Shown piece after piece: positions 1 through 64,000 of a stretch of DNA of 64,000 nt. This DNA comes from Brevundimonas vitisensis (lineage in GTDB: Bacteria; Pseudomonadota; Alphaproteobacteria; Caulobacterales; Caulobacteraceae), in assembly GCF_016656965.1 (NCBI RefSeq), contig NZ_CP067977.1:2070501-2134500 (forward strand). The letters run 5' to 3'. How positions within the stretch are numbered: the stretch's first letter is position 1; every line of letters starts with the position of its first letter. Both the position numbers and the translations under genes were made by a program. The notes beneath the pieces were generated by a model. The model was not told the origin of the DNA. It searched no databases and saw only the letters and a program-made list of their open reading frames with translations.

Positions 1-281
1 TCATCGTCCTCGATCGCCGTGCGCGGGACCGCGACGGTTTCCTCGTAGCTTTCGTTGACGATGGTGTAGCTGCTGGTCGACAGCCGCTTGACGATGCGGT
101 CGCCGATCCACTTGCGCAGACCGGGCCAAGCGCCCAGCCAGCCATAGGTGTTGGACGACCGGGTCGAGGTGACACGGGTGGCGACCTTCTCCCAAAGCGG
201 CTTCACGCCAGCGAGGCCGCCGTTGAAGTCGTTGCGGAAGCCCGTGTTCAGGGCCGCCAGTGCGGTTGCAGTCACTTGCAT
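1..281 (-). CDS. Mu gpT-like major head protein, N-terminal fragment
   Basis: The gene starts at ATG 281 and runs off the left edge, so only about 93 residues are seen. The start is supported by an AGGAG motif about 8 bases upstream. The visible N-terminus (MQVTATALAALNTGFRNDF, then a GLAGVKPLWEKVA stretch) matches the opening of Mu-type major head subunits, which form the icosahedral shell. It follows the cement-like gene by 11 bases in the same direction, the usual head-gene order. The family call rests on the N-terminus and the position. Confidence 0.85.
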   Translation of the reverse strand, partial: MQVTATALAALNTGFRNDFNGGLAGVKPLWEKVATRVTSTRSSNTYGWLGAWPGLRKWIGDRIVKRLSTSSYTIVNESYEETVAVPRTAIEDD

Positions 282-292
282 GTCTTCAGCTC

Positions 293-736
293 CTAGCGAC
301 CAGGACCGACACGGACCCAAGCGCCCGCGTCTTCGAGGTCATCGACGATCCCGGCTCGCGCGCGGGTGTTGTTGGGGGAGGTCCGGGCCACCGTCTCGTC
401 GTCGACGAGGAAGCAGGCCTTGCCGATGTCGGCGCGGGTCAGCGGGTCGGCACCCAGGTTGTTGAAGAAGAAGCAGCCTGCCCGCGTGGTGACGCGCACG
501 TCGCCGTTGGCGGCACCGCCGGTGACGCCTTCCTCGGCGACGCCAACAACTTGGAGCGTGGCTGCATCGGCGGCCTTGGCTGCATTGTCCGCCCCGACGC
601 CGGTGCGACCAGGCGCAGCCCAGCCAGCGGCCAGGACGACCAGCGCCCCGGCATGGATCACGGCCCCGGCCAGAACGGGGTGGGAATGTTGGCGCGCGCC
701 GCGCTCCTGGACCTTGCGGCCTTGTGTCAGTGCCAT
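293..736 (-). CDS. Capsid cement / head decoration-like protein
   Basis: 147 residues between protease I and the major head protein. The C-terminal half has the pattern of small phage head-stabilising proteins: a segment reading VRVTTRAGCFFFNN, then ADIGKACFLVDDETVART and a short ending about replacing values (AGIVDDLEDAGAWVRVG). The N-terminal 40 residues are rich in alanine and histidine and could contain a hydrophobic segment. Cement proteins bind the outside of the capsid after expansion. It lies 3 bases after the I gene, so the two are probably translated together. Family placement comes from pattern and position only. Confidence 0.7.
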   Translation of the reverse strand: MALTQGRKVQERGARQHSHPVLAGAVIHAGALVVLAAGWAAPGRTGVGADNAAKAADAATLQVVGVAEEGVTGGAANGDVRVTTRAGCFFFNNLGADPLTRADIGKACFLVDDETVARTSPNNTRARAGIVDDLEDAGAWVRVGPGR

Positions 737-739
737 GGC

Positions 740-1786
740 TTAGGACGCCTTCTGCTGAGTGGATTTGAAGGTGGCTTCGTCCTGGCCGAGCGCGCGGCAG
801 ACAGCCCGCTCCTCATCGGTCAGGTTTGAGCCGGCCTTGGTCTCGATCGCCTTGTTCGCGGCTCGGCTCTCGGCCGCACCGACGATCACGGGCAGTTTGG
901 GCACCAGCTGGTTGAACCGCTCCAGCCCGCCTTCCACCCGGCACATGGCGCGATAGTCGTCGGCCGAGTCCGGCGTGATCTTGCCCGCGTCCTGGGCCGC
1001 GCTGATCGCGGTCTCGATCGCCTTCTCGTGTTCGGCCGCGTCACGCGCCTTGAGCGCGGCCTCTGCCGTTTCGGCGCGGTTGATGGCGGCGGTCAGGTCG
1101 GCGCGCGGCGCATAGCTGGTCAGGTCCACGCTGCCGGGTCGATTGGCAGCCTTCGCCTCGGTCACGGCGGTGACGATCTCCGCCTCCGTCGCGGTGGCCG
1201 CCAATCCGAGGACGGCGGCCAGTTGGGTTGCGATGCTCAAGGTTTTCTCCGGGGGCTCGCGGTGAGGCTGATCCGTGCCCACGCCGTCGGATTGACGGTT
1301 CAAGGCCGTGAGCAGCAGGTTCGGGGTGTTGGTCAGGGCGACGCTCAGCAGACGGCGGATCACGCCGGTCAGCTTGTCGAAGGCGAAGACGGGAGAGACG
1401 AACCGATATTCGGGCGGCTTGCCCTGGACGGCGGCGCGGCCACGGACGGTCCAGTTCACACGGCCCCAGATCGAGCCGCCTTCGCGGACCATCAGCTCCT
1501 CGATCCAACCGGCAGCCGGGGCATCCAGGCCCAGCGGCGCGCGCACCTCGGTCGAGTGCTCCCAATCCAGCGGCATGGGATGGCTAGCCACCGGGGTGTC
1601 GGCCACCACCTGCTCGGGCGAGGGATTGATCCAGGCGCGGCCATCGCGGCCGATGACGTCGAACCCGGCCGGGATCAGCTCGATCCAGTCGGGGGCGTCG
1701 CCTTCGTCGTTCAGGGCGATCTGCTGGACGCCGGTCGCCAAGGTGGCCGGTTCGATGTCAGAAGGGGTGGACGAACGCTTGTTCAT
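740..1786 (-). CDS. Mu I-like head maturation protease/scaffold
   Basis: 348 residues. The N-terminal half carries the Mu I protease pattern, including PMPLDWEHSTE near residues 75-85, then APAAGWIEELMVREGG and GKPPEYRFVSPVFAFD. The C-terminal half is alanine- and charge-rich and probably helical, as expected of the scaffold portion made from the same gene in Mu. It should process head proteins during prohead maturation. It opens the I-cement-head cluster. A 22-base palindrome lies 34 bases upstream of the start, where Mu has its I promoter. The upstream region shows only a weak ribosome site (ATGGGG). Confidence 0.88.
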   Translation of the reverse strand: MNKRSSTPSDIEPATLATGVQQIALNDEGDAPDWIELIPAGFDVIGRDGRAWINPSPEQVVADTPVASHPMPLDWEHSTEVRAPLGLDAPAAGWIEELMVREGGSIWGRVNWTVRGRAAVQGKPPEYRFVSPVFAFDKLTGVIRRLLSVALTNTPNLLLTALNRQSDGVGTDQPHREPPEKTLSIATQLAAVLGLAATATEAEIVTAVTEAKAANRPGSVDLTSYAPRADLTAAINRAETAEAALKARDAAEHEKAIETAISAAQDAGKITPDSADDYRAMCRVEGGLERFNQLVPKLPVIVGAAESRAANKAIETKAGSNLTDEERAVCRALGQDEATFKSTQQKAS

Positions 1787-1819
1787 GGCCCCATGATCGG
1801 GGCGTCGGCAGGCTCATCC

Positions 1820-1841
1820 GACCCCGAAAGGTTTCGGGGTC
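1820..1841. promoter_or_regulatory. Palindrome upstream of the I gene (activator site or terminator)
   Basis: Ten-base perfect arms GACCCCGAAA and TTTCGGGGTC around a two-base centre. It lies between the divergent I gene (starts 1786) and the plus-strand cargo gene (starts 1862). The 8-base core arms CCCCGAAA / TTTCGGGG recur exactly at 10609-10626 upstream of the lysis genes. No T-run follows on either strand, which weakens a simple terminator reading. The two positions equal those of the late promoters PI and Plys in Mu, so binding by the Mor-family activator is a reasonable alternative. Confidence 0.5.
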
Positions 1842-1861
1842 AGAGAGACACAGGGGTCCAG

Positions 1862-2506
1862 ATGATGACTGTTGCCCCGTCCGATCCCACGGGGATCATC
1901 CAAGTCGCCGCCGGGGTTAAGCAGATCGTCGATGCCTTCGCACCGCTCATTACGGTGGTCGGTGCGCTGGGTGGCGTCTGGCTGGGCAGCTGGATGCAGA
2001 CCAAGCACGCTGCCCATACCTACCAACAGCAGCGAATCGATCGGCTGGATGACGAGCGGCGTGTTGCACTCACTAGCGCAACCAAGGCGGCCGAGCTGAA
2101 GGCTTTTTCGGCCTATCGAGTAGCGACCCTTCTCGAAGCCTATGCGAAGGACTGCGCGCGGAAAAGCAACGTGCGTTCCTCACACATAGACAGCTTCACT
2201 TTTCCAGACGAGATCGATTGGGTGCCCTTGGGACCTCTTCTAGCAGCGAGGGTTCGCGACTTTGAGACTTCGGTCGAACTCGTCTGGAATTCGACTGGCC
2301 ACCGGATCGAAGCCACCGACCGATCTGACGATACTCGCATGCAAAAGATGAAGCGCATCTATGAGGAAGCCATCGCCAAGTTGGGCCTTGAGGCATGGGA
2401 ACTGGCTGTCGATCTGCGCCAAGACGCGGGCTTGCCAGAGCTTCAGATTCCGCCCCTCGGATGGAACTTCATCGACACGCTTAGGTCACGGATACCAGCG
2501 GACTGA
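1862..2506 (+). CDS. Membrane-anchored cargo protein of unknown function (moron-like)
   Basis: I do not recognise this family. The gene runs opposite to all surrounding late genes and sits between the I protease and the thermonuclease. The ORF is open further upstream, but the paired ATGs at 1862/1865 are the first that clear the I gene, giving 214 residues. There is one likely membrane segment near residues 25-46 (PLITVVGALGGVWLGSWM), then a long charged helical region (about 50-90) and a C-terminal domain containing FPDEIDWVPLGPLLAARV. Single-membrane proteins with a cytoplasmic helical body are common products of lysogenically expressed prophage cargo, for example in superinfection exclusion. 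That role is inference. The 3' part looks less GC-rich than neighbouring head genes. Confidence 0.6.
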   Translation: MMTVAPSDPTGIIQVAAGVKQIVDAFAPLITVVGALGGVWLGSWMQTKHAAHTYQQQRIDRLDDERRVALTSATKAAELKAFSAYRVATLLEAYAKDCARKSNVRSSHIDSFTFPDEIDWVPLGPLLAARVRDFETSVELVWNSTGHRIEATDRSDDTRMQKMKRIYEEAIAKLGLEAWELAVDLRQDAGLPELQIPPLGWNFIDTLRSRIPAD

Positions 2507-2547
2507 AGGTGCGGCCATAAAGCGGGTTAGTTGGTGTGGCTGGCATC

Positions 2548-2961
2548 TCAGCGTCGATCGCGCCGCCACTCATGCGGCAGCTGGAACCGCAGCGACCAGA
2601 TACCCCGCCGCGCGGCCCGCGCCTCGGTCTCGTCCCCGACATAGATCTCGGAATAGCGCCTGAAGGCGACGGCCTGCCCGGCCTGGACCATGTCGCGGGC
2701 CAGGTCGTGGCGACCGATCCGGCAGACCGCCACCACCCGTCGATAACGATCGCGGCTCTCGCCCTCGCACCGGACAGGCCGCCCGGCGATCCGGCGCACC
2801 AGCCATTCGCGGGCGTTGACCCCGCAGCGGACGGAGCCGCACATCTGCGCCAGCTCGGGCGCGTCGATGCCGAACAGGCGCACCCGTTCCTCGCCGATCC
2901 GCAGGGTGTCGCCGTCGATGACGTGGGCCGGTCCGGAAACGACGATGGCGGGATCGAACAT
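2548..2961 (-). CDS. Thermonuclease (SNase-like) family protein
   Basis: 137 residues, the size of a lone staphylococcal-nuclease domain. The hallmark VIDGDTLRIGEERVRLFGID-APE occupies about residues 14-37 and supplies the calcium-binding aspartate, one catalytic arginine and the glutamate. A second basic cluster (GESRDRYRRVVAVCRI) follows, where the family carries its second arginine. No signal peptide is evident, so it probably acts inside the cell or in the particle on DNA or RNA. It sits among head genes between F and I and could degrade host nucleic acid or process DNA. The 238 bases to the F stop upstream (2962-3199) hold no convincing gene. Confidence 0.85.
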   Translation of the reverse strand: MFDPAIVVSGPAHVIDGDTLRIGEERVRLFGIDAPELAQMCGSVRCGVNAREWLVRRIAGRPVRCEGESRDRYRRVVAVCRIGRHDLARDMVQAGQAVAFRRYSEIYVGDETEARAARRGIWSLRFQLPHEWRRDRR

Positions 2962-3199
2962 GCTGCACCTCGCGGTCGGGGCCGGACCCCCGCCTAAGCC
3001 CGTTTAAGGCCGCCTGAGACCGCTTCTAGCCCATTTCCGCTCCAACGGCCCACCCCGACCCCGCCAGCGGCGTCCTGACGCGATTTTCGCGGGCTGGCGT
3101 TTTGCGCCCTTCGCGCCTAGTTTGGGTGGGCGACGGGCGAGCCATTGTTCAGCCGGGCTTGCTACCGCGAGGGCGTAACGTCCCTCCGCCCGCCGCACC

Positions 3200-4420
3200 T
3201 CAGTCCTTCCCACGTCGCCGCAGGCGCTCCTCCCGATCGCTGTCGATCGCGAACAGGGACAGGACCACGACTTCACCCTGGCGGGTGACGTTGACGGTCA
3301 GGGTCCACAGCCCGTCGTCCATCCGCATCACATAGGTTCCGCGCCGATCCCGCCGCTCGACCAGCTCGCCGCCGTCCAGGATGGCCTGCACGCGGGCGAA
3401 GTCGGCCGGGCGTGTGGGCCGTGCCCCGCGCCGGTGCCCGTCCACGATCTTGGCCACATAGTCGCTGCCCACCATGGCGACCGGGTGCGATGCGTCCAGG
3501 GCCGCGCGGGTGGCCTCGGTCATCACGGCCACCGGGGCCAGGGACCGGCGCGCCTTTGCATTGGGCGCGCGCGCCGCCGGTTGCGCGGCCAGGGCCTCGG
3601 GCATGGACCCGGCCCAGAAGTCGGACATCAGGGCGCGTGCCGCCGGTTCGCCCGCCGAGGCCAAGTGCTCGGTGAGATTGGTCATCAGGGTGCGCGATCG
3701 GTTCAGGCCGGGGTTGGTGTGCCAGCCCGGATCGATGCCGACCGGAACCTGCACCCGCTCGAAGCTGCCGTCGTCGCGCACCCGGCGATAGGTCTTCGTC
3801 TGGACCTCGAACGGAGCGGTGACGCCCCGGCGCTCGGCCTCGGCCCTGGTGATCTGCCGGAGATGGCATTTGCAGCCCCATCCATTGGGCGGAAACCATG
3901 CGTCCCAGACCGGGTCGTCCACCGGGCGAACGACACCCTCCATCGCCGCATGCTCGGGCCGGTGGTTCACCGAAGGTCCGAGGCCATAGAGCCAGAACGG
4001 CAGCACAGCCTTGGTCCTCTGGCTTCTCTCCCACTGCCCGGCCGCGCGGGCGCTGCGCAGGTTCGCGTCATAGATAGTGCGCAGGCGACGCGGCGATCCC
4101 AGCTCCCGATCCCTGACCTCGCCCGTCGCCGGGTCGGCCATCGCCACCTGACCCCACCAGCCCAGGCGTTGCAGCTCGGGCTTCAGCTCGCGCGACCAGG
4201 TCTCATAGGGCACGCCCTGGTCGATCGCCCACTGAAGGCTCTCGCGGATGGTGCCCAGCACATCGGCCTGGACCGCCTTGGCCACGGTGAAGGCATGGGC
4301 ATGCTCCTGCCCCCAGACCTCTGACCATCGGAACGCCGGACGATCGCCCTTCTCGCGCAGATAGGCACTGACCTCGGGCGAGGGCTCGCTGCCGAAGGTA
4401 AAGCCAGGGCGATCAGCCAT
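3200..4420 (-). CDS. Mu F-like minor head protein with C-terminal RNase-toxin-like domain
   Basis: 406 residues. The first 270 match the Mu F / SPP1 gp7 family of minor head proteins, which are packaged in few copies near the portal. The marker WFPPNGWGCKCHLRQITRAE near residues 175-195 is the family's PP-GWGC-C motif. After an alanine-rich linker, residues about 300-406 form a separate compact domain (SDYVAKIVDGHRRGARPT through VVVLSLFAID). It resembles the phage barnase/EndoU/colicin-RelE-like nuclease modules known at this position in some F proteins. Its start overlaps the preceding small gene by 8 bases. Confidence 0.85.
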   Translation of the reverse strand: MADRPGFTFGSEPSPEVSAYLREKGDRPAFRWSEVWGQEHAHAFTVAKAVQADVLGTIRESLQWAIDQGVPYETWSRELKPELQRLGWWGQVAMADPATGEVRDRELGSPRRLRTIYDANLRSARAAGQWERSQRTKAVLPFWLYGLGPSVNHRPEHAAMEGVVRPVDDPVWDAWFPPNGWGCKCHLRQITRAEAERRGVTAPFEVQTKTYRRVRDDGSFERVQVPVGIDPGWHTNPGLNRSRTLMTNLTEHLASAGEPAARALMSDFWAGSMPEALAAQPAARAPNAKARRSLAPVAVMTEATRAALDASHPVAMVGSDYVAKIVDGHRRGARPTRPADFARVQAILDGGELVERRDRRGTYVMRMDDGLWTLTVNVTRQGEVVVLSLFAIDSDREERLRRRGKD

Positions 4421-4706
4421 CGCCGAGGAACTTCAGATCGGTCGGGGTCCGGACCGCAAGGCAGCGTAGGGTCGGCATGACCGCCAAAGCAAAAGGCCGC
4501 TGGCATGACGGGCAATCGCATACGATCGCGTCGCCGATCGGCTTCCCCTGTGACGAGATGCTGACCCACTCAACCTGCTGGTCACAGAGGGCGTCGCTAA
4601 GTTGGCCGATAGTGATTGCTGCCTCCCCAACCGATTCGCGACACCAGGGGCAGACGGGATGGTCGCCAGGTAACGCCCACGTTGATCGTGGAAGACCATC
4701 GGTCAT
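4413..4706 (-). CDS. Small protein with two Cys pairs, probable zinc ribbon
   Basis: 97 residues starting one base beyond the portal stop codon; a longer upstream reading would run over the portal gene and is not needed. It has CPWC near residue 19-22 and CDCPSC near 63-68, two CxxC knuckles separated by about 43 residues, which suggests a structural zinc site. Its stop overlaps the F start by 8 bases, so the three genes are coupled. I know no named family for it. Its placement between portal and F suggests a small head-assembly or regulatory role. Confidence 0.65.
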   Translation of the reverse strand: MTDGLPRSTWALPGDHPVCPWCRESVGEAAITIGQLSDALCDQQVEWVSISSQGKPIGDAIVCDCPSCQRPFALAVMPTLRCLAVRTPTDLKFLGDG

Positions 4707-4707
4707 G

Positions 4708-6339
4708 TCAGGCCTCCGGATCGTCTTTGGCGTCACCCTGGGCGCGGGCCTTGAACAGGGCGGCACCCAGGCTCTTGGCCAGGGCCGTCGGGTCCATGCC
4801 TTCGACGGCCCCGACCAGGCCCGCTTCGAATTCCGCATAGCTGTTGGCGGTCCTGGCCAGCTGTTCAAACGGCTCAACCATGGGGTCCAGGTCTTCGGTC
4901 CACCCTTCCAAGAGATCGTCGCGCAGATCGTCCATCCGATCGCGCGGCTCGGCCTCGGCCTGGGCACGGTTCAGCGCCCGCTCGGCGGGGGCCTTGGGCG
5001 CATCGGGCTCGGCCGTCACCGGCGACGGCGTCTTGGCCTGCGGTCCCAGCAGTTCGTCATCGTCCTCGGGCGCATCCAAGCCGAACTTCTCGCGCATCTG
5101 GCTGGCCTTGACCTTCAGGCCCCGATCGATCAGCGGGGCCAGGGCTTCCGACAGCGCCTTCAGGTCTTCGGTTTCCGGCGTCTCCAGCGACAGGCCGGGC
5201 ACCTTGGCGTCTGGGCCATAGTTGAACCGGACGAACGGCTCGATGACGTCGCGCCGGATGGTTCGGGCCAGCTGTTTGGCATCGCTCTCGCAGATGTCGC
5301 CGCGCACCCCGTCCAGCACCTTGGCCTGGGCATAGCCGCCGCCGGACTGCATGGTCGAGGTGCCGTCCTGACCGACGATCGCCTTGGACACCTGCTTGTC
5401 CAGGAACTCGGCGAACCGCTGATAGAGGTCCGCGCCCGAGCCGGTGCCGCCCTCGGCCTTAATGAACTCGATCTCCATCGCCTTGGGGATCACGGCGGCG
5501 CAGTCGGTGCCGATCATCGACACCGCATTGAACAGGATGTCGACGTCCTTGGGCGTGGCGCTGGCGTCGTATTTGCCCAGGCGCAGCGGCTGGCCATAGC
5601 TTTCGGCGAAGGTCGCCCAATCCTTGACCCCATAGAACTTGAACAGGAAGGCCCAGGCGGCCAGGCGCGCCAGGCCGCCCCGCACCGGCAGGCCCATCTT
5701 CAGATTGGGCCGGTGGATCGCAAACTTGTAGGGGCGCAGCTCGACGCCCTCGGCCATGTCGGCCGGGTCGAGCATCCGCAGCTGGTGACCGGTCTGGCGG
5801 TCCCACTGAAACCACCGCGGATCGCGCCAGGCGTATTGGTTCGGCACCCACCGCCTGCCGGTATCCCAGCCGATCTCGACCACGCCATAGCCCTTGCCCA
5901 GGGCATCCAGCAGACCGGCACCGAGATCTTCGAACGCCTCGTCCTCGACGATCTCGGTCCGCACGGCCTCGGCGATCTCGATGTCCCTGGCGTCGTCCGA
6001 CGCGGGCCGGACGTTGCGGTCCAGGCCCAGCACCGCCAGCTTCCGCTTCCCCAGCTCGGAGGCATAATGCCAGTCGCGTTCCTCCATCTCCTCGGCCAGG
6101 GTCAGGTAATCGTGGGCGTCGCCCTCGGCCGCGCGCTGAAGCAGGGATGCCAGCCGCTGCGGCGTCAGACCGGCCGCCACGGTGGTGTTGTTCCAGGCTT
6201 GGCGCACGCCCGTCGTTGTCGGCCGAGCGACTACCTCGGCGATCTCGGACTTGGTCGCCGCCGCCGCCACGATCATCGGCCGGCCATAGAGATCAATCAG
6301 GCCCGACTTGGTCAGGCCCGGCTGAAGAAGATCGGTCAT
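4708..6339 (-). CDS. Portal protein, DUF935 (Mu gp29-like)
   Basis: 543 residues, normal for Mu-type portals. The N-terminus opens with MTDLLQPGLTKSGLIDLYGR, and the middle holds the DUF935 core (EIGWDTGRRWVPNQYAWRD, then FKFYGVKDWATFAESYGQP and GGYAQAKVLDGVRGDI). The portal forms the dodecameric ring through which DNA enters and leaves the head. The C-terminal 100 residues are acidic and low-complexity. It starts on the last base of the terminase stop codon (6339 shared), so it is translated directly after terminase. Confidence 0.93.
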   Translation of the reverse strand: MTDLLQPGLTKSGLIDLYGRPMIVAAAATKSEIAEVVARPTTTGVRQAWNNTTVAAGLTPQRLASLLQRAAEGDAHDYLTLAEEMEERDWHYASELGKRKLAVLGLDRNVRPASDDARDIEIAEAVRTEIVEDEAFEDLGAGLLDALGKGYGVVEIGWDTGRRWVPNQYAWRDPRWFQWDRQTGHQLRMLDPADMAEGVELRPYKFAIHRPNLKMGLPVRGGLARLAAWAFLFKFYGVKDWATFAESYGQPLRLGKYDASATPKDVDILFNAVSMIGTDCAAVIPKAMEIEFIKAEGGTGSGADLYQRFAEFLDKQVSKAIVGQDGTSTMQSGGGYAQAKVLDGVRGDICESDAKQLARTIRRDVIEPFVRFNYGPDAKVPGLSLETPETEDLKALSEALAPLIDRGLKVKASQMREKFGLDAPEDDDELLGPQAKTPSPVTAEPDAPKAPAERALNRAQAEAEPRDRMDDLRDDLLEGWTEDLDPMVEPFEQLARTANSYAEFEAGLVGAVEGMDPTALAKSLGAALFKARAQGDAKDDPEA

Positions 6340-7817
6340 CAGTGCATTCCTCGGCGTCCGCCGTATCGCGACCGGCTGGCCTGATCAGACTGGCGGTCGC
6401 CCGGCCGGGGTCCGCCTCGGCCGACGCCGCGATAGTCGTAGGGTTGGTAAGGGTTGCTGGCGGCGCGGCAAGCGAGCGCCGAGGCCCAGAACTCGTCGGC
6501 GTGGACCTCGCCGTCATCGACGATCCGGATCGCGCCGCCGACGCTGCCCTGTTGCTTGATCGCCCGGAGGTCGGTGCGCAGCGCGGGCACGGGCGGCAGG
6601 CGGATGCGGCACGTCTCCACCCGCTCCTTCAGCGCGATGGCCAGGTCTAGGCGCGACGGTCCGGTCAGCAGCTGGCCCACGATGCGCGTGGTGCCGTAGC
6701 GTAGCTGCAAATCCTCGACGACCTTCTCGCCCATTCCGGTCTGATCGACCCAGGCTGCGACCAGGCGGCGGTCGCGGACTATGGCGTCAAAGGCATCGTC
6801 CTGCGCGCGGAAGGTGGCCCCGCGTTCCAGCCAGCGGTCCCGCATCCACAGGACATCGCCGACTTCCTCGAACCCGTGGATCACGGGCAGATCGCGGCGG
6901 CGCGCGACGTCCCGGCCGACATAGAACAGACCCCCGGCATATAGCTCGGGCTTGCCCGCGTCGGGATGTTCGCAGGCGGCCAGGGCGGCGGGATCGAGCC
7001 AGCTGCCCGAGCCCTGTTTGGGGATGCAGTCCAGTTCTTCGCCCGCGTTGTCGCCATAGGTGTCGCGGACGTCGGCGATCCACTCTTCCTTGGTCATCCC
7101 TCGGTGGCGGTTGGTCAGCTTGACCCGTTCGTAGAGGCCGTCCTCGATCGCTTCGTTGAAGGTGATCGTGAGGTGCGCGCCCTTGCGCTTGCCTGTGCGG
7201 ATGTCGTCGATCAGCAGGTTGAACGGGTTCGAGATGCCGTTGTGGGTCGAGACCACCACCACCTGGCCGCCCCACATCAGTAGCGCGATTGCCGCCTTCA
7301 GAACCTCGGCCAGTTCGCGGTGAAAGGCCGCCTCGTCGATGATCACCAGGCCTTGCTTGCCCCGCAGCGCGCGGGGCACGGACGGCAGCGCCACGATCTT
7401 GAAGCCGGACGCGAACCGAAGGCGGAAGGCCTGAACCTTCTCGCCGTCGCCATCCAGGACTTCCTCATCGACGGCCTCGGCCGCCATGCCGAAGGCGCGC
7501 GCCCACATCGCGCAGACGTCGATGAACTCGCGCGCCATCTCCTGGTCGTAGCCCATATACCAGGCGTTCATGCCGCCCGAGGATCGCTGGGCGGCGGCCT
7601 TCAGCACGGCATAGGCGGCCAGCGCCCAGGTCAGGCCAATGCGTCGGCTCTTCTCGATCGCCAGCAGCGAGACGCCCGTCTTCAGCAGGGCCATGGCCGA
7701 GGCCTGATACTTCAGCAACAGATCGCCGGGCGGCAGGCGGGCAAATGCCGCCTCGGCCTGCTCGCGTTCCCGCGCCTTTTCGGCGACGGCCGCGCGCGAC
7801 TGGTCGCGCAGCTGCAT
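6339..7817 (-). CDS. Terminase large subunit (Mu gp28-like)
   Basis: 492 residues. It has the non-canonical Walker A of Mu-type terminases (EKSRRIGLTWALAAYAVLK, near residues 54-72) and Walker B GLVIIDEAAFH (about 156-166), followed by a coupling motif VVVVSTHNGISNPFN. The C-terminal part (about 290-450) should be the RNase-H-like nuclease, beginning GLFYVGRDVARRRDLPVI. This motor cuts and pumps phage DNA, including adjoining host DNA, into proheads. It follows the DUF3486 gene with a one-base overlap. Confidence 0.93.
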   Translation of the reverse strand: MQLRDQSRAAVAEKAREREQAEAAFARLPPGDLLLKYQASAMALLKTGVSLLAIEKSRRIGLTWALAAYAVLKAAAQRSSGGMNAWYMGYDQEMAREFIDVCAMWARAFGMAAEAVDEEVLDGDGEKVQAFRLRFASGFKIVALPSVPRALRGKQGLVIIDEAAFHRELAEVLKAAIALLMWGGQVVVVSTHNGISNPFNLLIDDIRTGKRKGAHLTITFNEAIEDGLYERVKLTNRHRGMTKEEWIADVRDTYGDNAGEELDCIPKQGSGSWLDPAALAACEHPDAGKPELYAGGLFYVGRDVARRRDLPVIHGFEEVGDVLWMRDRWLERGATFRAQDDAFDAIVRDRRLVAAWVDQTGMGEKVVEDLQLRYGTTRIVGQLLTGPSRLDLAIALKERVETCRIRLPPVPALRTDLRAIKQQGSVGGAIRIVDDGEVHADEFWASALACRAASNPYQPYDYRGVGRGGPRPGDRQSDQASRSRYGGRRGMH

Positions 7818-8374
7818 CAGGCGACGCCGAGGACGGCGCGGCTGATCGCATCGACCGTGTCAGCCGTCAGACCCTTGTCACGGCCGACCGCTTTGACCGC
7901 CTTCACGGCATCCTTGGCCACCTCCACCCGCACCTTCAGCAGGCGGTCGGCATCGATCTTCTGGGCACTGGCCAGGGATTGCAGCGAGCGCGCCAGAAAC
8001 ATCGTTTCTTCAGCGTCGAAGGTCACCGGCCCCGCCTCGCCGGTCTCGTCGGGCGAACCGGTTAGCATCTGCATGACGATGCCGTGCATCAGCTCGATGT
8101 TCAGGCGGCCGACGCGATTGTCCGCATCCTCGCCGAACCGGCCGACCAGGGCCGTCGCGATCTCGCGCGACCGGCGCAGCTGCTCGCCGACTTCGGCCAG
8201 CCCTTTGATGTGGCGGCCCAGCGCCGAACGGGAAACGTCCGCGCCCAGCTCGTGCAGCTTCGCCAGGATCGCGTCGATCGTGACGCCCTCTGCGCGCAGT
8301 TTACCGATCAGCTCGCGCACCTCGGGCGGCAGCTTGTCGATAGACGACGGGGAACGGCGGGTGGCGCGGGCCAT
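7817..8374 (-). CDS. DUF3486 protein (Mu gp27-like, small terminase candidate)
   Basis: 185 residues. The N-terminus (SSIDKLPPEVRELIGKLRAE) and the following helix-turn-helix (ITIDAILAKLHELGADVSRSALGRHIKG in outline) match DUF3486, found directly before the large terminase in Mu-like phages. The rest is helical and rich in arginine. The role as the DNA-recognising small terminase is inferred from position and the helix-turn-helix. It ends one base into the terminase start and follows the gp26-like gene by 4 bases. Confidence 0.85.
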   Translation of the reverse strand: MARATRRSPSSIDKLPPEVRELIGKLRAEGVTIDAILAKLHELGADVSRSALGRHIKGLAEVGEQLRRSREIATALVGRFGEDADNRVGRLNIELMHGIVMQMLTGSPDETGEAGPVTFDAEETMFLARSLQSLASAQKIDADRLLKVRVEVAKDAVKAVKAVGRDKGLTADTVDAISRAVLGVA

Positions 8375-8378
8375 GGGC

Positions 8379-8681
8379 TCAGCTGCCGGGCGTGGGCTGG
8401 GCGACGCCGTCCACGGTGATGTAGCCCTTGGCCACCTTGACCCCGCGCTCGGTGATCGAGGCGACCATGATGGTGTCGCGGAACATATCGATGGTGACGC
8501 AGCCGGTGGTTTCCAGATGCTTCAGGTGCGCGCGAACGCTGGCCCGTTCCAGGCCGACGCGGTGGCCGAGCTGGGCCAGTCCCGCTTCCAGCACTCGCTC
8601 ATTGCCGTGACCGTTGTCCTGCAACAGCAGGTCCAGGATCACCAGACGCCGGTCGGCGTCCACCAGGTCTTTGAAGCTCAT
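8379..8681 (-). CDS. Mu gp26-like winged-helix protein (VpaChn25_0724 family)
   Basis: 100 residues. It begins MSFKDLVDADRRLVILDLLL and contains a winged-helix pattern: a helical start, a recognition region LGHRVGLERASVRAHLKHLE, and a strand pair TGCVTIDMFRDTIMVASITERG. Proteins like this lie at the same position in many Mu-like phages. The biochemical role is not known to me. It overlaps the DUF2730 stop by 4 bases (ATGA). Confidence 0.78.
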   Translation of the reverse strand: MSFKDLVDADRRLVILDLLLQDNGHGNERVLEAGLAQLGHRVGLERASVRAHLKHLETTGCVTIDMFRDTIMVASITERGVKVAKGYITVDGVAQPTPGS

Positions 8682-9088
8682 GCGTGCCCTCGCGCGGCGT
8701 TGTTCATCAGGAAGCCCTCGATCCGATCGACGCCGCCCTCGATCCGTTTGGCGTGCCCCTCCACCGCCAGCACCTGGCGCTCGATCCCGGTCATCTCAGC
8801 CGTGAGGCGCGCCACGTCGGCCTTGGTGGCGACGTTCTCCATCCGCGCCTTCAGGCCGGTGATGTCGCCCTCGGCCAGGCCCAGGCGCGCCGCAAGCGCA
8901 TCGCCCTGCTGACCCTGGCTCTTGATGGCGGCGATGTCGTTGACGCACTTGTCCAGACGCCGGATCAGCGCCTGGGCTTCCTCGCCTTCTTTCCAGGCCG
9001 CCGCCCGCTTCCAGGTCAGGAACAGCAGCAGGCAGTTGGCGGCCGAGATCGCCAGGGCCAGGCCGGTCATGGTCTCGGCCAGGGTCAC
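8678..9088 (-). CDS. DUF2730 protein (Mu gp25-like)
   Basis: 136 residues. One N-terminal membrane segment (about residues 7-27, MTGLALAISAANCLLLFLTW) precedes a long coiled-coil region in which heptad-like repeats run through LARLTAEMTGIERQVLAVEG. This architecture is typical of DUF2730 in Mu-like phages. The function is unknown. Its position right after the spanins suggests a membrane role near the end of the lytic cycle or in head-gene regulation. It overlaps the Rz1-like gene by 4 bases. Confidence 0.8.
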   Translation of the reverse strand: MTLAETMTGLALAISAANCLLLFLTWKRAAAWKEGEEAQALIRRLDKCVNDIAAIKSQGQQGDALAARLGLAEGDITGLKARMENVATKADVARLTAEMTGIERQVLAVEGHAKRIEGGVDRIEGFLMNNAARGHA

Positions 9089-9399
9089 GGCGTCACCCGC
9101 TGGGCGACCAGCGCCAGAACGCAGGCCTGAAGACCGCCCACCAGGACGGCGTTGCTCAGGGCCAGCCCGCGATCGGACGCGCCGGTTTGCAGGGCCTCAC
9201 GCACCGTGATCGACTCGGCCAGAGGGGCCGGTGTCGGCGCGGGGTTCAGCAGTTCCACTCGGCACTCGACCGGCAGGGGCGGCGGCGCAGGCAACGGCGT
9301 CTCCACCGGCGCAGGCGAGGCCGTCGCGCACGCCGCGAGGCAAAGGATCGTCAAGACGCAAAGAACCGTCCGCACGGGCGATCTCCTGATGGGCCGCAC
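9085..9399 (-). CDS. Rz1-like outer-membrane spanin lipoprotein
   Basis: 104 residues beginning with a signal sequence and lipobox (ILCLAACATAS; modified Cys about residue 23), then a proline-rich stretch (PVETPLPAPPPLPVE). That is the standard look of o-spanins. It starts inside the Rz-like gene in another frame and extends 112 bases past its end, the overlapping Rz/Rz1 arrangement. The C-terminal 35 residues contain an additional hydrophobic stretch (LSNAVLVGGLQACVLALVA), unusual for Rz1. With Rz it would fuse inner and outer membranes at the last step of lysis. Confidence 0.82.
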   Translation of the reverse strand: MRPIRRSPVRTVLCVLTILCLAACATASPAPVETPLPAPPPLPVECRVELLNPAPTPAPLAESITVREALQTGASDRGLALSNAVLVGGLQACVLALVAQRVTP

Positions 9400-9706
9400 G
9401 GACGCGGCGGTTGAGTTGTTCGATTTCGGCGGCCATGGCGCGGGACGCCTCCGCCTGGGCCTGGAAGGTCAGGGCGCTGGTGCGCGCATAGTCGGCAAGG
9501 GCGTCCTCGGCCTTCTTCTTTCCGGCCCGCGCGGCGAGCCATCCGGCCTCGGCCTTGGTCAGGTCAGCGGCCAGGTCATCGGCCTTCTCGCGGGCGTGGT
9601 CGCGTTCAACCGTCACCACCCAAAGCGACAGGGCCAGCCCGGCCACGCCCGCCACGGCCCAGGCGCGCCAGTCGAGCGCGGTGCGGATCAAGGGGGCCCA
9701 AATCAC
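9197..9706 (-). CDS. Rz-like inner-membrane spanin
   Basis: 169 residues from a GTG start that overlaps the holin-like stop (GTGA). It has an N-terminal membrane anchor (WRAWAVAGVAGLALSLWVV, about residues 13-31) followed by a periplasmic coiled coil of about 80 residues rich in Ala, Glu, Lys and Arg. This matches i-spanins, which span the periplasm to reach Rz1. The ORF is open about 85 codons further upstream, but that part overlaps the holin-like gene and looks like a shadow. Confidence 0.8.
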   Translation of the reverse strand: MIWAPLIRTALDWRAWAVAGVAGLALSLWVVTVERDHAREKADDLAADLTKAEAGWLAARAGKKKAEDALADYARTSALTFQAQAEASRAMAAEIEQLNRRVRAAHQEIARADGSLRLDDPLPRGVRDGLACAGGDAVACAAAPAGRVPSGTAEPRADTGPSGRVDHGA

Positions 9707-10011
9707 GGTTGCCCCCCGCGCCTTATGGCGATCTGAACCCGCGCGGCCTGCACCAGCTGGGTCAGCTCGTAGGCGGTGGCCCCGACGACATAGATCAGGC
9801 CGATGAAGATCACCGTGCCGATCAGCCCGTAGGCGATGTGCTGCATGGCCAGCGCCTGAGCGTCCGACATCGCTGAGCCGCCCAGCGACCAGACGATGAA
9901 GCCGACGATGGCCAGGGCGATGAGGGTGACGCCGAAGCTCCACCACCGCCGCCACAGCCACTCGATCTCCTTCAGGCGCGGGACCGGCGGAACCAGGGGG
10001 CTGTCGGTCAT
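9703..10011 (-). CDS. Holin-like two-segment membrane protein
   Basis: 102 residues. The start at ATG 10011 overlaps the amidase stop by 4 bases. After a charged, tryptophan-rich N-terminus (EIEWLWRRWWSF), two hydrophobic helices lie at about residues 25-45 (VTLIALAIVGFIVWSL) and 60-82 (YGLIGTVIFIGLIYVVGA). The C-terminus is basic. Size, topology and position between endolysin and spanins fit a holin, the protein that times lysis by permeabilising the inner membrane. I do not recognise a named holin family, so the function is inferred from context. Confidence 0.65.
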   Translation of the reverse strand: MTDSPLVPPVPRLKEIEWLWRRWWSFGVTLIALAIVGFIVWSLGGSAMSDAQALAMQHIAYGLIGTVIFIGLIYVVGATAYELTQLVQAARVQIAIRRGGQP

Positions 10012-10469
10012 CGAATGGCCGTGGCCTTCGCCCACCAAGCCGCCACGTCGAACGTCGGGCAGAACTTCACCCATTCGCCGGGCGTAACCTTCCCATCGCC
10101 GTTGCGGTCGGGAGACAGGTCGCGATGTCCGCAGATGCGGGCCTTCGGATACCGGGCGGACAGCGTGGTCAGCAGGGTCTCCAGCGATGCGTATTGAGCG
10201 GGCGTGAAGTTGGTCTCGGCCGTCATATCCGGCTTGACTCCGCCGACCAGGCAGATGCCCAGCGAGCCGGTGTTGTGCCCGACGACGTGGGCACCGGTGA
10301 CCTCATCCGGACGGCCTTTTTCCACCCGGCCGTCACGTCGGATGACGTAGTGATAGCCCACGTCGTGCCACCCCTTGGCTTTGTGCATGGCGCGGATTTC
10401 GGCCACGCCGATGTCGCGGGCGGCAGGCGTCGCCGAGCAGTGGACCACCAGCTTGCTGATCGCCCTCAC
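10008..10469 (-). CDS. Endolysin, N-acetylmuramoyl-L-alanine amidase (Amidase_2 / T7 lysozyme type)
   Basis: 153 residues. The zinc ligands of T7-lysozyme-type amidases are visible: His10 (KLVVHCSAT), His115 (ICGHRDLSPDRNGDG) and Cys137 (KFCPTFDV). A YHYVIRRDGRVEKGR segment near residues 39-53 is also typical. It cuts the bond between muramic acid and the stem peptide. No signal peptide is present, so it needs the holin-like neighbour. The start is GTG 10469 with a poor ribosome site. A 20-codon reading frame upstream ends on this GTG. Confidence 0.92.
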   Translation of the reverse strand: MRAISKLVVHCSATPAARDIGVAEIRAMHKAKGWHDVGYHYVIRRDGRVEKGRPDEVTGAHVVGHNTGSLGICLVGGVKPDMTAETNFTPAQYASLETLLTTLSARYPKARICGHRDLSPDRNGDGKVTPGEWVKFCPTFDVAAWWAKATAIR

Positions 10470-10608
10470 GGCCGCACCGCCGCCGCTGCGCCGCGCAACG
10501 GGCGGGTTGTCGATCGGCTCTGGGTCATGGAAAGAGCGAAGCCCCTGTTGACGCGCCGCCCGGCGCGGACGCAGGGTCAGAAAGGCCAGCTTGGGGGGCT
10601 CACTCCCA

Positions 10609-10626
10609 CCCCGAAAACTTTCGGGG
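10609..10626. promoter_or_regulatory. Palindrome between mor-like and lysis genes (activator site or terminator)
   Basis: CCCCGAAA-AC-TTTCGGGG, 8-base perfect arms. It starts 9 bases after the end of the Mor-like gene and lies about 140 bases upstream of the endolysin. The arms are identical to those at 1822-1839. No T-run follows, so a rho-independent terminator is possible but not typical. In Mu the lys promoter that needs an activator of the Mor/C family lies at this place. The remaining interval 10470-10608 holds no convincing gene. Confidence 0.5.
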
Positions 10627-10634
10627 CCGGGGCA

Positions 10635-11057
10635 CTACTCGCCGAACAGATCGGCCTCGCGCGCATCGCTCGTGTCGATCCCTAGCTCACGATCGCGCTG
10701 GTGACGAATCTCCACCGTGCGGATGTGGATGCCCAGGGCGCGCGCCGCCTCGGCATTGGTCCGGCCCTCGCGGCGCATCGCCCGCATGGCGGCCTTGCGG
10801 CGGCGGACCGAGGACGTCGGCCCCATCGGGATCACGATCTTGCCGGGGCTCAGGATGTCCGCAACCATCCGGGCCGCCGCCAGGCCCAGCGTCAAGGCCA
10901 AGGGATGGCTCTCGTCGATGCCGTCCGCCTGGGGGATGTAGATCTCGCGCCCGCCATAGGCCGCAGCCAGGCTCAGCGCCACGCCGCCGCCGCACGCGTC
11001 CGCGACCCGCTGCAACAGCTCGGGCCAATCCGCCGATGTTTCGGCGGCTGAGGTCAC
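10635..11057 (-). CDS. Mor/C-family transcription activator
   Basis: 140 residues. The N-terminal dimerisation half (PELLQRVADACGGGVALSLA, then GGREIYIPQ) and the C-terminal helix-turn-helix (MRREGRTNAEAARALGIHIRTVE) match the Mor family. In Mu, Mor turns on the middle promoter, and its relative C turns on the late promoters. Only one such gene is visible, so it may do both jobs or a second may lie elsewhere. Its start overlaps the preceding small gene by 4 bases, and a palindrome follows immediately. Confidence 0.88.
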   Translation of the reverse strand: MTSAAETSADWPELLQRVADACGGGVALSLAAAYGGREIYIPQADGIDESHPLALTLGLAAARMVADILSPGKIVIPMGPTSSVRRRKAAMRAMRREGRTNAEAARALGIHIRTVEIRHQRDRELGIDTSDAREADLFGE

Positions 11058-11341
11058 AGAGGGCCGCCCCGGCGCAGCTCGGCCAGGCGCACCTCGGCCA
11101 TCAGAACTCGAAAGTTGGCGGTCCGCAGTTCCGAGCGCCGGTTGCGGGTCTCGCCCTGTGGGGCCAGGCGAACCCGCACCAGGGCGCGATCATAGGCGTC
11201 GTTCGCCCGCTGGACGTCCTGGGCGGCGGCTTCCAGCTGAACCTCCAGCAAACGGTCGGCCGCGTCCTGGGCGCGCTGCTCGCGCTCGATCTCTTCGACC
11301 GTCTCGGCTTCGTTCCACCAGAATCGCTTCGGGCCGGTCAT
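11054..11341 (-). CDS. Small helical phage protein, unknown function
   Basis: 95 residues, coupled to both neighbours by 4-base overlaps. After a short tryptophan-containing start (GPKRFWWNEAETVEEIE) the protein is almost wholly charged and alanine-rich and probably a long helical hairpin (DRLLEVQLEAAAQDVQRAND). No membrane segment, cysteine motif or known family is evident. It sits between the GemA-like gene and mor in the middle operon, which suggests a small regulatory or accessory product. Confidence 0.6.
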   Translation of the reverse strand: MTGPKRFWWNEAETVEEIEREQRAQDAADRLLEVQLEAAAQDVQRANDAYDRALVRVRLAPQGETRNRRSELRTANFRVLMAEVRLAELRRGGPL

Positions 11342-11907
11342 CGTCCGGCCTCCCGCTGGGCGATCAGCTCAGCCAGACGGGCCTTCAGCACCGGCAGCCG
11401 TTCGTCCGGGGCCAGCCCGGTGGTGTCCTGCGACCAGCCCGCCCGCTCGGCCATCGCCTTCAGCGCCTCGATCAGCGCCGCCCCTTGCGACGGCACCGCC
11501 CATTGCAGGCGATCCACGCCCAGCTGGCGGCGCGCGAAGGCTTCCAGTGCAGCCTCGGACGGATCACGAACCTCGCCCAGCTGGTGCAGGGAAATCCACA
11601 TCGCCCGCGCCTTCAGCGCCAGAGGCGACACCGCCTGTTTCGCGGCGTGTCGGGTCGAGGAGGCAGAGCGTTCTGACCGCGCCGCAGGCTTCGAGGCCTT
11701 CCAGCCCTTGGCCTTCATCTCGTCCAGCACCCGGCCCAGCTGGGCCTCGGTGCACTTCGCGGCCGAGTCCTGGCCGGTGATCCGGCTGAGCATCGCGCGA
11801 TAGGTCGCATCATCCAGACCCAGCTGCTTTGCCGCGATTTTCACCTTGGCGATGGCCCGCGCTCGGCTGTCGCCGACGTCCTGCCGATATCGAGGGGCGG
11901 CCATCAT
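11338..11907 (-). CDS. GemA-like protein (DUF1018, Mu gp16 family)
   Basis: About 189 residues. The start is one of two adjacent ATGs (11907 or 11904); the second overlaps the previous stop. The N-terminal 75 residues carry the DUF1018 pattern (AKVKIAAKQLGLDDATYRAM, then LSRITGQDSAAKCTEAQLG and VLDEMKAKGWK). The family was named for Mu GemA, linked to host gene expression and DNA supercoiling during growth. The C-terminal half (RAMWISLHQLGEVRDPSE onward) matches the second conserved block of the family. Confidence 0.85.
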   Translation of the reverse strand: MMAAPRYRQDVGDSRARAIAKVKIAAKQLGLDDATYRAMLSRITGQDSAAKCTEAQLGRVLDEMKAKGWKASKPAARSERSASSTRHAAKQAVSPLALKARAMWISLHQLGEVRDPSEAALEAFARRQLGVDRLQWAVPSQGAALIEALKAMAERAGWSQDTTGLAPDERLPVLKARLAELIAQREAGR

Positions 11908-12329
11908 TTCGCGGCCTCGAAGCTCTGACCCCAATCGATCAGGACGCCCCGAAACACGGTCTGGCCGGGATGGGTCATCGCCCACCACCGGGCCATGTAT
12001 TCCCATGGCTCCATCTTGATAATCGCAGACGGAAACGTCTCAGGCAGACGGAAGCCGTCGCGCACGGCAAAGGCGTTCAGCTCTTCGGTCCCCGCAATCA
12101 CCTCGAAGTCGTCCAGGGTGACGACGTTGGTTTTGAAATCCAGCCGGACGTCGCGGCTGGCGGCGCAGATCGCTCGCCCCAGGCGCACCGGCTTCATGCG
12201 CGGGCCGGTGAACAGCTGAAGAGCCTCGCCCGCCCTCGCATGCCGTTTGCGGGGCAGCCGGATCGTCTGACATTTCACCTTAGATCGAATGTCGTCGATG
12301 AAGCCGGGTTTGAAGCTGTAGGCCACCAT
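11904..12329 (-). CDS. ASCH-like small phage protein
   Basis: 141 residues starting at ATG 12329, which overlaps the upstream stop. The first 60 residues (SFKPGFIDDIRSKVKCQTIR, RAGEALQLFTGPRMKP) follow the pattern of ASCH/PUA-like domains: a basic TIR motif and a G-x-x-LQLFTG strand that probably bind RNA or modified nucleotides. The rest holds PETFPSAIIKMEPWEYMAR. Similar genes occur in early or middle regions of transposable phages. The fold call is by pattern only. Confidence 0.6.
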   Translation of the reverse strand: MVAYSFKPGFIDDIRSKVKCQTIRLPRKRHARAGEALQLFTGPRMKPVRLGRAICAASRDVRLDFKTNVVTLDDFEVIAGTEELNAFAVRDGFRLPETFPSAIIKMEPWEYMARWWAMTHPGQTVFRGVLIDWGQSFEAAK

Positions 12330-12823
12330 CAGCGGACCTCCCATTTGACAGGCCCCAGCACCGCGACGATGCGCGGGCCATAGTCGCGCGTCAGACGTTC
12401 CAGCGCGAACCGGTGGGGGGCCGTGATCCGCACCGGGCGCTGGCTCTGATCGATCACCAGCGGCGCGAAGTAGGACAGCCAGGGACCTTCGCCGACGTCG
12501 GCAAACAAGCTGGCCAGCGGGTGATCAGGGCTCGGTCCCTCAGGGGCCGAGGCCGGAGCATCCGGGTCGGTCATGTAGTCTTCGAAATAGCGTTGGTTCA
12601 GCCACTTCCGGGCGTGCGGGATGAAGATGGACTTCACCTTCTCCCGGCTGATGAAGCTGGCGTATCGCCCGGCAGCGGCGATCAGGGCCTCGGCGCAGAC
12701 GCCCTCCTTCAGCAGCCGTGCGAAGACCACGCGCGCAGGGGCCTTCGGGTTTTCGGCCCGATAGGGGTAGGCGGCCCAGAAGCGGTCGAACGCCTCCAGC
12801 GTGGTCTTCGGCAGGGGCTTCAC
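12329..12823 (-). CDS. Helical phage protein resembling replication accessory proteins
   Basis: 164 residues. The N-terminal 80 residues (FDRFWAAYPYRAENPKAPAR, then FIPHARKWLNQRYFEDY) match a short module often found at the ends of phage replication and primosome-type proteins. The C-terminal 60 residues (GPWLSYFAPLVIDQ, then APHRFALERLTRDYGPRIV) recall DnaA domain I-like modules that contact replication proteins. The exact function is unknown. A role in recruiting host replication machinery to transposition intermediates is inference. It overlaps the genes on both sides by 1-4 bases. Confidence 0.6.
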   Translation of the reverse strand: MKPLPKTTLEAFDRFWAAYPYRAENPKAPARVVFARLLKEGVCAEALIAAAGRYASFISREKVKSIFIPHARKWLNQRYFEDYMTDPDAPASAPEGPSPDHPLASLFADVGEGPWLSYFAPLVIDQSQRPVRITAPHRFALERLTRDYGPRIVAVLGPVKWEVR

Positions 12824-13056
12824 GCGGCCATCCCCTTGTCGGTCAGGTCCTGGCGCGGGGCGGCCAGCATCGCGGCCATGGCATCGTCGATCACCGCCAT
12901 CTCGGCCGGGGTGACCACCCGCGTGAACCGCGATTGGACGAGGCCCTTGTGGACCTCGGCGATCAGCTCCGCCTCAAAGTCGGCCAGAACGTCGCCTCGG
13001 GTGAACATCAGGGCATTGGCCCGGATTACGCGCAGCTGCTGCTCATTGCGGGTCAT
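12820..13056 (-). CDS. Small phage protein, unknown function
   Basis: 78 residues. The start at ATG 13056 overlaps the previous stop (ATGA), and the longer open frame upstream is shadow of that gene. It is mostly helical: RNEQQLRVIRANALMFTRGD, then an acidic-basic helix and a methionine-rich end. No known family was recognised. Its coupling to both neighbours indicates a genuine gene of the middle operon. Confidence 0.55.
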   Translation of the reverse strand: MTRNEQQLRVIRANALMFTRGDVLADFEAELIAEVHKGLVQSRFTRVVTPAEMAVIDDAMAAMLAAPRQDLTDKGMAA

Positions 13057-13388
13057 GCCGTCACCGTCGCCGCTGCCGCCCGATCCAGCCGCTCGATCTC
13101 GGCAATGGCCAAGGCAACCGACCTGATCAGGTCGCGCCGCGCTTCGGCCGGCTGCCAGGTGTGTCCCGGCCATGGCCAGAACAACGGCGCGGCGGTGGAG
13201 CGACTGGCGTTCAAAGCATAGGCCGCGCTGCCTCTGGCCAGCTCGGCATCCACATAGACGTCGTCGCGCGCCGGGGTGTGGCCGATCGCGACCTGGCGCC
13301 CCCGTTCGGCCAGGACCTCGGCGACGACCTTCATCGTCGCCTCGGCCTGCATGCCGCCCGTCGCGGCAGGGGTATATCCAGGCAGCAT
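13053..13388 (-). CDS. Conserved phage protein with ERxxQ...HTPxxDD motif
   Basis: 111 residues. A segment VLAERGRQVAIGHTPARDDV, then ELARGSAAYALNAS and WPWPGHTWQPAEARRDLIRS, matches a small family common in phages of alpha- and gammaproteobacteria. The family's hallmark is an arginine-rich helix followed by (W/H)TPE-x-DD and a cluster near LxxAAxxY. The role is not known to me. The start is ATG 13388, on the last base of the Gam stop codon. Confidence 0.65.
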   Translation of the reverse strand: MLPGYTPAATGGMQAEATMKVVAEVLAERGRQVAIGHTPARDDVYVDAELARGSAAYALNASRSTAAPLFWPWPGHTWQPAEARRDLIRSVALAIAEIERLDRAAAATVTA

Positions 13389-13912
13389 CAGGCAGCCGCC
13401 CCGACGATCTCGGCCTGGAACGGCTCAATGCCGAACTCTTCGCCCTCGCTGCCGATCGTCACGCCGGGCAGGGTCCGCGCCAGCGCGGCCTCGGCCAGCA
13501 TCACCTCCTTGTTCGGCTCCAGCTTGGTGCGAATGAACTGCGTCAGGCCCAGACGGCGGGCTTCTTCAAGCATCTTCTCGACGCCGCGGATGCCGACCTT
13601 CGGCGGCAGCGAGCGCCACTTCACCTCGCCGGTGGCGAAGCTGGCGAACTTCACCTTCCCGCCCTGGGTGATGCTGTTGCGGTTGGCCTCGCACCAGCCT
13701 TGAACGCGCACCATGATGTCCTCGATCTCGGCATCGATCGGCTGGACTTCCTGCTCGACGCCTTCCTTCAGCCGAGCGGCCTTGTCGCCATAGTCAGCCT
13801 GGATGCGCTGACGCTGGCGTTGCAGATCGCCCATGCGCGCGATCAGCTGCTCGGTCTCTTCCTTCGACTGCGCCGCCGGGGTGGCGAGCGCCTTGATTTT
13901 GGCCTTGGCCAT
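13388..13912 (-). CDS. gam: Gam-like host-nuclease inhibitor
   Basis: 174 residues, the usual Gam length. The N-terminal coiled coil (IARMGDLQRQRQRIQADYGD) and the Gam core (CEANRNSITQGGKVKFASFA, then GEVKWRSLPPKVGIRGVEK) are clear. Mu Gam is a Ku-like protein that binds double-strand ends and shields phage DNA from RecBCD-type exonucleases. It lies in the early operon downstream of B, as in Mu. The start ATG 13912 is 12 bases after the previous stop. Confidence 0.92.
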   Translation of the reverse strand: MAKAKIKALATPAAQSKEETEQLIARMGDLQRQRQRIQADYGDKAARLKEGVEQEVQPIDAEIEDIMVRVQGWCEANRNSITQGGKVKFASFATGEVKWRSLPPKVGIRGVEKMLEEARRLGLTQFIRTKLEPNKEVMLAEAALARTLPGVTIGSEGEEFGIEPFQAEIVGAAA

Positions 13913-13924
13913 AGGTGTCTTCCT

Positions 13925-14263
13925 TCAGTGGGTGGTGGGTTGGTCGGCGCGCCCGCCCTGGATCAGGGACAGTCGCGGAGGCAGGCGATCGGCCGTCTGG
14001 TCGCGCAGCGGGGTCAGGCGGTCCCTGATCCGCGTCATTGTCACTTCGACGCGCAGGTGGGTCAGGGTGCCCTCGCGAACGCCTTCGGTCAGGCTGTTCA
14101 GCAGGTAGGTGATGGACCCGCCGCGATCGGCATTATGGGCGGTGACGCCGTCCCGGATGCGCTTGGCGATCGCCAGCGCTTCGGGCGGCGTCAGGGTGCC
14201 CGCCATGGCGCGGCGGGCCATCATGCCGACGTCGGCCAGGATGGCGTCGAGCGGATGTGTCAT
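13925..14263 (-). CDS. Small early phage protein, unknown function
   Basis: 112 residues from ATG 14263, preferred because GAGGATGGG gives a ribosome site 5-6 bases upstream. An alternative ATG at 14272 would overlap the B stop. It contains a proline-poor helical N-terminus (PLDAILADVGMMARRAMAG), TPPEALAIAKRIRDGVTAHN and a short basic tail. No family was recognised. It lies between B and gam in the early operon. Confidence 0.55.
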   Translation of the reverse strand: MTHPLDAILADVGMMARRAMAGTLTPPEALAIAKRIRDGVTAHNADRGGSITYLLNSLTEGVREGTLTHLRVEVTMTRIRDRLTPLRDQTADRLPPRLSLIQGGRADQPTTH

Positions 14264-14274
14264 CGGTCCCATCC

Positions 14275-15246
14275 TCACGCCGCCTGGTCTGCGGCCCGCT
14301 GGGCATAAGCCTCGCGGATCAGGGTGGCGGTCAAAGGCTCGGACGCCATCGCCGCCATCCGCTTGGCCAGCAGCAGCGTCTTGGTCAGGCCGCGCAGGGC
14401 ACCGGGCTTGCTGGCGATCTCGCCGCACAGCTTGACCAGCTGGGTCTCGGTCACCCCATGCGCCGCCGCGATCACCACGGCATCCTTGGGATCGGGGCGG
14501 CTCAGGCGGACGCGATAGCCGATGCGGCTGTGGAACTGCGCAAAGGCCGACCGGCGCGAACCGTCGAACAGGCTGAAGACGCTCTCGTCGCCGCTGAAGA
14601 CCAGGCCGACGCCCGTCTTGTCGTGGATCGACCGGAACTCGTCGACGGCCTGCTGGGAAAGGTGCTGCGCCTCGTCGATGACCAGCAGCCCGCCTGACGT
14701 CGCCTTGGCCGCGACCCGGCGCGACAGCGCTTGGGGCGTCCCCCGTGCGTCCTGGTCGCCCATGGCCCCCAGAACCTCGATCAGGGCATTAGGCACGCCG
14801 CGCGTGGACGGGGCCATCGTGGCGACCCAGACACGAGGACGCAGTTTCCGGTATTGCCGAGTGGTCTCGGTCTTGCCCATTCCGGGGCCGACCCCGACCA
14901 CCGTCAGGTCGCCGAACACCTGGGCGTGCTCCAGCCCGGCCCAGATGCGGCGCGCCGTCGGCGTCTCCTGGAACATTGGGGCGACCGGAATGGTAGCGGC
15001 CATTTCGGCCTGTTCCTTCCGCGCGACCAGGAACCGGTTCACCACCGATGCGACCTCGTCGATCCGCTTCTGGGAGCCTGGGTATTTGTCCGCCAGCCAG
15101 GGCCCGAACGTGCCCTCGGGCACCTCGCACTCTTCGGCGAACTGTTTGGCGGTCCAGCCGTGGCGGTCGATGAAGGCGCTGGTTTCCGCGCGCAGCTGGC
15201 CCAGCTCGTGGGGGCTGAAGGTGGTTTTGCCGAGGTTGGGTGTCAT
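14275..15246 (-). CDS. Mu B-like transposition target-selection ATPase
   Basis: 323 residues. An N-terminal helix-turn-helix (TAKQFAEECEVPEGTFGPWL, about residues 32-51) is followed by an AAA+ core with Walker A GVGPGMGKT (118-126) and Walker B LLVIDEAQH (187-195). The C-terminal domain ends in a basic helical region. In Mu, B forms ATP-dependent filaments on target DNA, stimulates the transposase and gives target immunity. It follows transposase A by 66 bases. Confidence 0.95.
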   Translation of the reverse strand: MTPNLGKTTFSPHELGQLRAETSAFIDRHGWTAKQFAEECEVPEGTFGPWLADKYPGSQKRIDEVASVVNRFLVARKEQAEMAATIPVAPMFQETPTARRIWAGLEHAQVFGDLTVVGVGPGMGKTETTRQYRKLRPRVWVATMAPSTRGVPNALIEVLGAMGDQDARGTPQALSRRVAAKATSGGLLVIDEAQHLSQQAVDEFRSIHDKTGVGLVFSGDESVFSLFDGSRRSAFAQFHSRIGYRVRLSRPDPKDAVVIAAAHGVTETQLVKLCGEIASKPGALRGLTKTLLLAKRMAAMASEPLTATLIREAYAQRAADQAA

Positions 15247-15312
15247 GCTATTCGTCCTTTGTTGAAGCGTGCCTACAGGGCCGGTTGGGGTGGCAGCCCC
15301 GACCGGCCTTTC

Positions 15313-17304
15313 TCATTCGACCAGCCGCAGATGGTCCCGTTGCTCTCGCGCCAGGGCCTCGGCGTATCGGTCGTCAAAGCGGATGGGATCGGCCTCGGCG
15401 GCCAGGGCAGCAGCCCCGCCCAGCGAGCCCAGACCGGTGATCATGCGGACCGCCCGAGGCGCGGGCGCGGGTGCCACGTCGTCCTCGTCCAGCTCCGGCA
15501 GCAGGGCGGCGACATCGCTGGCCGACAGACGCCGCTCGACCGCCAGCTGATCCTTCTGTGCCTTGATGAAGGCCGCCCGCGCCCGGTTGTGCTCGCGCGC
15601 CGCCGTCGCATCGGCAAAGCCGGACGCGGCCTGAAGCTCGGCGGCCCCCAGATAGGCGCCAGCCCGCGAATAGACATGGACCGGTTCTTCATGCAGCCGG
15701 TCCGGGTCGAACCGGACGATCAGCTTCTCGCCGCGATGCTCGTTCAGGAACGCCGCCCAATAGACGTTGTCGAACAGGCGCAGCGACCCGGACCGTTTCT
15801 CCGCCGTCACGCCCTCGTGGGCCAGCATGCACATCCGCAGCTGGGCCTCTGTGGCGGTCCGGATCACGGCACCGGCGCGAGACGCCTCATAGGCCTGGTC
15901 ATAGGACAGCACGCCCCGGCAGACCCGCGTCCGACGCCCGACCTTGGCATTGTGCTGGGCGATGACCTTGGTGACGACGGCCTTGAAGACATGCAGGGGA
16001 ACGGCGCGGGACTGATAGTCCTCGGGCTTGGCCATGGGCGAGTTGCCGGTATAGGCACCCTGGAACGCCGGGTGCCTCGCCCCGTGGTCGCACAGCGTCT
16101 CGAACGCCCGCTCGATCGGCTTGGACTGACCCGAATACGGGCGCGTCCAGCGCACCTCGACGCCCAGGGCGGTCAGGACGCCAACCGGCTCTTCCTTCTT
16201 GACCTTGAACCGGAACCGGTTCGGCGTGCCGCCCGTGATCCACTTCGAGGCAAAGCCCCGCCCGTTGTCCAGCCAGGCCAGCTCGGGCACGCCGTGGTCG
16301 CGGAACAGATCGCCAAAGGCCAGGCGCACCGTGTCCGCGCCTTCGTTTTCGGCCAGACGCCACGACAGGATTTTCCCGGAATACAGGTCCTGAATGGCCA
16401 GCATCAGCGGGCGCACCGGCTTGTCCCTTCCGGGCCAGGCGACAAAGACATCCCAGCGGTGGCCGTCCGCGTTCACCGCCTGCATGGCGTGGAACTGGCT
16501 GCGGTCGCGCACCATCGGCGGATACATCCGGGCGTGGACCTCGGTCCCCTCGCGCGCGATCACCCGCAGCGCTTCCGGGATCTCGGTGTCCAAGCGACGC
16601 TTCATCGTCTTGGCCGAGGGCAGCGCCCAGCCATGCAGGGCGGCGGCATCGGTCAGGCGGTCCCAGCAGCTCTCGAACGAGGGCTGCGACAGGCGCAGAT
16701 AGTCGCCTTTCAGGAACTCCCAGGCATCGGGATCACAGTCGGCCGTGGCCGTTCGGCCCTGAGTCTGCGGGACTAGCGCGGGCAGCCAGTCACCCCGGCT
16801 CAGATGGCGCACCACCTTCTGCCAGTTATAGACCGTCTGGACGCTGAACTTGTGCTCCTTGCCTTCCCCCGCGCGGAACTTCAGACCGTGCAGGTGGACG
16901 ACATGGGCGACTGCGCCGGTGGCCGAATGCCCGGCCTGGCGCAGGGCCTCGACCTCCTTCAGAATATCCAGCCGGAACCGCGCCACGGCCTTCTTGCACT
17001 CGGGCAGGCCGTCGAACGCGGCCCATAGTTCGGACCGGGCCACGATTGGCCGGGCGGCGGTGTCCAGATTGACCACCAGGCCGCGCGCGACCAGCGCCGC
17101 GACGGCCTGAACCGGCAACACCGAATAGTGATATTCCATCCCGCCGCCCTTGCCCTTGCGGGCGCGGGCCAGCGGCTGGCCTGACGCATTGGTGCGCGAG
17201 CCCCAGCCGAGCTGATCGGCTGTCTCGTTGATCTTGCGCTTGGTCGTCGGCAGGCCCGGCAGGGTCTGCATGGCCAGGTCTTGGGCGGTCCACCACGCCT
17301 TCAT
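15313..17304 (-). CDS. Mu A-like DDE transposase
   Basis: 663 residues, the same size as Mu A. The N-terminus (KAWWTAQDLAMQTLPGLPTT) is the Mu-type end-binding winged helix. The catalytic triad is visible at Asp280 (VNADGHRWDVFV), Asp346 (AWLDNGRGFASKW) and Glu398 (SKPIERAFETL), with spacing like Mu A Asp269/Asp336/Glu392. It pairs the prophage ends and joins them to target DNA for integration and replication. It follows the 17301-17762 gene with a 4-base overlap, and all landmark motifs appear intact. Confidence 0.97.
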   Translation of the reverse strand: MKAWWTAQDLAMQTLPGLPTTKRKINETADQLGWGSRTNASGQPLARARKGKGGGMEYHYSVLPVQAVAALVARGLVVNLDTAARPIVARSELWAAFDGLPECKKAVARFRLDILKEVEALRQAGHSATGAVAHVVHLHGLKFRAGEGKEHKFSVQTVYNWQKVVRHLSRGDWLPALVPQTQGRTATADCDPDAWEFLKGDYLRLSQPSFESCWDRLTDAAALHGWALPSAKTMKRRLDTEIPEALRVIAREGTEVHARMYPPMVRDRSQFHAMQAVNADGHRWDVFVAWPGRDKPVRPLMLAIQDLYSGKILSWRLAENEGADTVRLAFGDLFRDHGVPELAWLDNGRGFASKWITGGTPNRFRFKVKKEEPVGVLTALGVEVRWTRPYSGQSKPIERAFETLCDHGARHPAFQGAYTGNSPMAKPEDYQSRAVPLHVFKAVVTKVIAQHNAKVGRRTRVCRGVLSYDQAYEASRAGAVIRTATEAQLRMCMLAHEGVTAEKRSGSLRLFDNVYWAAFLNEHRGEKLIVRFDPDRLHEEPVHVYSRAGAYLGAAELQAASGFADATAAREHNRARAAFIKAQKDQLAVERRLSASDVAALLPELDEDDVAPAPAPRAVRMITGLGSLGGAAALAAEADPIRFDDRYAEALAREQRDHLRLVE

Positions 17305-17762
17305 GCGGCCCTCCCATCCAGCGGGCGCGCGCGCGTGGTCAGATCGCGTTCCAGAGCCTTCAGGCGCCGCATCTCGGCTTGGACGTGGCCCAGCTGGGCC
17401 AGCACATATTCCTCACCTTCCAGCACCCGGCACCCGATCCGGGTAACCAGGGCGTCCAGGGCGTCCGAGCGTTTGGTCGCCACGACCAGGGCCAGGAACC
17501 GGGCGGCCGAGATGTTGTGTCCGTCCTTTGAAGGGGCGGCATAGGCATAGAGCATGTCCTTGGACACGGTCTCGCCCAGCACCGCCGACATCGCGGCGGC
17601 GACTTCGGCCTGGGACCGCGAGTCCTCCCGCACGATGGCGGACACCAGCCCGGCGACATAGGTGTCCAGACCAGCCAGCAGCCCCTCGGTCGGCGTCACC
17701 CGTGCCGGGGCGTCGAACGACAGGGCCATCTGCCGGGGATCGATCCGGTCGCGCTTACCCAT
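17301..17762 (-). CDS. Early phage regulatory-like protein, unknown function
   Basis: 153 residues, immediately upstream of and coupled to transposase A. The centre (RSQAEVAAAMSAVLGETVSK, then YAYAAPSKDGHNISAARFLA) reads like a helix-turn-helix followed by a conserved module seen in small early proteins of alphaproteobacterial Mu-like phages. The C-terminus (YVLAQLGHVQAEMRRLKALE) is probably a coiled coil. A role in controlling A expression or host functions is inference from position. Confidence 0.6.
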   Translation of the reverse strand: MGKRDRIDPRQMALSFDAPARVTPTEGLLAGLDTYVAGLVSAIVREDSRSQAEVAAAMSAVLGETVSKDMLYAYAAPSKDGHNISAARFLALVVATKRSDALDALVTRIGCRVLEGEEYVLAQLGHVQAEMRRLKALERDLTTRARPLDGRAA

Positions 17763-17997
17763 GCGCCCGCTCCACGGCCAGCAGGGCCTTGCCCTCGGCC
17801 GTCAGCAGGTTGTGCTCGGTCAGCAGCCCATCGGCCCGCAGGTCCAGGATCATGGCCTGGCGCGCGGCATAGGCATCGGACACCTCGACCGTCCGGCCCG
17901 CCGCGCCGGTGTCCCAGCCTGCCCAAGGACCGTCGCCCGCGCCCACGGCCCGCAGCACCGCCATCCGGCTCTGGAAGGTCCAGGCGGCGGCGGTCAT
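17755..17997 (-). CDS. Small early phage protein, unknown function
   Basis: 80 residues from ATG 17997, overlapping its upstream neighbour by 4 bases and its downstream neighbour by 8. It carries RMAVLRAVGAGDGPWAGWD, then AYAARQAMILDLRADGLLTE and a short helical end. The second half could be a compact winged-helix piece (DLRADGLLTEHNLLTAEGKA). No family was recognised. Confidence 0.5.
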   Translation of the reverse strand: MTAAAWTFQSRMAVLRAVGAGDGPWAGWDTGAAGRTVEVSDAYAARQAMILDLRADGLLTEHNLLTAEGKALLAVERAHG

Positions 17998-18230
17998 GCG
18001 TCGTCCCTCGGACGGCGCAGGGTGACGACAGCATCATCGACCGCGACGTCGATGGCATCCAGCTTGTCGTAGAGCGCCTGGATGTCCGCCTCGACGGCCC
18101 CGTCGATCTCCGACCATTCATAGGCCAGGGCTTCCAGCTTGGAGCGGATCAGCGCCGTAGTCCGCTTGGCCCGTTTCGACACGACGCCGGGCTTGACGCC
18201 CAGCTCCTGCGCCTTGGTTTCCCGGATCAT
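17994..18230 (-). CDS. Small acidic-basic early protein, unknown function
   Basis: 78 residues; ATG 18230 overlaps the stop of the ParB-like gene (ATGA). The N-terminus (IRETKAQELGVKPGVVSKRA) looks like a short helix-turn-helix with a basic recognition region, and the rest is an acidic helix. The longer open frame upstream is shadow of the ParB-like gene. Unknown function; probably an early regulatory partner. Confidence 0.5.
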   Translation of the reverse strand: MIRETKAQELGVKPGVVSKRAKRTTALIRSKLEALAYEWSEIDGAVEADIQALYDKLDAIDVAVDDAVVTLRRPRDDA

Positions 18231-19099
18231 TTCGTCACCTCGACCGAGCAGCCCTTGGGAAGTTCGGCCTCGGCCAGGAAGGCCAGGAAGGCCCGCCGAT
18301 CGCGGGCGTTCATCCGCTCCCAAAGGTCGATGGAGCGCGACAGCGATCGGTCTTCGGCAGGCTTGACGGCCTTGCCGTCGATCCGATCGAAGGCCTCATT
18401 CACCGACCGCGCGGGGTTGTCCTGGGCCAGCAGATGCCCGACCGCCGCCACCTGTCGTTCGTGGGGATGTTTCGCCAGAGCTTCCAGCGCCGCCTGATTG
18501 GACGCCAGCGCCGTGTGCTGAACCGCCTTCACAACGTCCGGCGAGAGGGCCTCGGCCAGCAGAACCGCCCGGCGGATCGTGCGCTCGGAAAGTCCCGTCT
18601 TGTCGGCGATGTCGGCGCTGAAGGACCAAGTGGCCAAGTTGGCCACTTGGTCGCTGCGACGATCCCCGCCGTGCTTCGCCTCTGGGTTCAGGGCCTCATA
18701 GATGCGCTTGCGTTCGGCCAGGAACCGGGCGCGATCCAGCGCCGTCAGCTCGTGCCGGATCAGGTTCTCGTCGATCTCGCGCAGCCGGAGTTCCGCGTCG
18801 TCGGCCTCGGTGATGATGGCCTTGATGTCGGCCCATCCCGCGATCTGGGCGGCCCTATACCGGTGCGCCCCATAGACCAGACGGAACCGGTCGCCCCGGC
18901 GCACGATCTCGATCGGCGTGCGCTGCCCCCGTTCGGTGAACGACGCGGCCATCACCTCAGCGTGGGCGTCGTTGACCTCCCGCAGCCTGTCGCTGGCATC
19001 GATCAGCGCCAAAGGCACCAGAACGATCTGCTCGATCGCGACCGGATCGATGACGGCGGCGGGCTGATCGACCGGCCCGGATGTGATCCCCTGAGCCAT
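18227..19099 (-). CDS. ParB/RepB/Spo0J-like nuclease-domain protein
   Basis: 290 residues. The ParB N-terminal domain is clear: LVPLALIDASDRLREVNDAH (30-50), RGDRFRLVYGAHRYRAAQIA (about 68-87, the arginine-rich CTPase motif region) and LREIDENLIRHELTALDRAR. A central helix-turn-helix (TGLSERTIRRAVLLAEALSP, near 165-185) could bind a specific site. ParB-like proteins in transposable phages are early products, sometimes acting as regulators or nicking enzymes. No ParA partner is visible. The gene contains a 29-base palindrome at 18624-18652. Confidence 0.85.
   Translation of the reverse strand: MAQGITSGPVDQPAAVIDPVAIEQIVLVPLALIDASDRLREVNDAHAEVMAASFTERGQRTPIEIVRRGDRFRLVYGAHRYRAAQIAGWADIKAIITEADDAELRLREIDENLIRHELTALDRARFLAERKRIYEALNPEAKHGGDRRSDQVANLATWSFSADIADKTGLSERTIRRAVLLAEALSPDVVKAVQHTALASNQAALEALAKHPHERQVAAVGHLLAQDNPARSVNEAFDRIDGKAVKPAEDRSLSRSIDLWERMNARDRRAFLAFLAEAELPKGCSVEVTK
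18624..18652. repeat. 29-base palindrome inside the ParB-like gene (candidate binding site)
   Basis: Two perfect 14-base arms, GACCAAGTGGCCAA and TTGGCCACTTGGTC, around one central base. It lies in codons that link the ParB domain to the helix-turn-helix. Perfect arms of this length are much longer than chance would give in coding DNA. The obvious hypothesis is a parS-like or autoregulatory site bound by the protein encoded around it. Confidence 0.55.
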
Positions 19100-19101
19100 G
19101 T

Positions 19102-19380
19102 CTAAACCGCCTGCGTGCTTAGACGATGCGGCACACTTTGGAGTGCGCTACTATTCACCTTCGTGAAGATTCGTCGGCCCCGCGTGTCGTATCGCTCGGG
19201 CCAGACCTCGTGGAGCTTCCGACCGATGCGCTTTGCAATCACCCGATCGACCCGAGGACAGGGCACCACCAGCGCCTTGCGGCAAGCTGATGGGCTGAAC
19301 CCATGGCGCAGCGCCAACCCTGTCAGGGTAATGCCCGTCATGCGAACCTCGCACTTGATCTCTTCAGGATGCAACGCCAT
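19102..19380 (-). CDS. ner: Ner-like early regulator
   Basis: 92 residues. It has the Ner/Nlp winged-helix pattern: TLTGLALRHGFSPSACRKAL (18-37), VDRVIAKRIGRKLHEVWPER (43-62) and YDTRGR. Mu Ner represses both the repressor and early promoters soon after infection and so favours lytic growth. It is the first gene of the early operon, divergent from the repressor with 27 bases between them. A TTCAC-N4-GTGAA operator-like dyad lies in its 3' part. Confidence 0.88.
   Translation of the reverse strand: MALHPEEIKCEVRMTGITLTGLALRHGFSPSACRKALVVPCPRVDRVIAKRIGRKLHEVWPERYDTRGRRIFTKVNSSALQSVPHRLSTQAV
19154..19167. promoter_or_regulatory. Operator-like dyad in the 3' part of ner
   Basis: TTCAC-CTTC-GTGAA: perfect 5-base arms with a 4-base spacer. 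The same layout occurs imperfectly at 19399-19412 over the repressor start and at 19380-19393 (TTCGC-CTTC-GTGAG). Three copies around one regulatory switch suggest binding sites for the repressor or Ner. Confidence 0.5.
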
Positions 19381-19398
19381 TCGCCTTCGTGAGGAAAG

Positions 19399-19441
19399 TT
19401 CACTATCGTGAGTGATACGCCTCCCACGCGATTCACGTCAA
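19399..19441 (-). promoter_or_regulatory. Predicted early promoter Pe with overlapping operator
   Basis: On the minus strand TTGACG (19441-19436) and TATCAC (19417-19412) are separated by 18 bases, a good sigma70-type promoter firing toward ner. Its start point would fall near 19405. The operator-like dyad TTCAC-TATC-GTGAG (19399-19412) covers the -10 and start region. A perfect 12-base palindrome CCACGATCGTGG (19442-19453) sits just upstream of the -35. The promoter therefore lies inside the first codons of the repressor gene. Occupation by the repressor would block early transcription. Confidence 0.55.
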
Positions 19442-20094
19442 CCACGATCGTGGATGATGATGATGATTTGGCACGCGGCTTCTCGGAGCGGCTTCAGCTT
19501 GCCATGGGCACTACGTCACAGGCGGTCGTAGCCAAGCGGGCACGCATCTCGACCGGTGCCATGAGCAAGTATCTCAATGGCAGCGAGCCGGGCCTGCTGA
19601 AGGCCGCCCGCTTGGCGAAGGCTCTCGATGTCAGCTTGCATTGGCTGGCGACCGGAGAAGGCGCGCCCAGCGCTTCGTCGTTCGGTTATGTGGGGCTGCC
19701 CATATTCGACGTCCGCCTTTCGGCCGGCACGGCCAGCTTCTCCGACGCAGCCAGGGAGATCGGCACCATGCCGTTCGATATGGACCTGCTGCGGGCCTTG
19801 GGCAGAGCCAACGGGGACGGTCTGGGCGTCCTGGAAGCCGAAGGCGACTCGATGGAGCCGTTGATCAGCGACGGTGCCCGCGTCGTCATTGACTTCAAGG
19901 ATACCCGCCTGCGTGAGAAGGTATTCGCCTTTCGTTTCGACGACGAACTTCGCCTGAAGCGCCTGCGCCGCACCATCGACGGCATCGAGATTTTGTCCGA
20001 AAATCCCCGCTACGAGCCCGAGCTGCTGTCCGGCGAGGCCCTGAACCGTTTCCAAATCCTCGGCCGCGCCCTTTGGTCGGGGTCCATGCTTTAA
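19408..20094 (+). CDS. Prophage repressor, HTH plus S24 peptidase (CI/LexA-like)
   Basis: 228 residues from GTG 19408, with GAGGAAAG about 9 bases upstream; the GTG is itself part of an operator-like dyad. The N-terminal helix-turn-helix spans about residues 36-65 (SQAVVAKRARISTGAMSKYL). The C-terminal S24 domain has the Ala-Gly cleavage site (RLSAGTASF), the serine in EGDSMEPL and the lysine in RLKRLRR. Repressors of this type self-cleave when RecA is activated, so the prophage is probably induced by DNA damage. Mu itself has a different repressor. Three small genes follow in the same direction. Confidence 0.93.
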   Translation: MSDTPPTRFTSTTIVDDDDDLARGFSERLQLAMGTTSQAVVAKRARISTGAMSKYLNGSEPGLLKAARLAKALDVSLHWLATGEGAPSASSFGYVGLPIFDVRLSAGTASFSDAAREIGTMPFDMDLLRALGRANGDGLGVLEAEGDSMEPLISDGARVVIDFKDTRLREKVFAFRFDDELRLKRLRRTIDGIEILSENPRYEPELLSGEALNRFQILGRALWSGSML

Positions 20095-20102
20095 GGCTGC
20101 AC

Positions 20103-20567
20103 ATGATCCGCCGCTCGATCAGCCCAATCATTTTCGCCTGCGCCTGGGTGGTTGGTTGCGGGGACGTGGCCGCCCCGCCATCGCCATCCGTCGAGATCGA
20201 ATCGGTCAAGCTGCTCGCCTGCCCCGATCCGGACATCGGTCGAACCTGCGAGTTCGACCACGTCAAGAGTCCCGAATATCTCGCCGACGCCCTGAAGGGC
20301 GACTACCAGGCGCAGCGCAACATCTCCTACGCCCACACCTCTGGCGTCAGCTGGATCGTCGCGCGACCCGTCCAGGGATGCGGCTGGCGGATGGTGATCA
20401 TGGTCAGTCGCCCGGCCGGTGCGACCTATGATGACGCGGGCATGTATCGCATCCAGTGCGGCGACCTCAGCCCCGCCGACCTCGAACAGAGCAAGCGTCT
20501 CGCCCAGATCATCTATCGGCAAATTCACGGTGCCGACCTTCCGGCCCTCCCGCCCATCCCGGCCTGA
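20103..20567 (+). CDS. Prophage-encoded lipoprotein, unknown function
   Basis: 154 residues beginning 8 bases after the repressor stop. The N-terminus is a short lipoprotein signal (SISPIIFACAWVVGCGD), with the likely lipidated Cys at about residue 19. Four further cysteines (contexts LLACPDPD, RTCEFDH, GCGWRM, IQCGDL) may form disulfides in the periplasm. It is expected to be made in the lysogen with the repressor, making it a candidate for lysogenic conversion or envelope-level exclusion of other phages. No family was recognised. Confidence 0.65.
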   Translation: MIRRSISPIIFACAWVVGCGDVAAPPSPSVEIESVKLLACPDPDIGRTCEFDHVKSPEYLADALKGDYQAQRNISYAHTSGVSWIVARPVQGCGWRMVIMVSRPAGATYDDAGMYRIQCGDLSPADLEQSKRLAQIIYRQIHGADLPALPPIPA

Positions 20568-20572
20568 CGATC

Positions 20573-20761
20573 ATGTTCAAGCGCTTCACTCAGCTACCGG
20601 AACGCCAGCCTATCTATATCCGCGAAAGCCGGGTTCAGGCCTTCGCCGCGACCGAGGACGGCACCCGCATTTTCCTCAGCGGATCGCTCAGCTGCCTGGT
20701 CGCTGAGGGTGAAGCCGACGTCCTGGCTGCCTTCACCCGCTCCGCCGACAGTGAAGGCTAG
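20573..20761 (+). CDS. Small prophage protein, unknown function
   Basis: 62 residues from ATG 20573, five bases after the lipoprotein stop. It has a beta-like pattern (ERQPIYIRESRVQAFAAT, then GTRIFLSGSLSCLVAEGEAD) that suggests a compact small domain with no membrane segment. Coupling to the next frame by an 11-base overlap supports it being a real gene. No family was recognised. Confidence 0.5.
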   Translation: MFKRFTQLPERQPIYIRESRVQAFAATEDGTRIFLSGSLSCLVAEGEADVLAAFTRSADSEG

Positions 20762-21008
20762 ACCGTCCCCGATCCGCATCGGCATCCCAGAGGGCAAGAT
20801 CGCCTGGCCTGTTCTGGTCACCGCGAGCGGAGTCCATGTCCTGGGCTCGGGAGAGGTGCCGCGCGTCAAAATCCACTTCGGCCGCCTGGGCCGCTTCGTC
20901 CCTCGCTCAGCCCTGCCGCCCTTTTCCGGCACCGACGCATGGTTTCTGATGCACATCAGCGACGGCCGCTTCTACGTCGGCGACCAGACCACCCAGCCCG
21001 ACAAATAG
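20751..21008 (+). CDS. Small prophage protein, unknown function
   Basis: About 85 residues if the GTG at 20751 is the start; an ATG at 20709 would give 99 but overlaps the previous gene by 53 bases. The segment RIGIPEGKIAWPVLVTASGV, then VPRVKIHFGRLGRFVPRSAL and DGRFYVGDQTTQ, reads as a small beta-rich protein. It is the last gene before the prophage end and probably part of the repressor transcript. No family was recognised. Confidence 0.45.
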   Translation: MKARPSPIRIGIPEGKIAWPVLVTASGVHVLGSGEVPRVKIHFGRLGRFVPRSALPPFSGTDAWFLMHISDGRFYVGDQTTQPDK

Positions 21009-21197
21009 CGTCCCACTTCGGGCGTCATCGGCGACCGCTCTCGCGACCCCTTCGGTCCCGCCCCGTGGGCCTTTGCCCGGCATTGAGGTTTCTGGGACCA
21101 CCAGGTCCCACTTTTCCGACGCCGGTTCGCACCCCGCGCGGCCCTTCGGCTCCACCTCCAGCCCTCATGCCACGGAAGACGATCCCGGCACACCGGG

Positions 21198-21240
21198 CCT
21201 GAGGCCAGCCTGACCCCAGCCTGAGGCCACCCTGAAGCCG
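21198..21240. repeat. Short tandem repeat, 11-base unit, four copies
   Basis: Units CCTGAGGCCAG, CCTGACCCCAG, CCTGAGGCCAC and CCTGAAGCCG follow each other without gaps. They lie in the non-coding stretch between the last prophage cargo gene and the proposed left end. Phased repeats of one helical turn could position a protein on one face of the DNA. Confidence 0.55.
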
Positions 21241-21258
21241 ACCTCGCCCCGATCGCTG

Positions 21259-21351
21259 GCCGCCGACAAAATTATAAGTTCAAGTGTCGAAGGTCTGTCT
21301 AAACTGCCACTTCGATTAGACAGCCCGCGCCGCCGCCGCCGACAAAATTAT
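21259..21351. other. Candidate left-end region of the prophage (repeated transposase sites?)
   Basis: A 17-base perfect direct repeat, GCCGCCGACAAAATTAT, occurs at 21259-21275 and 21335-21351. Between the copies are two interleaved inverted repeats: TCGAAG (21288-21293) with CTTCGA (21310-21315), and TGTCTAA (21296-21302) with TTAGACA (21316-21322). Their crossing layout does not suit an RNA hairpin but suits overlapping protein sites. Mu A binds several such sites at each end. The exact terminal base cannot be fixed without the right end or the 5-base target duplication. The rest of 21009-21487 shows no gene. Confidence 0.45.
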
Positions 21352-21487
21352 GGAAGAGGGATCGTTGATGAATAAGGGAAATCCCACGGTAGACCGCCTA
21401 ATCCCGGCGTATCCCACCCTTCCAGTTTCTAATGTCCCCTAACATCCGGCCGGGTGGGGCGGACTCAAGCAACCGGACTCAGCCCCC

Positions 21488-22030
21488 TCACGGCCACGCC
21501 TCCGCCACCCCGTCCGGCAGCTCCACCTGCCGCCGCCAATCCTGGCGGAACAGCCGCATCAGCGCCGCGTCCAGCTGGGGCAGGGGCCTCAGCCGCCCCT
21601 CGGCGTCCCAGAACGCCTGCGCCCATTCATGGTCCTGCGCCCGCTCGCGGTCCATGGCCGCCACCTCGGGCCCCAGGTGCCGCGCCCGCCAGTCATAGAG
21701 GAAGGGCATGTGCCACAGCGGCGCCTCCTCGATCGGCCCGCCCTGCATCACCCGCACCAGGTCCAGCGCCAGCTCGCGCACCGCCTCCCGCTCGGCCTCG
21801 AATTCCTCGACCTTGCGCGCGGCATAGCGGTCCCAGCCCTCGACCGGCTCGGGCGGGGCGTCTGCCGGGCGTCTCTGCCACCCCTCCTTGGCCCGCCGCC
21901 GCCACAGGTTGTCCAGGCCGACGTCATAGCGCCGCGCGACAGAGGCCGCCGTCTCCCCCGCCTCCCACGCCCGCCGCACCTCTTCCCAGATGTGGCCCGA
22001 CCGAATTTTCTGGGGCGCGCGCGGGCTCAT
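21488..22030 (-). CDS. Helix-turn-helix protein, terminase-small-like or island gene
   Basis: 180 residues. The N-terminus (SGHIWEEVRRAWEAGETAAS, then RRYDVGLDNLWRRRAKEGW) is a homeodomain-like helix-turn-helix of the type in small terminases and transposase-associated proteins. The rest is helical, with tryptophans and a segment RRQVELPDGVAEAW at the end. It lies outside the Mu-like gene order and next to the proposed prophage end. Its function is unknown, and it may be a leftover of another element. Confidence 0.55.
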   Translation of the reverse strand: MSPRAPQKIRSGHIWEEVRRAWEAGETAASVARRYDVGLDNLWRRRAKEGWQRRPADAPPEPVEGWDRYAARKVEEFEAEREAVRELALDLVRVMQGGPIEEAPLWHMPFLYDWRARHLGPEVAAMDRERAQDHEWAQAFWDAEGRLRPLPQLDAALMRLFRQDWRRQVELPDGVAEAWP

Positions 22031-22085
22031 GGGACGAAGGGATCCCGGACAGCGGCGTCAGGCGCGGACACAGGGCCCCGCCGCG

Positions 22086-22304
22086 TCACAGCTTCACCCG
22101 CTTCAGGGCCCGGATTCCCCACTCGATCCTGGCCCGCGCCCGGCGCTGCGCTGCCGATCCCTCGGGCAGGTGCCACGCCGCCGCCAGTGCCTCGGCCAGG
22201 CCGATGATCGCCTCCGCATGGCGCGACGCCCGCTCGACCCGCCGCGCCCCCCTCGCCGCCGCCCGCCGCTCCGCCACTGTCAGCGTCTTGACCGCCTCTG
22301 CCAT
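22086..22304 (-). CDS. Small basic helical protein
   Basis: 72 residues from ATG 22304, with a strong ribosome site GGGAGG six to ten bases upstream. This shows it is a separate gene rather than the tail of the DpnI-like frame that reads into it. It is rich in Ala and Arg (TVAERRAAARGARRVERASR) and probably helical throughout. Unknown function; it may work with the helix-turn-helix protein 55 bases downstream. Confidence 0.55.
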   Translation of the reverse strand: MAEAVKTLTVAERRAAARGARRVERASRHAEAIIGLAEALAAAWHLPEGSAAQRRARARIEWGIRALKRVKL

Positions 22305-22388
22305 CCGATCCTCCCTTGATCCGAAGGCCAGACCCTGCCCGACGCTTCCGTCAGGATCGGACGTGGGGGGGGTGATCAGGCCCGTCGA

Positions 22389-22409
22389 CCCTCTCCCGTT
22401 GGGAGAGGG
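22389..22409. terminator. Hairpin after the DpnI-like gene
   Basis: Nine-base perfect arms CCCTCTCCC and GGGAGAGGG around GTT. It lies one base past the frame-corrected stop of the DpnI-like gene. No T-run follows on the minus strand. The sequence also resembles a dispersed intergenic repeat common in proteobacteria, so it may be a repeat acting as terminator. Confidence 0.5.
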
Positions 22410-22410
22410 A

Positions 22411-23198
22411 TCAGGTCCGCCGATACGTCCCGCGCCCGTTGAACGCCAACCAGCCCGGTCGCGCAGCACCTGAAGCTGCTGCCTGATCTTGGGGCGGACA
22501 TTGTTGTTCCCAGGATAGAGCGCCGAGAGCGTCGCCTCATGGGCATAGACGTCGTCGAGGGCCAACTCTGGCCGCCTGACCGCCTCCACCGCCCGCATGA
22601 CGCCCAGCAGCCAGCCGCGCGCATTCAGGCTGGCGTCCTTCAAGAACAGGGTGGAGCGCCAGCGGTCCACCACTTCGGCGCGGGGCGAAACCACGCCGCT
22701 GATGATCAGGGGGATGCGTCCAGACAACGGCACGTCGCCGATCAGGATGTTGCAGCCCTGCCATCCGGCGCGGCGGGCGTTCGGGCCGAGTGGCTTTCGC
22801 GGTTCGATCAGGTCGACGGTGAAGAAGTAACGGGGCACGACGATCAGGTCGGTGACGCGGGTGCGGCCCGGATCGTAGCTCATGACCATCAGGCTTGGGT
22901 TGTTCCGCGCCTTCAGCCGCGCGGTCATCGTGCCATATGCACCGTCCATGATCCGCCGCTTGATCGGCCCGCGTTGAGCCTTGAGCTCATATTCTTCGGC
23001 GCAGACGGAGCAGTGAAAGTCCGCCACGGGCGAGTTGGCCTTGAAGGCGGACAGAGGCTCCGCGCCGCAGGAGGGACAGAAGCCGTGCATCGCCATCCAG
23101 CCCTCGGACAAGACGCGGACGTTCTGCGGTGCGCTGGCGAAGACGGCAGTGTCCTCGGCGAAGCCGAGATTGCGGAAGGGTTCGTCGTCGGCGGCCAT
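22411..23198 (-). pseudogene. DpnI-like methyl-directed restriction endonuclease, apparent one-base frameshift near 3' end
   Basis: The protein closely follows DpnI from Streptococcus. Cysteine pairs CPSC (41-44) and CSVC (63-66) form the zinc site. The PD-D/ExK catalytic set is Asp60, Glu71 and Lys73 (PVADFHCSVC / EEYELKAQRG), with the same spacing as DpnI Asp53/Glu64/Lys66. The C-terminal winged helix begins near KIRQQLQVLRD. After codon ~248 the frame is lost. One extra G in the GGG run at 22454-22456 restores an ending GWLAFNGRGTYRRT and a stop at 22411, giving 262 residues against 254 in DpnI. DpnI cuts GATC only when the adenine is methylated, so it attacks DNA from Dam-positive sources. 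Either a real frameshift or a sequencing error. Confidence 0.85.
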
Positions 23199-23289
23199 GC
23201 CGCAGCATGGCGGCAGCTTGGCTAATTAGCCCTTACCGCGTGTGTAGTCGCTAATGACATCGAGCGCGGTAAGACCGTCCCCGCCTCTC

Positions 23290-23523
23290 TCAACCCGGGT
23301 GTCGAAGCGGGTCATCGCCATAGGTCCACTCAGTCCTCCATTTCGCATCAGCACCTTGCACGAGAACTTGGGAAGGCTGGCCCGCTTTCCACCATCCCAA
23401 CGCGTGCCCACGAGCAGCTTGGATCGCAGCGGCCTGAGTCAAATGGCTGCTGACCAGCCCCCCTTCGCACCTGACACCCCACTGCGTGCCGTTCACCACA
23501 ACGTAAAAAATCTTCCTGGCCAT
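23290..23523 (-). CDS. DUF2188-like small protein
   Basis: 77 residues. It opens with ARKIFYVVVNGTQWGVRCEG, then TQAAAIQAARGHALG and SQVLVQGADAKWRTEWTYGD. This is the DUF2188 pattern: two strands, a helix bearing Ala and Arg, and a final strand pair ending in W-x-TYG. The function is unknown. Such proteins often sit in accessory regions. Purine-rich GGAG lies about 14 bases upstream of the start. The short frame beginning at 23411 overlaps it and is probably shadow. Confidence 0.7.
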   Translation of the reverse strand: MARKIFYVVVNGTQWGVRCEGGLVSSHLTQAAAIQAARGHALGWWKAGQPSQVLVQGADAKWRTEWTYGDDPLRHPG

Positions 23524-23620
23524 ATCGCAAAAAATCTCCGTCCAGCCGTAGGAGATAACCCGACATTAGGTTACCCCTCCGATGGTGACACACAGGTGGA
23601 CACCAGAGTGGACATTTTCA

Positions 23621-24943
23621 ATGGCGAAATCGAAGAACCCCGGAACTACCGAACCTACATCGCTCAAGATTCGGTCAAACGGTGAGTCATACCTTCGGAC
23701 GCATCCGTGGCTTGTCTTTGGCCTTCCGGATACCCGGGAATGGCCAGCGCGCCTTTGGCTGGCCTTGGGGGAAGCAAGTTCCAAATGCCATCACCTAGCG
23801 GGCGTGCCGCTAATGCCCGAGTTTGCAAAGAACCTGCATCGCGTTTTCCTAGCCAAAGGCGTTCACGCTACGGCAGCGATCGAGGGTAACACGCTCACCG
23901 AGGCGCAGGTTTTGCGAATCGTCGAAGGCGAGCGCACGACGCCGCTATCACAAAAGTATCTTGAACAGGAGATTACAAATGTCCTCGGCGTGGCCAACAG
24001 TATTGTTGAAGAGATCGAAATAAACGGTCGTCAACCGCTGACTGTACAAGATATAAAAGACTATAATGCGGATATTTTGTATGGTCTCGAATTAGAAGAT
24101 CACGTTGACCCTGGCAAATTTAGAACATGCTCGGTTGGAGTGTTCGACTATAAAGCGCCAGATTGGGAAGACTGTGACTCGCTCATGGAAAGACTCTGTG
24201 ACTGGCTAAACACCGGATTCGAACCCCCTGAAGCCGAAGATGCTATCGTCTACGGAATCATAAAGTCCGTGATTGCGCACGTCTATCTCGCGTGGATTCA
24301 CCCATTTGGAGACGGAAACGGTCGGACGGCCAGGATGTTAGAGGTTCGCTTCCTGATGGAGGCGGGCGTGGCTTCTTCCGCCGTTCACCTTCTTAGTAAT
24401 CACTACAACAAGACCCGAGGTGACTACTACAGGCGGCTTTCCGACGCCTCGAAGAAGGACGATCTGGTCGGCTTTCTCTCTTACGCGACACGAGGCTTTG
24501 TTGATCAACTAAGGATGCAAATCCTGTACGTAAAGAGACAGCAATGGCACGTTGCGTGGGTCTCTTATGTCCATGAATATTTCGGCACGGAGAAAACTAT
24601 TGCCGATAAACGCCAGATTTGCTTACTTCTCGCGCTGTCGCAAAATCGAGGCTATACACCGGTTCAAAAACTAAGGCACATGTCTCCCGTTTTGGCCGAA
24701 ATGTATGCAAATAAAACCGCCAAAACGATATCGAGAGATCTAAACTCACTTCTTTCCGCTGAATTAATTGAGCGCACTAAAGCTGGCGTGAGAGCAAGAA
24801 CGGAAATAATACTTGCGTTCCTGCCCAAACAAAAGCTGGACACAGATTTTATCGGCGTCGATTATGACGATTTGCTTAAGCAAAGGCTTGAAGAACTTGA
24901 TCGCGATCTGCTGCCATTTGGCCGCGCGATAAGCGATGCGTGA
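23621..24943 (+). CDS. Fic-domain AMP transferase, class II-like
   Basis: About 440 residues from ATG 23621; an earlier GTG/ATG is possible but has no better signal. The Fic core motif HPFGDGNGRTAR (residues 227-238) contains the catalytic His and the anion-binding loop. An inhibitory helix TAAIEGNTLT (84-93) upstream fits the (S/T)xxxE(G/N) motif, so the enzyme is normally self-restrained. A C-terminal helical region after about 300 includes a winged-helix-like part (KTAKTISRDLNSLLSAELIE). Fic enzymes usually transfer AMP to a target protein. The gene is strikingly AT-rich (for example 23990-24170) and so was probably acquired recently. No small antitoxin gene is adjacent. Confidence 0.9.
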   Translation: MAKSKNPGTTEPTSLKIRSNGESYLRTHPWLVFGLPDTREWPARLWLALGEASSKCHHLAGVPLMPEFAKNLHRVFLAKGVHATAAIEGNTLTEAQVLRIVEGERTTPLSQKYLEQEITNVLGVANSIVEEIEINGRQPLTVQDIKDYNADILYGLELEDHVDPGKFRTCSVGVFDYKAPDWEDCDSLMERLCDWLNTGFEPPEAEDAIVYGIIKSVIAHVYLAWIHPFGDGNGRTARMLEVRFLMEAGVASSAVHLLSNHYNKTRGDYYRRLSDASKKDDLVGFLSYATRGFVDQLRMQILYVKRQQWHVAWVSYVHEYFGTEKTIADKRQICLLLALSQNRGYTPVQKLRHMSPVLAEMYANKTAKTISRDLNSLLSAELIERTKAGVRARTEIILAFLPKQKLDTDFIGVDYDDLLKQRLEELDRDLLPFGRAISDA

Positions 24944-24949
24944 TGCCCC

Positions 24950-27322
<2,373 letters not shown>

Positions 27323-27412
27323 GAACACAACTTAGGATGCGGCAGGCCGGATCGCCAGAGGTCGGGGGTGCCGGTGGCTTGACGAATCAGCGCTGGGGGC
27401 CTGCCTTTGGTC

Positions 27413-28165
27413 ATGCTCAACTTCCGGACAGGCGCATATGCGGTGGCGATGGGGGCGTGTCTCGTCCTGATGTCCTGCGCGCCCCGGAGCAGCGAGCGGC
27501 CGTATACGCCCGGCGACGGCCCGCCGCGGCCCGCTCCCGCAGCCGCCGCTCCTGCCGATGCCGGCCTGATCGATGCGCCGATCGATGGCCAGACGCGGTC
27601 GCGGATCGCGCGGGCCGCCGGGGCAGGTGTCGCGGCCTGCGCGGCCAGCCTGGGCGCGGCGAGGGTGACTTTCGATCCCGTGCCCGACCGCGTGGATTCG
27701 GCGACCTGCGGGCTCAGCCAAGCGGGCGTGCTGGCGGTGGACCTGGGCACGGTAGCACGGCTGGCTCCGGCCGCCCCGACCATGACGTGCGAGACGGCCC
27801 TGGCGTTCAGCGTCTGGCGCAGACAGTCGGTGGAGCCGGCGGCGCGTGAAATCTTCGGCCAGGATGTGGTCCAGATCGACCATTTCGGCACCTATGCGTG
27901 TCGCAGCGTCAGCAACCGGCCAGGGGCCCGGCCCAGCGCTCATTCCCTGGCCGCCGCCATCGACTTCGGCGGGGTGCGCCTGCGGGACGGGCGGCGGATC
28001 ACCGTCGCGGCCGACTGGCGCGGCGACACGGATGAGGCGCGGTTCCTGCGCCGCATCCGCGACGATGCCTGCCGTATCTTCGGCACGGTGCTCAGCCCCG
28101 ACTATGACGCGCCGCACCAGGATCACCTGCACCTGGAACCGGGGGCCCGACCCTTCTGCCGCTGA
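27413..28165 (+). CDS. Extensin-like family lipoprotein
   Basis: About 250 residues. It has a lipoprotein signal ending VLMSCAPRS with Cys at about residue 22, a proline-rich linker, and an extensin-like C-terminal domain with SAHSLAAAIDFGG (about 180-192) and HQDHLHLEPGARPFC near the end. The clustered histidines and aspartate recall zinc-dependent peptidoglycan peptidases of the M15/VanX type, so a cell-wall role is likely. The ATG at 27413 is preferred to an upstream TTG. It is divergent from uvrB. Confidence 0.82.
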   Translation: MLNFRTGAYAVAMGACLVLMSCAPRSSERPYTPGDGPPRPAPAAAAPADAGLIDAPIDGQTRSRIARAAGAGVAACAASLGAARVTFDPVPDRVDSATCGLSQAGVLAVDLGTVARLAPAAPTMTCETALAFSVWRRQSVEPAAREIFGQDVVQIDHFGTYACRSVSNRPGARPSAHSLAAAIDFGGVRLRDGRRITVAADWRGDTDEARFLRRIRDDACRIFGTVLSPDYDAPHQDHLHLEPGARPFCR

Positions 28166-28243
28166 GGTGCCAGGTCCGATCAAGGTTCGCTGATGAGGAT
28201 TTCGCAGGATGTCGGCCCGGTCGCGGACTGCTAGCGTGCGGCC

Positions 28244-29530
28244 ATGACCGATACGCCCTCCACCTCGCCCTCGCCTCACCGGTCCAGGCTGCCGTCGCTC
28301 AGTCTGATGGTGCTGGCGGCCTTGGCGACGGGACTGGTGGCGGGGGCCTGGGCTCAGACAGCCGGTCTGCCGGGCGGGACGGCAACCGCCGATATGGTCG
28401 CAGCCCTGGGGCAGTTGTGGCTGAATGCTCTGCGAATGACGATCGTGCCGCTGGTCTTTTCGCTTCTGGTGGTCGGCATTGCCTCGATCGCAGACGCGGC
28501 GCGAACGGGGCGAACGGCGGCCCGGGCCGTGGCGATCTTTGCGGTGCTGATCGTGGGAGCCACCCTTTATGCCATCGGCGCCGCCTATAGCCTGCTGGCC
28601 CTGTGGCCGATCGATCCGGCTGGCGGTGCCGCCCTGGTGGCCGGAGCGCCGCCCGCGCCTGAGGGCATCGGCCAGACGGCACCCTTCTCGGCCTTCGTCC
28701 AGACCATCGCCCCGGCCAATCCGATCCGGGCGGCGGCCGAGGATGCGATCCTGGGGCTGGTGGTGTTTGCCGTCTTCTTTGGTTTTGCGGCCTCGCGCCT
28801 GCCCGAGCGTCTCCGGGTGCCTCTGGTCACGCTGTTCGAAGCGGTGGCCGAGACCATGATCGTGATCGTGCGCTGGGTCTTGGCCGCCGCGCCCTTGGGG
28901 GTATTCGCCCTGTCCCTGGGGGTTGGACTGTCAGCGGGGATCGGCGCGGCGGGAACCCTGGTCCACTATGTGGCCGTCATCTCTTTGTCCTGCCTGGGCA
29001 TCACCCTGCTGATGTATCCTCTGGTCGCCCTGTTCGGTCGGGTCAGTCTGTTCCGCTTTGCGCGGGCAGCGGCTCCGGCCCAGGTGGTGGCCTTCTCGAC
29101 CCAGTCGTCCCTGGCCAGTCTGCCGGTGATGGTCGAGCGGGCGGTCGATGCCTTGGGTATCAGCCGAGCCGGTGCCGGTCTGGTTCTGCCGCTGGCGGTG
29201 GCGGTCTTCCGCATTACCAGTCCGGTGGCCAATCTGGGGGTGGCGGTCTACGTCGCCCACCTGTTCGGACTGGAGCCGTCGGCAGGCCAGCTGATTGCGG
29301 CGGGACTGGCCGCCATACTGGTGTCGATCGGCACGGTTGGCCTGCCCGGACAGGTGTCCTTCTTCGCCTCCATCGCCCCAATCTGCATCGCGATGGGCGT
29401 GCCGCTGGAGGTTCTGCCTCTGTTGCTGGCGGTAGAGGTCATTCCGGACATTTTTCGCACCGTCGGCAATGTGACCGCCGACCTGGCCGTGACGCGCCTG
29501 GTCGAGAGACCGGAAGCCGAGCCTCGCTAA
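28244..29530 (+). CDS. Dicarboxylate/amino acid:cation symporter (SDF family)
   Basis: 428 residues, normal size for the family. Hydrophobic helices run through the whole length. The C-terminal core holds QVVAFSTQSSLASLPVMVER (serine-rich re-entrant loop, about 283-302), PLAVAVFRITSPVANLGVAV and the second re-entrant loop IGTVGLPGQVSFFASIAPIC. These bind substrate and sodium or protons. It would import C4-dicarboxylates or acidic amino acids across the inner membrane. It precedes a PadR regulator that reads the same way but has its own operator. Confidence 0.93.
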   Translation: MTDTPSTSPSPHRSRLPSLSLMVLAALATGLVAGAWAQTAGLPGGTATADMVAALGQLWLNALRMTIVPLVFSLLVVGIASIADAARTGRTAARAVAIFAVLIVGATLYAIGAAYSLLALWPIDPAGGAALVAGAPPAPEGIGQTAPFSAFVQTIAPANPIRAAAEDAILGLVVFAVFFGFAASRLPERLRVPLVTLFEAVAETMIVIVRWVLAAAPLGVFALSLGVGLSAGIGAAGTLVHYVAVISLSCLGITLLMYPLVALFGRVSLFRFARAAAPAQVVAFSTQSSLASLPVMVERAVDALGISRAGAGLVLPLAVAVFRITSPVANLGVAVYVAHLFGLEPSAGQLIAAGLAAILVSIGTVGLPGQVSFFASIAPICIAMGVPLEVLPLLLAVEVIPDIFRTVGNVTADLAVTRLVERPEAEPR

Positions 29531-29539
29531 GCTGTCAGA

Positions 29540-29582
29540 TTGACTCTGTCGCACAGTGTGCGGCATACACTGTGTGTCACAC
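29540..29582 (+). promoter_or_regulatory. Promoter with inverted repeat upstream of padR-like gene
   Basis: TTGACT at 29540-29545 and CATACA near 29564-29569 (18-base spacer) form a plausible promoter. Across it lies CACAGTGT (29552-29559) with ACACTGTG (29567-29574), perfect 8-base arms 7 bases apart. A further GTGTG-T-CACAC dyad lies at 29572-29582. PadR regulators bind such AT/GT dyads, so autoregulation is likely. Confidence 0.6.
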
Positions 29583-29606
29583 ACTATGTGGCGGACAGGG
29601 CGTGCA

Positions 29607-29936
29607 ATGGCTTTGGATCCGGAACAGTTCGATTCCATGCGGCTGGAGCTGCGGCGTGGGTCTCTGGTCCTGGCTGTCCTGGCCCGGCTGAGAGAGGAAC
29701 GCTACGGCTATACCCTGCGTCAGGCCTTGGCCGCTGACGGGCTGGAGATGGAGGAATCAACCCTCTATCCGCTGCTGCGTCGACTAGAGAGCCAGGGCCT
29801 GCTGATCAGCGAATGGCGCGAGGAAGAGAAGCGCAGGAAGCGCTTCTACCGCCTGTCGCCGGGCGGGGTCGCCATGCTGGCCGAACTGACCGCCGAATGG
29901 CGCGGCATCAATGCGTCGCTTGAGAAGATTTTGTGA
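29607..29936 (+). CDS. PadR-family transcriptional regulator
   Basis: 109 residues from ATG 29607; an upstream GTG would place the dyads inside the gene. The winged helix is clear: SLVLAVLARLREERYGYTLR, MEESTLYPLLRRLESQGLLI and KRRKRFYRLSPGGVAMLAEL. PadR proteins are dimeric repressors. It is followed 25 bases later by a HAAS-domain membrane protein, a pairing that recurs in bacteria, with the regulator controlling the membrane protein. Confidence 0.9.
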   Translation: MALDPEQFDSMRLELRRGSLVLAVLARLREERYGYTLRQALAADGLEMEESTLYPLLRRLESQGLLISEWREEEKRRKRFYRLSPGGVAMLAELTAEWRGINASLEKIL

Positions 29937-29961
29937 CCGATCAACGGGTTGGGGGACCGAC

Positions 29962-31083
29962 ATGACCATGCTCGACACCTATCTGGATGCTGTGGCGGCG
30001 CAGCTGCCGCGCGATACCCGCGACGACATCGTCGCCGAACTGCGCGACACATTGCTGAACCGCTTCGAGGAGCGAGAGGCCGAACTGGGCCGCGCGCTGA
30101 GCGATGACGAACGCGAAGACATCCTGCGAGCCATGGGTCATCCGTTGGTCGTGGCGGCCCGCTATGGCAGGGGGCCGCAGAGCCTGATCGGGCCAGAGCT
30201 GTTTCCCTATTGGCTGTTTGCGGTGAAGGCGGGTCTGTTCATCCTGCTGGCGGTGCAGGCGCTGGGTCTGGTCATTCACCTCGTGTCGGGCACGCCGAAT
30301 TTCGGCCAGTCGATCTCCCAGGCCTTCCACGGCTTCTTCGGCAGCGCCCTGACCCTGATCGGCGTGGCCACGGTCGCCGGTGCCGTTCTGGACTGGCAGA
30401 ACATTCGCCCCGACTTCCTGACGAAGTGGAAGGTGAAGGATCTGGCCGCGCTGCGTCTCAGCGACCCGGCCAACTGGGCGACGGGCATGGCGGGGGCCGA
30501 TCTGAATGCAAAGCCCTCGGCCTACAGGCCCCGCCCGGCTCCCAAGCCCATGCCGGGGGCCGACGCCCTGTGGGGCGTGATCGCCGGGATCGTGTTCGTG
30601 CTGTGGTGGATCGGTGCGCTCCGGGGAGTGGGCATGACGGCCGTATCCTTCGGACGCGAAGACATGGTGTTTCAGCCTGCGCCCATCTGGGCCGCCCTGT
30701 TCACGCCGATCCTGGCCTATGCCTTGTCGGGCGTCGCGGTCGATCTGCTGACCGTGGTGCGTCCGAGTGCGATCAAGCTGCGGGCTCTGTTCCGAATCCC
30801 GTTGGCGGCGGCAGGGCTGTGGCTGGCTTCCGTCCTTTACCAGGCCGGAACCTGGTTCACGCTCAGCCAGGATGGCGTGACTGCTCTGGTCGGTCCGGCG
30901 GGACGGTATCTGGCCCCGGATGCCTGGCCGCGCATGGCCGCCGCCGGAAAAGACATCGACGGTGCCGGTCTGATCTTGAGCACCATCCTCACCTGGGTGC
31001 TGGCCATCATCGCCGTCAGTCTTGTCTGTTCGATCCTGCTCAATCTGTGGCGGCTGGTTCGACCCGCCCGAGACAGGGTTTGA
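29962..31083 (+). CDS. HAAS-domain integral membrane protein
   Basis: 373 residues. The first 70 (TYLDAVAAQLPRDTRDDIVA, then ELRDTLLNRFEEREAELGRA) form the HAAS helical domain that typically accompanies PadR regulators. Several hydrophobic segments follow: about 90-110, 132-148, 213-233, 255-275, 285-305 and 335-360. The function is not known in detail; it may sense envelope state and signal to the PadR protein. It is preceded by a GGGGGACC ribosome-site-like stretch. Confidence 0.78.
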   Translation: MTMLDTYLDAVAAQLPRDTRDDIVAELRDTLLNRFEEREAELGRALSDDEREDILRAMGHPLVVAARYGRGPQSLIGPELFPYWLFAVKAGLFILLAVQALGLVIHLVSGTPNFGQSISQAFHGFFGSALTLIGVATVAGAVLDWQNIRPDFLTKWKVKDLAALRLSDPANWATGMAGADLNAKPSAYRPRPAPKPMPGADALWGVIAGIVFVLWWIGALRGVGMTAVSFGREDMVFQPAPIWAALFTPILAYALSGVAVDLLTVVRPSAIKLRALFRIPLAAAGLWLASVLYQAGTWFTLSQDGVTALVGPAGRYLAPDAWPRMAAAGKDIDGAGLILSTILTWVLAIIAVSLVCSILLNLWRLVRPARDRV

Positions 31084-31139
31084 GATCGATGTCCGAAAAC
31101 CGCGAGACTTGAGGGGCGGCCGGGCGCATCCTGTCTCGC

Positions 31140-32255
31140 ATGGAGATCGCACCGCCCCCTCTGGACCAGGATGCCTGCTATCGGGCGGTGCTGACGCGCG
31201 ATGCCCGTTTCGACGGGCGGTTCTTCGGGTGTGTGAAGACCACGGGCATCTATTGCCGTCCCGTCTGTCCGGCGCGGACCCCGCTGCGGCAAAACATGAT
31301 CTTCGTGGTGACTGCGGCGGCGGCAGAGGAGGCAGGCTTTCGGGCCTGTCTTCGCTGTCGGCCAGAAACCGCCCCGGACATGGGAGCCTGGCGCGGCACG
31401 TCCAACAGCGTCAGTCGGGCCCTTGCCCTGATCGAGGCGGGGGCGCTGGACGGAGGGGCGGGCGGTGAGGGGACGACCGAGGCCCTGGCCGAACGTCTGG
31501 GCATGGGGGACCGCCACCTGCGCCGCCTGTTTCGCCAGCATCTGGGGGCCGCTCCGGTCAGTGTGGCCCAGACCCGGCGTGTGCTGCTGGCCAAGACCCT
31601 GCTGCATCAGACAGGTCTGTCGATGGCCGAGGTGGCCCTGGCCTCCGGCTTCGGCAGCGTGCGGCGGTTCAATGAGACGTTCCAGGCCCTCTATGGTCGA
31701 CCGCCCTCGTCCCTGAGGCGAGGCCGCGAACGTCCTGGATCGACGCCCGGCATCGCCCTCAGCCTGCCCTATCGTCCACCTTATGATTGGGATGACATGA
31801 TCGGCGCGCTCGCGGCGCGTGGCGACGCTGTGGAGGCGGGGCGATGGTCGCGTGTCCTCTCGCCCGAGATCGATGGGACAGACGGCCGGGTCGGCGTCGA
31901 GCACCGCATCGGCGGGCGGCTTGATCTCCATGTCGAGGCCGCCGACTTGAAGGCACTGCCAGGCATACTGGCCCGGGTGCGCAGGGTTTTCGATCTTTCA
32001 GCGGACCCGGTGGCGATCGAGCGCGATCTGTCCGCTGACCCTCTGCTGGCGCCGCTTGTGGCCGCCCGGCCGGGCATGAGGCTGCCGGGAAGCTGGACCG
32101 ACCGCCCTGGCGACGCGCCGAACGATCGGTTGCTCGACGAGGCCCTGACCCTGCGTGCCGAGGCCTGGCGGCCATGGCGGGCCTATGCGGAACGGCACCT
32201 GCGCCTGGGCGGCGTCATCACCAAGGAGGACCACCATGTCCGCTGTGCAGCCTGA
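31140..32255 (+). CDS. Ada-like regulator with AraC HTH and AlkA remnant lacking the glycosylase core
   Basis: 371 residues. Residues 1-85 are the Ada methyl-phosphotriester domain; Cys39, Cys43, Cys70 and Cys73 match the Zn cysteines Cys38/42/69/72 of E. coli Ada. Residues 115-195 form the AraC-type helix-turn-helix. Residues 205-318 match the AlkA N-terminal domain (SLPYRPPYDWDDMIGALAAR). The protein then jumps from PGMRLPGSWT (residue 320) to EALTLRAEAWRPWRAYAERH (335-354), which is the end of AlkA. About 130 residues with the helix-hairpin-helix and catalytic Asp are absent, yet the frame stays open. It should sense alkylation and activate genes but not excise bases. Its end overlaps ogt by 20 bases. 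Confidence 0.85.
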   Translation: MEIAPPPLDQDACYRAVLTRDARFDGRFFGCVKTTGIYCRPVCPARTPLRQNMIFVVTAAAAEEAGFRACLRCRPETAPDMGAWRGTSNSVSRALALIEAGALDGGAGGEGTTEALAERLGMGDRHLRRLFRQHLGAAPVSVAQTRRVLLAKTLLHQTGLSMAEVALASGFGSVRRFNETFQALYGRPPSSLRRGRERPGSTPGIALSLPYRPPYDWDDMIGALAARGDAVEAGRWSRVLSPEIDGTDGRVGVEHRIGGRLDLHVEAADLKALPGILARVRRVFDLSADPVAIERDLSADPLLAPLVAARPGMRLPGSWTDRPGDAPNDRLLDEALTLRAEAWRPWRAYAERHLRLGGVITKEDHHVRCAA

Positions 32256-32763
32256 CACCCTGATGCTCACGCTCGACCGTATCGCGTCGCCTGTGGGGGA
32301 GGTGTTGCTGGTCACGGACGTGGACGGCGCGGTCCGGGCCCTCGATTTTGCCGACTATGAGCCGCGCATGATGCGTCTGCTGGGGCGGCACGCGCCCGGG
32401 GCCGTCCTGGTGGCGGGCCGGGCTCCGGAGAGTCTTCGGGCGGCGATACAGGCCTACTTCGGCGGGGATGTGCGGGCGCTCGACGCGGTGGGGGTAAAGA
32501 CCGCCGGCACCGCCTTTCAGCGCGCGGTCTGGGCTGCGCTGCGTGCCATTCCGGCCGGCCAGACCCGCAGCTACAGCCAGTTGGCCGCGGCGATCGGTGC
32601 GCCCAGGGCTGTGCGGGCCGCCGGTCTGGCCAATGGCCAGAACCCCATTGCGTTGATCGTCCCCTGCCACCGGGTGATCGGCACGAACGGCACCCTGACC
32701 GGCTATGCCGGCGGCATCGAGCGCAAGAGCTGGCTGCTGCGGCATGAGGGCGTCATCCTCTAG
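32236..32763 (+). CDS. ogt: Methylated-DNA-protein cysteine methyltransferase
   Basis: 175 residues. The active-site motif IVPCHRVIG places the methyl-accepting Cys at residue 144. Also visible are FQRAVWAALRAIPAGQTRSY and the helix-turn-helix QLAAAIGAPRAVRAAGLAN that inserts into the minor groove. It removes O6-methyl groups from guanine in a suicide reaction. ATG 32236 has an AAGGAGGA site, and the start lies inside the Ada-like gene, so the two are co-translated. Together they form a split version of E. coli Ada. Confidence 0.95.
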   Translation: MSAVQPDTLMLTLDRIASPVGEVLLVTDVDGAVRALDFADYEPRMMRLLGRHAPGAVLVAGRAPESLRAAIQAYFGGDVRALDAVGVKTAGTAFQRAVWAALRAIPAGQTRSYSQLAAAIGAPRAVRAAGLANGQNPIALIVPCHRVIGTNGTLTGYAGGIERKSWLLRHEGVIL

Positions 32764-32770
32764 TGTGCCC

Positions 32771-32828
32771 TTGCAATCCGTGCTGATCGGCCTAGATTGC
32801 GCCTGCTTATGCTGAATGTGAGCATAAG
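32771..32828 (+). promoter_or_regulatory. nad operon promoter and candidate NadQ operator
   Basis: TTGCAA (32771-32776) and TAGATT (32793-32798) with a 16-base spacer form a likely promoter. Over the expected start lies an inverted repeat CTTATGCT (32806-32813) and AGCATAAG (32821-32828), perfect 8-base arms with a 7-base spacer. The position is typical of repression. Alphaproteobacteria control nadABC with the regulator NadQ through a palindrome of this general form; the exact consensus is recalled, not checked. Confidence 0.6.
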
Positions 32829-32843
32829 GGTATGGAGGCGACG

Positions 32844-33926
32844 ATGGCAGACGGTGCAGCGATGGCGCGGTGGACCACGGTCCAGGATGTGACCGACCAT
32901 GTCTGGCCCAAGGTGCGCGACCATGTCACCCCGATGGAATGGCCGGTCCAGGCCGAGCTGATCGCCGAGATCAATCGGCTGAAGGCCGATCGCGACGCCG
33001 TCATCCTGGCCCACAACTATATGACGCCCGACATCTTCCACGGGGTAGGGGACTATGTCGGCGACAGCCTGGGCCTGGCCAAGGAAGCCGCCCGGTCCGA
33101 TGCCAAGGTGATTGTCCAGGCCGGCGTCCACTTCATGGCCGAGACGTCCAAGATCCTGTCGCCCGACAAGACGGTGCTGATCCCCGACCTGCGGGCCGGC
33201 TGTTCGCTCGCGGCCTCGATCACCGGGGCCGATGTGCGGCTGATCAAGGCGCGCTATCCGGGTCTGCCGGTCGTGACCTATGTGAACACCACCGCCGATG
33301 TGAAGGCCGAGACCGACATCTGCTGCACCAGCGCCAATGCGGTCCAGGTCGTCGAATGGGCGGCAAAGGAATGGGGCGTCGATCGTGTCATCCTGATCCC
33401 CGATGAGTTCCTGGCGCGCAATGTTGCGGCCCAGACCACCGTCGGCATCATCGCCTGGAAGGGCCGGTGCGAGGTGCACGAGCGCTTCACCGCCGCCGAC
33501 ATCGCCGACATGCGCGCCGCCTATCCGGGTGCCGAAATCCTGGCCCATCCGGAATGTCCCGAGGATGTGCTGGCCGCCTCCGATTTCGCAGGCTCCACAG
33601 CGGCGATGACGGACTATGTCGCAGGGCGAAAACCCAAGCAGGTCGTCCTGATCACCGAATGTTCGATGGCCTCCAATGTCGCCGGCGACGTACCCGGCGT
33701 GCAGTTCATCGGCCCGTGCAACCTGTGTCCGCACATGAAGCGGATTACCCTCGAAAACATCCGCGATTGCCTGATCAACATGCAGTTCGAGGTGACCGTG
33801 CCCGAGGATATGGCTGAGCGTGCGCGCCTGGCCGTGCAGCGGATGGTCGATCTGCCGCCGCCCGCGATCCCGGCCCGCTATGACCTCTTCAAGGCGCGTC
33901 ACCATGTGGCGGTGGAGCTGATCTGA
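32844..33926 (+). CDS. nadA: Quinolinate synthase
   Basis: 360 residues from ATG 32844, chosen because GGAGG at 32834-32838 would lie inside the gene if the ATG at 32832 were used. The iron-sulfur cysteines are in [23 protein letters not shown] and [10 protein letters not shown]. It condenses iminoaspartate from NadB with dihydroxyacetone phosphate to quinolinate. A 37-codon frame starts on its stop codon, and nadB and nadC follow. Confidence 0.97.
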
Positions 33927-34039
33927 TGCACTATGTCGCTCCCGTTCACGCCTCGGTTCAGGTTGATCGCAAGACCCTGCGGCTTCTCGCCCTCCTGGCC
34001 TTGTGGCTGAGGACGGACAAGGCCAAGTCCGAGCGATGA
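33926..34039 (+). CDS. Possible 37-residue ORF coupled between nadA and the M50 protease
   Basis: ATG 33926 overlaps the nadA stop (ATGA), and its TGA at 34037-34039 overlaps the start of the next gene (ATGA). The product starts [17 protein letters not shown] and has a short hydrophobic stretch LRLLALLALWL followed by a basic end. Overlaps on both sides are what a real gene in a coupled operon would show. It could also exist only to carry ribosomes across the 109-base gap. No family was recognised. Confidence 0.4.
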   Translation: MHYVAPVHASVQVDRKTLRLLALLALWLRTDKAKSER

Positions 34040-34884
34040 GCGATCCAACCGACTCCGCCCGCCGCGGCCCCTGGGACCTTCCCGTCAACCCGGTTCCCTC
34101 TTCGCCACCCCCTGCGGACCGGCCCCCGGTCCAGCCCGATCTGGTCAAGGGCCAGCATCCGGCCTGGGCCCTGATCTCGACGGCGTTGCTCGGCGGATTC
34201 ATCTGGTGGATCAGCGGCAGCTGGGTCATCGCCGTGGCAGCGATCTTCGGCCTGCTGGTGCATGAATATGGGCATGTCCTGGCCATGAACCGGCTAGGGA
34301 TGGGCCCGGCCAAAATCTATATCATTCCCTTCCTGGGCGGCGTCGCACGCGGCCAGCGCATGCCCGTCAGTGAGTGGGACGGGGTGCTGGTGTCCCTGGC
34401 CGGACCGGCCTTTGGCATATTGGCGGCCATCCCCTTCTTTGCCCTGGGGGCCTATACCGCCCAGGCGGAATGGTTCGTGGGCGCGGCGGCGATCGCGGCG
34501 ATCAATCTGATCAACCTGGCCCCCGCGCCGCCTCTGGATGGGTCAAAGGCCCTGGGGCCCGTGCTGGCCCGGATTCATCCGATGGTCGAGATGGCGGTCA
34601 TGGTGCTCATCGGCCTGGCGGTCGTGGCCTGGGGCGTGATGAACGGCAGCTATATCTTCGCGGTCTTTCTTGCCCTGGCCCTGATCGGACACCTGCGGCG
34701 CGGCACATGGCGGCCGGAAGGGCGGCAGCTGACCTGGCGCGAGGCGGGCATGAGTGTCGGCCTGTTCCTGGTCACCGCCATCTTGTGCGCCGGCGTCGGC
34801 GTCGCGGCCCTGGCGCCTCTGACCGACGGTTCGGTCGGCGGGGCGCTGGAGATCGGCGGACGCTATTTCGGTATCGGTCGATGA
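34036..34884 (+). CDS. Site-2 protease family (M50) membrane metalloprotease
   Basis: 282 residues. The zinc motif HEYGH (76-80) is followed later by NLAPAPPLDGSKAL, which supplies the aspartate ligand. A proline-rich cytoplasmic tail of about 35 residues precedes the first membrane helix. Further hydrophobic helices lie at about 45-62, 64-80, 115-135, 145-165, 185-205, 206-225 and 240-260. Such enzymes cut within membranes, often releasing transcription factors. It lies inside the nad operon, coupled to nadB by a 4-base overlap. The reason is not evident. Confidence 0.88.
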   Translation: MSDPTDSARRGPWDLPVNPVPSSPPPADRPPVQPDLVKGQHPAWALISTALLGGFIWWISGSWVIAVAAIFGLLVHEYGHVLAMNRLGMGPAKIYIIPFLGGVARGQRMPVSEWDGVLVSLAGPAFGILAAIPFFALGAYTAQAEWFVGAAAIAAINLINLAPAPPLDGSKALGPVLARIHPMVEMAVMVLIGLAVVAWGVMNGSYIFAVFLALALIGHLRRGTWRPEGRQLTWREAGMSVGLFLVTAILCAGVGVAALAPLTDGSVGGALEIGGRYFGIGR

Positions 34885-36395
34885 CGGCTCCGATCATTCA
34901 TGACGGGCCGCTGATCATTGGCGGCGGACTGGCGGGCCTGTCGGCGGCGCTGGAGGCGGGGCCCCGGCCGACGCTGGTCGTGACCCCCATGCCCCTGCTT
35001 CAGGCCTGTTCCTCCGCCTGGGCGCAGGGCGGGGTGGCCGCAGCCCTTGGCGATGACGACAGCGCCGCCCTGCACGCCAAGGACACGGCCCTGGCCGGCG
35101 CGGGGCTGGTGGAGCCCTTGGCCACCCGAACCCTGACCGACGACGGGCGCGAGACGGTCGAGTGGCTGGCCGGTCTGGGTGCCCCGTTCGATCGTGCCCA
35201 GGGCGGCGGCTTTGCCGTCAGCCTGGAGGCCGCCCATTCGCGCCCGCGCGTCGCCCGCGTCGGCGGTGACGGTGCGGGCCGGGCCATCCTGTCGGCTCTG
35301 GTCGCGGCGGTGCGTGCCGCCCCTCATGTCACGGTATGGGAGGACGGACGGCTTTGCGGCCTGATCCAGGACGCCTCGGGCCGGGTGCGCGGGGCCCTGA
35401 TCGAGCGGTCGGGCGGACGCCGGGTTCAGGTTCTGGCGGCCTCGGTGGTGCTGGCCACGGGCGGGGCCGGCGGCCTTTATGCCCAGACCACCACCCCCGC
35501 CGCCCTGCTGGGCGAGGGTCTGGCCCTGGCCTGGCTGGCCGGTGCCGAAATCCTGGATCCCGAGTTCGTCCAGTTCCATCCCACGGCCATGGACGTCGGG
35601 CTGGACCCCATGCCCCTGGCGACCGAGGCGTTGCGGGGCGAGGGCGCGCGCCTGATCGACCGGGACGGCGGTTTCCTGCTGGGGCCAGCGGACGATGCGG
35701 ACCTGGCACCGCGCGATGTGGTGGCCCGTGCCGTCCATGCCGCCAGGGCCAAGGGCCGCGGAGCCTATCTGGATGCGCGATCGGCCATTGGCGAGGCCTT
35801 TCCGCACGAGTTTCCGGCGGTGTTCGCCGCCTGTATGCGGGCGGGCCTGGACCCTCGCGAGACGCCGATCCCCGTTGCGGCGGCGGCCCACTATCACATG
35901 GGGGGTATTGCGGCGTCGCCCGATGGGCGCACCAGCCTGCCCGGCCTGTTTGCCGTGGGCGAGTGCGCGGCGACCGGGGTGCATGGCGCCAATCGCCTGG
36001 CCTCCAACTCCCTGCTGGAAGCGGCCGCCTTCGGACGACGCACGGGCCGGGCGGCGGCAGCCGAGGCAGGCGGGCTGACCCCGGTCCTGTCGATCGTAAG
36101 CGGTGCCACCCTTGAGGATGCGGACCTGCAGACGCTGCGCCATGCCATGAGCGACCATGTCGGCGTGGTGCGCGATGCCGAAGGTCTGGCCAGGGCCCTG
36201 GCCATCATCACCGAACTGGAAGCCCATAGTGCCGGGGCCCTGCCGTTGATTACCGCCCGGTTGATCGCCCAGGCGGCGCTGGATCGTCAGGAGAGCCGCG
36301 GCGGACACTACCGAAGCGACTGGCCGGACCTGTCAGCCGCGCCCCGCCACACCCGTATCCGGCGCGCTCCGGCCAAGTTGATTGCCGCCGAATGA
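34881..36395 (+). CDS. nadB: L-aspartate oxidase
   Basis: 504 residues. The FAD-binding Rossmann motif is at the N-terminus (GPLIIGGGLAGLSAALEAG, about 9-27). Typical NadB/SdhA-family segments follow: SSAWAQGGVAAALGDDD, FVQFHPTAM (about 232-240), THY-like AAAAHYHMGGI and ATGVHGANRLASNSLLE. It oxidises aspartate to iminoaspartate with oxygen or fumarate and feeds NadA. It overlaps the M50 gene and nadC by 4 bases each. Confidence 0.96.
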   Translation: MTAPIIHDGPLIIGGGLAGLSAALEAGPRPTLVVTPMPLLQACSSAWAQGGVAAALGDDDSAALHAKDTALAGAGLVEPLATRTLTDDGRETVEWLAGLGAPFDRAQGGGFAVSLEAAHSRPRVARVGGDGAGRAILSALVAAVRAAPHVTVWEDGRLCGLIQDASGRVRGALIERSGGRRVQVLAASVVLATGGAGGLYAQTTTPAALLGEGLALAWLAGAEILDPEFVQFHPTAMDVGLDPMPLATEALRGEGARLIDRDGGFLLGPADDADLAPRDVVARAVHAARAKGRGAYLDARSAIGEAFPHEFPAVFAACMRAGLDPRETPIPVAAAAHYHMGGIAASPDGRTSLPGLFAVGECAATGVHGANRLASNSLLEAAAFGRRTGRAAAAEAGGLTPVLSIVSGATLEDADLQTLRHAMSDHVGVVRDAEGLARALAIITELEAHSAGALPLITARLIAQAALDRQESRGGHYRSDWPDLSAAPRHTRIRRAPAKLIAAE

Positions 36396-37270
36396 AGGAT
36401 GCCTCAATGACCTCCCGCCTGCCTGAGATCCTGATTGAGCCGGTCGTTCGCATGGCGCTGGCCGAGGATCTGGGCCGCGCAGGGGATGTGACCGCTGCGG
36501 CCTGTATCCCGGCCGATGCCCGGTTGCGTGCCGCCTTCGCCGCGCGCAAGCCCGGAGTGCTGGCCGGCATCGACATCGTCCGGTGCGCCGTGCTGGCCAT
36601 GGATCCGAAGGCGTCGATCGACCTGAAGCTGGCGGACGGCGCAACCTTTGCCGCGGGTGCGGTCCTGGCCGAGGTCGAAGCCGATGCCCGGGCCTTCCTG
36701 GCGGCAGAGCGGACCGCACTGAACCTGCTGGGGCGCCTGTGCGGCATCGCGACCCTGACCCATGCCTATGTCGAGGCAGTGGCGGGGACGCGGGCACGGA
36801 TCGCCGACACGCGCAAGACGACCCCGGGGCTGCGTGCGCTGGAGAAGCATGCCGTACGCTGTGGCGGCGGGGTCAACCATCGCTTTGGCCTGGATGACGC
36901 CATCCTGATCAAGGACAACCATGTCGCCGTCTGCGGCGGGGTGGGCGAGGCGATCCGCCGGGCGCGGGCCGCTGCGGGCCATCTGATGAAGGTCGAAGTA
37001 GAGGTCGACGGCCTGGATCAGCTGGACGAGGCCCTGATTGAGGGCCCCGACGTCGTCATGCTGGACAACTTCACCCTGCCCATGCTGCGCGAGGCGGTGG
37101 CCCGGGCCAAGGTGAATCCGTTCGGGCGGCCGGTGCTGGAAGCTTCGGGCGGCGTCACCCTGGATACGGTGGCGGCGATCGCGGCCACGGGCGTGGATGT
37201 GATTTCGGTCGGGGCCCTGACCCATTCGGCGCCGGCTCTGGATCTCGGCCTCGACGCCCTGATCGGCTGA
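36392..37270 (+). CDS. nadC: Nicotinate-nucleotide pyrophosphorylase (carboxylating)
   Basis: 292 residues; ATG 36392 overlaps the nadB stop, and an alternative ATG at 36407 would give 287. Family motifs include ERTALNLLGRLCGIATLTHA, ADTRKTTPGLRALEKHAVRC, GGGVNHRFGLDDAILIKDNH and LEASGGVTLDTV. It converts quinolinate and PRPP to nicotinate mononucleotide with loss of CO2, the third step of the de novo NAD pathway. It completes the operon. Confidence 0.96.
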   Translation: MKDASMTSRLPEILIEPVVRMALAEDLGRAGDVTAAACIPADARLRAAFAARKPGVLAGIDIVRCAVLAMDPKASIDLKLADGATFAAGAVLAEVEADARAFLAAERTALNLLGRLCGIATLTHAYVEAVAGTRARIADTRKTTPGLRALEKHAVRCGGGVNHRFGLDDAILIKDNHVAVCGGVGEAIRRARAAAGHLMKVEVEVDGLDQLDEALIEGPDVVMLDNFTLPMLREAVARAKVNPFGRPVLEASGGVTLDTVAAIAATGVDVISVGALTHSAPALDLGLDALIG

Positions 37271-37325
37271 TCGTCGTTATGGAACAGGCGTGAATCCAGG
37301 GGCTTATCGGGGCGAAGGACGCCCC

Positions 37326-37523
37326 ATGACTGATCTGACCTGCGAAAACCGAAGCTTCGACACCACCAACATGACCGCCCAGGCCTTATCGCTGGCCGGG
37401 CCGGATCGGGGCGATGCCCTTTACGCAGACCCGCTTCAGGTCACGGGCTACAGGAAGGGAAGGCCGGATTTCGGTCGGCTGAACCGCAATCTGACGGCGC
37501 AGATGCAGGTTCACCAGCGCTGA
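37326..37523 (+). CDS. Small hypothetical protein
   Basis: 65 residues from ATG 37326, with GAAGGA about 8 bases upstream. It contains CENRSFDTTNMTAQALSLAG and ends YRKGRPDFGRLNRNLTAQMQ. No signal, membrane segment or family was recognised. It lies 55 bases after nadC and could be its last operon member. It converges on the hydrolase gene 7 bases away. A longer version from 37290 is possible but lacks a ribosome site. Confidence 0.45.
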   Translation: MTDLTCENRSFDTTNMTAQALSLAGPDRGDALYADPLQVTGYRKGRPDFGRLNRNLTAQMQVHQR

Positions 37524-37529
37524 GTTCGA

Positions 37530-38672
37530 TCAGGTAACCGGGGCCGGTTCCGTTGTGATCGCAGGTGCCGGTGCCGGCGCTGCAGTGGTAGGGGTCGACG
37601 CCGAGGGGGCGGGGCTGGCCGAGGTTTCCCCCACCCCGAGACCTTCCTGGGCCAGGACCCAGCTATAGGCGACGGCCTGTCCCGCCTGACGGACAGGCAC
37701 GGTCGGATCCAGGCTGGCCTGCATGATCTGCGGCGGTTCGCTCGACGAGGCGCGCGGCTGGTAGGCAAAGGCGCTGCTGGAGCCCGAACGGCCCCCAAAG
37801 CGATAGAAGACGTGATCGCCGACCTGGCCCACCTGAATCAGTGAGGACCGCCATCGGGGGGAGACGCCCGTGGTGTGGAAGTGGGTCGCATTGCCGACCC
37901 GAGAATAGACAGTGCCCGACAAGGCCTGAGAGGCGACGTCACGGGCCCGGTTCCACGCGGCCCGATTGATGGGCGCGCGCATGGATCCGTCACAGGTGAA
38001 GCTGAACTGGCAGCCGGTGCGTCGTCCGGCCCCCTGGAAGACGACGCTGCAGACCGTCTTGGGGAAGGCCGGGTGCCGGGCGCGGTTCAGAACGACCTGG
38101 GCCACGGCGCGCATGCCGTCGCGACCCTCGCCGCGGGCCTCGTAATAGACGGCCTGGGTCAGGCACTCCAGGTCACGCGAGGCGTCCAGGGCGTTGTCCA
38201 GGCGGAAGGGCCGCGCGGCCGGATGGGCTGCCCCCAGGCTGACCTGACGAAGGTTGGAATCGGGCGTGCCGCGCAGACGTTCCAGTCGGGCGGTCATCAG
38301 TTCCGCCTGCCGGTCGCGCTGCGACGGACCTGCAACGGTGTAGGGATCATGCCGACGCGCGATGGCCAGGGCGCTGGCATCCATGCCGCCCGCAGCCGCC
38401 GACAGGGCCTCTTCCGTAAAGCCGGCGGAGGCCGCCCCCTCGATCCGTTCCGCCTGAGCACGCACCGTGGTGGCCTTGGCGACCGTTCCGCCCAGATAGG
38501 CGCAGCCGATGGCCAGGCCGACCAGCCCGCCGAATGCCGCCGCCGCCGCTGCGGGGCGGATCTTTGCGGTACGATCGGCATGGGTAGCCACGCGCGAGGG
38601 CGAAGGGGTCGACAAAGGCCTGATCCTGATCCGCAGGGCGCAATGCCGCCCCTTAAATATCGTCTTGAACAC
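37530..38672 (-). CDS. SleB-like cell wall hydrolase (Hydrolase_2)
   Basis: 380 residues; an ATG or GTG nearer the membrane segment could be used. An N-terminal membrane segment (about 40-60, AAAFGGLVGLAIGCAYLGG) precedes a spacer and the hydrolase domain: LECLTQAVYYEARGEGRDGM, AVAQVVLNRARHPAFPKTVC and CQFSFTCDGSM. The first glutamate in YYEARGE is the expected catalytic residue of these lytic enzymes. The last 40 residues are a Pro/Ala/Thr-rich tail. It acts on peptidoglycan in the periplasm. A paralogue lies at 43805-44998. Confidence 0.88.
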   Translation of the reverse strand: MFKTIFKGRHCALRIRIRPLSTPSPSRVATHADRTAKIRPAAAAAAFGGLVGLAIGCAYLGGTVAKATTVRAQAERIEGAASAGFTEEALSAAAGGMDASALAIARRHDPYTVAGPSQRDRQAELMTARLERLRGTPDSNLRQVSLGAAHPAARPFRLDNALDASRDLECLTQAVYYEARGEGRDGMRAVAQVVLNRARHPAFPKTVCSVVFQGAGRRTGCQFSFTCDGSMRAPINRAAWNRARDVASQALSGTVYSRVGNATHFHTTGVSPRWRSSLIQVGQVGDHVFYRFGGRSGSSSAFAYQPRASSSEPPQIMQASLDPTVPVRQAGQAVAYSWVLAQEGLGVGETSASPAPSASTPTTAAPAPAPAITTEPAPVT

Positions 38673-39061
38673 CTGCGGATCGGGCCCGCAGGGCAGTCAA
38701 AGAGACCGACGATCGGCGAACAGCCGGACGTCGGGGACGCGCCTTAAGCCACCCATTTGTGGCCTCAATGTGTTTGATTCGCAAGATCGGTGTGCAGCGC
38801 AGCAATTTGTCGCGAAGTCGGATCGTCCGGCAAGACAATATGAGTCTTCATGGCTCGGGCGGCTATGACTTGATGCGCTATACTGTATTGCTTCTCACCG
38901 CTTCTACATTGGCCGTGGGCGGGCCTGCTTGGTGGTGGCTCTATCCTGGTTGTTCGATTGCATTCGCGATCCATCGCGAAGCTGTCCAAACCCTTGGTGT
39001 GCCGGGTCCGGAACGCAGCGGCACTCTTGGCGTTATCGGCAGGTAATTCTGGAGAGAAGCC
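38673..39061. other. Intergenic region without a convincing gene
   Basis: This 389-base stretch separates the divergent hydrolase gene and the small lipoprotein gene. It has a somewhat lower GC content, and a TATACT at 38879-38884 could be a -10 element for the plus-strand lipoprotein. A short plus-strand frame with a hydrophobic piece (MRYTVLLLTASTLAVGG) exists but has no ribosome site and no family resemblance. Confidence 0.4.
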
Positions 39062-39247
39062 ATGACCCGCACCCTTATCGCCCTGACCTTCGCCGCCTCT
39101 GCCCTGGCCCTGGGAGCCTGTGGCTCGACCATGGAGCAACGGGCCGCGACCGGTGCTGTGGCTGGTGCCGTTGTGGCTGGCCCGGTCGGTGCCGCCGTAG
39201 GGGGTGCCGCGGGTGCCGCCGTCTCGCGGACCCAAGGCGAAGACTGA
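39062..39247 (+). CDS. Small glycine-zipper lipoprotein
   Basis: 61 residues, with GAGAAGCC upstream of ATG 39062. The lipobox is ALALGACGS with Cys at about residue 20. The rest (ATGAVAGAVVAGPVGAAVGG, then AAGAAV) is a glycine-zipper of the YMGG/entericidin-like type. Such lipoproteins are small envelope components, sometimes stress-related. It is followed by a strong hairpin at 39276. Confidence 0.8.
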   Translation: MTRTLIALTFAASALALGACGSTMEQRAATGAVAGAVVAGPVGAAVGGAAGAAVSRTQGED

Positions 39248-39275
39248 TCTCTGAAGCCAGAGCTTCTGACGGCCA

Positions 39276-39307
39276 GACGGCGCAGCATCGCTTCATGCTG
39301 CGCCGTC
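39276..39307. terminator. Strong hairpin downstream of the small lipoprotein gene
   Basis: Thirteen-base perfect arms GACGGCGCAGCAT and ATGCTGCGCCGTC around a CGCTTC loop, starting 28 bases after the lipoprotein stop. No T-run follows, so termination may depend on Rho or the hairpin may stabilise the mRNA end. Confidence 0.6.
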
Positions 39308-39443
39308 GACACGTGCGCCAAACAGGCTCCAGGTCTGCCCGGCCTTGATCTGTGGCCCTGTTTTCGCGTAGCCACCCGCCCGGAGCGGGCGTCTGGCCCC
39401 TCATTCGCGGTAAGCCCGCACCAAAAGGACGACCGACCCTCGC

Positions 39444-39797
39444 ATGCGAGATCTGAAACAGACCGGCTTTGCCGACAGACTGTCCGCCCAGGCCGAAGCC
39501 AAGAAGGCTCTCCTGGCCAAGTTCAAGCCCAAGCCCGCTGCCCCGGACCCCGAGTTCGATCTGCTGGCCGCCAAGCGGGCCGCCGAAAAGGAAGCCATCC
39601 GTCAGCAGCATGAGGCGGCCAAGGCCGCTTTGCGTCGCGAAAAAGAAGTCGTGCAGCAACAGGTCGTAGAGGCCAAGCGCATGACCGAAGAAGAGCAGGA
39701 AGAAGCTCGCCGTAACGAACGCCGTGAGCGCAAGGCTGCGGTCAAGGCCGAGCAGCGCGCTCGGCGCGCCGACAAGAAGGCGCAGCGCGGACGCTGA
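39444..39797 (+). CDS. Charged helical protein, DUF6481-like
   Basis: 117 residues. It opens MRDLKQTGFADRLSAQAEAK, where the FADR segment is typical of a small alphaproteobacterial family, and continues as one long helix rich in Lys, Arg, Glu and Ala (EARRNERRERKAAVKAEQRA). It is probably a cytoplasmic coiled coil or nucleic-acid-binding protein. The function is unknown. It converges on the hybrid kinase gene with 9 bases between them. Confidence 0.7.
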   Translation: MRDLKQTGFADRLSAQAEAKKALLAKFKPKPAAPDPEFDLLAAKRAAEKEAIRQQHEAAKAALRREKEVVQQQVVEAKRMTEEEQEEARRNERRERKAAVKAEQRARRADKKAQRGR

Positions 39798-39806
39798 TCG
39801 CGCGGT

Positions 39807-42800
39807 CTAGCCGACCACCTCGTGGATGATCGCCTTCAGCGCCTCTGCCGAATAGGGTTTGCGCAGGAAGGGCCAGGGTGCGTCGGCCAGGGCCTCGTCC
39901 ACATCGTCTCCGGCATAGCCTGAGGCCAGGATGATCTGCATCGCTGGCCAGGTCTGGGCACAGTGCTTGCCCAGCTCGATGCCGGTCATGCCGCCGGGCA
40001 TGACGATGTCGCTGAGCATGACGTCGAACTGAGCCTCGGCCAGGACAGCCAGGGCATGAGGCGCGTTTTCGGCCGCCGTCACCTGCATGCCCATGGCCTC
40101 CAGCAACTCGATGGCAACGGCAGCGACACCGGCGTCGTCTTCGACGAGCAGCAGGCGCTTGCCCACGACCGAGCCCCGCGGCACGGCCACGGGCGGCGCT
40201 TCCGGCTTGGCCACGTCGTCCGAAAGTGGCGGCAGATAAAGCCGGATCTCGGTCCCCTTGCCAAAGGTGGAGGTGACGGCGGCTCCACCGCCGCTCTGGT
40301 GGGTAAAGCCGTGAACCTGGCTCAGCCCCAATCCCGTGCCCTTGCCGACCGGCTTGGTCGTGAAGAAGGGTTCAAACACCCGGTCGATGACATCGGGCGG
40401 CATGCCGCCGCCATTGTCGGTGACCGTCACACAAACATAGGTACCGGCTGCCAGGCCAGGCACGTCACCGGCTTCGACGTCGCAGCTCTGGGTCTGGATC
40501 TCCACCCGGCCGCGATCGCCCAGGGCATCACGCGCATTTACGATCAGATTGAGCAGGGCGGCCTCGAACTGGGCCGGATCGACATTGACCCTGGCCCCCC
40601 CTCGCCGAAGCTTCAGCTTCATGTCGACAGCATCGCCGACGGCCCGCCGCAGCAGTGGCTCGCTCTCGCGGATCAGGGCATTCAGATCCACCGGCTCGGG
40701 CCGCAGGGCCTGTCGCCGGGAGAAGGCCAGAAGCTGGTGCGTCAGCCGCTCTCCGCGCCGCGCTGCCGACAGGGCCGCCTCTCCCAGCTTCTGCCGTTTG
40801 GCCGCGTCATTGGGCGATCTCAGGATGATATCCAGAGCCCCGATCACCACGGTCAGCAGATTGTTGAAATCGTGCGCGACGCCCCCCGTCAGCCGTCCGA
40901 CCGCCTCCATCCGCTGCGCATGCATCAGGTCGGCCTCAGCCTTGGCCTTCTCTGCCAGGGCCTCACCCACGCGGTCCTCCAGCAGTTCATTGATTCGCAT
41001 CAGGTCCTGTTCGGCCTTTTTGGGTTCGGTGATGTCAAAGGCCACCCCCACAAAGCCGGCCACCGTGCCATCGGGCGAGAGGCGCGGCCGCGAGAAGGAC
41101 CGAAGCCACCGGTAGCTGCCGTCATGGCGCAGATAGCGGGCCTCCATCGAGAAGGGGCGGCCTGTCGCCTCGCCGGCGACCGACTCGGCCAGGATGCGCG
41201 CCTGATCTTCAGGGTGGATGGCCGCGCGCCAGTCGGCGGTGAGGGCCTCCTCATAGGAGCTGCCATAATAGGCGACATAGGCCTCGTTGACGAAGGCCCG
41301 CGTCCGATCGGCGTGGGTGACCCAGATCAGAACCGGGGCCGTATCCGCGATGGCGCGGAAGCGTTGCTCGCTCTCGCGCACCTCCGCCTCGGCGCGCGCG
41401 CGCTCCAGTTCGGCCCATGTCCGCGCCGCGACGTCCTTGAACAGGGTCACATCGTCATCGGGCCACTCGCGTGCCTCTGACGCATGGGCGAATAGCAAGG
41501 CCCTCAGGGCACCGCCCTGCATCAGGGGCACGCTGAGGCGCGCCCTCACGCCGTGGGCCTCATACATCGGCCCGGAATGCCGGTCGTTCTCCTGATGAAT
41601 GTCGCTCGTGCGGATCGCGATGCCGTTCTTCAAATCTCGGGCCTGCGCTTCGCCATGTTCGGACAGGCGCCAGGCCCCATCCAGCGGCTTCAGACCCTCG
41701 CGCGCCCAGGCCTGGCGCACCCAGACCGTCTCGCCGTCGGCCTGAGCCTCTGCAAAGCCCACGCGATCCACGCCCAGTTTCTCACCCAAGGCCCGGCTGA
41801 CGTGGCCGATGATGTCGTCGGGGGCGGCCAGCCCTCGCAGTTCGTCCGACAGTCGCAGAAGAAAACCCTGGCGGCGCTGCTGACGCTCCAGCCGCTCAAG
41901 TGCCTCGTGTGCCTCGGTCACGTCGAAGGACATCCCGACATAACCCAGGAACTCACCGTCCCCGTCGAAGCGCGGATTGACCGAAACGCGCATCCAGCGC
42001 CATGCGCCATCGGCGCGCATGAACCGGCATTCGAAGCCGTAGGGCAGGCGTTCCTCGCGCGGGGCCTGTGCCACGCCGACAGCGGCGACGTCGTCGGGAT
42101 GAATGGCCTGCTTCCAGACATGGCCGAGGATGTTTTCGGCCGCCTGGCCATAAAAGACTTCCAGGGCCTTGTTGACGAACTCGACCTCACCGGCCGCATT
42201 GGTCAGCCAGACGGGCGAGGGGGCGGTGTCGGCCATCAGCCGGAACCGTGCTTCGCTCTCGCGGACTGCGGCCTCGGCGTGGCGCTGTTCGGTGACGTCG
42301 GTATTGGCCCCGACCATGCCCAGAAAGGCCCCGTCAGGTCCCAGTCGGGGTTGAGCCTCGGTCGCCAGAATCCGCCATTCGCCATCGTGCCGACGATAGC
42401 GGCCCTCGATGACCAGGGGCGTGCGTTTCGTCAGGGCGTTCATGCTGGCCTTGAACACCCGGTCGCGATCTTCGGGGTGGATGGCATCCAGCCAGGGCTT
42501 CAGGTTCAGCACATTGAGGGGCCTGTTGCCCCAGAACTGCCGGAAGGCCGCGTTCAGATAGACCCGGCCCTTGGCGTCGGCGGTCCACAACATGACCGGG
42601 GCCGCATCGCTGATGTCCCGGAACCGCGTCTCGCTTTCGTCGATGCGATGCTCCGACCGCTGCAAGTCCAGCAGGCGCGCTTCGGCCAGTCTGAGCGAGC
42701 TTCTGAGCGAGCCGGCAACCAAGGTCATCAGGACGGCGACCGCCGCGAACACGATCCCGCCTGTGGTGAGCCCGATCTGATCGAGACTTGCACCGGAGGC

Positions 42801-43055
42801 TTGAGCGACGATCATTCCGTTGCCGAGGATGCCGATGACCGTTACGGCCAGGCCTCCGCGACGGCCAACCCAAAGCGCAGCAAGCACCACCGAAGGGATG
42901 AGGATCACATAAGCGGGCAGACTGCCCATGACGGGACCGAGCGCGAGCCGGGTGGCCAATCCGCCAAGGGCGCAACCGAAGATGATCGCAAGGGTCCGCC
43001 AGAGGCCCGGCGGAGGCGACAGCGCAATGCTTCTGAAGAAGGCGTCAGCGCCCAT
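39807..43055 (-). CDS. Hybrid sensor histidine kinase with MASE-like membrane domain, PAS and GAF domains and receiver
   Basis: About 1082 residues from ATG 43055 (GGGGAT upstream); an ATG at 43076 is also open. In order: four or five membrane helices (to ~130), two PAS/PAC domains (about 145-395, each with [10 protein letters not shown] or [14 protein letters not shown] motifs), a GAF domain (about 410-570), a third PAS (about 575-700), a HisKA domain with phospho-His in [11 protein letters not shown], an HATPase domain ([21 protein letters not shown]) and a C-terminal receiver with Asp in [10 protein letters not shown]. It should autophosphorylate and pass phosphate to its own receiver. The output partner is not visible. 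Confidence 0.93.
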
Positions 43056-43227
43056 GCAATCCCCGTCCAGCGTCATCGCCGACCAGCGCCTTGCTTGATG
43101 TCACGATCGGCGTCTTGTCAAACGTGGCCATATGCGACGATACGCCCTTGGCTGAGGGGCGGCGGCTTCCTAACTCCCGGATGCGGCGACATCGCCGCCG
43201 CCATTCCTGCCTGAAGAGAGACCTTTC

Positions 43228-43707
43228 ATGACCGCCAGCATCGATACCGGCTTGACACAGGGCGAACGCAGCGGCGTGGCTCAGCAGCTGACCAAGGTGC
43301 TGGCCGACAGCTATGCCGTCTATCTGAAGACCCACGGCTATCACTGGAACGTGCGCGGGCCGGAGTTCTTCAGCTATCACAATCTTCTGGAGCTTCAGTA
43401 CCGCGAGATCTGGGCGGCGCTGGACGATATCGCCGAACGCATTCGTGCGCTCGGTGAGCTGGTGCCTCAAGGCGGCTCGGCCTTTGCCAATCTGACGTCC
43501 ATCAAGGACGGCGATCCTGAAAAGGACGCTCCGGAGATGCTGAAGGAGCTGATGCGCGACCACGAGACCGTCATCGCCACCGCCCGCGCGGCGCTGGATG
43601 AGGCGGATGAAGCCGGTGACGAGGCCAGCGTCGATCTGATGACCCAGCGCCTGGCCGCCCATGAAAAGGCAGCCTGGATGCTTCGCTCCAGCCTGGGATC
43701 GCGCTGA
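43228..43707 (+). CDS. dps: Dps-family ferritin-like protein
   Basis: 159 residues. Dps ferroxidase ligands are visible in LKTHGYHWNVRGPEFFSYHN and LELQYREIWAALDDIAERI, where His, Asp and Glu line the dimer interface. The C-terminus MTQRLAAHEKAAWMLRSSLG is typical. Dps forms 12-subunit shells that store iron and protect DNA from oxidants. A GAAGAGAG site precedes ATG 43228. It is divergent from the hybrid kinase. Confidence 0.93.
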   Translation: MTASIDTGLTQGERSGVAQQLTKVLADSYAVYLKTHGYHWNVRGPEFFSYHNLLELQYREIWAALDDIAERIRALGELVPQGGSAFANLTSIKDGDPEKDAPEMLKELMRDHETVIATARAALDEADEAGDEASVDLMTQRLAAHEKAAWMLRSSLGSR

Positions 43708-43804
43708 TCCGGAGAGAGAACGGCGTCATTCGCCTGAATGTCGCCGCCAACCTCGTGCAAGAAGACTGATACGAGGTGCGCGAGCACCGTCATCCGGACA
43801 CCAG

Positions 43805-44998
43805 ATGCGCGTCATCGACTGGACAGTCATGAAGGCTCAGGCCCGGCGGTTCGCCGCCGGTGTCCCCGCCGCCATGGCCGCTTTCGGTGTCGCGCTGGCC
43901 GCCAGTTCAACGCCGCGTCCGGACGTCGACCGGCGCGCAGAAGTGCTGGCGCGGACGACCCAGGGCGATTTGGGACCGGGCGGGCTGCGGGCCCTGACCG
44001 CGCGTTATGATCCGGCACTGCTGTCGCTCGCCGGACGGTTCGATCCCGGTTCTGTGCGTCCGAGCCTTCTGGGCCTGACTCCGGGCTGGGAAAGTCTGTC
44101 TCTGGCCGGAAAGCCCACACTGGATGGCGCGCCCCAGGGGCTGGATGCCCAGCGCATCAATGCCGCCATGCCGGTGGACAGCGGGGTTCTGCGCCCTGCC
44201 AAGCCCTTTGTCTTCCGCCCGCGCACGGCCGACGACCGTCGTCGCGCCCTGCGCTGCCTGACCCAGGCCATCTATTACGAGGCGGCGCTGGAGCCGACCG
44301 AGGGTCAGGAGGCGGTTGCTCAGGTCGTGCTGAACAGGGTGCGCGACCCCAACTATCCGGACACCATCTGCGGGGTGGTGTTCCAGGGGGCGGAGCGCGT
44401 GACCGGCTGCCAGTTCAGCTTCACCTGCGACGGATCCCTGGCGCAGGGTCCGGTCGCCTGGGCCTGGGACCGCGCGCGGATCGTGGCCGAGCGGGCCCTG
44501 GCCGGCCATGTGGCGGTGCGTGTGGGAACCGCGACCCATTACCACGCCGATTATGTTCACCCCTGGTGGGCCCCCACGCTGAACAAGATCACCCAGATCG
44601 GGGCGCACATCTTCTATCGCTGGAAGGGTGTCTACGGAGAGACGGCCGCCTTCCGCCAGGCCTATTCGGGTCGCGAGCCCGTGATCGACGAGGCCAGGTT
44701 CGCCCGGCCACGGATCGTGACGGCGGCGTCCGCAGCCCCGGACGAGGCCGATGCGGCCCTGGCTCAGGCCGCAGCCAATGGCGGCAGTGCGGTGCGTACC
44801 GTCGAGATCGATGGCCGCACCCGCGTGGTAGGGGTGACCAGCCTGGGCGGCCGGCGCCAGCCCACACCCGAGGAAGTTGCCGAGATCAACCGCAATCTGG
44901 CCGCCTATGAGGCCCCCCGGCCGGTGGTCTCACCGTCCGCCCCGCCCCCCGGGGTGACGACAATGGACGTCGAGGAAGTGGGTCGTCCCGGCGGCTGA
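43805..44998 (+). CDS. Second SleB-like cell wall hydrolase
   Basis: 397 residues from ATG 43805; an ATG at 43829 is close to the hydrophobic start (AGVPAAMAAFGVALAASS), which may be a signal or anchor. The hydrolase domain holds LRCLTQAIYYEAALEPTEGQ, AVAQVVLNRVRDPNYPDTIC, CQFSFTCDGSL and HYHADYVHPWWAP. It resembles the enzyme at 37530-38672 in the core but differs in the tail, which is Pro/Ala-rich. It probably works on peptidoglycan in growth or separation. Confidence 0.87.
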   Translation: MRVIDWTVMKAQARRFAAGVPAAMAAFGVALAASSTPRPDVDRRAEVLARTTQGDLGPGGLRALTARYDPALLSLAGRFDPGSVRPSLLGLTPGWESLSLAGKPTLDGAPQGLDAQRINAAMPVDSGVLRPAKPFVFRPRTADDRRRALRCLTQAIYYEAALEPTEGQEAVAQVVLNRVRDPNYPDTICGVVFQGAERVTGCQFSFTCDGSLAQGPVAWAWDRARIVAERALAGHVAVRVGTATHYHADYVHPWWAPTLNKITQIGAHIFYRWKGVYGETAAFRQAYSGREPVIDEARFARPRIVTAASAAPDEADAALAQAAANGGSAVRTVEIDGRTRVVGVTSLGGRRQPTPEEVAEINRNLAAYEAPRPVVSPSAPPPGVTTMDVEEVGRPGG

Positions 44999-45090
44999 CG
45001 CGGTAACGGCAAGGGGCGTTGCAACGGCTGTGGTTCGGATGCATTTCATGTCGTCCACCGCGCCCCAAGGCGCCCCACCCAGGCTTGAGC

Positions 45091-46647
45091 GTGTCTGCTG
45101 AAAGTCCCCCATTCGATGAACAGGCACGGCTTGCCGCGCTCTATGATTTCGACATTCTGGATTCCGGGCGGGAACGCGCCTTTGACGATCTGGCGGCTTT
45201 GATCGCCAGCATCTGCGATGCGCCGATTGCGGTCATCAATCTGATCGCTGCGGACCGACAGTGGTTCAAGGCAGAGGTGGGCCTGGGTGTCGATGAGACT
45301 CCGTTGGAGACCTCCTTCTGTCGGCATGCCTTGTTGCAGAACGATCACCTGATCGTTCGCGACACGACCGAGGACCCTCGGTTCAACTGCAACCCCCTGG
45401 TCCTCGCCGATGGCGGCATCCGTTTCTATGCCGGGGTCCTGTTGAAGACGGATGAGGGGCTGCCCCTGGGGACGCTGTGTGTGCTGGACACGCGCCCGAG
45501 GCCGGACGGACTGACGCCTCTGCAGATGCAGGCGCTGGAAACCCTGTCGCGGCAGACCATGGACCTGATGAAGCTGCGCCGGGCCGTGAAGGCAGAGCGC
45601 CGATCAGCCGAGGTGCTGGCAGCCACGGCCAGCAAACTGTCCGACAGCGAGGCCCGGTTCCGTGTGATCGCCGACTCCATGCCCCAGATGGTGTGGTCGA
45701 CGCTGCCCGACGGGTTCCACGACTATTACAATGCCCGCTGGTACGAGTTTACCGGGACGCCTGTTGGCAGCACGGACGGCGAGGGCTGGGCCGGCATGTT
45801 CCATCCGGAGGACCAGGCGCGTGCCTGGGCTCGCTGGACTCATTCGCTCAAGACCGGTGAGCTTTATGAGATCGAATATCGTCTGCGTCGCCACGACGGC
45901 ATCTATCGCTGGACTCTGGGCCGCGCCGCTCCGATCCGCGATGAAGATGGCCGCATTATCCGCTGGTTCGGCACCTGCACGGACATCGACGATCTGAAGA
46001 AGATTGACGAGGCCAAGGAGCTATTGAGCCAGGAACTGAGCCATCGGATCAAGAACATCTTCGCCGTCATCTCGGCCCTTGTGGCTTTGTCGGCGCGGCA
46101 GTTTCCCGAGGCCAAGGGCTTTGCCAAGTCACTACGCACCCGGATTAACGCTCTGGCACAGGCGCACGAATTCGTGCGTCCCCATTCGGAAGTGTCAAAG
46201 CCGCACATCGGCAACACCACCCTGCACGATTTTCTGGCCGCCTTGTTCAAGGCCTATGCCGGGTCGGACGGTGCGCCGCGGGTCGTGATCAGCGGAGACA
46301 ACGCCGTATTCGACGATCAGGCCGCTACGTCGGTGGCTCTGCTGTTCCACGAGATGGCCACCAACGCGTCCAAGTACGGGGCGCTGTCGAACGATCAGGG
46401 CTACATCACGCTGGACACCCGGGCCGAGGGCGACCGATTCATCCTGGTGTGGACCGAACACGATGGACCGCCCATCCATGAGCCGCCCACGCGCGCCGGC
46501 TTCGGGTCGTCACTGGCCACGCTTTCGGTCGAAGGACAATTGGGCGGACGCCTGGAACGACAATGGCTTGAGGGCGGTTTGCGTGTCGTGGCCGATCTGC
46601 CGGCCACCGCTTTGTCCCGCCGCCGGGCGGCACAGAATGTCGCATAG
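45091..46647 (+). CDS. GAF-PAS sensor kinase of the HWE type
   Basis: About 518 residues from GTG 45091; a TTG at 45019 also opens the frame but adds a Cys/Pro-rich piece with no domain. A GAF domain (about 10-160, with FCRHALLQNDHLIVRDTTED) is followed by PAS (about 190-310) and an HWE kinase core: the histidine in LSQELSHRIKNIFAVIS, then LLFHEMATNASKYGALS and WTEHDGPPIHEP. HWE kinases usually pair with stand-alone receivers in stress or light responses. The receiver gene follows after 95 bases. Confidence 0.92.
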   Translation: MSAESPPFDEQARLAALYDFDILDSGRERAFDDLAALIASICDAPIAVINLIAADRQWFKAEVGLGVDETPLETSFCRHALLQNDHLIVRDTTEDPRFNCNPLVLADGGIRFYAGVLLKTDEGLPLGTLCVLDTRPRPDGLTPLQMQALETLSRQTMDLMKLRRAVKAERRSAEVLAATASKLSDSEARFRVIADSMPQMVWSTLPDGFHDYYNARWYEFTGTPVGSTDGEGWAGMFHPEDQARAWARWTHSLKTGELYEIEYRLRRHDGIYRWTLGRAAPIRDEDGRIIRWFGTCTDIDDLKKIDEAKELLSQELSHRIKNIFAVISALVALSARQFPEAKGFAKSLRTRINALAQAHEFVRPHSEVSKPHIGNTTLHDFLAALFKAYAGSDGAPRVVISGDNAVFDDQAATSVALLFHEMATNASKYGALSNDQGYITLDTRAEGDRFILVWTEHDGPPIHEPPTRAGFGSSLATLSVEGQLGGRLERQWLEGGLRVVADLPATALSRRRAAQNVA

Positions 46648-46742
46648 GCGGGATGGCCTGAAACCTGCAACGCCATCGCACGTTGGGTTGGGCCGTTCCT
46701 GAATGGAGCGGCGTTCGACGAGAGGACAAGACTGAGACGGTT

Positions 46743-47150
46743 ATGACTGCGCGTATCCTGATCATTGAGGACGAGGCTCTGGTGGCCATGGAACTCCGCT
46801 TCGTGCTGGAGGACCTGGGGCATGAGGTCATCGGCACAGCAGCGGACGCTGCGACCGCACGCAACCTCGTGGCCGAGAATGAGGTGGATCTGGCCCTGGT
46901 CGACATTCACCTGTCCGATGGTCCGACCGGCATCGGGTTGGGGCGCGAACTGGGTCAGGATCGCGGCGTCAGCGTTCTGTTCATGACCGCCAATCCGGGG
47001 ATGGTCCGGGACGGCGTAGCCGGAACGATCGGTGTCCTGTCCAAGCCGACCGACGAACGCGCGGTGCAGACGGCCGTCGACTATGCCCTCAGGCGTCGCC
47101 AGGGCCGTCCGGTCGAATTTGCACCGCCCGAGCTACAGCTGTTCGGCTGA
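46743..47150 (+). CDS. Stand-alone response regulator receiver
   Basis: 135 residues. The phosphoacceptor is Asp54 (ALVDIHLSD), the acidic pair is at residues 10-11 (IIEDEALVA), and the switch lysine is Lys101 (VLSKPTD). There is no output domain, so it probably works by protein contact or as a phosphate sink. It is the likely partner of the preceding HWE kinase, as in other alphaproteobacterial pairs. Confidence 0.93.
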   Translation: MTARILIIEDEALVAMELRFVLEDLGHEVIGTAADAATARNLVAENEVDLALVDIHLSDGPTGIGLGRELGQDRGVSVLFMTANPGMVRDGVAGTIGVLSKPTDERAVQTAVDYALRRRQGRPVEFAPPELQLFG

Positions 47151-47157
47151 AGGCAAC

Positions 47158-48177
47158 CTACCAGGCGCCGATCTTTTCAGCCTCGTGGTGACTGATGGGC
47201 TGTCCCTGGGCCGCATGATCCTTTTCGGCCAGGAAGCGCACCGCCTCCAGGGCTGCCATACAGCCCATCCCCGCTGCGGTGACCGCCTGGCGATAGACGT
47301 CGTCGGTCACGTCGCCGGCGGCGTAGACGCCTTCGATCTCGGTCTGGGTCGTGCCGGGCTTGACCACCAGATAGCCTCCGGCCTTGGTTGCCAGCTGGTC
47401 CTTGAACAGTTCTGACGAGGGCGCATGGCCAATCGCGATGAAGACCCCGTCGGCCGCGACTTCGCGGGTCGAACCGTCCTGAACGTGTTTCAGCCGGGCA
47501 CCCGTGACGTTCGAGCCACCGTTCTCGGTCACGCCCAGGATCTCATCGACGACGTGGTTCCACACGACCTCCACCTTGGGATGGGCGAACAGCCGGTCCT
47601 GAAGGATCTTCTCGGCGCGGAACTCGTCCTTGCGGTGGACCACTGTAACCTTCGAGGCGAAGTTGGTCAGGAACAGCGCTTCCTCGACGGCGGTGTTACC
47701 ACCCCCGACCACGATGACCTCCTTGCCGCGATAGAAGAAGCCGTCACAGGTGGCACAGGCACTGACGCCGAAGCCCTGATATTTGGCCTCGCTTTCCAGA
47801 CCCAGCCACTTGGCCTGGGCCCCGGTGGAAATGATGACCGTCTCGGCCAGCATCTCGGCCCCCGAGTCCAGCTTCAGGTGGAACGGCCGGCGGGACAGGT
47901 CAGCCGAGACGACGATGTCGTGAATGATCTCGGTCCCGACGTGCTCGGCCTGTTTCTGCATCTGCTCCATCAGCCAGGGCCCCTGGATGACGTCGGCGAA
48001 GCCGGGATAGTTCTCCACGTCGGTGGTGATGGTCAGCTGCCCGCCCGGCTGCAATCCGGCGATGATGACAGGCTTCAGCAGGGCGCGCGCGGCATAGATG
48101 GCGGCGGTCCAGCCGGCGGGACCCGAGCCGATGATGGCGACGCGGACGGTACGGATGTCGGAGGAGGGCGTGGTCAT
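47158..48177 (-). CDS. trxB: Thioredoxin-disulfide reductase
   Basis: 339 residues. FAD-binding GSGPAG (17-22), the redox motif CATC (141-144) in GFGVSACATCDGFFYRG, and the NADPH site VVGGGNTAVEEAL are present. It reduces thioredoxin using NADPH in the cytoplasm. The gene converges on the receiver gene with 7 bases between. A plus-strand glycine-zipper gene lies upstream. Confidence 0.96.
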   Translation of the reverse strand: MTTPSSDIRTVRVAIIGSGPAGWTAAIYAARALLKPVIIAGLQPGGQLTITTDVENYPGFADVIQGPWLMEQMQKQAEHVGTEIIHDIVVSADLSRRPFHLKLDSGAEMLAETVIISTGAQAKWLGLESEAKYQGFGVSACATCDGFFYRGKEVIVVGGGNTAVEEALFLTNFASKVTVVHRKDEFRAEKILQDRLFAHPKVEVVWNHVVDEILGVTENGGSNVTGARLKHVQDGSTREVAADGVFIAIGHAPSSELFKDQLATKAGGYLVVKPGTTQTEIEGVYAAGDVTDDVYRQAVTAAGMGCMAALEAVRFLAEKDHAAQGQPISHHEAEKIGAW

Positions 48178-48255
48178 GCCCCTATTTAGGCGCTGATTCC
48201 GCTGTGCGCGATGCTAGGATTGCGGACATTCACAGACGAAACGGACGATTTGGTC

Positions 48256-48561
48256 ATGCAGCAGCGCAGTTTCATCGGAGTCGGCCTGGCGGTCGGCGTC
48301 GCGATCGGGGCGGGACTGGGCCTGGCGATGGGGAATCTGCCGATCGGCCTGGCCATCGGACTGGCGGTCGGCGTTCTGGTCGGGGTGTTGGCGGACATGG
48401 GTGACAAGCGACGGTCGTCGCGGCGCAGCGAGGGGGGCGACGGTGCCTATGTCTCTGACGCCGGTGCTCATGGCGGGGACCGCGGCAAGAGCATCGCCGA
48501 TCAGGACGGCAGCGATGGTGGGGCCGACGGAGGCGGTGACGGCGGTGGCGGCGGCGACTAG
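48256..48561 (+). CDS. Membrane glycine-zipper protein with Gly/Asp-rich tail
   Basis: 101 residues from ATG 48256; an in-frame ATG at 48211 is also open. Two glycine-rich hydrophobic segments (IGVGLAVGVAIGAGLGLAMG and IGLAIGLAVGVLVGVLAD) precede a basic patch and a low-complexity Gly/Asp tail. No family was recognised. It ends 4 bases into the 3' end of the ELM1-family gene on the other strand. Confidence 0.6.
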   Translation: MQQRSFIGVGLAVGVAIGAGLGLAMGNLPIGLAIGLAVGVLVGVLADMGDKRRSSRRSEGGDGAYVSDAGAHGGDRGKSIADQDGSDGGADGGGDGGGGGD

Positions 48562-49562
48562 GCCCGCGGGCTGACGAACCGCTCGACGATCGCCCTGGCT
48601 GCACGGTCGGTTTCAGCCAGCGGCTCGTAGGTCCAGGGAGTCAATGAGCCGTCGAAAGGCCGCGCCGCGCCGCGATCGCGCAGGTCAGCATGCAGCCGCG
48701 CGAACTTGCCCGCCGACTTGCGGGCCACCATGGGCAGAATGTGGACAGGCTTTCCGGTCGAGGCGGCCTCGGCGGCCATATTCGCGCTGTCCTCGGTCAC
48801 CAGGATGTGGTCGGCGGTGCCCAGGAAGGCGAAATAGGGATTGGGGCCGGTCTCATCCCAGATCACCGCTTTCAGCCCGCTCAGCCGTTCCGTCATGGCG
48901 GCACGTGCCTCCGGCGGTGTTCGACGTGAAAACGTCAGCATCAGCGAGCCCCCGGCGGTGTCGACCGCGGCCGCGATCAGTTCCGCCAGCGATCGGGCGT
49001 GGTCAACTGTCAGGTCGTGACTGCGAGACCGACCGCCGATCAGGACCGCCACCCGCGGATGGGGCAGGGCATCGATCGCTCCGGCGAAGGGAGGCATGGC
49101 TTCGGCCAGCCGCTCGGGCGTGATCCGGTGGGGAGAGCCGGTGATGGGCAGGACGTTTTTGCCCTGCACGCCGTCGTGGCGGGGGGCGACCACCATGTCG
49201 AAATCGGCGGTGCGCCAGCGGGGGTCCTGGGTCTGGATCACCCGTGTCCGGCCCCCTGAGAGGACCTTGGCCCACAGGCCCAAAGGCAGGGTCGCGCGCC
49301 CCGTGCCGATCCACAGGTCAGGCCAGGGCGTGTCCTCAGCAGGGAAAGGGCTGTCCGCCGCCGGGTCCAGCATGGCGCGGGTCTTCAACGCCGACGGCAG
49401 CCGGTCAAACAGGGGCCGCCAGCGCACGCGCCTCACCTCGATACGGGCGGGCACCAGACGCGCCACGGCCTCGGCCAGACCGAGGGCCTGATTTTCCATG
49501 CCGATGCGGCCGTCGGAGACGACCTGAATCAGGAGCGGGGGCTTATCGGCCCCTATTTCCAC
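48558..49562 (-). CDS. ELM1-family protein (DUF1022)
   Basis: 334 residues. It has the pattern of bacterial relatives of plant ELM1: [20 protein letters not shown] near the start, [38 protein letters not shown] and [20 protein letters not shown]. The layout recalls GT-B glycosyltransferases, so a sugar-nucleotide or envelope role is possible; the bacterial function is unproven. Its start overlaps the greA stop by 10 bases. Confidence 0.85.
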
Positions 49563-50026
49563 TCGACCTTGAGGATTTCATAGGCCTTGACGCCGCCGGG
49601 GGTGTTCACCTCGACCACATCGCCGACCTCCTTGGAAATCAGAGCCCGGGCGATCGGCGACGCGACTGAGATTTTGCCCTGTTTCACATCGGCTTCGTGC
49701 TCGCCGACGATCTGATAGCAGCCCTCTTCCTCGGTATCCTCGTCCACCATCGTGACCGTGGCCCCGAACTTGACGCGGTCGCCCGACAATTTGGAGACGT
49801 CGATGACCTGGGCGCGCGAAATCTTGTCCTCGATTTCGGCGATCTGGCCCTCGATCCAACCCTGGCGTTCCTTGGCCGCGTGATACTCGGCGTTTTCGCT
49901 GAGGTCGCCATGGGCGCGCGCTTCAGAGATAGCCGCGATCACCGCCGGCCTTTCGACCGACTTGAGTTGCTTCAACTGATCGTCGAGGGCGCGATAGCCC
50001 CCGGCCGTCATCGGCACTTTTTCCAT
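49553..50026 (-). CDS. greA: Transcription elongation factor GreA
   Basis: 157 residues. The N-terminal coiled coil with the acidic tip ([20 protein letters not shown], about 33-52) and the C-terminal FKBP-like domain ([20 protein letters not shown]) are clear. GreA enters the RNA polymerase secondary channel and stimulates cleavage of backtracked RNA. It is coupled to the downstream ELM1-family gene. Confidence 0.96.
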
Positions 50027-50133
50027 GTATCGTGAATTTCTTATGCCGCCCGAAGGGAAGGACCTGAACGCTGTACGATGGTCGCTGGGCGTGGGCGACC
50101 GGGCGGAGAGGCTAGGCCATCAGGCCGTCGAAC

Positions 50134-50322
50134 TCAAGCGGGGTGTCGCCGCTGACGGCGGTGAACCTGTTTGACCAGGCTCCAGGCCAGCCAGGCTACG
50201 GCTGCCAACCCCGCAAGCATGAAGGCGCCGGACACAAGGGCGATCCCCGCCACGACGAAAGCCAGGACGAAGGCGATGATGGCCGCAATGGCGGCGGTGA
50301 TCTGGAGGGTTCTCAGGCGCAT
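50134..50322 (-). CDS. Small two-helix membrane protein
   Basis: 62 residues beginning MRLRTLQITAAIAAIIAFVL; hydrophobic segments lie at about 8-27 and 30-50, and the C-terminus is basic (KQVHRRQRRHPA). No family was recognised. Between it and greA (50027-50133) nothing was seen. Confidence 0.5.
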   Translation of the reverse strand: MRLRTLQITAAIAAIIAFVLAFVVAGIALVSGAFMLAGLAAVAWLAWSLVKQVHRRQRRHPA

Positions 50323-50357
50323 AGGCGGTTAACGCCGACAATCGCCGGAGGTTGCGA

Positions 50358-51020
50358 TCACGCGTAGGCGTAGGGTCCGCCGCGTTCCAGGGCGCGCTGA
50401 TAGGCGGGGCGGGCATGGATGGCCGCGAGGAAAGCCTCGATCCGGGGCCGCCCGTCATAGGGGGCCCGGCTGCGTCCGGCCTCCAGCGGAAAGCTCATCA
50501 TGATGTCGGCAGCTGAGAACTGGTCGCCCGCGAACCAGGCGGATTTGCTCAGTTCAGCCTCCCAATAGGCGACGTGGGCGGCGATCTGAGGGTCGATGAA
50601 GCCCTCCTGCGCCTTGTTCGACACGGCATTGACGATCGGCTTGACCAGGCCGGGGGCCCGTTTCGGAAGCTGACCGAACACCAGCTTCAGCAGCAGAGGC
50701 GTCATGGCCGAGCCCTCGGCGTAATGCAGCCAATAGGTATAGCGACGGGCCTCAGCCGTGCCCGGCGTGGGACGAAGCCGCCCCTCACCATGCGTGTCCA
50801 GCAGATATTCGACGATGGCCCCTGTTTCGGCCACGCGCACCTCACCGTCATCGACGACGGGGGACTTCCCGAGGGGGTGGATGGCCCGAAGCTCGGCCGG
50901 TGCGAGCATGGTCTTGGCGTCCCGCTCATAGCGTTTCACCTGATAGTCCAGTCCCAACTCCTCAAGCAGCCACAGCACGCGCTGGGAACGGGAGTTGTTC
51001 AGATGGTGGACAGTGATCAT
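50358..51020 (-). CDS. Glutathione S-transferase family protein
   Basis: 220 residues. The thioredoxin-fold N-terminus (VHHLNNSRSQRVLWLLEELG, then KSPVVDDGEVRVAETGAIVE with the Ser-containing glutathione site) and helical C-terminus (GDQFSAADIMMSFPLEAGR) are clear. A serine or tyrosine type is likely; the natural substrate is unknown. The start ATG 51020 is close to a clustered intergenic region shared with the next gene. Confidence 0.9.
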   Translation of the reverse strand: MITVHHLNNSRSQRVLWLLEELGLDYQVKRYERDAKTMLAPAELRAIHPLGKSPVVDDGEVRVAETGAIVEYLLDTHGEGRLRPTPGTAEARRYTYWLHYAEGSAMTPLLLKLVFGQLPKRAPGLVKPIVNAVSNKAQEGFIDPQIAAHVAYWEAELSKSAWFAGDQFSAADIMMSFPLEAGRSRAPYDGRPRIEAFLAAIHARPAYQRALERGGPYAYA

Positions 51021-51104
51021 GGCGCGGCCTCTTCATCGGGCCGATCGACCCGGATGTGTCGAAGCCACGCCTAGCCTGACCCGGCCAAGCCGTCCACACG
51101 CACT

Positions 51105-51314
51105 TCAGACCCGGCGACCGCTCCACCGTTTGGCCGGACCGCCCTTCGGCGCCGATTTGCCCCGAACCGGACGTTTGGACGCCTGCCGCTGCTGCCACAG
51201 TTGCAGGGCCAGGGTGGCCAGGGCCAGCTTTCCCGCATGACGGCCCGCCATCCGGCGTCCGCCCCGGCTCAGAAGCAGGCCGCCGAGAACGGTGGCGATC
51301 TTGGGAATGGGCAT
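51105..51314 (-). CDS. Small basic protein, possibly membrane-associated
   Basis: 69 residues. A weakly hydrophobic start (IPKIATVLGGLLLSR) is followed by a segment AGKLALATLALQLWQQRQA and a Lys/Arg/Pro-rich end. No family was recognised. It lies divergent to selD, 98 bases from its start. Confidence 0.45.
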   Translation of the reverse strand: MPIPKIATVLGGLLLSRGGRRMAGRHAGKLALATLALQLWQQRQASKRPVRGKSAPKGGPAKRWSGRRV

Positions 51315-51412
51315 GTCTGATCTCCTTTTGAGCGAACCAAACGCCAGGGATGCGATCCGGTTTCGGGCGTGCGGCGATTGAACCGCCGCGCAGATTGGCT
51401 CAATCCAGGGGC

Positions 51413-52453
51413 ATGACCCGAACCGAACCCTCGCTGACCTCGCTCGCCCACGGTGGAGGCTGCGGCTGCAAATTGTCGCCGGGCGTGCTGCGCGACATCC
51501 TGAAGGATATGCCCCAGGGTGCGATGTTCGCCGACCTGATGGTGGGGAACGAGACCAGCGACGATGCCGCCGTCTGGCGTCTGAACGACACCCAGGCCCT
51601 GGTGGCCACGACCGACTTCTTCATGCCGGTGGTCGATGATCCGTTCCACTTCGGCCAGATCGCGGCGACCAACGCCCTGTCCGACGTCTATGCCATGGGT
51701 GGCACGCCGATCCTGGCCCTGGCCCTGGTCGGCATGCCGATCAACGTCCTGTCGTCCGAGACGATCGGCCGGATCCTGCAGGGTGGGGCCTCGGTCTGCG
51801 CTGCCGCCGGCATTCCGGTGGCGGGCGGGCACTCGATCGATAGCGTCGAGCCGATTTATGGACTGGTGGCTCTGGGGCTGGTCCACCCGGATCATATTCT
51901 GACGAACGCCGGGGCCCGTCCGGGCGACCGGCTGGTGCTGACCAAGCCGCTGGGTGTCGGCATTCTGAGCGCCGCGCTCAAACAGGGACGTCTGGACGAG
52001 GCGGGCTATGCCACCCTGGTCGCCTCCACGACCCGGCTGAACCGGTTCGGAGCGCGACTGGCCGGGCGGGGCGGGGTCCACGCCGTCACCGACGTGACCG
52101 GCTTCGGCCTTCTGGGGCATGCGCTGGAGATGGCCAGGGGAGCGGGCGTGACGGTAGAGTTGAGTGCCGATCCGCCTGTGTTGCCGGGCGTGCGGGCGCT
52201 GTTGGAGGCGGGGCTTCGCACCGGGGCGTCGGGCCGCCACTGGGCCGCCTATGGCCAGGATGTGCTGGGCTTGGACGAAGGCGAGCTCCGGACCCTGATG
52301 ACCGATCCCCAGACCTCAGGCGGGCTTCTGATCGCGGTGGCAGAGGGCGAACTGGCCGAGCTTCAGGCGGCTGCCCGGGCCGAAGGCGTCGACGCGGTCG
52401 TCGTCGGCCGTGTGGTGGAGGGACCGGCCCAGGTCCGCGTCCGTCCCTCGTGA
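51413..52453 (+). CDS. selD: Selenide, water dikinase
   Basis: 346 residues from ATG 51413; the open frame before it is not part of the family. The catalytic pair is Cys17 and Lys20 in GGGCGCK, exactly as in E. coli SelD and with a cysteine instead of selenocysteine. Then TSDDAAVWRLNDTQALVATT and AGGHSIDSVEPIYGLVA follow. It makes selenophosphate from selenide and ATP. Its stop overlaps the selU start (GTGA), so both proteins are made together. Confidence 0.96.
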   Translation: MTRTEPSLTSLAHGGGCGCKLSPGVLRDILKDMPQGAMFADLMVGNETSDDAAVWRLNDTQALVATTDFFMPVVDDPFHFGQIAATNALSDVYAMGGTPILALALVGMPINVLSSETIGRILQGGASVCAAAGIPVAGGHSIDSVEPIYGLVALGLVHPDHILTNAGARPGDRLVLTKPLGVGILSAALKQGRLDEAGYATLVASTTRLNRFGARLAGRGGVHAVTDVTGFGLLGHALEMARGAGVTVELSADPPVLPGVRALLEAGLRTGASGRHWAAYGQDVLGLDEGELRTLMTDPQTSGGLLIAVAEGELAELQAAARAEGVDAVVVGRVVEGPAQVRVRPS

Positions 52454-53505
52454 TCCGGCGCACGACCGATCTGCGTCCGGCGGCCCGCGCCGCCTTTGAC
52501 GCCATCATCGATGTGCGCAGCCCGTCCGAGTACGCCCTCGATCACATCCCGGGCGCGATCAACCTGCCGGTCCTGAATGACGAGCAGCGCGCCCTGGTCG
52601 GTACGGAATATGTCCAGGGCTCCAAGTTTCTGGCCCGGCGCATGGGGGCGGCCCTGGTGGCGCGAAACATCGCCGGACATCTGGAGGGCGCGCTGAAGGA
52701 GCGGGACGGATCGTTCCGCCCCCTGGTCTATTGCTGGCGCGGCGGCCAGCGGTCCGGGGCCATGGTCACGGTCATGGATCAGGTCGGCTGGCCAGTGACG
52801 GTGCTGGAGGGCGGCTATCAGACCTGGAGGCGCAGGGTGTCGAACGCCCTTTACGACACGCCTCTGCCGCTGCAGCTGGTGCTGCTGTCGGGGCCGACGG
52901 GTTGCGGTAAGACGGCGATCCTGAACCGGCTGGCCGACCATGGCGTGCAGTCGCTGGACCTGGAGGGCCTGGCCGGGCATCGCGGCTCCCTGTTCGGGGC
53001 GATGCCTCAGGGACAGCCTTCGCAACGCGGTTTCGAGACGGCCCTGCTGGCAGCGATCGAGGCGCTCGATCCGACCCGCCCGGTGGTGGTGGAGGCTGAA
53101 TCCAGCCGGATCGGGGTGCGCGCGCTGCCGCCCCGGTTTTGGACCGCCATGGGGACCGCGCCCGTGATCGAGATGACCGCCCCCCTTTCTGATCGGGCTC
53201 GCCATATCGTTCAGACCTATGTCGAGATTGCCGCCGACCCCGATCGCCTCGATCAGGCCCTGACGCGCCTGCCTCGGCATCATGCCAAGACGACGATCGC
53301 GCGTTGGCGTGACCTGGCTTCGGCCGGTGAGATCGAGACCCTGGCGACCCAGTTGATGCAGGACCATTACGACCCCGCCTATCGCCGGTCGAAGGGTGAC
53401 CGGGCGGTGCTGGCCACGCTGAATCTGTCCGGACTGTCCCCGGACGACCTGTCCGACGCCGCCGCACACATCGCGCGGGTGTTGCCGTCCACCGCCGCAG
53501 TTTAG
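52450..53505 (+). CDS. selU: tRNA 2-selenouridine synthase
   Basis: 351 residues from GTG 52450. The rhodanese domain has its active Cys95 in VYCWRGGQRSG, and the P-loop GPTGCGKT lies at 148-155. It replaces sulfur with selenium at the wobble uridine of some tRNAs, using selenophosphate from SelD. With selD alone as partner, the locus supports tRNA modification without needing selenoproteins. No selA or selB is nearby. Confidence 0.95.
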   Translation: MIRRTTDLRPAARAAFDAIIDVRSPSEYALDHIPGAINLPVLNDEQRALVGTEYVQGSKFLARRMGAALVARNIAGHLEGALKERDGSFRPLVYCWRGGQRSGAMVTVMDQVGWPVTVLEGGYQTWRRRVSNALYDTPLPLQLVLLSGPTGCGKTAILNRLADHGVQSLDLEGLAGHRGSLFGAMPQGQPSQRGFETALLAAIEALDPTRPVVVEAESSRIGVRALPPRFWTAMGTAPVIEMTAPLSDRARHIVQTYVEIAADPDRLDQALTRLPRHHAKTTIARWRDLASAGEIETLATQLMQDHYDPAYRRSKGDRAVLATLNLSGLSPDDLSDAAAHIARVLPSTAAV

Positions 53506-53514
53506 ACAAGACCC

Positions 53515-54606
53515 ATGCGCCAGATGACCCGAACCTTCGTCATGATTGCCGCCTTGCTGCTGGGCGGCGGTACCGCCCATGCCCAGGATGCCGCCTCACG
53601 GGCCCTGCCGGTCCATGTCGGCGGGCGGGTGATCGTGGATCCGGACGGGGGACTCACCTTCGGCTGGCCCGGCATCTATTTCGAGGCGCGGTTCAGCGGC
53701 ACGGCGGTGAGGGTGCGGTTCGAGGCCCCGACCGAACACATGCGCCTGCTGATCGACGGACAGGAGCGCGCGGCCTTTCGCCGGCCGGGCCTGGTCGATC
53801 TGACGCTGGACGGCCTGGCGCCTGGCGATCACGTCGTGCGGCTGGAGAAACAGACCGAGAGCCAGACCGGTGGCGGCCGTTTCATCGCCTTCGAGGCGGT
53901 GGGCGACACGGTGGCCCTGACCTTCATGCCCCGACCGCGCCAGATCGAGTTCATCGGCGATTCCTACACCGTCGGCTATGGCAATACATCGGGACGACGC
54001 GAGTGTTCAGCCGCGGAAGTCCACGCCTTCACCGACACCCAGCAGGCGTTCGGTCCCCGCGTTGCCCGCCATTTCGACGCCGACTACCGGACCCATGCCT
54101 ATTCCGGCTTCGGCATCGTGCGGAACTATGCCGGTACCTCTCCGGACCTCAGCCTGCCGACCCTCTATGGCCGGATGAAGCCGGACGATGCGGAGCGGAT
54201 GGTGGAGGGTCCTGGCGACTGGCGGCCCCAGGTCATCGTCATCAACCTGGGCACCAACGACTTCTCAACGCCGGTCGGGGCGGGCGAGCGGTGGGCCGAC
54301 GAGGCCGGTCTGAGGGCCGAATACCGCCAGCGTTACATCGGTTTCGTACGCGATCTGGCGCGTGAGCAACCCCAGGCGCGCTTCATCCTGATGGGATCGG
54401 ACGCCTTCTTCGGCGACGTTCAGGCGGTGGCCGCCGCCGTCAATGCCGACCAGCCCGATCGGGCCGTCCCCCTGGCCTTTGGCGGCCTGGAACTGGGCGG
54501 CTGCGACTGGCATCCCTCGATCGACGACGACGCCCGGATCGCCGAGCTGATCCAAGCCACGATCGAGACCATGGGCGTCTGGAGCAACGAGCTCACGGCG
54601 CCCTGA
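53515..54606 (+). CDS. Secreted SGNH/GDSL esterase, CE2-like
   Basis: 363 residues. A signal peptide ends near AHAQDA (about 25); an ATG at 53524 could also be used. A beta-sandwich N-terminal domain (about 30-145) is followed by the catalytic domain: Ser in FIGDSYTVGYG, GTNDF and His in GCDWHPSIDD. This two-domain layout is that of carbohydrate esterase family 2, which removes acetyl groups from plant polysaccharides such as xylan or mannan. It lies 9 bases after selU but is probably unrelated in function. Confidence 0.87.
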   Translation: MRQMTRTFVMIAALLLGGGTAHAQDAASRALPVHVGGRVIVDPDGGLTFGWPGIYFEARFSGTAVRVRFEAPTEHMRLLIDGQERAAFRRPGLVDLTLDGLAPGDHVVRLEKQTESQTGGGRFIAFEAVGDTVALTFMPRPRQIEFIGDSYTVGYGNTSGRRECSAAEVHAFTDTQQAFGPRVARHFDADYRTHAYSGFGIVRNYAGTSPDLSLPTLYGRMKPDDAERMVEGPGDWRPQVIVINLGTNDFSTPVGAGERWADEAGLRAEYRQRYIGFVRDLAREQPQARFILMGSDAFFGDVQAVAAAVNADQPDRAVPLAFGGLELGGCDWHPSIDDDARIAELIQATIETMGVWSNELTAP

Positions 54607-54620
54607 TCAGCGCGGCACTG

Positions 54621-55064
54621 TCAGTCGAAAAGATCTGTCGCGATGTCGGTGATTAGAATGTTGGTCGTCACCCAGCCAGATGAACGACGATAAAGGCTCA
54701 TCAAGACCATGATCGGCCCGTTCTCGGTATTGATCTGAAAGATGACTCTGCAGAACGTCGGTGTGATGCAGTCAGTTCTGGCCAGTGTCCATCCCGTGAT
54801 CGGTCCGTAGGTCTGGAGGATGAAGGTGCTCTGGGAGATCAGAGTCTGAAGCTCCAGCGTCTTTCCCTCCGCCAATGTGCCGGCAAAGAGGTCGGTATAG
54901 GCACGGCTGACCTCGCCTGCCTGAAGGGCAGTGAAGAAGCGGTCGGTCAACGGGCGTGTTTCCGCGATGGCCTGAGCTGACATCGGCGGGGTAGGATCGT
55001 CTTGGGCTAGAGCCGGTGATGCCAAGGAAATCAGCGCAACGACGACAGCAATGAGCCTAAACAT
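54621..55064 (-). CDS. Secreted DUF4019-like protein
   Basis: 147 residues. A signal peptide (LIAVVVALISLASPALAQ) is followed by a small alpha-beta domain (RPLTDRFFTALQAGEVSRAY, then GWTLARTDCITPTFCRVIFQ with two cysteines). The pattern resembles DUF4019/DUF3887-type periplasmic proteins of unknown role. It converges on the esterase gene, with only 14 bases between their stops, and is followed by carB. Confidence 0.6.
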   Translation of the reverse strand: MFRLIAVVVALISLASPALAQDDPTPPMSAQAIAETRPLTDRFFTALQAGEVSRAYTDLFAGTLAEGKTLELQTLISQSTFILQTYGPITGWTLARTDCITPTFCRVIFQINTENGPIMVLMSLYRRSSGWVTTNILITDIATDLFD

Positions 55065-55088
55065 GACCTTCTCCCTCTCCGTTCGGCC

Positions 55089-58000
55089 TTAGGCATAATC
55101 CTGCAACGGCCGGACATCCAGGGCGTCCGCCTGGATGGCACCGATCGCCTGAGAGGCGGCCAAGGCACCGGCCGAGGTGGTGTAATACGGGATCTTCATC
55201 ATCAGAGCGGTGCGACGCAGGCTAAAACTGTCCTGCAGCGACTGCTTGCCCTCGGTGGTGTTGAAGACCAGCTGGACCTCGCCGTTCTTCATGGCGTCGA
55301 CGATGTTGGGACGTCCCTCCAGCACCTTCTTCACATGGCCGACCGGCAGGCCCTGTTCGACCAGATAGGCGTGCGTCCCGCCGGTGGCGATCACCGAGAA
55401 GCCCTGTTTCAGCAACAGGGCGACAGCCTCGACGATGAAGGGCTTGTCGTCATCCTTGACCGAGACGAAGGCGCATCCGGCGGTCGGCAGGGTGGTGCCG
55501 CCACCGATCTGGGACTTGGCAAAGGCGCGGGCGAAGGCCGGGGCCATGTCCGCCTCGTCCTCGCGCTTCCAGTCCAGGCCCATGACCTCGCCGGTCGAGC
55601 GCATCTCCGGGCCCAGGATGGTGTCGACGCCGGCGAACCGGGCGAAGGGGAAGACCGCTTCCTTGACCGCGATATGGTCATAGGGCCGGTCGGCCAGGGC
55701 AAAGGATTTCAGCGGCACCCCCGCCATGACCTTGGCGGCGATGGCGGCGATCGGCTGGCCGATGGTCTTGGCCACGAAGGGGGCCGTGCGGCTGGCGCGC
55801 GGGTTCACCTCCAGCACGAAGATGCGCGGATTCTCGCTGTGGGGCTCTTCGATGGCGAACTGGACGTTCATCAGGCCCCGCACCTTCAGCGCCCGGGCCA
55901 TGGCCTCGGTCTGGCGCTTCAGCTCGGCCACGATCCCGGCTGACAGGGAGTGGGGCGGCATGGAACAGGCGCTGTCGCCCGAGTGGACCCCGGCTTCTTC
56001 GATATGTTCCAGCACCCCGGCCACGAACACCGTCTCGTCGTCGCACAGGGCATCGACGTCGACCTCGGTCGCGCGGTTCAGATAATGGTCGATCAGGACC
56101 GGATCCTCGCCCGAGACCCTCATGGCCTCGCCGACATAGCGGTCCAGCTGGTCGCGGTCGTGGACGATCATCATGCCGCGGCCGCCCAGCACATAGGAGG
56201 GGCGCAGCACGACGGGATAGCCGACCTCGTCCGCCTTGTCGGCGGCTTCCTGGGCCGACCGGGCCAGGCCGTTGGGCGGCTGCATCAGGCCGATGTCGTT
56301 CAGCATGACCTGGAACCGCTCGCGATCCTCGGCCAGATCGATGGAGTCCAGCGACGTGCCCAGGATCGGAATGCCGTCCTCGTGCAGGGCATGGGCCAGT
56401 TTCAGCGGGGTCTGGCCGCCGAACTGCACCACCACACCGATCAAGTCGCCCTTCGACCGCTCGACCTCGATCAGCTCCAGCACGTCTTCGGCTGTCAGGG
56501 GCTCGAAATACAGCCGGTCGGAGGTGTCATAGTCGGTGGAGACGGTCTCTGGGTTGCAGTTGACCATGATGCTTTCGACGCCGATGTCGGCGAAGGCAAA
56601 GGCGGCGTGACAGCAGCAGTAATCGAACTCGATCCCCTGGCCGATCCGGTTGGGACCGCCGCCCAGGATGATGGCCTTTCGCGCGCCGGACGGCTCGGAC
56701 TCGCACTCCGGAACCTGGCCCAGGGCGCCGGTCTCATAGGTCGAATACATATAGGCGGTGGCGGATGCGAACTCGGCCGCACAGGTGTCGATGCGCTTGA
56801 AGACCGGGCGGACACCCAGGCTGCGGCGCTGGCACCGGACCTCGCGCTCGGTCGTGCTGGTCAGGTGGGCCAGGCGGGCGTCAGAGAAGCCCATGGCTTT
56901 CAGGCGGCGGAAGTCGGCGGGCTTGGTCGGCAGACCCTTGACCCGGACATGCCCCTCTTCGCGCACGATGTCGGCGATCTGGCGCAGGAACCAGGGCTCA
57001 TAGGAACAGGCGGCCTGGACCTCTTCGACCGTCAGCCCGTGACGGAAGGCCTGGGCGATCACGAGGATACGGTCGGGCGTCGGCTGGCCCAGCGCCCGCA
57101 CCACGGCGGCCCGCGCTCCGGCTTCGTCATCGACATCGGTCGTGCCCTCGATCTCGACGTCGTCGAAGCCGCTCAGGCCGGTCTCCAGCCCGCGCAGGGC
57201 CTTCTGCATCGATTCCTGGAAGGTCCGCCCGATCGCCATGACCTCGCCCACCGACTTCATCGAGGTCGACAGGCTGGCCTCGGCACCCGGATATTTCTCG
57301 AAGGCAAAGCGGGGGATCTTGGTGACGACATAGTCGATGCTGGGCTCGAACGAGGCCGGCGTGACCATGGTGATGTCGTTGGTCAGTTCGTCCAGGGTGT
57401 AGCCGACCGCCAGGCGGGCCGCGACCTTGGCGATGGGAAAGCCGGTGGCCTTGGAGGCGAGGGCCGAGGACCGCGACACGCGCGGGTTCATCTCGATCAC
57501 CACCATCCGGCCGTCGGCGGGGTTGATGGCCCACTGGACGTTCGATCCGCCCGTCTCGACGCCGATTTCGCGCAGCACATTGATCGAGCCGGTCCGCATC
57601 CGCTGATACTCTTTGTCGGTCAGCGTCAGGGCGGGGGCGACGGTAATGCTGTCACCGGTGTGGACGCCCATCGGGTCCACATTCTCAATGGAGCAAATGA
57701 TGATGCAGTTGTCCGCCTTGTCGCGGACGACCTCCATCTCATACTCCTTCCAGCCCAGAACGGATTCCTCGATCAGCACCTCGGTGGTGGGGCTGAGGTC
57801 CAGGCCTCGCAGGACGATTTCCTCGAACTCCTCGCGGTTGTAGGCGATGCCGCCTCCGGTGCCCGCCAGGGTGAAGCTGGGGCGGATGATGGCGGGCAGG
57901 CCGACGAACTCCAGCCCTTCCAGCGCCTCCTCCATCGAGTGGGCTGCCTTGGAGCGCGGGCTTTCCAGCCCCAGCTTGTCCATGGCGTCGCGGAATTTCT

Positions 58001-58388
58001 GGCGGTCTTCGGCCTTGTCGATGACCTCGGCCTTGGCCCCGATCATCTCCACGCCGTATTTCGCCAGCACGCCCGAGGCATCCAGCGCCAGGGCCGTGTT
58101 CAGCGCGGTCTGTCCGCCCATGGTGGGCAGAAGGGCGTCGGGGCGCTCCTTCTCGATGATCTTCTCGACCATATCGGGCGTGATCGGCTCGATATAGGTG
58201 GCGTCGGCCAGCTCCGGGTCGGTCATGATCGTGGCCGGGTTGGAGTTGACCAGGATGACCCGATACCCCTCGGCCTTCAGCGCCTTGCAGGCCTGGACCC
58301 CCGAATAGTCGAACTCGCACGCCTGGCCGATGACGATGGGCCCGGCCCCGATGATCAGGATCGACTGGATGTCCGTACGTTTGGGCAT
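55089..58388 (-). CDS. carB: Carbamoyl-phosphate synthase large subunit
   Basis: 1099 residues from ATG 58388, with AGAGGAGG upstream. It has the two homologous ATP-grasp halves of the family. The first contains [20 protein letters not shown] and [20 protein letters not shown]; the second contains [19 protein letters not shown] and [20 protein letters not shown]. The C-terminal domain for allosteric control begins near [17 protein letters not shown]. It makes carbamoyl phosphate for arginine and pyrimidine synthesis. It is preceded 11 bases upstream by the RraB-like gene. Confidence 0.98.
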
Positions 58389-58399
58389 CTCAGCCTCCT

Positions 58400-58753
58400 C
58401 TAATTGGTCACGACCGCGCACTCCCAGCCGTCATAGTCCAGCTGAAAGGCCGCGGCCCAGGATTGCATCATGGCGCTGACGGGGGCGAAGGACGCCGCAT
58501 CGACGGGAATGGTGGTCTCAAGCACGGTCGCGTCATCGGCACCGCGCGTGATGAAGCCGGCGCGGCGCGCAACCTCGTTCAGGTCGTCGTGATCGCCGTC
58601 ACCGTGGAAATAGAACAGGGTATGGCGCGGCGTGACGCCGGAATCGCCATGGGCCGCCAGGGACGCGCGAATGGCTGCGTCGCGCTCTTCGTGCGGGACC
58701 TCGCTCTCGTCCACCGTGATCGGCTCCTGGCGCGCGCGACCGAGCTGCGACAA
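58400..58753 (-). CDS. RraB-like regulator of RNase E
   Basis: 117 residues. The pattern [20 protein letters not shown], then [13 protein letters not shown] and [15 protein letters not shown] matches the RraB family. In E. coli RraB binds RNase E and alters which transcripts it cuts. It lies 11 bases before carB in the same direction, so the two probably share a transcript. Confidence 0.8.
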
Positions 58754-59018
58754 TGCGCCGCGCCAGCCGTTCGGGTTGTCGGTTAAGCGGCTCGTTTAGA
58801 GCGCCGCGTGGTTGCGATCAATGCGTTTCTTGGGGCCCGATGCCGGCCGCTCAAAGCGGCGAATTCCATGCCGCAATGCAACAACACCGCTGCTGAAAAG
58901 CGTCGAATCTGTGACGAAAAAGCGTCTGAAGGGTTGGTTTTGCCCAATCCATCGGCCATGGTCAGCTTCTATGTATCGGTCGGCGGCTCTCTCACGCCGA
59001 CTTCAAGGAGGGTCCTTC
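58754..59018. other. Divergent promoter region, no gene seen
   Basis: 265 bases between the RraB-like gene and the TonB receptor. It is less GC-rich than surroundings in 58860-58960. A small hairpin-like GGTTGG / CCAATCC lies near 58934-58951. No known riboswitch or operator was recognised. Confidence 0.35.
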
Positions 59019-62000
59019 ATGTCTGCACGTCGTCTTCGCGGCTCATCAAGTCTGGCGGGTGGCACGCTCGCCGCTGTGCTTCTGCTCGTTCCCGGTCTGG
59101 CCGTTGCGCAGGCTCAATCTTCGCAGGATCCCGAGGACGATGAGGCGACTGAAGTCGAGGAACTGGTCGTTACCGGCTCCCGCATTCCGCAGAACGAGTT
59201 CACAAGTCCGTCGCCGATCCAGGTCCTGACGACCGACCGCGCCCAGCAGCGCGGGATCAGCGACACGGCCCAACTGCTGCAAAGCTCCACCCTGGCGGCG
59301 GGTTCGCCCCAGGTGAACGCCGCCATCTCGACGGCCTTTGTGACCGACGGCGGACCGGGCGCTTCGACCATCTCCCTGCGCGGTCTGGGAGCTAACCGGA
59401 CTCTGGTTCTGCTGAACGGCCGTCGCGCCGGACCGGCCGGGACCCGCGGCGGCGTGTCCGCCTTCGACCTGAACGTCATCCCTCAATCGTCCATCGACCG
59501 CATTGATGTGCTGAAGGATGGCGCCTCGTCCATCTACGGTTCGGACGCCGTCGCCGGGGTCGTCAACCTGATCACCCAGCGTTCGCGCGACGGGGCCGAG
59601 TTCTCGACCTATGCCAGCGTCCCCTTTGAACAGGGCGGCGAGCAGTACAACATCTCGGGCACCTTCGGAAAAAGCTTCGACCGCGGTTATCTGAACGTCT
59701 CGGCCGACTATTACCGTCAGGAAGCCCTTCGTGCCGGCGACCGCGAGGACCTGATCTGTACCAACCAGTTCGTGTTCGAGCCCGGCACCCGCACCCGCGC
59801 CGACCGCATCGATCCGCGCACCGGACAGCCGCAGTGTACCGACCTCAGCTGGGGCCAGATCTACGTCTATGGACCCGATTTCTCGGGCCGGGCCGGTCGC
59901 TTCCAGTTCGACTATGACGGCAACCTGGGCAATTTCATTCCCACGCGTCCGACCAATCCGGCGGTCAGCGCCCAATATCCGAATGCCCCGGCCGGCTTCT
60001 ATCTGGTCAACTACGACATCCCTTCGCGCGCGGTGACGAACAACCTGAGCGAATATGCCTATGACGCGACCATCATTCCGGAGATCGAACGCTACACGGT
60101 CTTCGTGGACGGTGCCTATGAACTGGGCGGTGGTGTCGAAGCCTATGCCGAACTGCTGCTGAACCGCCGCGAGAGCCGGACCGACAGCTATCGCCAGTTC
60201 TGGAACTACACCTACACCAACGACTTCCTGGACTTCTATTATGGCCCGGGTGCCGGCGGCGATCCTCTGACCGGCTTCAGCGGCCTGAACCTGCTCAGCG
60301 CCACGCCGATCACCGACCACTTCGATTCCGAACAGATCGTTGACTACGCTCGCGTCGTCCTGGGTCTGCGCGGCGACATCGGGGGCGGCTTCCTGGACGG
60401 TTGGTCCTGGGACATCTACGGCCAGTACAGCCGCTCGGACGGCGACTACAGCCAGGACGTCATCCTTCAGGATGCGGTTGACTCGACCAGCTTCAAGACG
60501 TCGTCCTGCGTCGGCACCAACCTGCCGGTCAGCGGTCGTCCCTGTATCGATGTCGACTTCACGGACCCGGACTTCCTGGCCGGCCGCCTGACTCAGGCCG
60601 AGCGCGACTTCCTGTTCGACAACGAGACGGGCAACACCCTCTACGAACAGACCTATGTCGAAGGCTCGCTCGCGGGCAATCTCTTCGAGCTGCCGGCGGG
60701 GCCGCTCGGCCTGGCCGTCGGTTTCCACCTGCGCAAGGATGAGATCAACGACACGCCCGGCGAGATCACCCTGGCGAACAACAGCTGGGGTCTGTCCGGT
60801 GCGGGCATCACTGCCGGCGACGAGGAGACGAAGGAAGTCTTCGCCGAAGCCGCCATTCCGCTGCTGGTTAATGCGCCCTTCGCCCGCAGCCTCGATCTGT
60901 CGCTGTCGGGTCGCTACACCGACACCAAGACCTCGGGCGATGCCTCGACCTACAAGATCGGCCTCAACTGGGCGATCAATGATGCGGTCCGCTTCCGGGC
61001 GACCCACGGAACGTCCTTCCGTGCCCCGGCTCTGTTCGAGCTTTATCTCGCCGACCAGACCAGCTTCATCGCCCAGCGCAGCATCGACCCGTGTCTGAAC
61101 CTCGCGACGCGCGTGGCTGACGGCCAGATCTCCGTCACCGATCCGATCTACGTCAACTGCACCAATCCGGCCGGACCGGGCGGCGGTGTGTCGCCGACGT
61201 TCACGGGCGGTGTCGTCACGGCCACGGTTGTGACCGGTGGCGGCCTGGGCGTCCTCGAACCCGAAACCTCCAAGTCCACGGTGATCGGCGTCGTTCTCAC
61301 TCCGCCGGACAGCAACCTGAGCCTGGCGATCGACTACTTCGACATCGAGATCAACGACGAGGTCGCGGTTCTGGGTGCGGCGGGCATTCTGCAGGCCTGC
61401 TACCTGTCCGAGAACTTCCCCGCCGATCCGATCTGCAACCAGTTCGACCGGAACCCCACGTCCCGGTCGATCGACGAGGTGCGCGATTCCTACATCAACA
61501 TCTCTCAGCAGAATAACCGTGGCCTGGACTTCACCGCGCGCTGGTTCGGTGATTACGGCTGGGGAACCCTGACCCTGGACAGCCAGACCACCTGGACGCT
61601 GGAAGACGTGACGGCGACCTTCGCCGACTTCACGACCGACCCGCGCGGGAACATCGGCAACCCTGAACTGGTCGGCAACATCAACGCGACCGTTTCGCGC
61701 GGACCGTGGACGGCCTTCTGGGGCTTCGACTGGATCGGCAAACAGGACAACACCGCCGACATCATCCGTCTGGGCGGCACGCCGACCCAGCTGATCGACG
61801 GACGCCTGACCGAACAGAAGGCCTCGGCCGAGTTCACCGGCTTCCACAGCGTGTCCCTGGCCTATGAGTTCGAAGGCTGGACCCTGTCGGGTGGTGTCGC
61901 CAACCTGTTCGACGAGCGGGCCCCCGCTGCCTCTTCGGCACGGGCCTCGGTGCAAGGGAACTCGGTGTTCGCTTCGCAGTACACCGAAGCCTACTACGGA

Positions 62001-62036
62001 CGCCGCGGCTTCGTGCGGTTCAGCAAGTCGTTCTGA
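59019..62036 (+). CDS. TonB-dependent outer-membrane receptor
   Basis: 1005 residues from ATG 59019, with AAGGAGGG upstream; a 69-codon upstream extension is open but unneeded. A signal peptide ends near VAQAQSS, the TonB box-like EELVVTGSRIP lies around 45-55, and a plug domain (to about 200, with ISLRGLGANRTLVLLNGRRA and DGASSIYGSDAVAGVVNLIT) is followed by beta-strands. The C-terminus is YYGRRGFVRFSKSF. Long Caulobacterales receptors of this type import sugars, peptides or siderophores; the substrate is not evident from sequence. Confidence 0.95.
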   Translation: MSARRLRGSSSLAGGTLAAVLLLVPGLAVAQAQSSQDPEDDEATEVEELVVTGSRIPQNEFTSPSPIQVLTTDRAQQRGISDTAQLLQSSTLAAGSPQVNAAISTAFVTDGGPGASTISLRGLGANRTLVLLNGRRAGPAGTRGGVSAFDLNVIPQSSIDRIDVLKDGASSIYGSDAVAGVVNLITQRSRDGAEFSTYASVPFEQGGEQYNISGTFGKSFDRGYLNVSADYYRQEALRAGDREDLICTNQFVFEPGTRTRADRIDPRTGQPQCTDLSWGQIYVYGPDFSGRAGRFQFDYDGNLGNFIPTRPTNPAVSAQYPNAPAGFYLVNYDIPSRAVTNNLSEYAYDATIIPEIERYTVFVDGAYELGGGVEAYAELLLNRRESRTDSYRQFWNYTYTNDFLDFYYGPGAGGDPLTGFSGLNLLSATPITDHFDSEQIVDYARVVLGLRGDIGGGFLDGWSWDIYGQYSRSDGDYSQDVILQDAVDSTSFKTSSCVGTNLPVSGRPCIDVDFTDPDFLAGRLTQAERDFLFDNETGNTLYEQTYVEGSLAGNLFELPAGPLGLAVGFHLRKDEINDTPGEITLANNSWGLSGAGITAGDEETKEVFAEAAIPLLVNAPFARSLDLSLSGRYTDTKTSGDASTYKIGLNWAINDAVRFRATHGTSFRAPALFELYLADQTSFIAQRSIDPCLNLATRVADGQISVTDPIYVNCTNPAGPGGGVSPTFTGGVVTATVVTGGGLGVLEPETSKSTVIGVVLTPPDSNLSLAIDYFDIEINDEVAVLGAAGILQACYLSENFPADPICNQFDRNPTSRSIDEVRDSYINISQQNNRGLDFTARWFGDYGWGTLTLDSQTTWTLEDVTATFADFTTDPRGNIGNPELVGNINATVSRGPWTAFWGFDWIGKQDNTADIIRLGGTPTQLIDGRLTEQKASAEFTGFHSVSLAYEFEGWTLSGGVANLFDERAPAASSARASVQGNSVFASQYTEAYYGRRGFVRFSKSF

Positions 62037-62066
62037 TTTCGATCGGATCGATCTGACAGTGAAGGA

Positions 62067-62100
62067 GGGCGGCGGCGCGATCCGCCGCCCTTTTTCTTTT
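62067..62100 (+). terminator. Rho-independent terminator after the TonB receptor gene
   Basis: Nine-base arms GGGCGGCGG and CCGCCGCCC around CGCGAT, followed by TTTTTCTTTT. It begins 31 bases after the receptor stop and ends 56 bases before the next gene. Confidence 0.93.
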
Positions 62101-62155
62101 GACCTGAGCGCTGGTCTCAACGAGACGAGCAGCCAAACCAGACACTGAGGCACGC

Positions 62156-62947
62156 ATGGCGATCATTCGCGGAATAAAGGACACCTTGAACGCGCAGGTC
62201 GCTCGCTTCGAACAGGTGCCGCTGTCACAGCCGGTGATGCTGAACAGCATTCCCAAGGGCGGTACCCACCTGATCCGCAACATCGTGCGGATGTTCGTGC
62301 CGGTGGAGCAGCATCACGACCGCGACTTCGTCCAGATCCCCAACATGCACCAGCATCTGGACGCGTTCGACCCGAATGCCCCCAAGCTCTCCAGCGCCCA
62401 TCTCCTGTTCAGCGATCAGTCCGCAGCCAATATCCGGTATGCCCGCCACATCCTGCTGATCCGGGACCCGTATGACTGGGTGCTGGCCCGGGCGCGCTTC
62501 TTCGTCTCGGACGCTTTCGAGCAGGAGAATATCAAACACCTGAAGACGGGGCTGTTTTCCGCCGACCAGATCATCAACATGATGATCTTCGGCATCCATC
62601 AGAAATCGCCATCGCTGATCGACATCTACACCCACAATGCTGTCGCATGGCTGGGCACAGCGGTGACGGTGATCCGCTATGAAGACATCATCGCGGCGCT
62701 CAGGGACCTGGAGACCTCTCAGGCCGAAGCCTTCTTCGCCGATCTTCTCGGAGCCGCCGGGATCGCCATGCCCGCCGACTGGCGCGAACGGGTGCGGATC
62801 GGGTCAGACCCGCGTCTCAGCCGTACGGCGCGCGAGAACCTCAAGCTGCCCGATGGCCTGACCTTTCCGAAAAGCCTGTCCGACACCCAGAAAGCCCTGG
62901 TCGACTTTCAGGCCCCAGGCCTGCGACGCGCGCTCGGCTATACCTGA
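62156..62947 (+). CDS. Sulfotransferase-like protein
   Basis: 263 residues. An N-terminal phosphate-binding loop NSIPKGGTHLIRNIVRMF (about 25-41) and a second motif LLIRDPYDWVLARARF (about 101-116) match PAPS-dependent sulfotransferases. A conserved serine or histidine for the acceptor is not clear to me. No signal is evident, so it acts in the cytoplasm. Its 3' end overlaps the HAD gene by 10 bases on the other strand. Confidence 0.72.
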   Translation: MAIIRGIKDTLNAQVARFEQVPLSQPVMLNSIPKGGTHLIRNIVRMFVPVEQHHDRDFVQIPNMHQHLDAFDPNAPKLSSAHLLFSDQSAANIRYARHILLIRDPYDWVLARARFFVSDAFEQENIKHLKTGLFSADQIINMMIFGIHQKSPSLIDIYTHNAVAWLGTAVTVIRYEDIIAALRDLETSQAEAFFADLLGAAGIAMPADWRERVRIGSDPRLSRTARENLKLPDGLTFPKSLSDTQKALVDFQAPGLRRALGYT

Positions 62948-63642
62948 TCGGCCCGGGCCGCGATCCAGGCGGGAAGGTCGGCGATGGTGTCGAGTGCGCC
63001 GTAGCGGGGGTGGCCTTCGGGGGCGTCGGCCAGTTCGTGGGCCCAGGTGACGACATAGGGGATGTGCACGGCAAAGGCCCCCGCTTCGATGGCAGGCAGG
63101 ACGTCCGACTTCATCGAATTGCCGGCCATCAGGGCCTCGGCCGGGCCGGTGCCGTGGCGGTCGAACACCCGGCGATAGGTGCCGGTGTCCTTTTCCGACA
63201 CGATCTCGACCGCTGCGAACAGCTCGCCCAGGCCCGAGGCGGCCAGCTTGCGCTCCTGGTCCAGCAGGTCCCCCTTGGTGATCAGCACCAGCCGATAGCG
63301 CTCGGCCAGGGCGGCCAGGGTCTCGTCCACCCCCGGCAGGGTCTCGACCGGGTGGGCCAGCATTTCGCGCCCCGCCGCCAGGATTTCGCGCACGACCTCG
63401 GGCGGAGCACCGCCCTCGCACAGCTCCATCGCCGTCTCGATCATCGACAGGGTGAAGCCCTTCACCCCATAGCCATAGAGCCGCAGGTTCCGCCGCTCGA
63501 CCTCGGCCAGCCGCGTCTCGATGGTCTCGCGGTCGCCATGGTCATCCAAGAGATCGACGAACCGCGCATGGGTCAGGCGGAAGATCGTCTCATTGTGCCA
63601 AAGGGTGTCATCGGCATCGAGGCCGACGGTGGTGATGGTCAT
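62938..63642 (-). CDS. HAD-family hydrolase
   Basis: 234 residues from ATG 63642; a longer frame from 63696 opens but its first 18 residues are not typical. HAD motif I (GLDADDTLWHNE, about residues 7-18), motif II with Thr/Ser in RLVLITKGD and motif IV-like AGNSMKSDVLPAIEAG are visible. Such enzymes are phosphatases of small metabolites; the substrate is unknown. Confidence 0.88.
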   Translation of the reverse strand: MTITTVGLDADDTLWHNETIFRLTHARFVDLLDDHGDRETIETRLAEVERRNLRLYGYGVKGFTLSMIETAMELCEGGAPPEVVREILAAGREMLAHPVETLPGVDETLAALAERYRLVLITKGDLLDQERKLAASGLGELFAAVEIVSEKDTGTYRRVFDRHGTGPAEALMAGNSMKSDVLPAIEAGAFAVHIPYVVTWAHELADAPEGHPRYGALDTIADLPAWIAARADQV

Positions 63643-63793
63643 GGTCTGGGCTCCAGGCGAGGCCCCCGCTCTGGCCCGAGGCGGTCGCAGGTGCAAGGGC
63701 GGGGTGTCAACGCGACGCGTTGCGGTGCGCGGCGACCAGGGGCCTAGATAACCGCCAAGGCATCATCTCGCGCCGGAGCGACAAGGGATCAGC

Positions 63794-64000
63794 ATGACGG
63801 ACGAAGCAGCGGTCGTGATCGGTGCGACGGGGGGTGTGGGGGCGGCCGTGGTCGAACAGCTGCGCGCCTCTGGCCGCTATGGCGTGGTCCATGCCCTGTC
63901 GCGCTCCGGAACCGGGCTGGACCTGGAGGATGAAGCGACCATTGCTGCGGCGGCAACGACCATAGGGCAGGGCCCCGCTCCCACCCTGGTCTTCGTGGCC
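63794..64000 (+). CDS. Short-chain dehydrogenase/reductase, N-terminal part
   Basis: It starts at ATG 63794 (AAGGGATC upstream) and continues past the window edge; 69 residues are seen. The nucleotide-binding motif VIGATGGVGAAVVEQL and a later LVFVA strand match SDR enzymes of the C-factor type. The rest, with the catalytic Tyr/Lys, lies outside. Confidence 0.8.
   Translation, partial: MTDEAAVVIGATGGVGAAVVEQLRASGRYGVVHALSRSGTGLDLEDEATIAAAATTIGQGPAPTLVFVA

Follow-up and report, generated by a model that had tools for sequence, protein, structure and literature searches.

Within a Mu-like prophage of Brevundimonas vitisensis, a single gene (1862-2506, + strand) runs against the head genes on either side of it. 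What does this gene encode, and why does it stand at this point? All positions refer to the window, which is the whole 64,000-nucleotide stretch analyzed (contig NZ_CP067977.1, 2,070,501 to 2,134,500). We regard it as fairly probable that the gene is a lysogenic-conversion moron, encoding a putative membrane exclusion or abortive-infection protein that shields the lysogen.

The Mu head homologs lie together on the minus strand: gene I, the head maturation protease (740-1786; PF10123, E 2.3e-53; phrog_328), F, a minor head protein (3200-4420; PF04233, E 6.1e-15; phrog_220), the Mu-type portal (4708-6339; PF06074, E 6.8e-101), the large terminase (6339-7817; PF17289 and PF03237), and a Mu gp27-like gene (7817-8374; PF11985). 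Checked from I to gp27, this arrangement bears out the earlier note, which had described an isolated plus-strand gene among oppositely oriented head genes. Farther along are MuB (14275-15246, -; PF09077), the MuA transposase (15313-17304, -; PF02914 and PF09039), and a CI/S24-type repressor (19408-20094, +; PF00717 and PF07022), whose end is overlapped by a co-directional ORF of the phrog_5882 family (20073-20567, +); GemA was also identified. The F-I gap measures 1.4 kb and contains, besides gene 1862-2506, a second cargo gene that the earlier note did not mention. This is a staphylococcal nuclease (SNase) homolog of 137 residues (2548-2961, -; PF00565, E 1.6e-14), which reads with the head genes; a search of the other loci at a threshold of E 1e-3 gave no counterpart. 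By sequence comparison, the F side of the gap carries a conserved noncoding element with CTAAG repeats (CTAAG..CGTTTAAGGCC, 2989-3025), which marks the limit of the cargo slot among close relatives.

The ORF of gene 1862-2506 starts with ATG at 1862, followed by a second ATG at 1865, and encodes 214 residues up to the stop at 2506. It forms the end of a frame that stays open for 492 codons from 1028, and since the DNA is 66% GC, ORF length is weak proof of a gene. The better argument for a real gene is that relatives of only 22-29% identity retain 12 invariant residues in an 11-sequence alignment (E92, A95, C98, A99, P115, W120, L123, G175, L176, A178, L185, and R186). Five of these (C98, W120, G175, A178, and R186) remain invariant when more remote members of 18-29% identity are aligned. 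As had been proposed, the protein features one hydrophobic segment (residues ~22-44) and a helical body; the AF2 model consists of a long helix (13-103) and three further helices (125-151, 157-189, and 203-209). Basic residues come after the hydrophobic stretch, which would place the body in the cytosol. The predicted topology is N out and C in, and the protein would act at the membrane. The AF2 fold is uninformative on function, we see no catalytic motif, and the protein matches no Pfam nuclease profile; its NCBIfam matches are all far below cut-off. Profiles of SLATT or S-4TM pore-forming effectors are absent from the Pfam matches up to E 1 and the PADLOC matches up to E 10, searches that remote kinship could escape. 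In composition, the gene (58.6% GC) differs from its surroundings, with a GC3 of 0.67 compared to 0.85-0.87 in five neighbors (I, SNase, F, portal, and the large terminase). It is foreign-looking, accessory, and reversed. A scan limited to sigma-70 type promoters yields no consensus match on either strand within 1600-3300, and no terminator is found on the + strand of the same interval.

A palindrome, TCCGACCCCGAAA-GG-TTTCGGGGTCAGA (1817-1844; arms 1817-1829 and 1832-1844), lies between gene 1862-2506 and gene I, about 30 bp upstream of the latter. Its core has only two exact copies in the 2.98 Mb genome, at 1821-1840 and, as found by exact-pattern search, at 10608-10627. The second copy is located between a Mor/C-type late activator candidate (10635-11057, -; PF08765, 27.2 bits against a cut-off of 24.9) and a lysis amidase (10008-10469, -; PF01510, E 2.7e-19), which is the first gene after it. 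The late promoters of phage Mu (lys, I, P, and mom) are under the control of activator C, whose sites lie upstream of the -35 element (PMC4461284). By that layout, the two copies occupy the positions expected of Plys and PI. A site upstream of I that is shared with the Plys position, in a phage with a Mor/C-family gene, is what a Mu-like PI would feature, and we read the palindrome as a putative site of the late activator at both promoters. No PP copy was detected in locus L019 at up to four mismatches.

The association with gene I extends to other phages. A strict test, which requires exact arms of at least 7 no farther than 130 bp upstream of I, detects a palindrome at 28 of 35 distinct loci, compared to 4.9% of 700 shuffles and 3 of 35 regions upstream of F. 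The prophages G009 and G080 fail by a single inner mismatch, and the site is nevertheless present in both. Each group appears to have its own core upstream of I (TGACANNTGTCA, ACCCCGAA, GGTAGC, and CCGGAAG; L030-L076, L011, and L015), and these are likely to be co-evolving late-activator sites. Palindromes also stand upstream of I in phages with a short gap. We therefore rule out that the palindrome is the cargo's own signal. The earlier note was right that a palindrome adjoins the gene; the element belongs to the upstream region of gene I. Gene 1862-2506 would then have been inserted at the end of the Plys unit and the start of the PI unit. An extra reversed gene located at the seam of two late transcription units breaks no operon, so insertions are tolerated at that point.

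The contents of the slot were compared across 65 loci collected with the F protein of the window (47 viral contigs, 15 genome contigs, G009, G080, and the window itself). Both F and I were found in 55 and the other 10 were dropped; judged by the sequences at their ends, 45 gaps are distinct, with some near relatives still included. Of these, 23 measure 216-470 bp and are too short for gene 1862-2506, and 22 range from 605 to 2873 bp. Gaps are likewise small in the second Mu-like prophage of this genome (F-I, <200 bp), in phage Mu (G-I, ~0.2 kb), and in Ochrobactrum phage POA1180 (~0.3 kb, no annotated gene); in Rhodovulum phage P1, a short forward ORF (61 residues) is all that the slot contains. 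A search of the genome contigs with gene I returned no match. In 15 of the 22 long gaps the cargo matches a family or includes an ORF seen more than once, 12 times reversed and 3 times forward; the other seven (L052, L063, L067, L074, L095, L100, and L102) have ORFs that we could not assign. Reversed cargo is most often of the phrog_5882 type, present in seven other phages (by profile in L092, L096, and L101; by blastp in L050, L055, L076, and L097). It also includes an unnamed family of ~109 residues (G009 and L030), the family of gene 1862-2506 (G080 and the window), and a DUF2806 and DUF2971 pair (L051). The forward cargo comprises PD-Lambda-5 A and B (L059; E 9.7e-127 and 8.5e-118), an SLFN_AlbA_2 (Schlafen/AlbA_2) gene (L068), and an L045 ORF found again in L057. 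The L057 gap, at 470 bp, falls in the short group, so that this group is not wholly gene-free.

With 23 of the related gaps too short and the others variable, a structural gene can be ruled out. Accessory status, which the earlier note had assumed, is what the comparison returns; its opposite, a conserved structural gene carried by all close relatives, was sought and not found. Position between genes that are adjacent in relatives, together with the deviant GC3, is what characterizes a moron. The occurrence of phrog_5882 both beside the repressor and as reversed cargo links the reversed slot, indirectly, to genes of the lysogen type.

The protein itself proved difficult to place. As a single query, it retrieves only itself among 5.8 billion proteins, and no family member turned up in viral contigs with search patterns that reach close relatives only. 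Genome searches identified members in 5 further genomes of 200, tblastn found relatives in 12 plasmid records, and a profile search collected 260 proteins, with no Pfam domain among the 120 matches listed. The PADLOC profile PDLC05063 (PDC-S67; 203 positions, similar in length to the family members) matches the protein weakly (E 9.5e-7, 26.4 bits) and matches all 11 aligned members, with a best E of 3.4e-46. Applied genome-wide at E 1e-3, the profile lists only the genome's other member (2453207) and misses gene 1862-2506; both are listed with alignment A3, which includes the 1862-2506 protein. The link therefore runs through intermediates, and the protein appears to be a remote member of candidate family PDC-S67. 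The profile occurs in 13 of 398 genomes of the order, the present one included, and in none of 14 control genomes. PMC12988326 describes PDC families as products of a guilt-by-embedding approach, mostly without experimental proof; we found no paper that treats PDC-S67 by name. The database search that the earlier note suggested thus divides: the defense collection yields a remote candidate family, and 50,697 phage records yield no member.

The cellular relatives were examined at 17 loci (one lacking an ORF of 90 residues at the match, one a weak match). A panel of 14 proteins, some of them from two of these loci, served as tblastn queries. Five of the 17 lie in or beside restriction-modification (RM) genes. 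Type I hsd genes occur in the fetched stretch at 4 of 17 loci and in 0 of 20 control stretches, the controls being round positions in five genomes and some only 8-14 kb long. In G413 and G130 the family gene is located inside the hsd operon, overlapping the end of hsdS by 4 nt and preceding hsdR. In G133 there is again a 4-nt overlap, here with the gene of an MmeI-like protein (E 1.7e-140). The other 12 loci have no hsd match; MmeI was tested in G133 only. Genomes G000 and G016 carry one RM system at 91% identity, and their family members are only 27% alike. We note that the members in L089 (G000, 2453213) and L014 (G016) sit at the same side of this type I system, and that a further DNA methylase (PF01555) directly adjoins the second family member in L089 (6825-8990). 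In G047 the relative stands beside a serine recombinase.

Six of the 12 plasmid records were read, L023 and L025 by annotation only. PADLOC defense genes lie within 6 kb of the relative in four of the six: Gabija in L020, a CBASS cyclase with a 4TM effector in L021 and L022, and PD-T4-5 in L024. Annotations of L023 and L025 include no defense gene. Each of the six relatives is located upstream of an integrase or resolvase gene, at a distance of no more than ~1 kb. Embedding in or beside known defense systems is thus found for part of the relatives, and not for gene 1862-2506 itself.

By tblastn with the window protein, slot copies occur only in G080 and the window. G080, another prophage of the genus, holds its relative in the same slot and orientation at 28-31% identity (29% over 188 residues), and has a truncated gene I. 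The 109-residue family takes the slot instead in G009 and L030, and L031, judged by eye, begins with it. Contig G068 carries a family member followed by a 109-residue gene, and the two are flanked by the familiar slot ends, the I-side leader (97% identity to G009 over 78 bp) and the F-side element (94% over 68 bp). Neither F nor I has a significant match on its 15 kb, and the contig contains matches to a tail fiber (E 2.1e-4) and an internal virion protein (E 8.2e-14). Both slot ends without an F or I match suggest that the cassette may have moved to an unlike phage, though this is one contig only. The cassette, slot ends included, lies at 13267-14455 of L016, where no F or I gene is recognizable.

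These observations can be assembled into a model. Gene 1862-2506 would have been acquired horizontally and inserted into the Mu-like prophage as an independently transcribed unit, presumably with its own promoter and expressed in the lysogen. Its product is predicted to be anchored in the inner membrane by a single N-terminal transmembrane helix and to carry a long helical stalk and a helical bundle. A membrane anchor joined to a helical body for sensing or assembly would suit a protein that excludes phage DNA as it enters or one that acts abortively at the membrane, and we cannot choose between the two. Most likely, the protein would protect the lysogen against other phages, as the earlier note had supposed.

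Other roles deserve consideration. The gene could protect the incoming phage from host immunity such as restriction, after the manner of the anti-CRISPR genes that Mu-like phages of Pseudomonas carry in this slot. In JBD30, AcrF1 and a winged-helix gene separate the G-type gene from the protease gene, the anti-CRISPRs of Mu-like Pseudomonas phages are found in a region of plasticity that is low in GC (PMC4378225), and the present genome does contain a type I RM system. However, some relatives within cellular RM operons or beside defense genes are a better fit to defense than to counter-defense. Moreover, the JBD30 genes run with the head genes and gene 1862-2506 runs against them, and neither of the two slot genes scanned (1862-2506 and SNase) was recognized as a helix-turn-helix partner. 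We consider counter-defense unlikely. It is also conceivable that the late activator acts both ways from a symmetric site between divergent genes, so that gene 1862-2506 is driven together with I and encodes a late lytic or virion-associated membrane protein (holin-like, involved in DNA ejection, or envelope-modifying). The leader common to unlike reversed genes would agree with this. A late function is hard to reconcile, however, with the many related gaps too short for the gene, with relatives that reside in RM operons or on plasmids, where the annotated neighbors include no phage gene, and with a lysis amidase encoded elsewhere (10008-10469). This makes such a protein quite unlikely.

The recombination genes near all six plasmid relatives and the serine recombinase of G047 recall a maintenance or entry-exclusion protein of plasmids or mobile elements that was captured by the phage. 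Yet the chromosomal relatives in RM operons have no such direct neighbor, and four of the six plasmid loci also have defense genes, which leaves this origin of function very unlikely. Finally, the low GC3, which suggests recent arrival, and the restriction of slot copies to G080 and the window would be expected of a passenger that has no function at present and persists in a slot where insertions do no harm. An intact frame and key residues retained at 22-29% identity argue against a passenger, which we hold to be highly improbable. A lysogen-protecting membrane protein remains our preferred reading of gene 1862-2506.

A broader proposal is more tentative, and we put it forward as a possibility that we rate below even. 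The Plys-PI seam of transposable phages may be a general hot spot for defense and counter-defense, in which reversed cargo serves the lysogen (defense and exclusion) and forward cargo serves the infecting phage. Gene 1862-2506 would then encode a new membrane-bound defense protein that needs no partner in prophages but teams up with restriction systems in cells, and the cassette, together with the palindrome of the gene I promoter, could move to unrelated phages such as that of G068. The seam gives a reason why insertions are tolerated at the slot. The slot can be located from two conserved genes, which makes it a place to seek new defense, exclusion, and counter-defense genes in a large group of phages. 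Gene 1862-2506, as a phage-borne member of a defense-candidate family, is easy to clone.

Among known systems, the closest is PDC-S67, a single-gene phage-defense candidate of PADLOC-DB. All 11 aligned members match it, their lengths are similar, and some relatives lie inside RM operons; the window member differs in being divergent (26 bits) and phage-borne. PrrC-type genes sit inside type I RM operons. The G413 and G130 relatives, after hsdS and before hsdR, occupy a comparable embedded place, but gene 1862-2506 encodes a membrane protein that matches no nuclease profile. In Pseudomonas phages, the slot has already been recognized as a site of accessory genes: in JBD30, AcrF1 stands directly in front of the protease gene, the same place as here, and the region is low in GC in the phages of PMC4378225, which include D3112. 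Compared to the anti-CRISPR slot, gene 1862-2506 is reversed, its family is a defense candidate, and no Aca-type partner was recognized in the two slot genes. In the open-license literature, including PMC9519451, PMC4378225, and PMC9936078, we found no description of the slot being used by defense-type or reversed genes in alphaproteobacterial Mu-like phages. Since the slot is known from Pseudomonas phages and this use was not found described, our finding combines known kinds of elements with an explanation for the place of the gene. PD-Lambda-5, a validated defense system (PMC9519451), occurs in the same F-I slot (L059), and its proteins are unrelated to that of gene 1862-2506. The P2 prophage hot spots, as presented in PMC9519451, likewise hold defense cargo that changes from phage to phage while the slot and its conserved flanking genes stay fixed; here, the phage is instead transposable and Mu-like, and the slot lies at a late-promoter seam.
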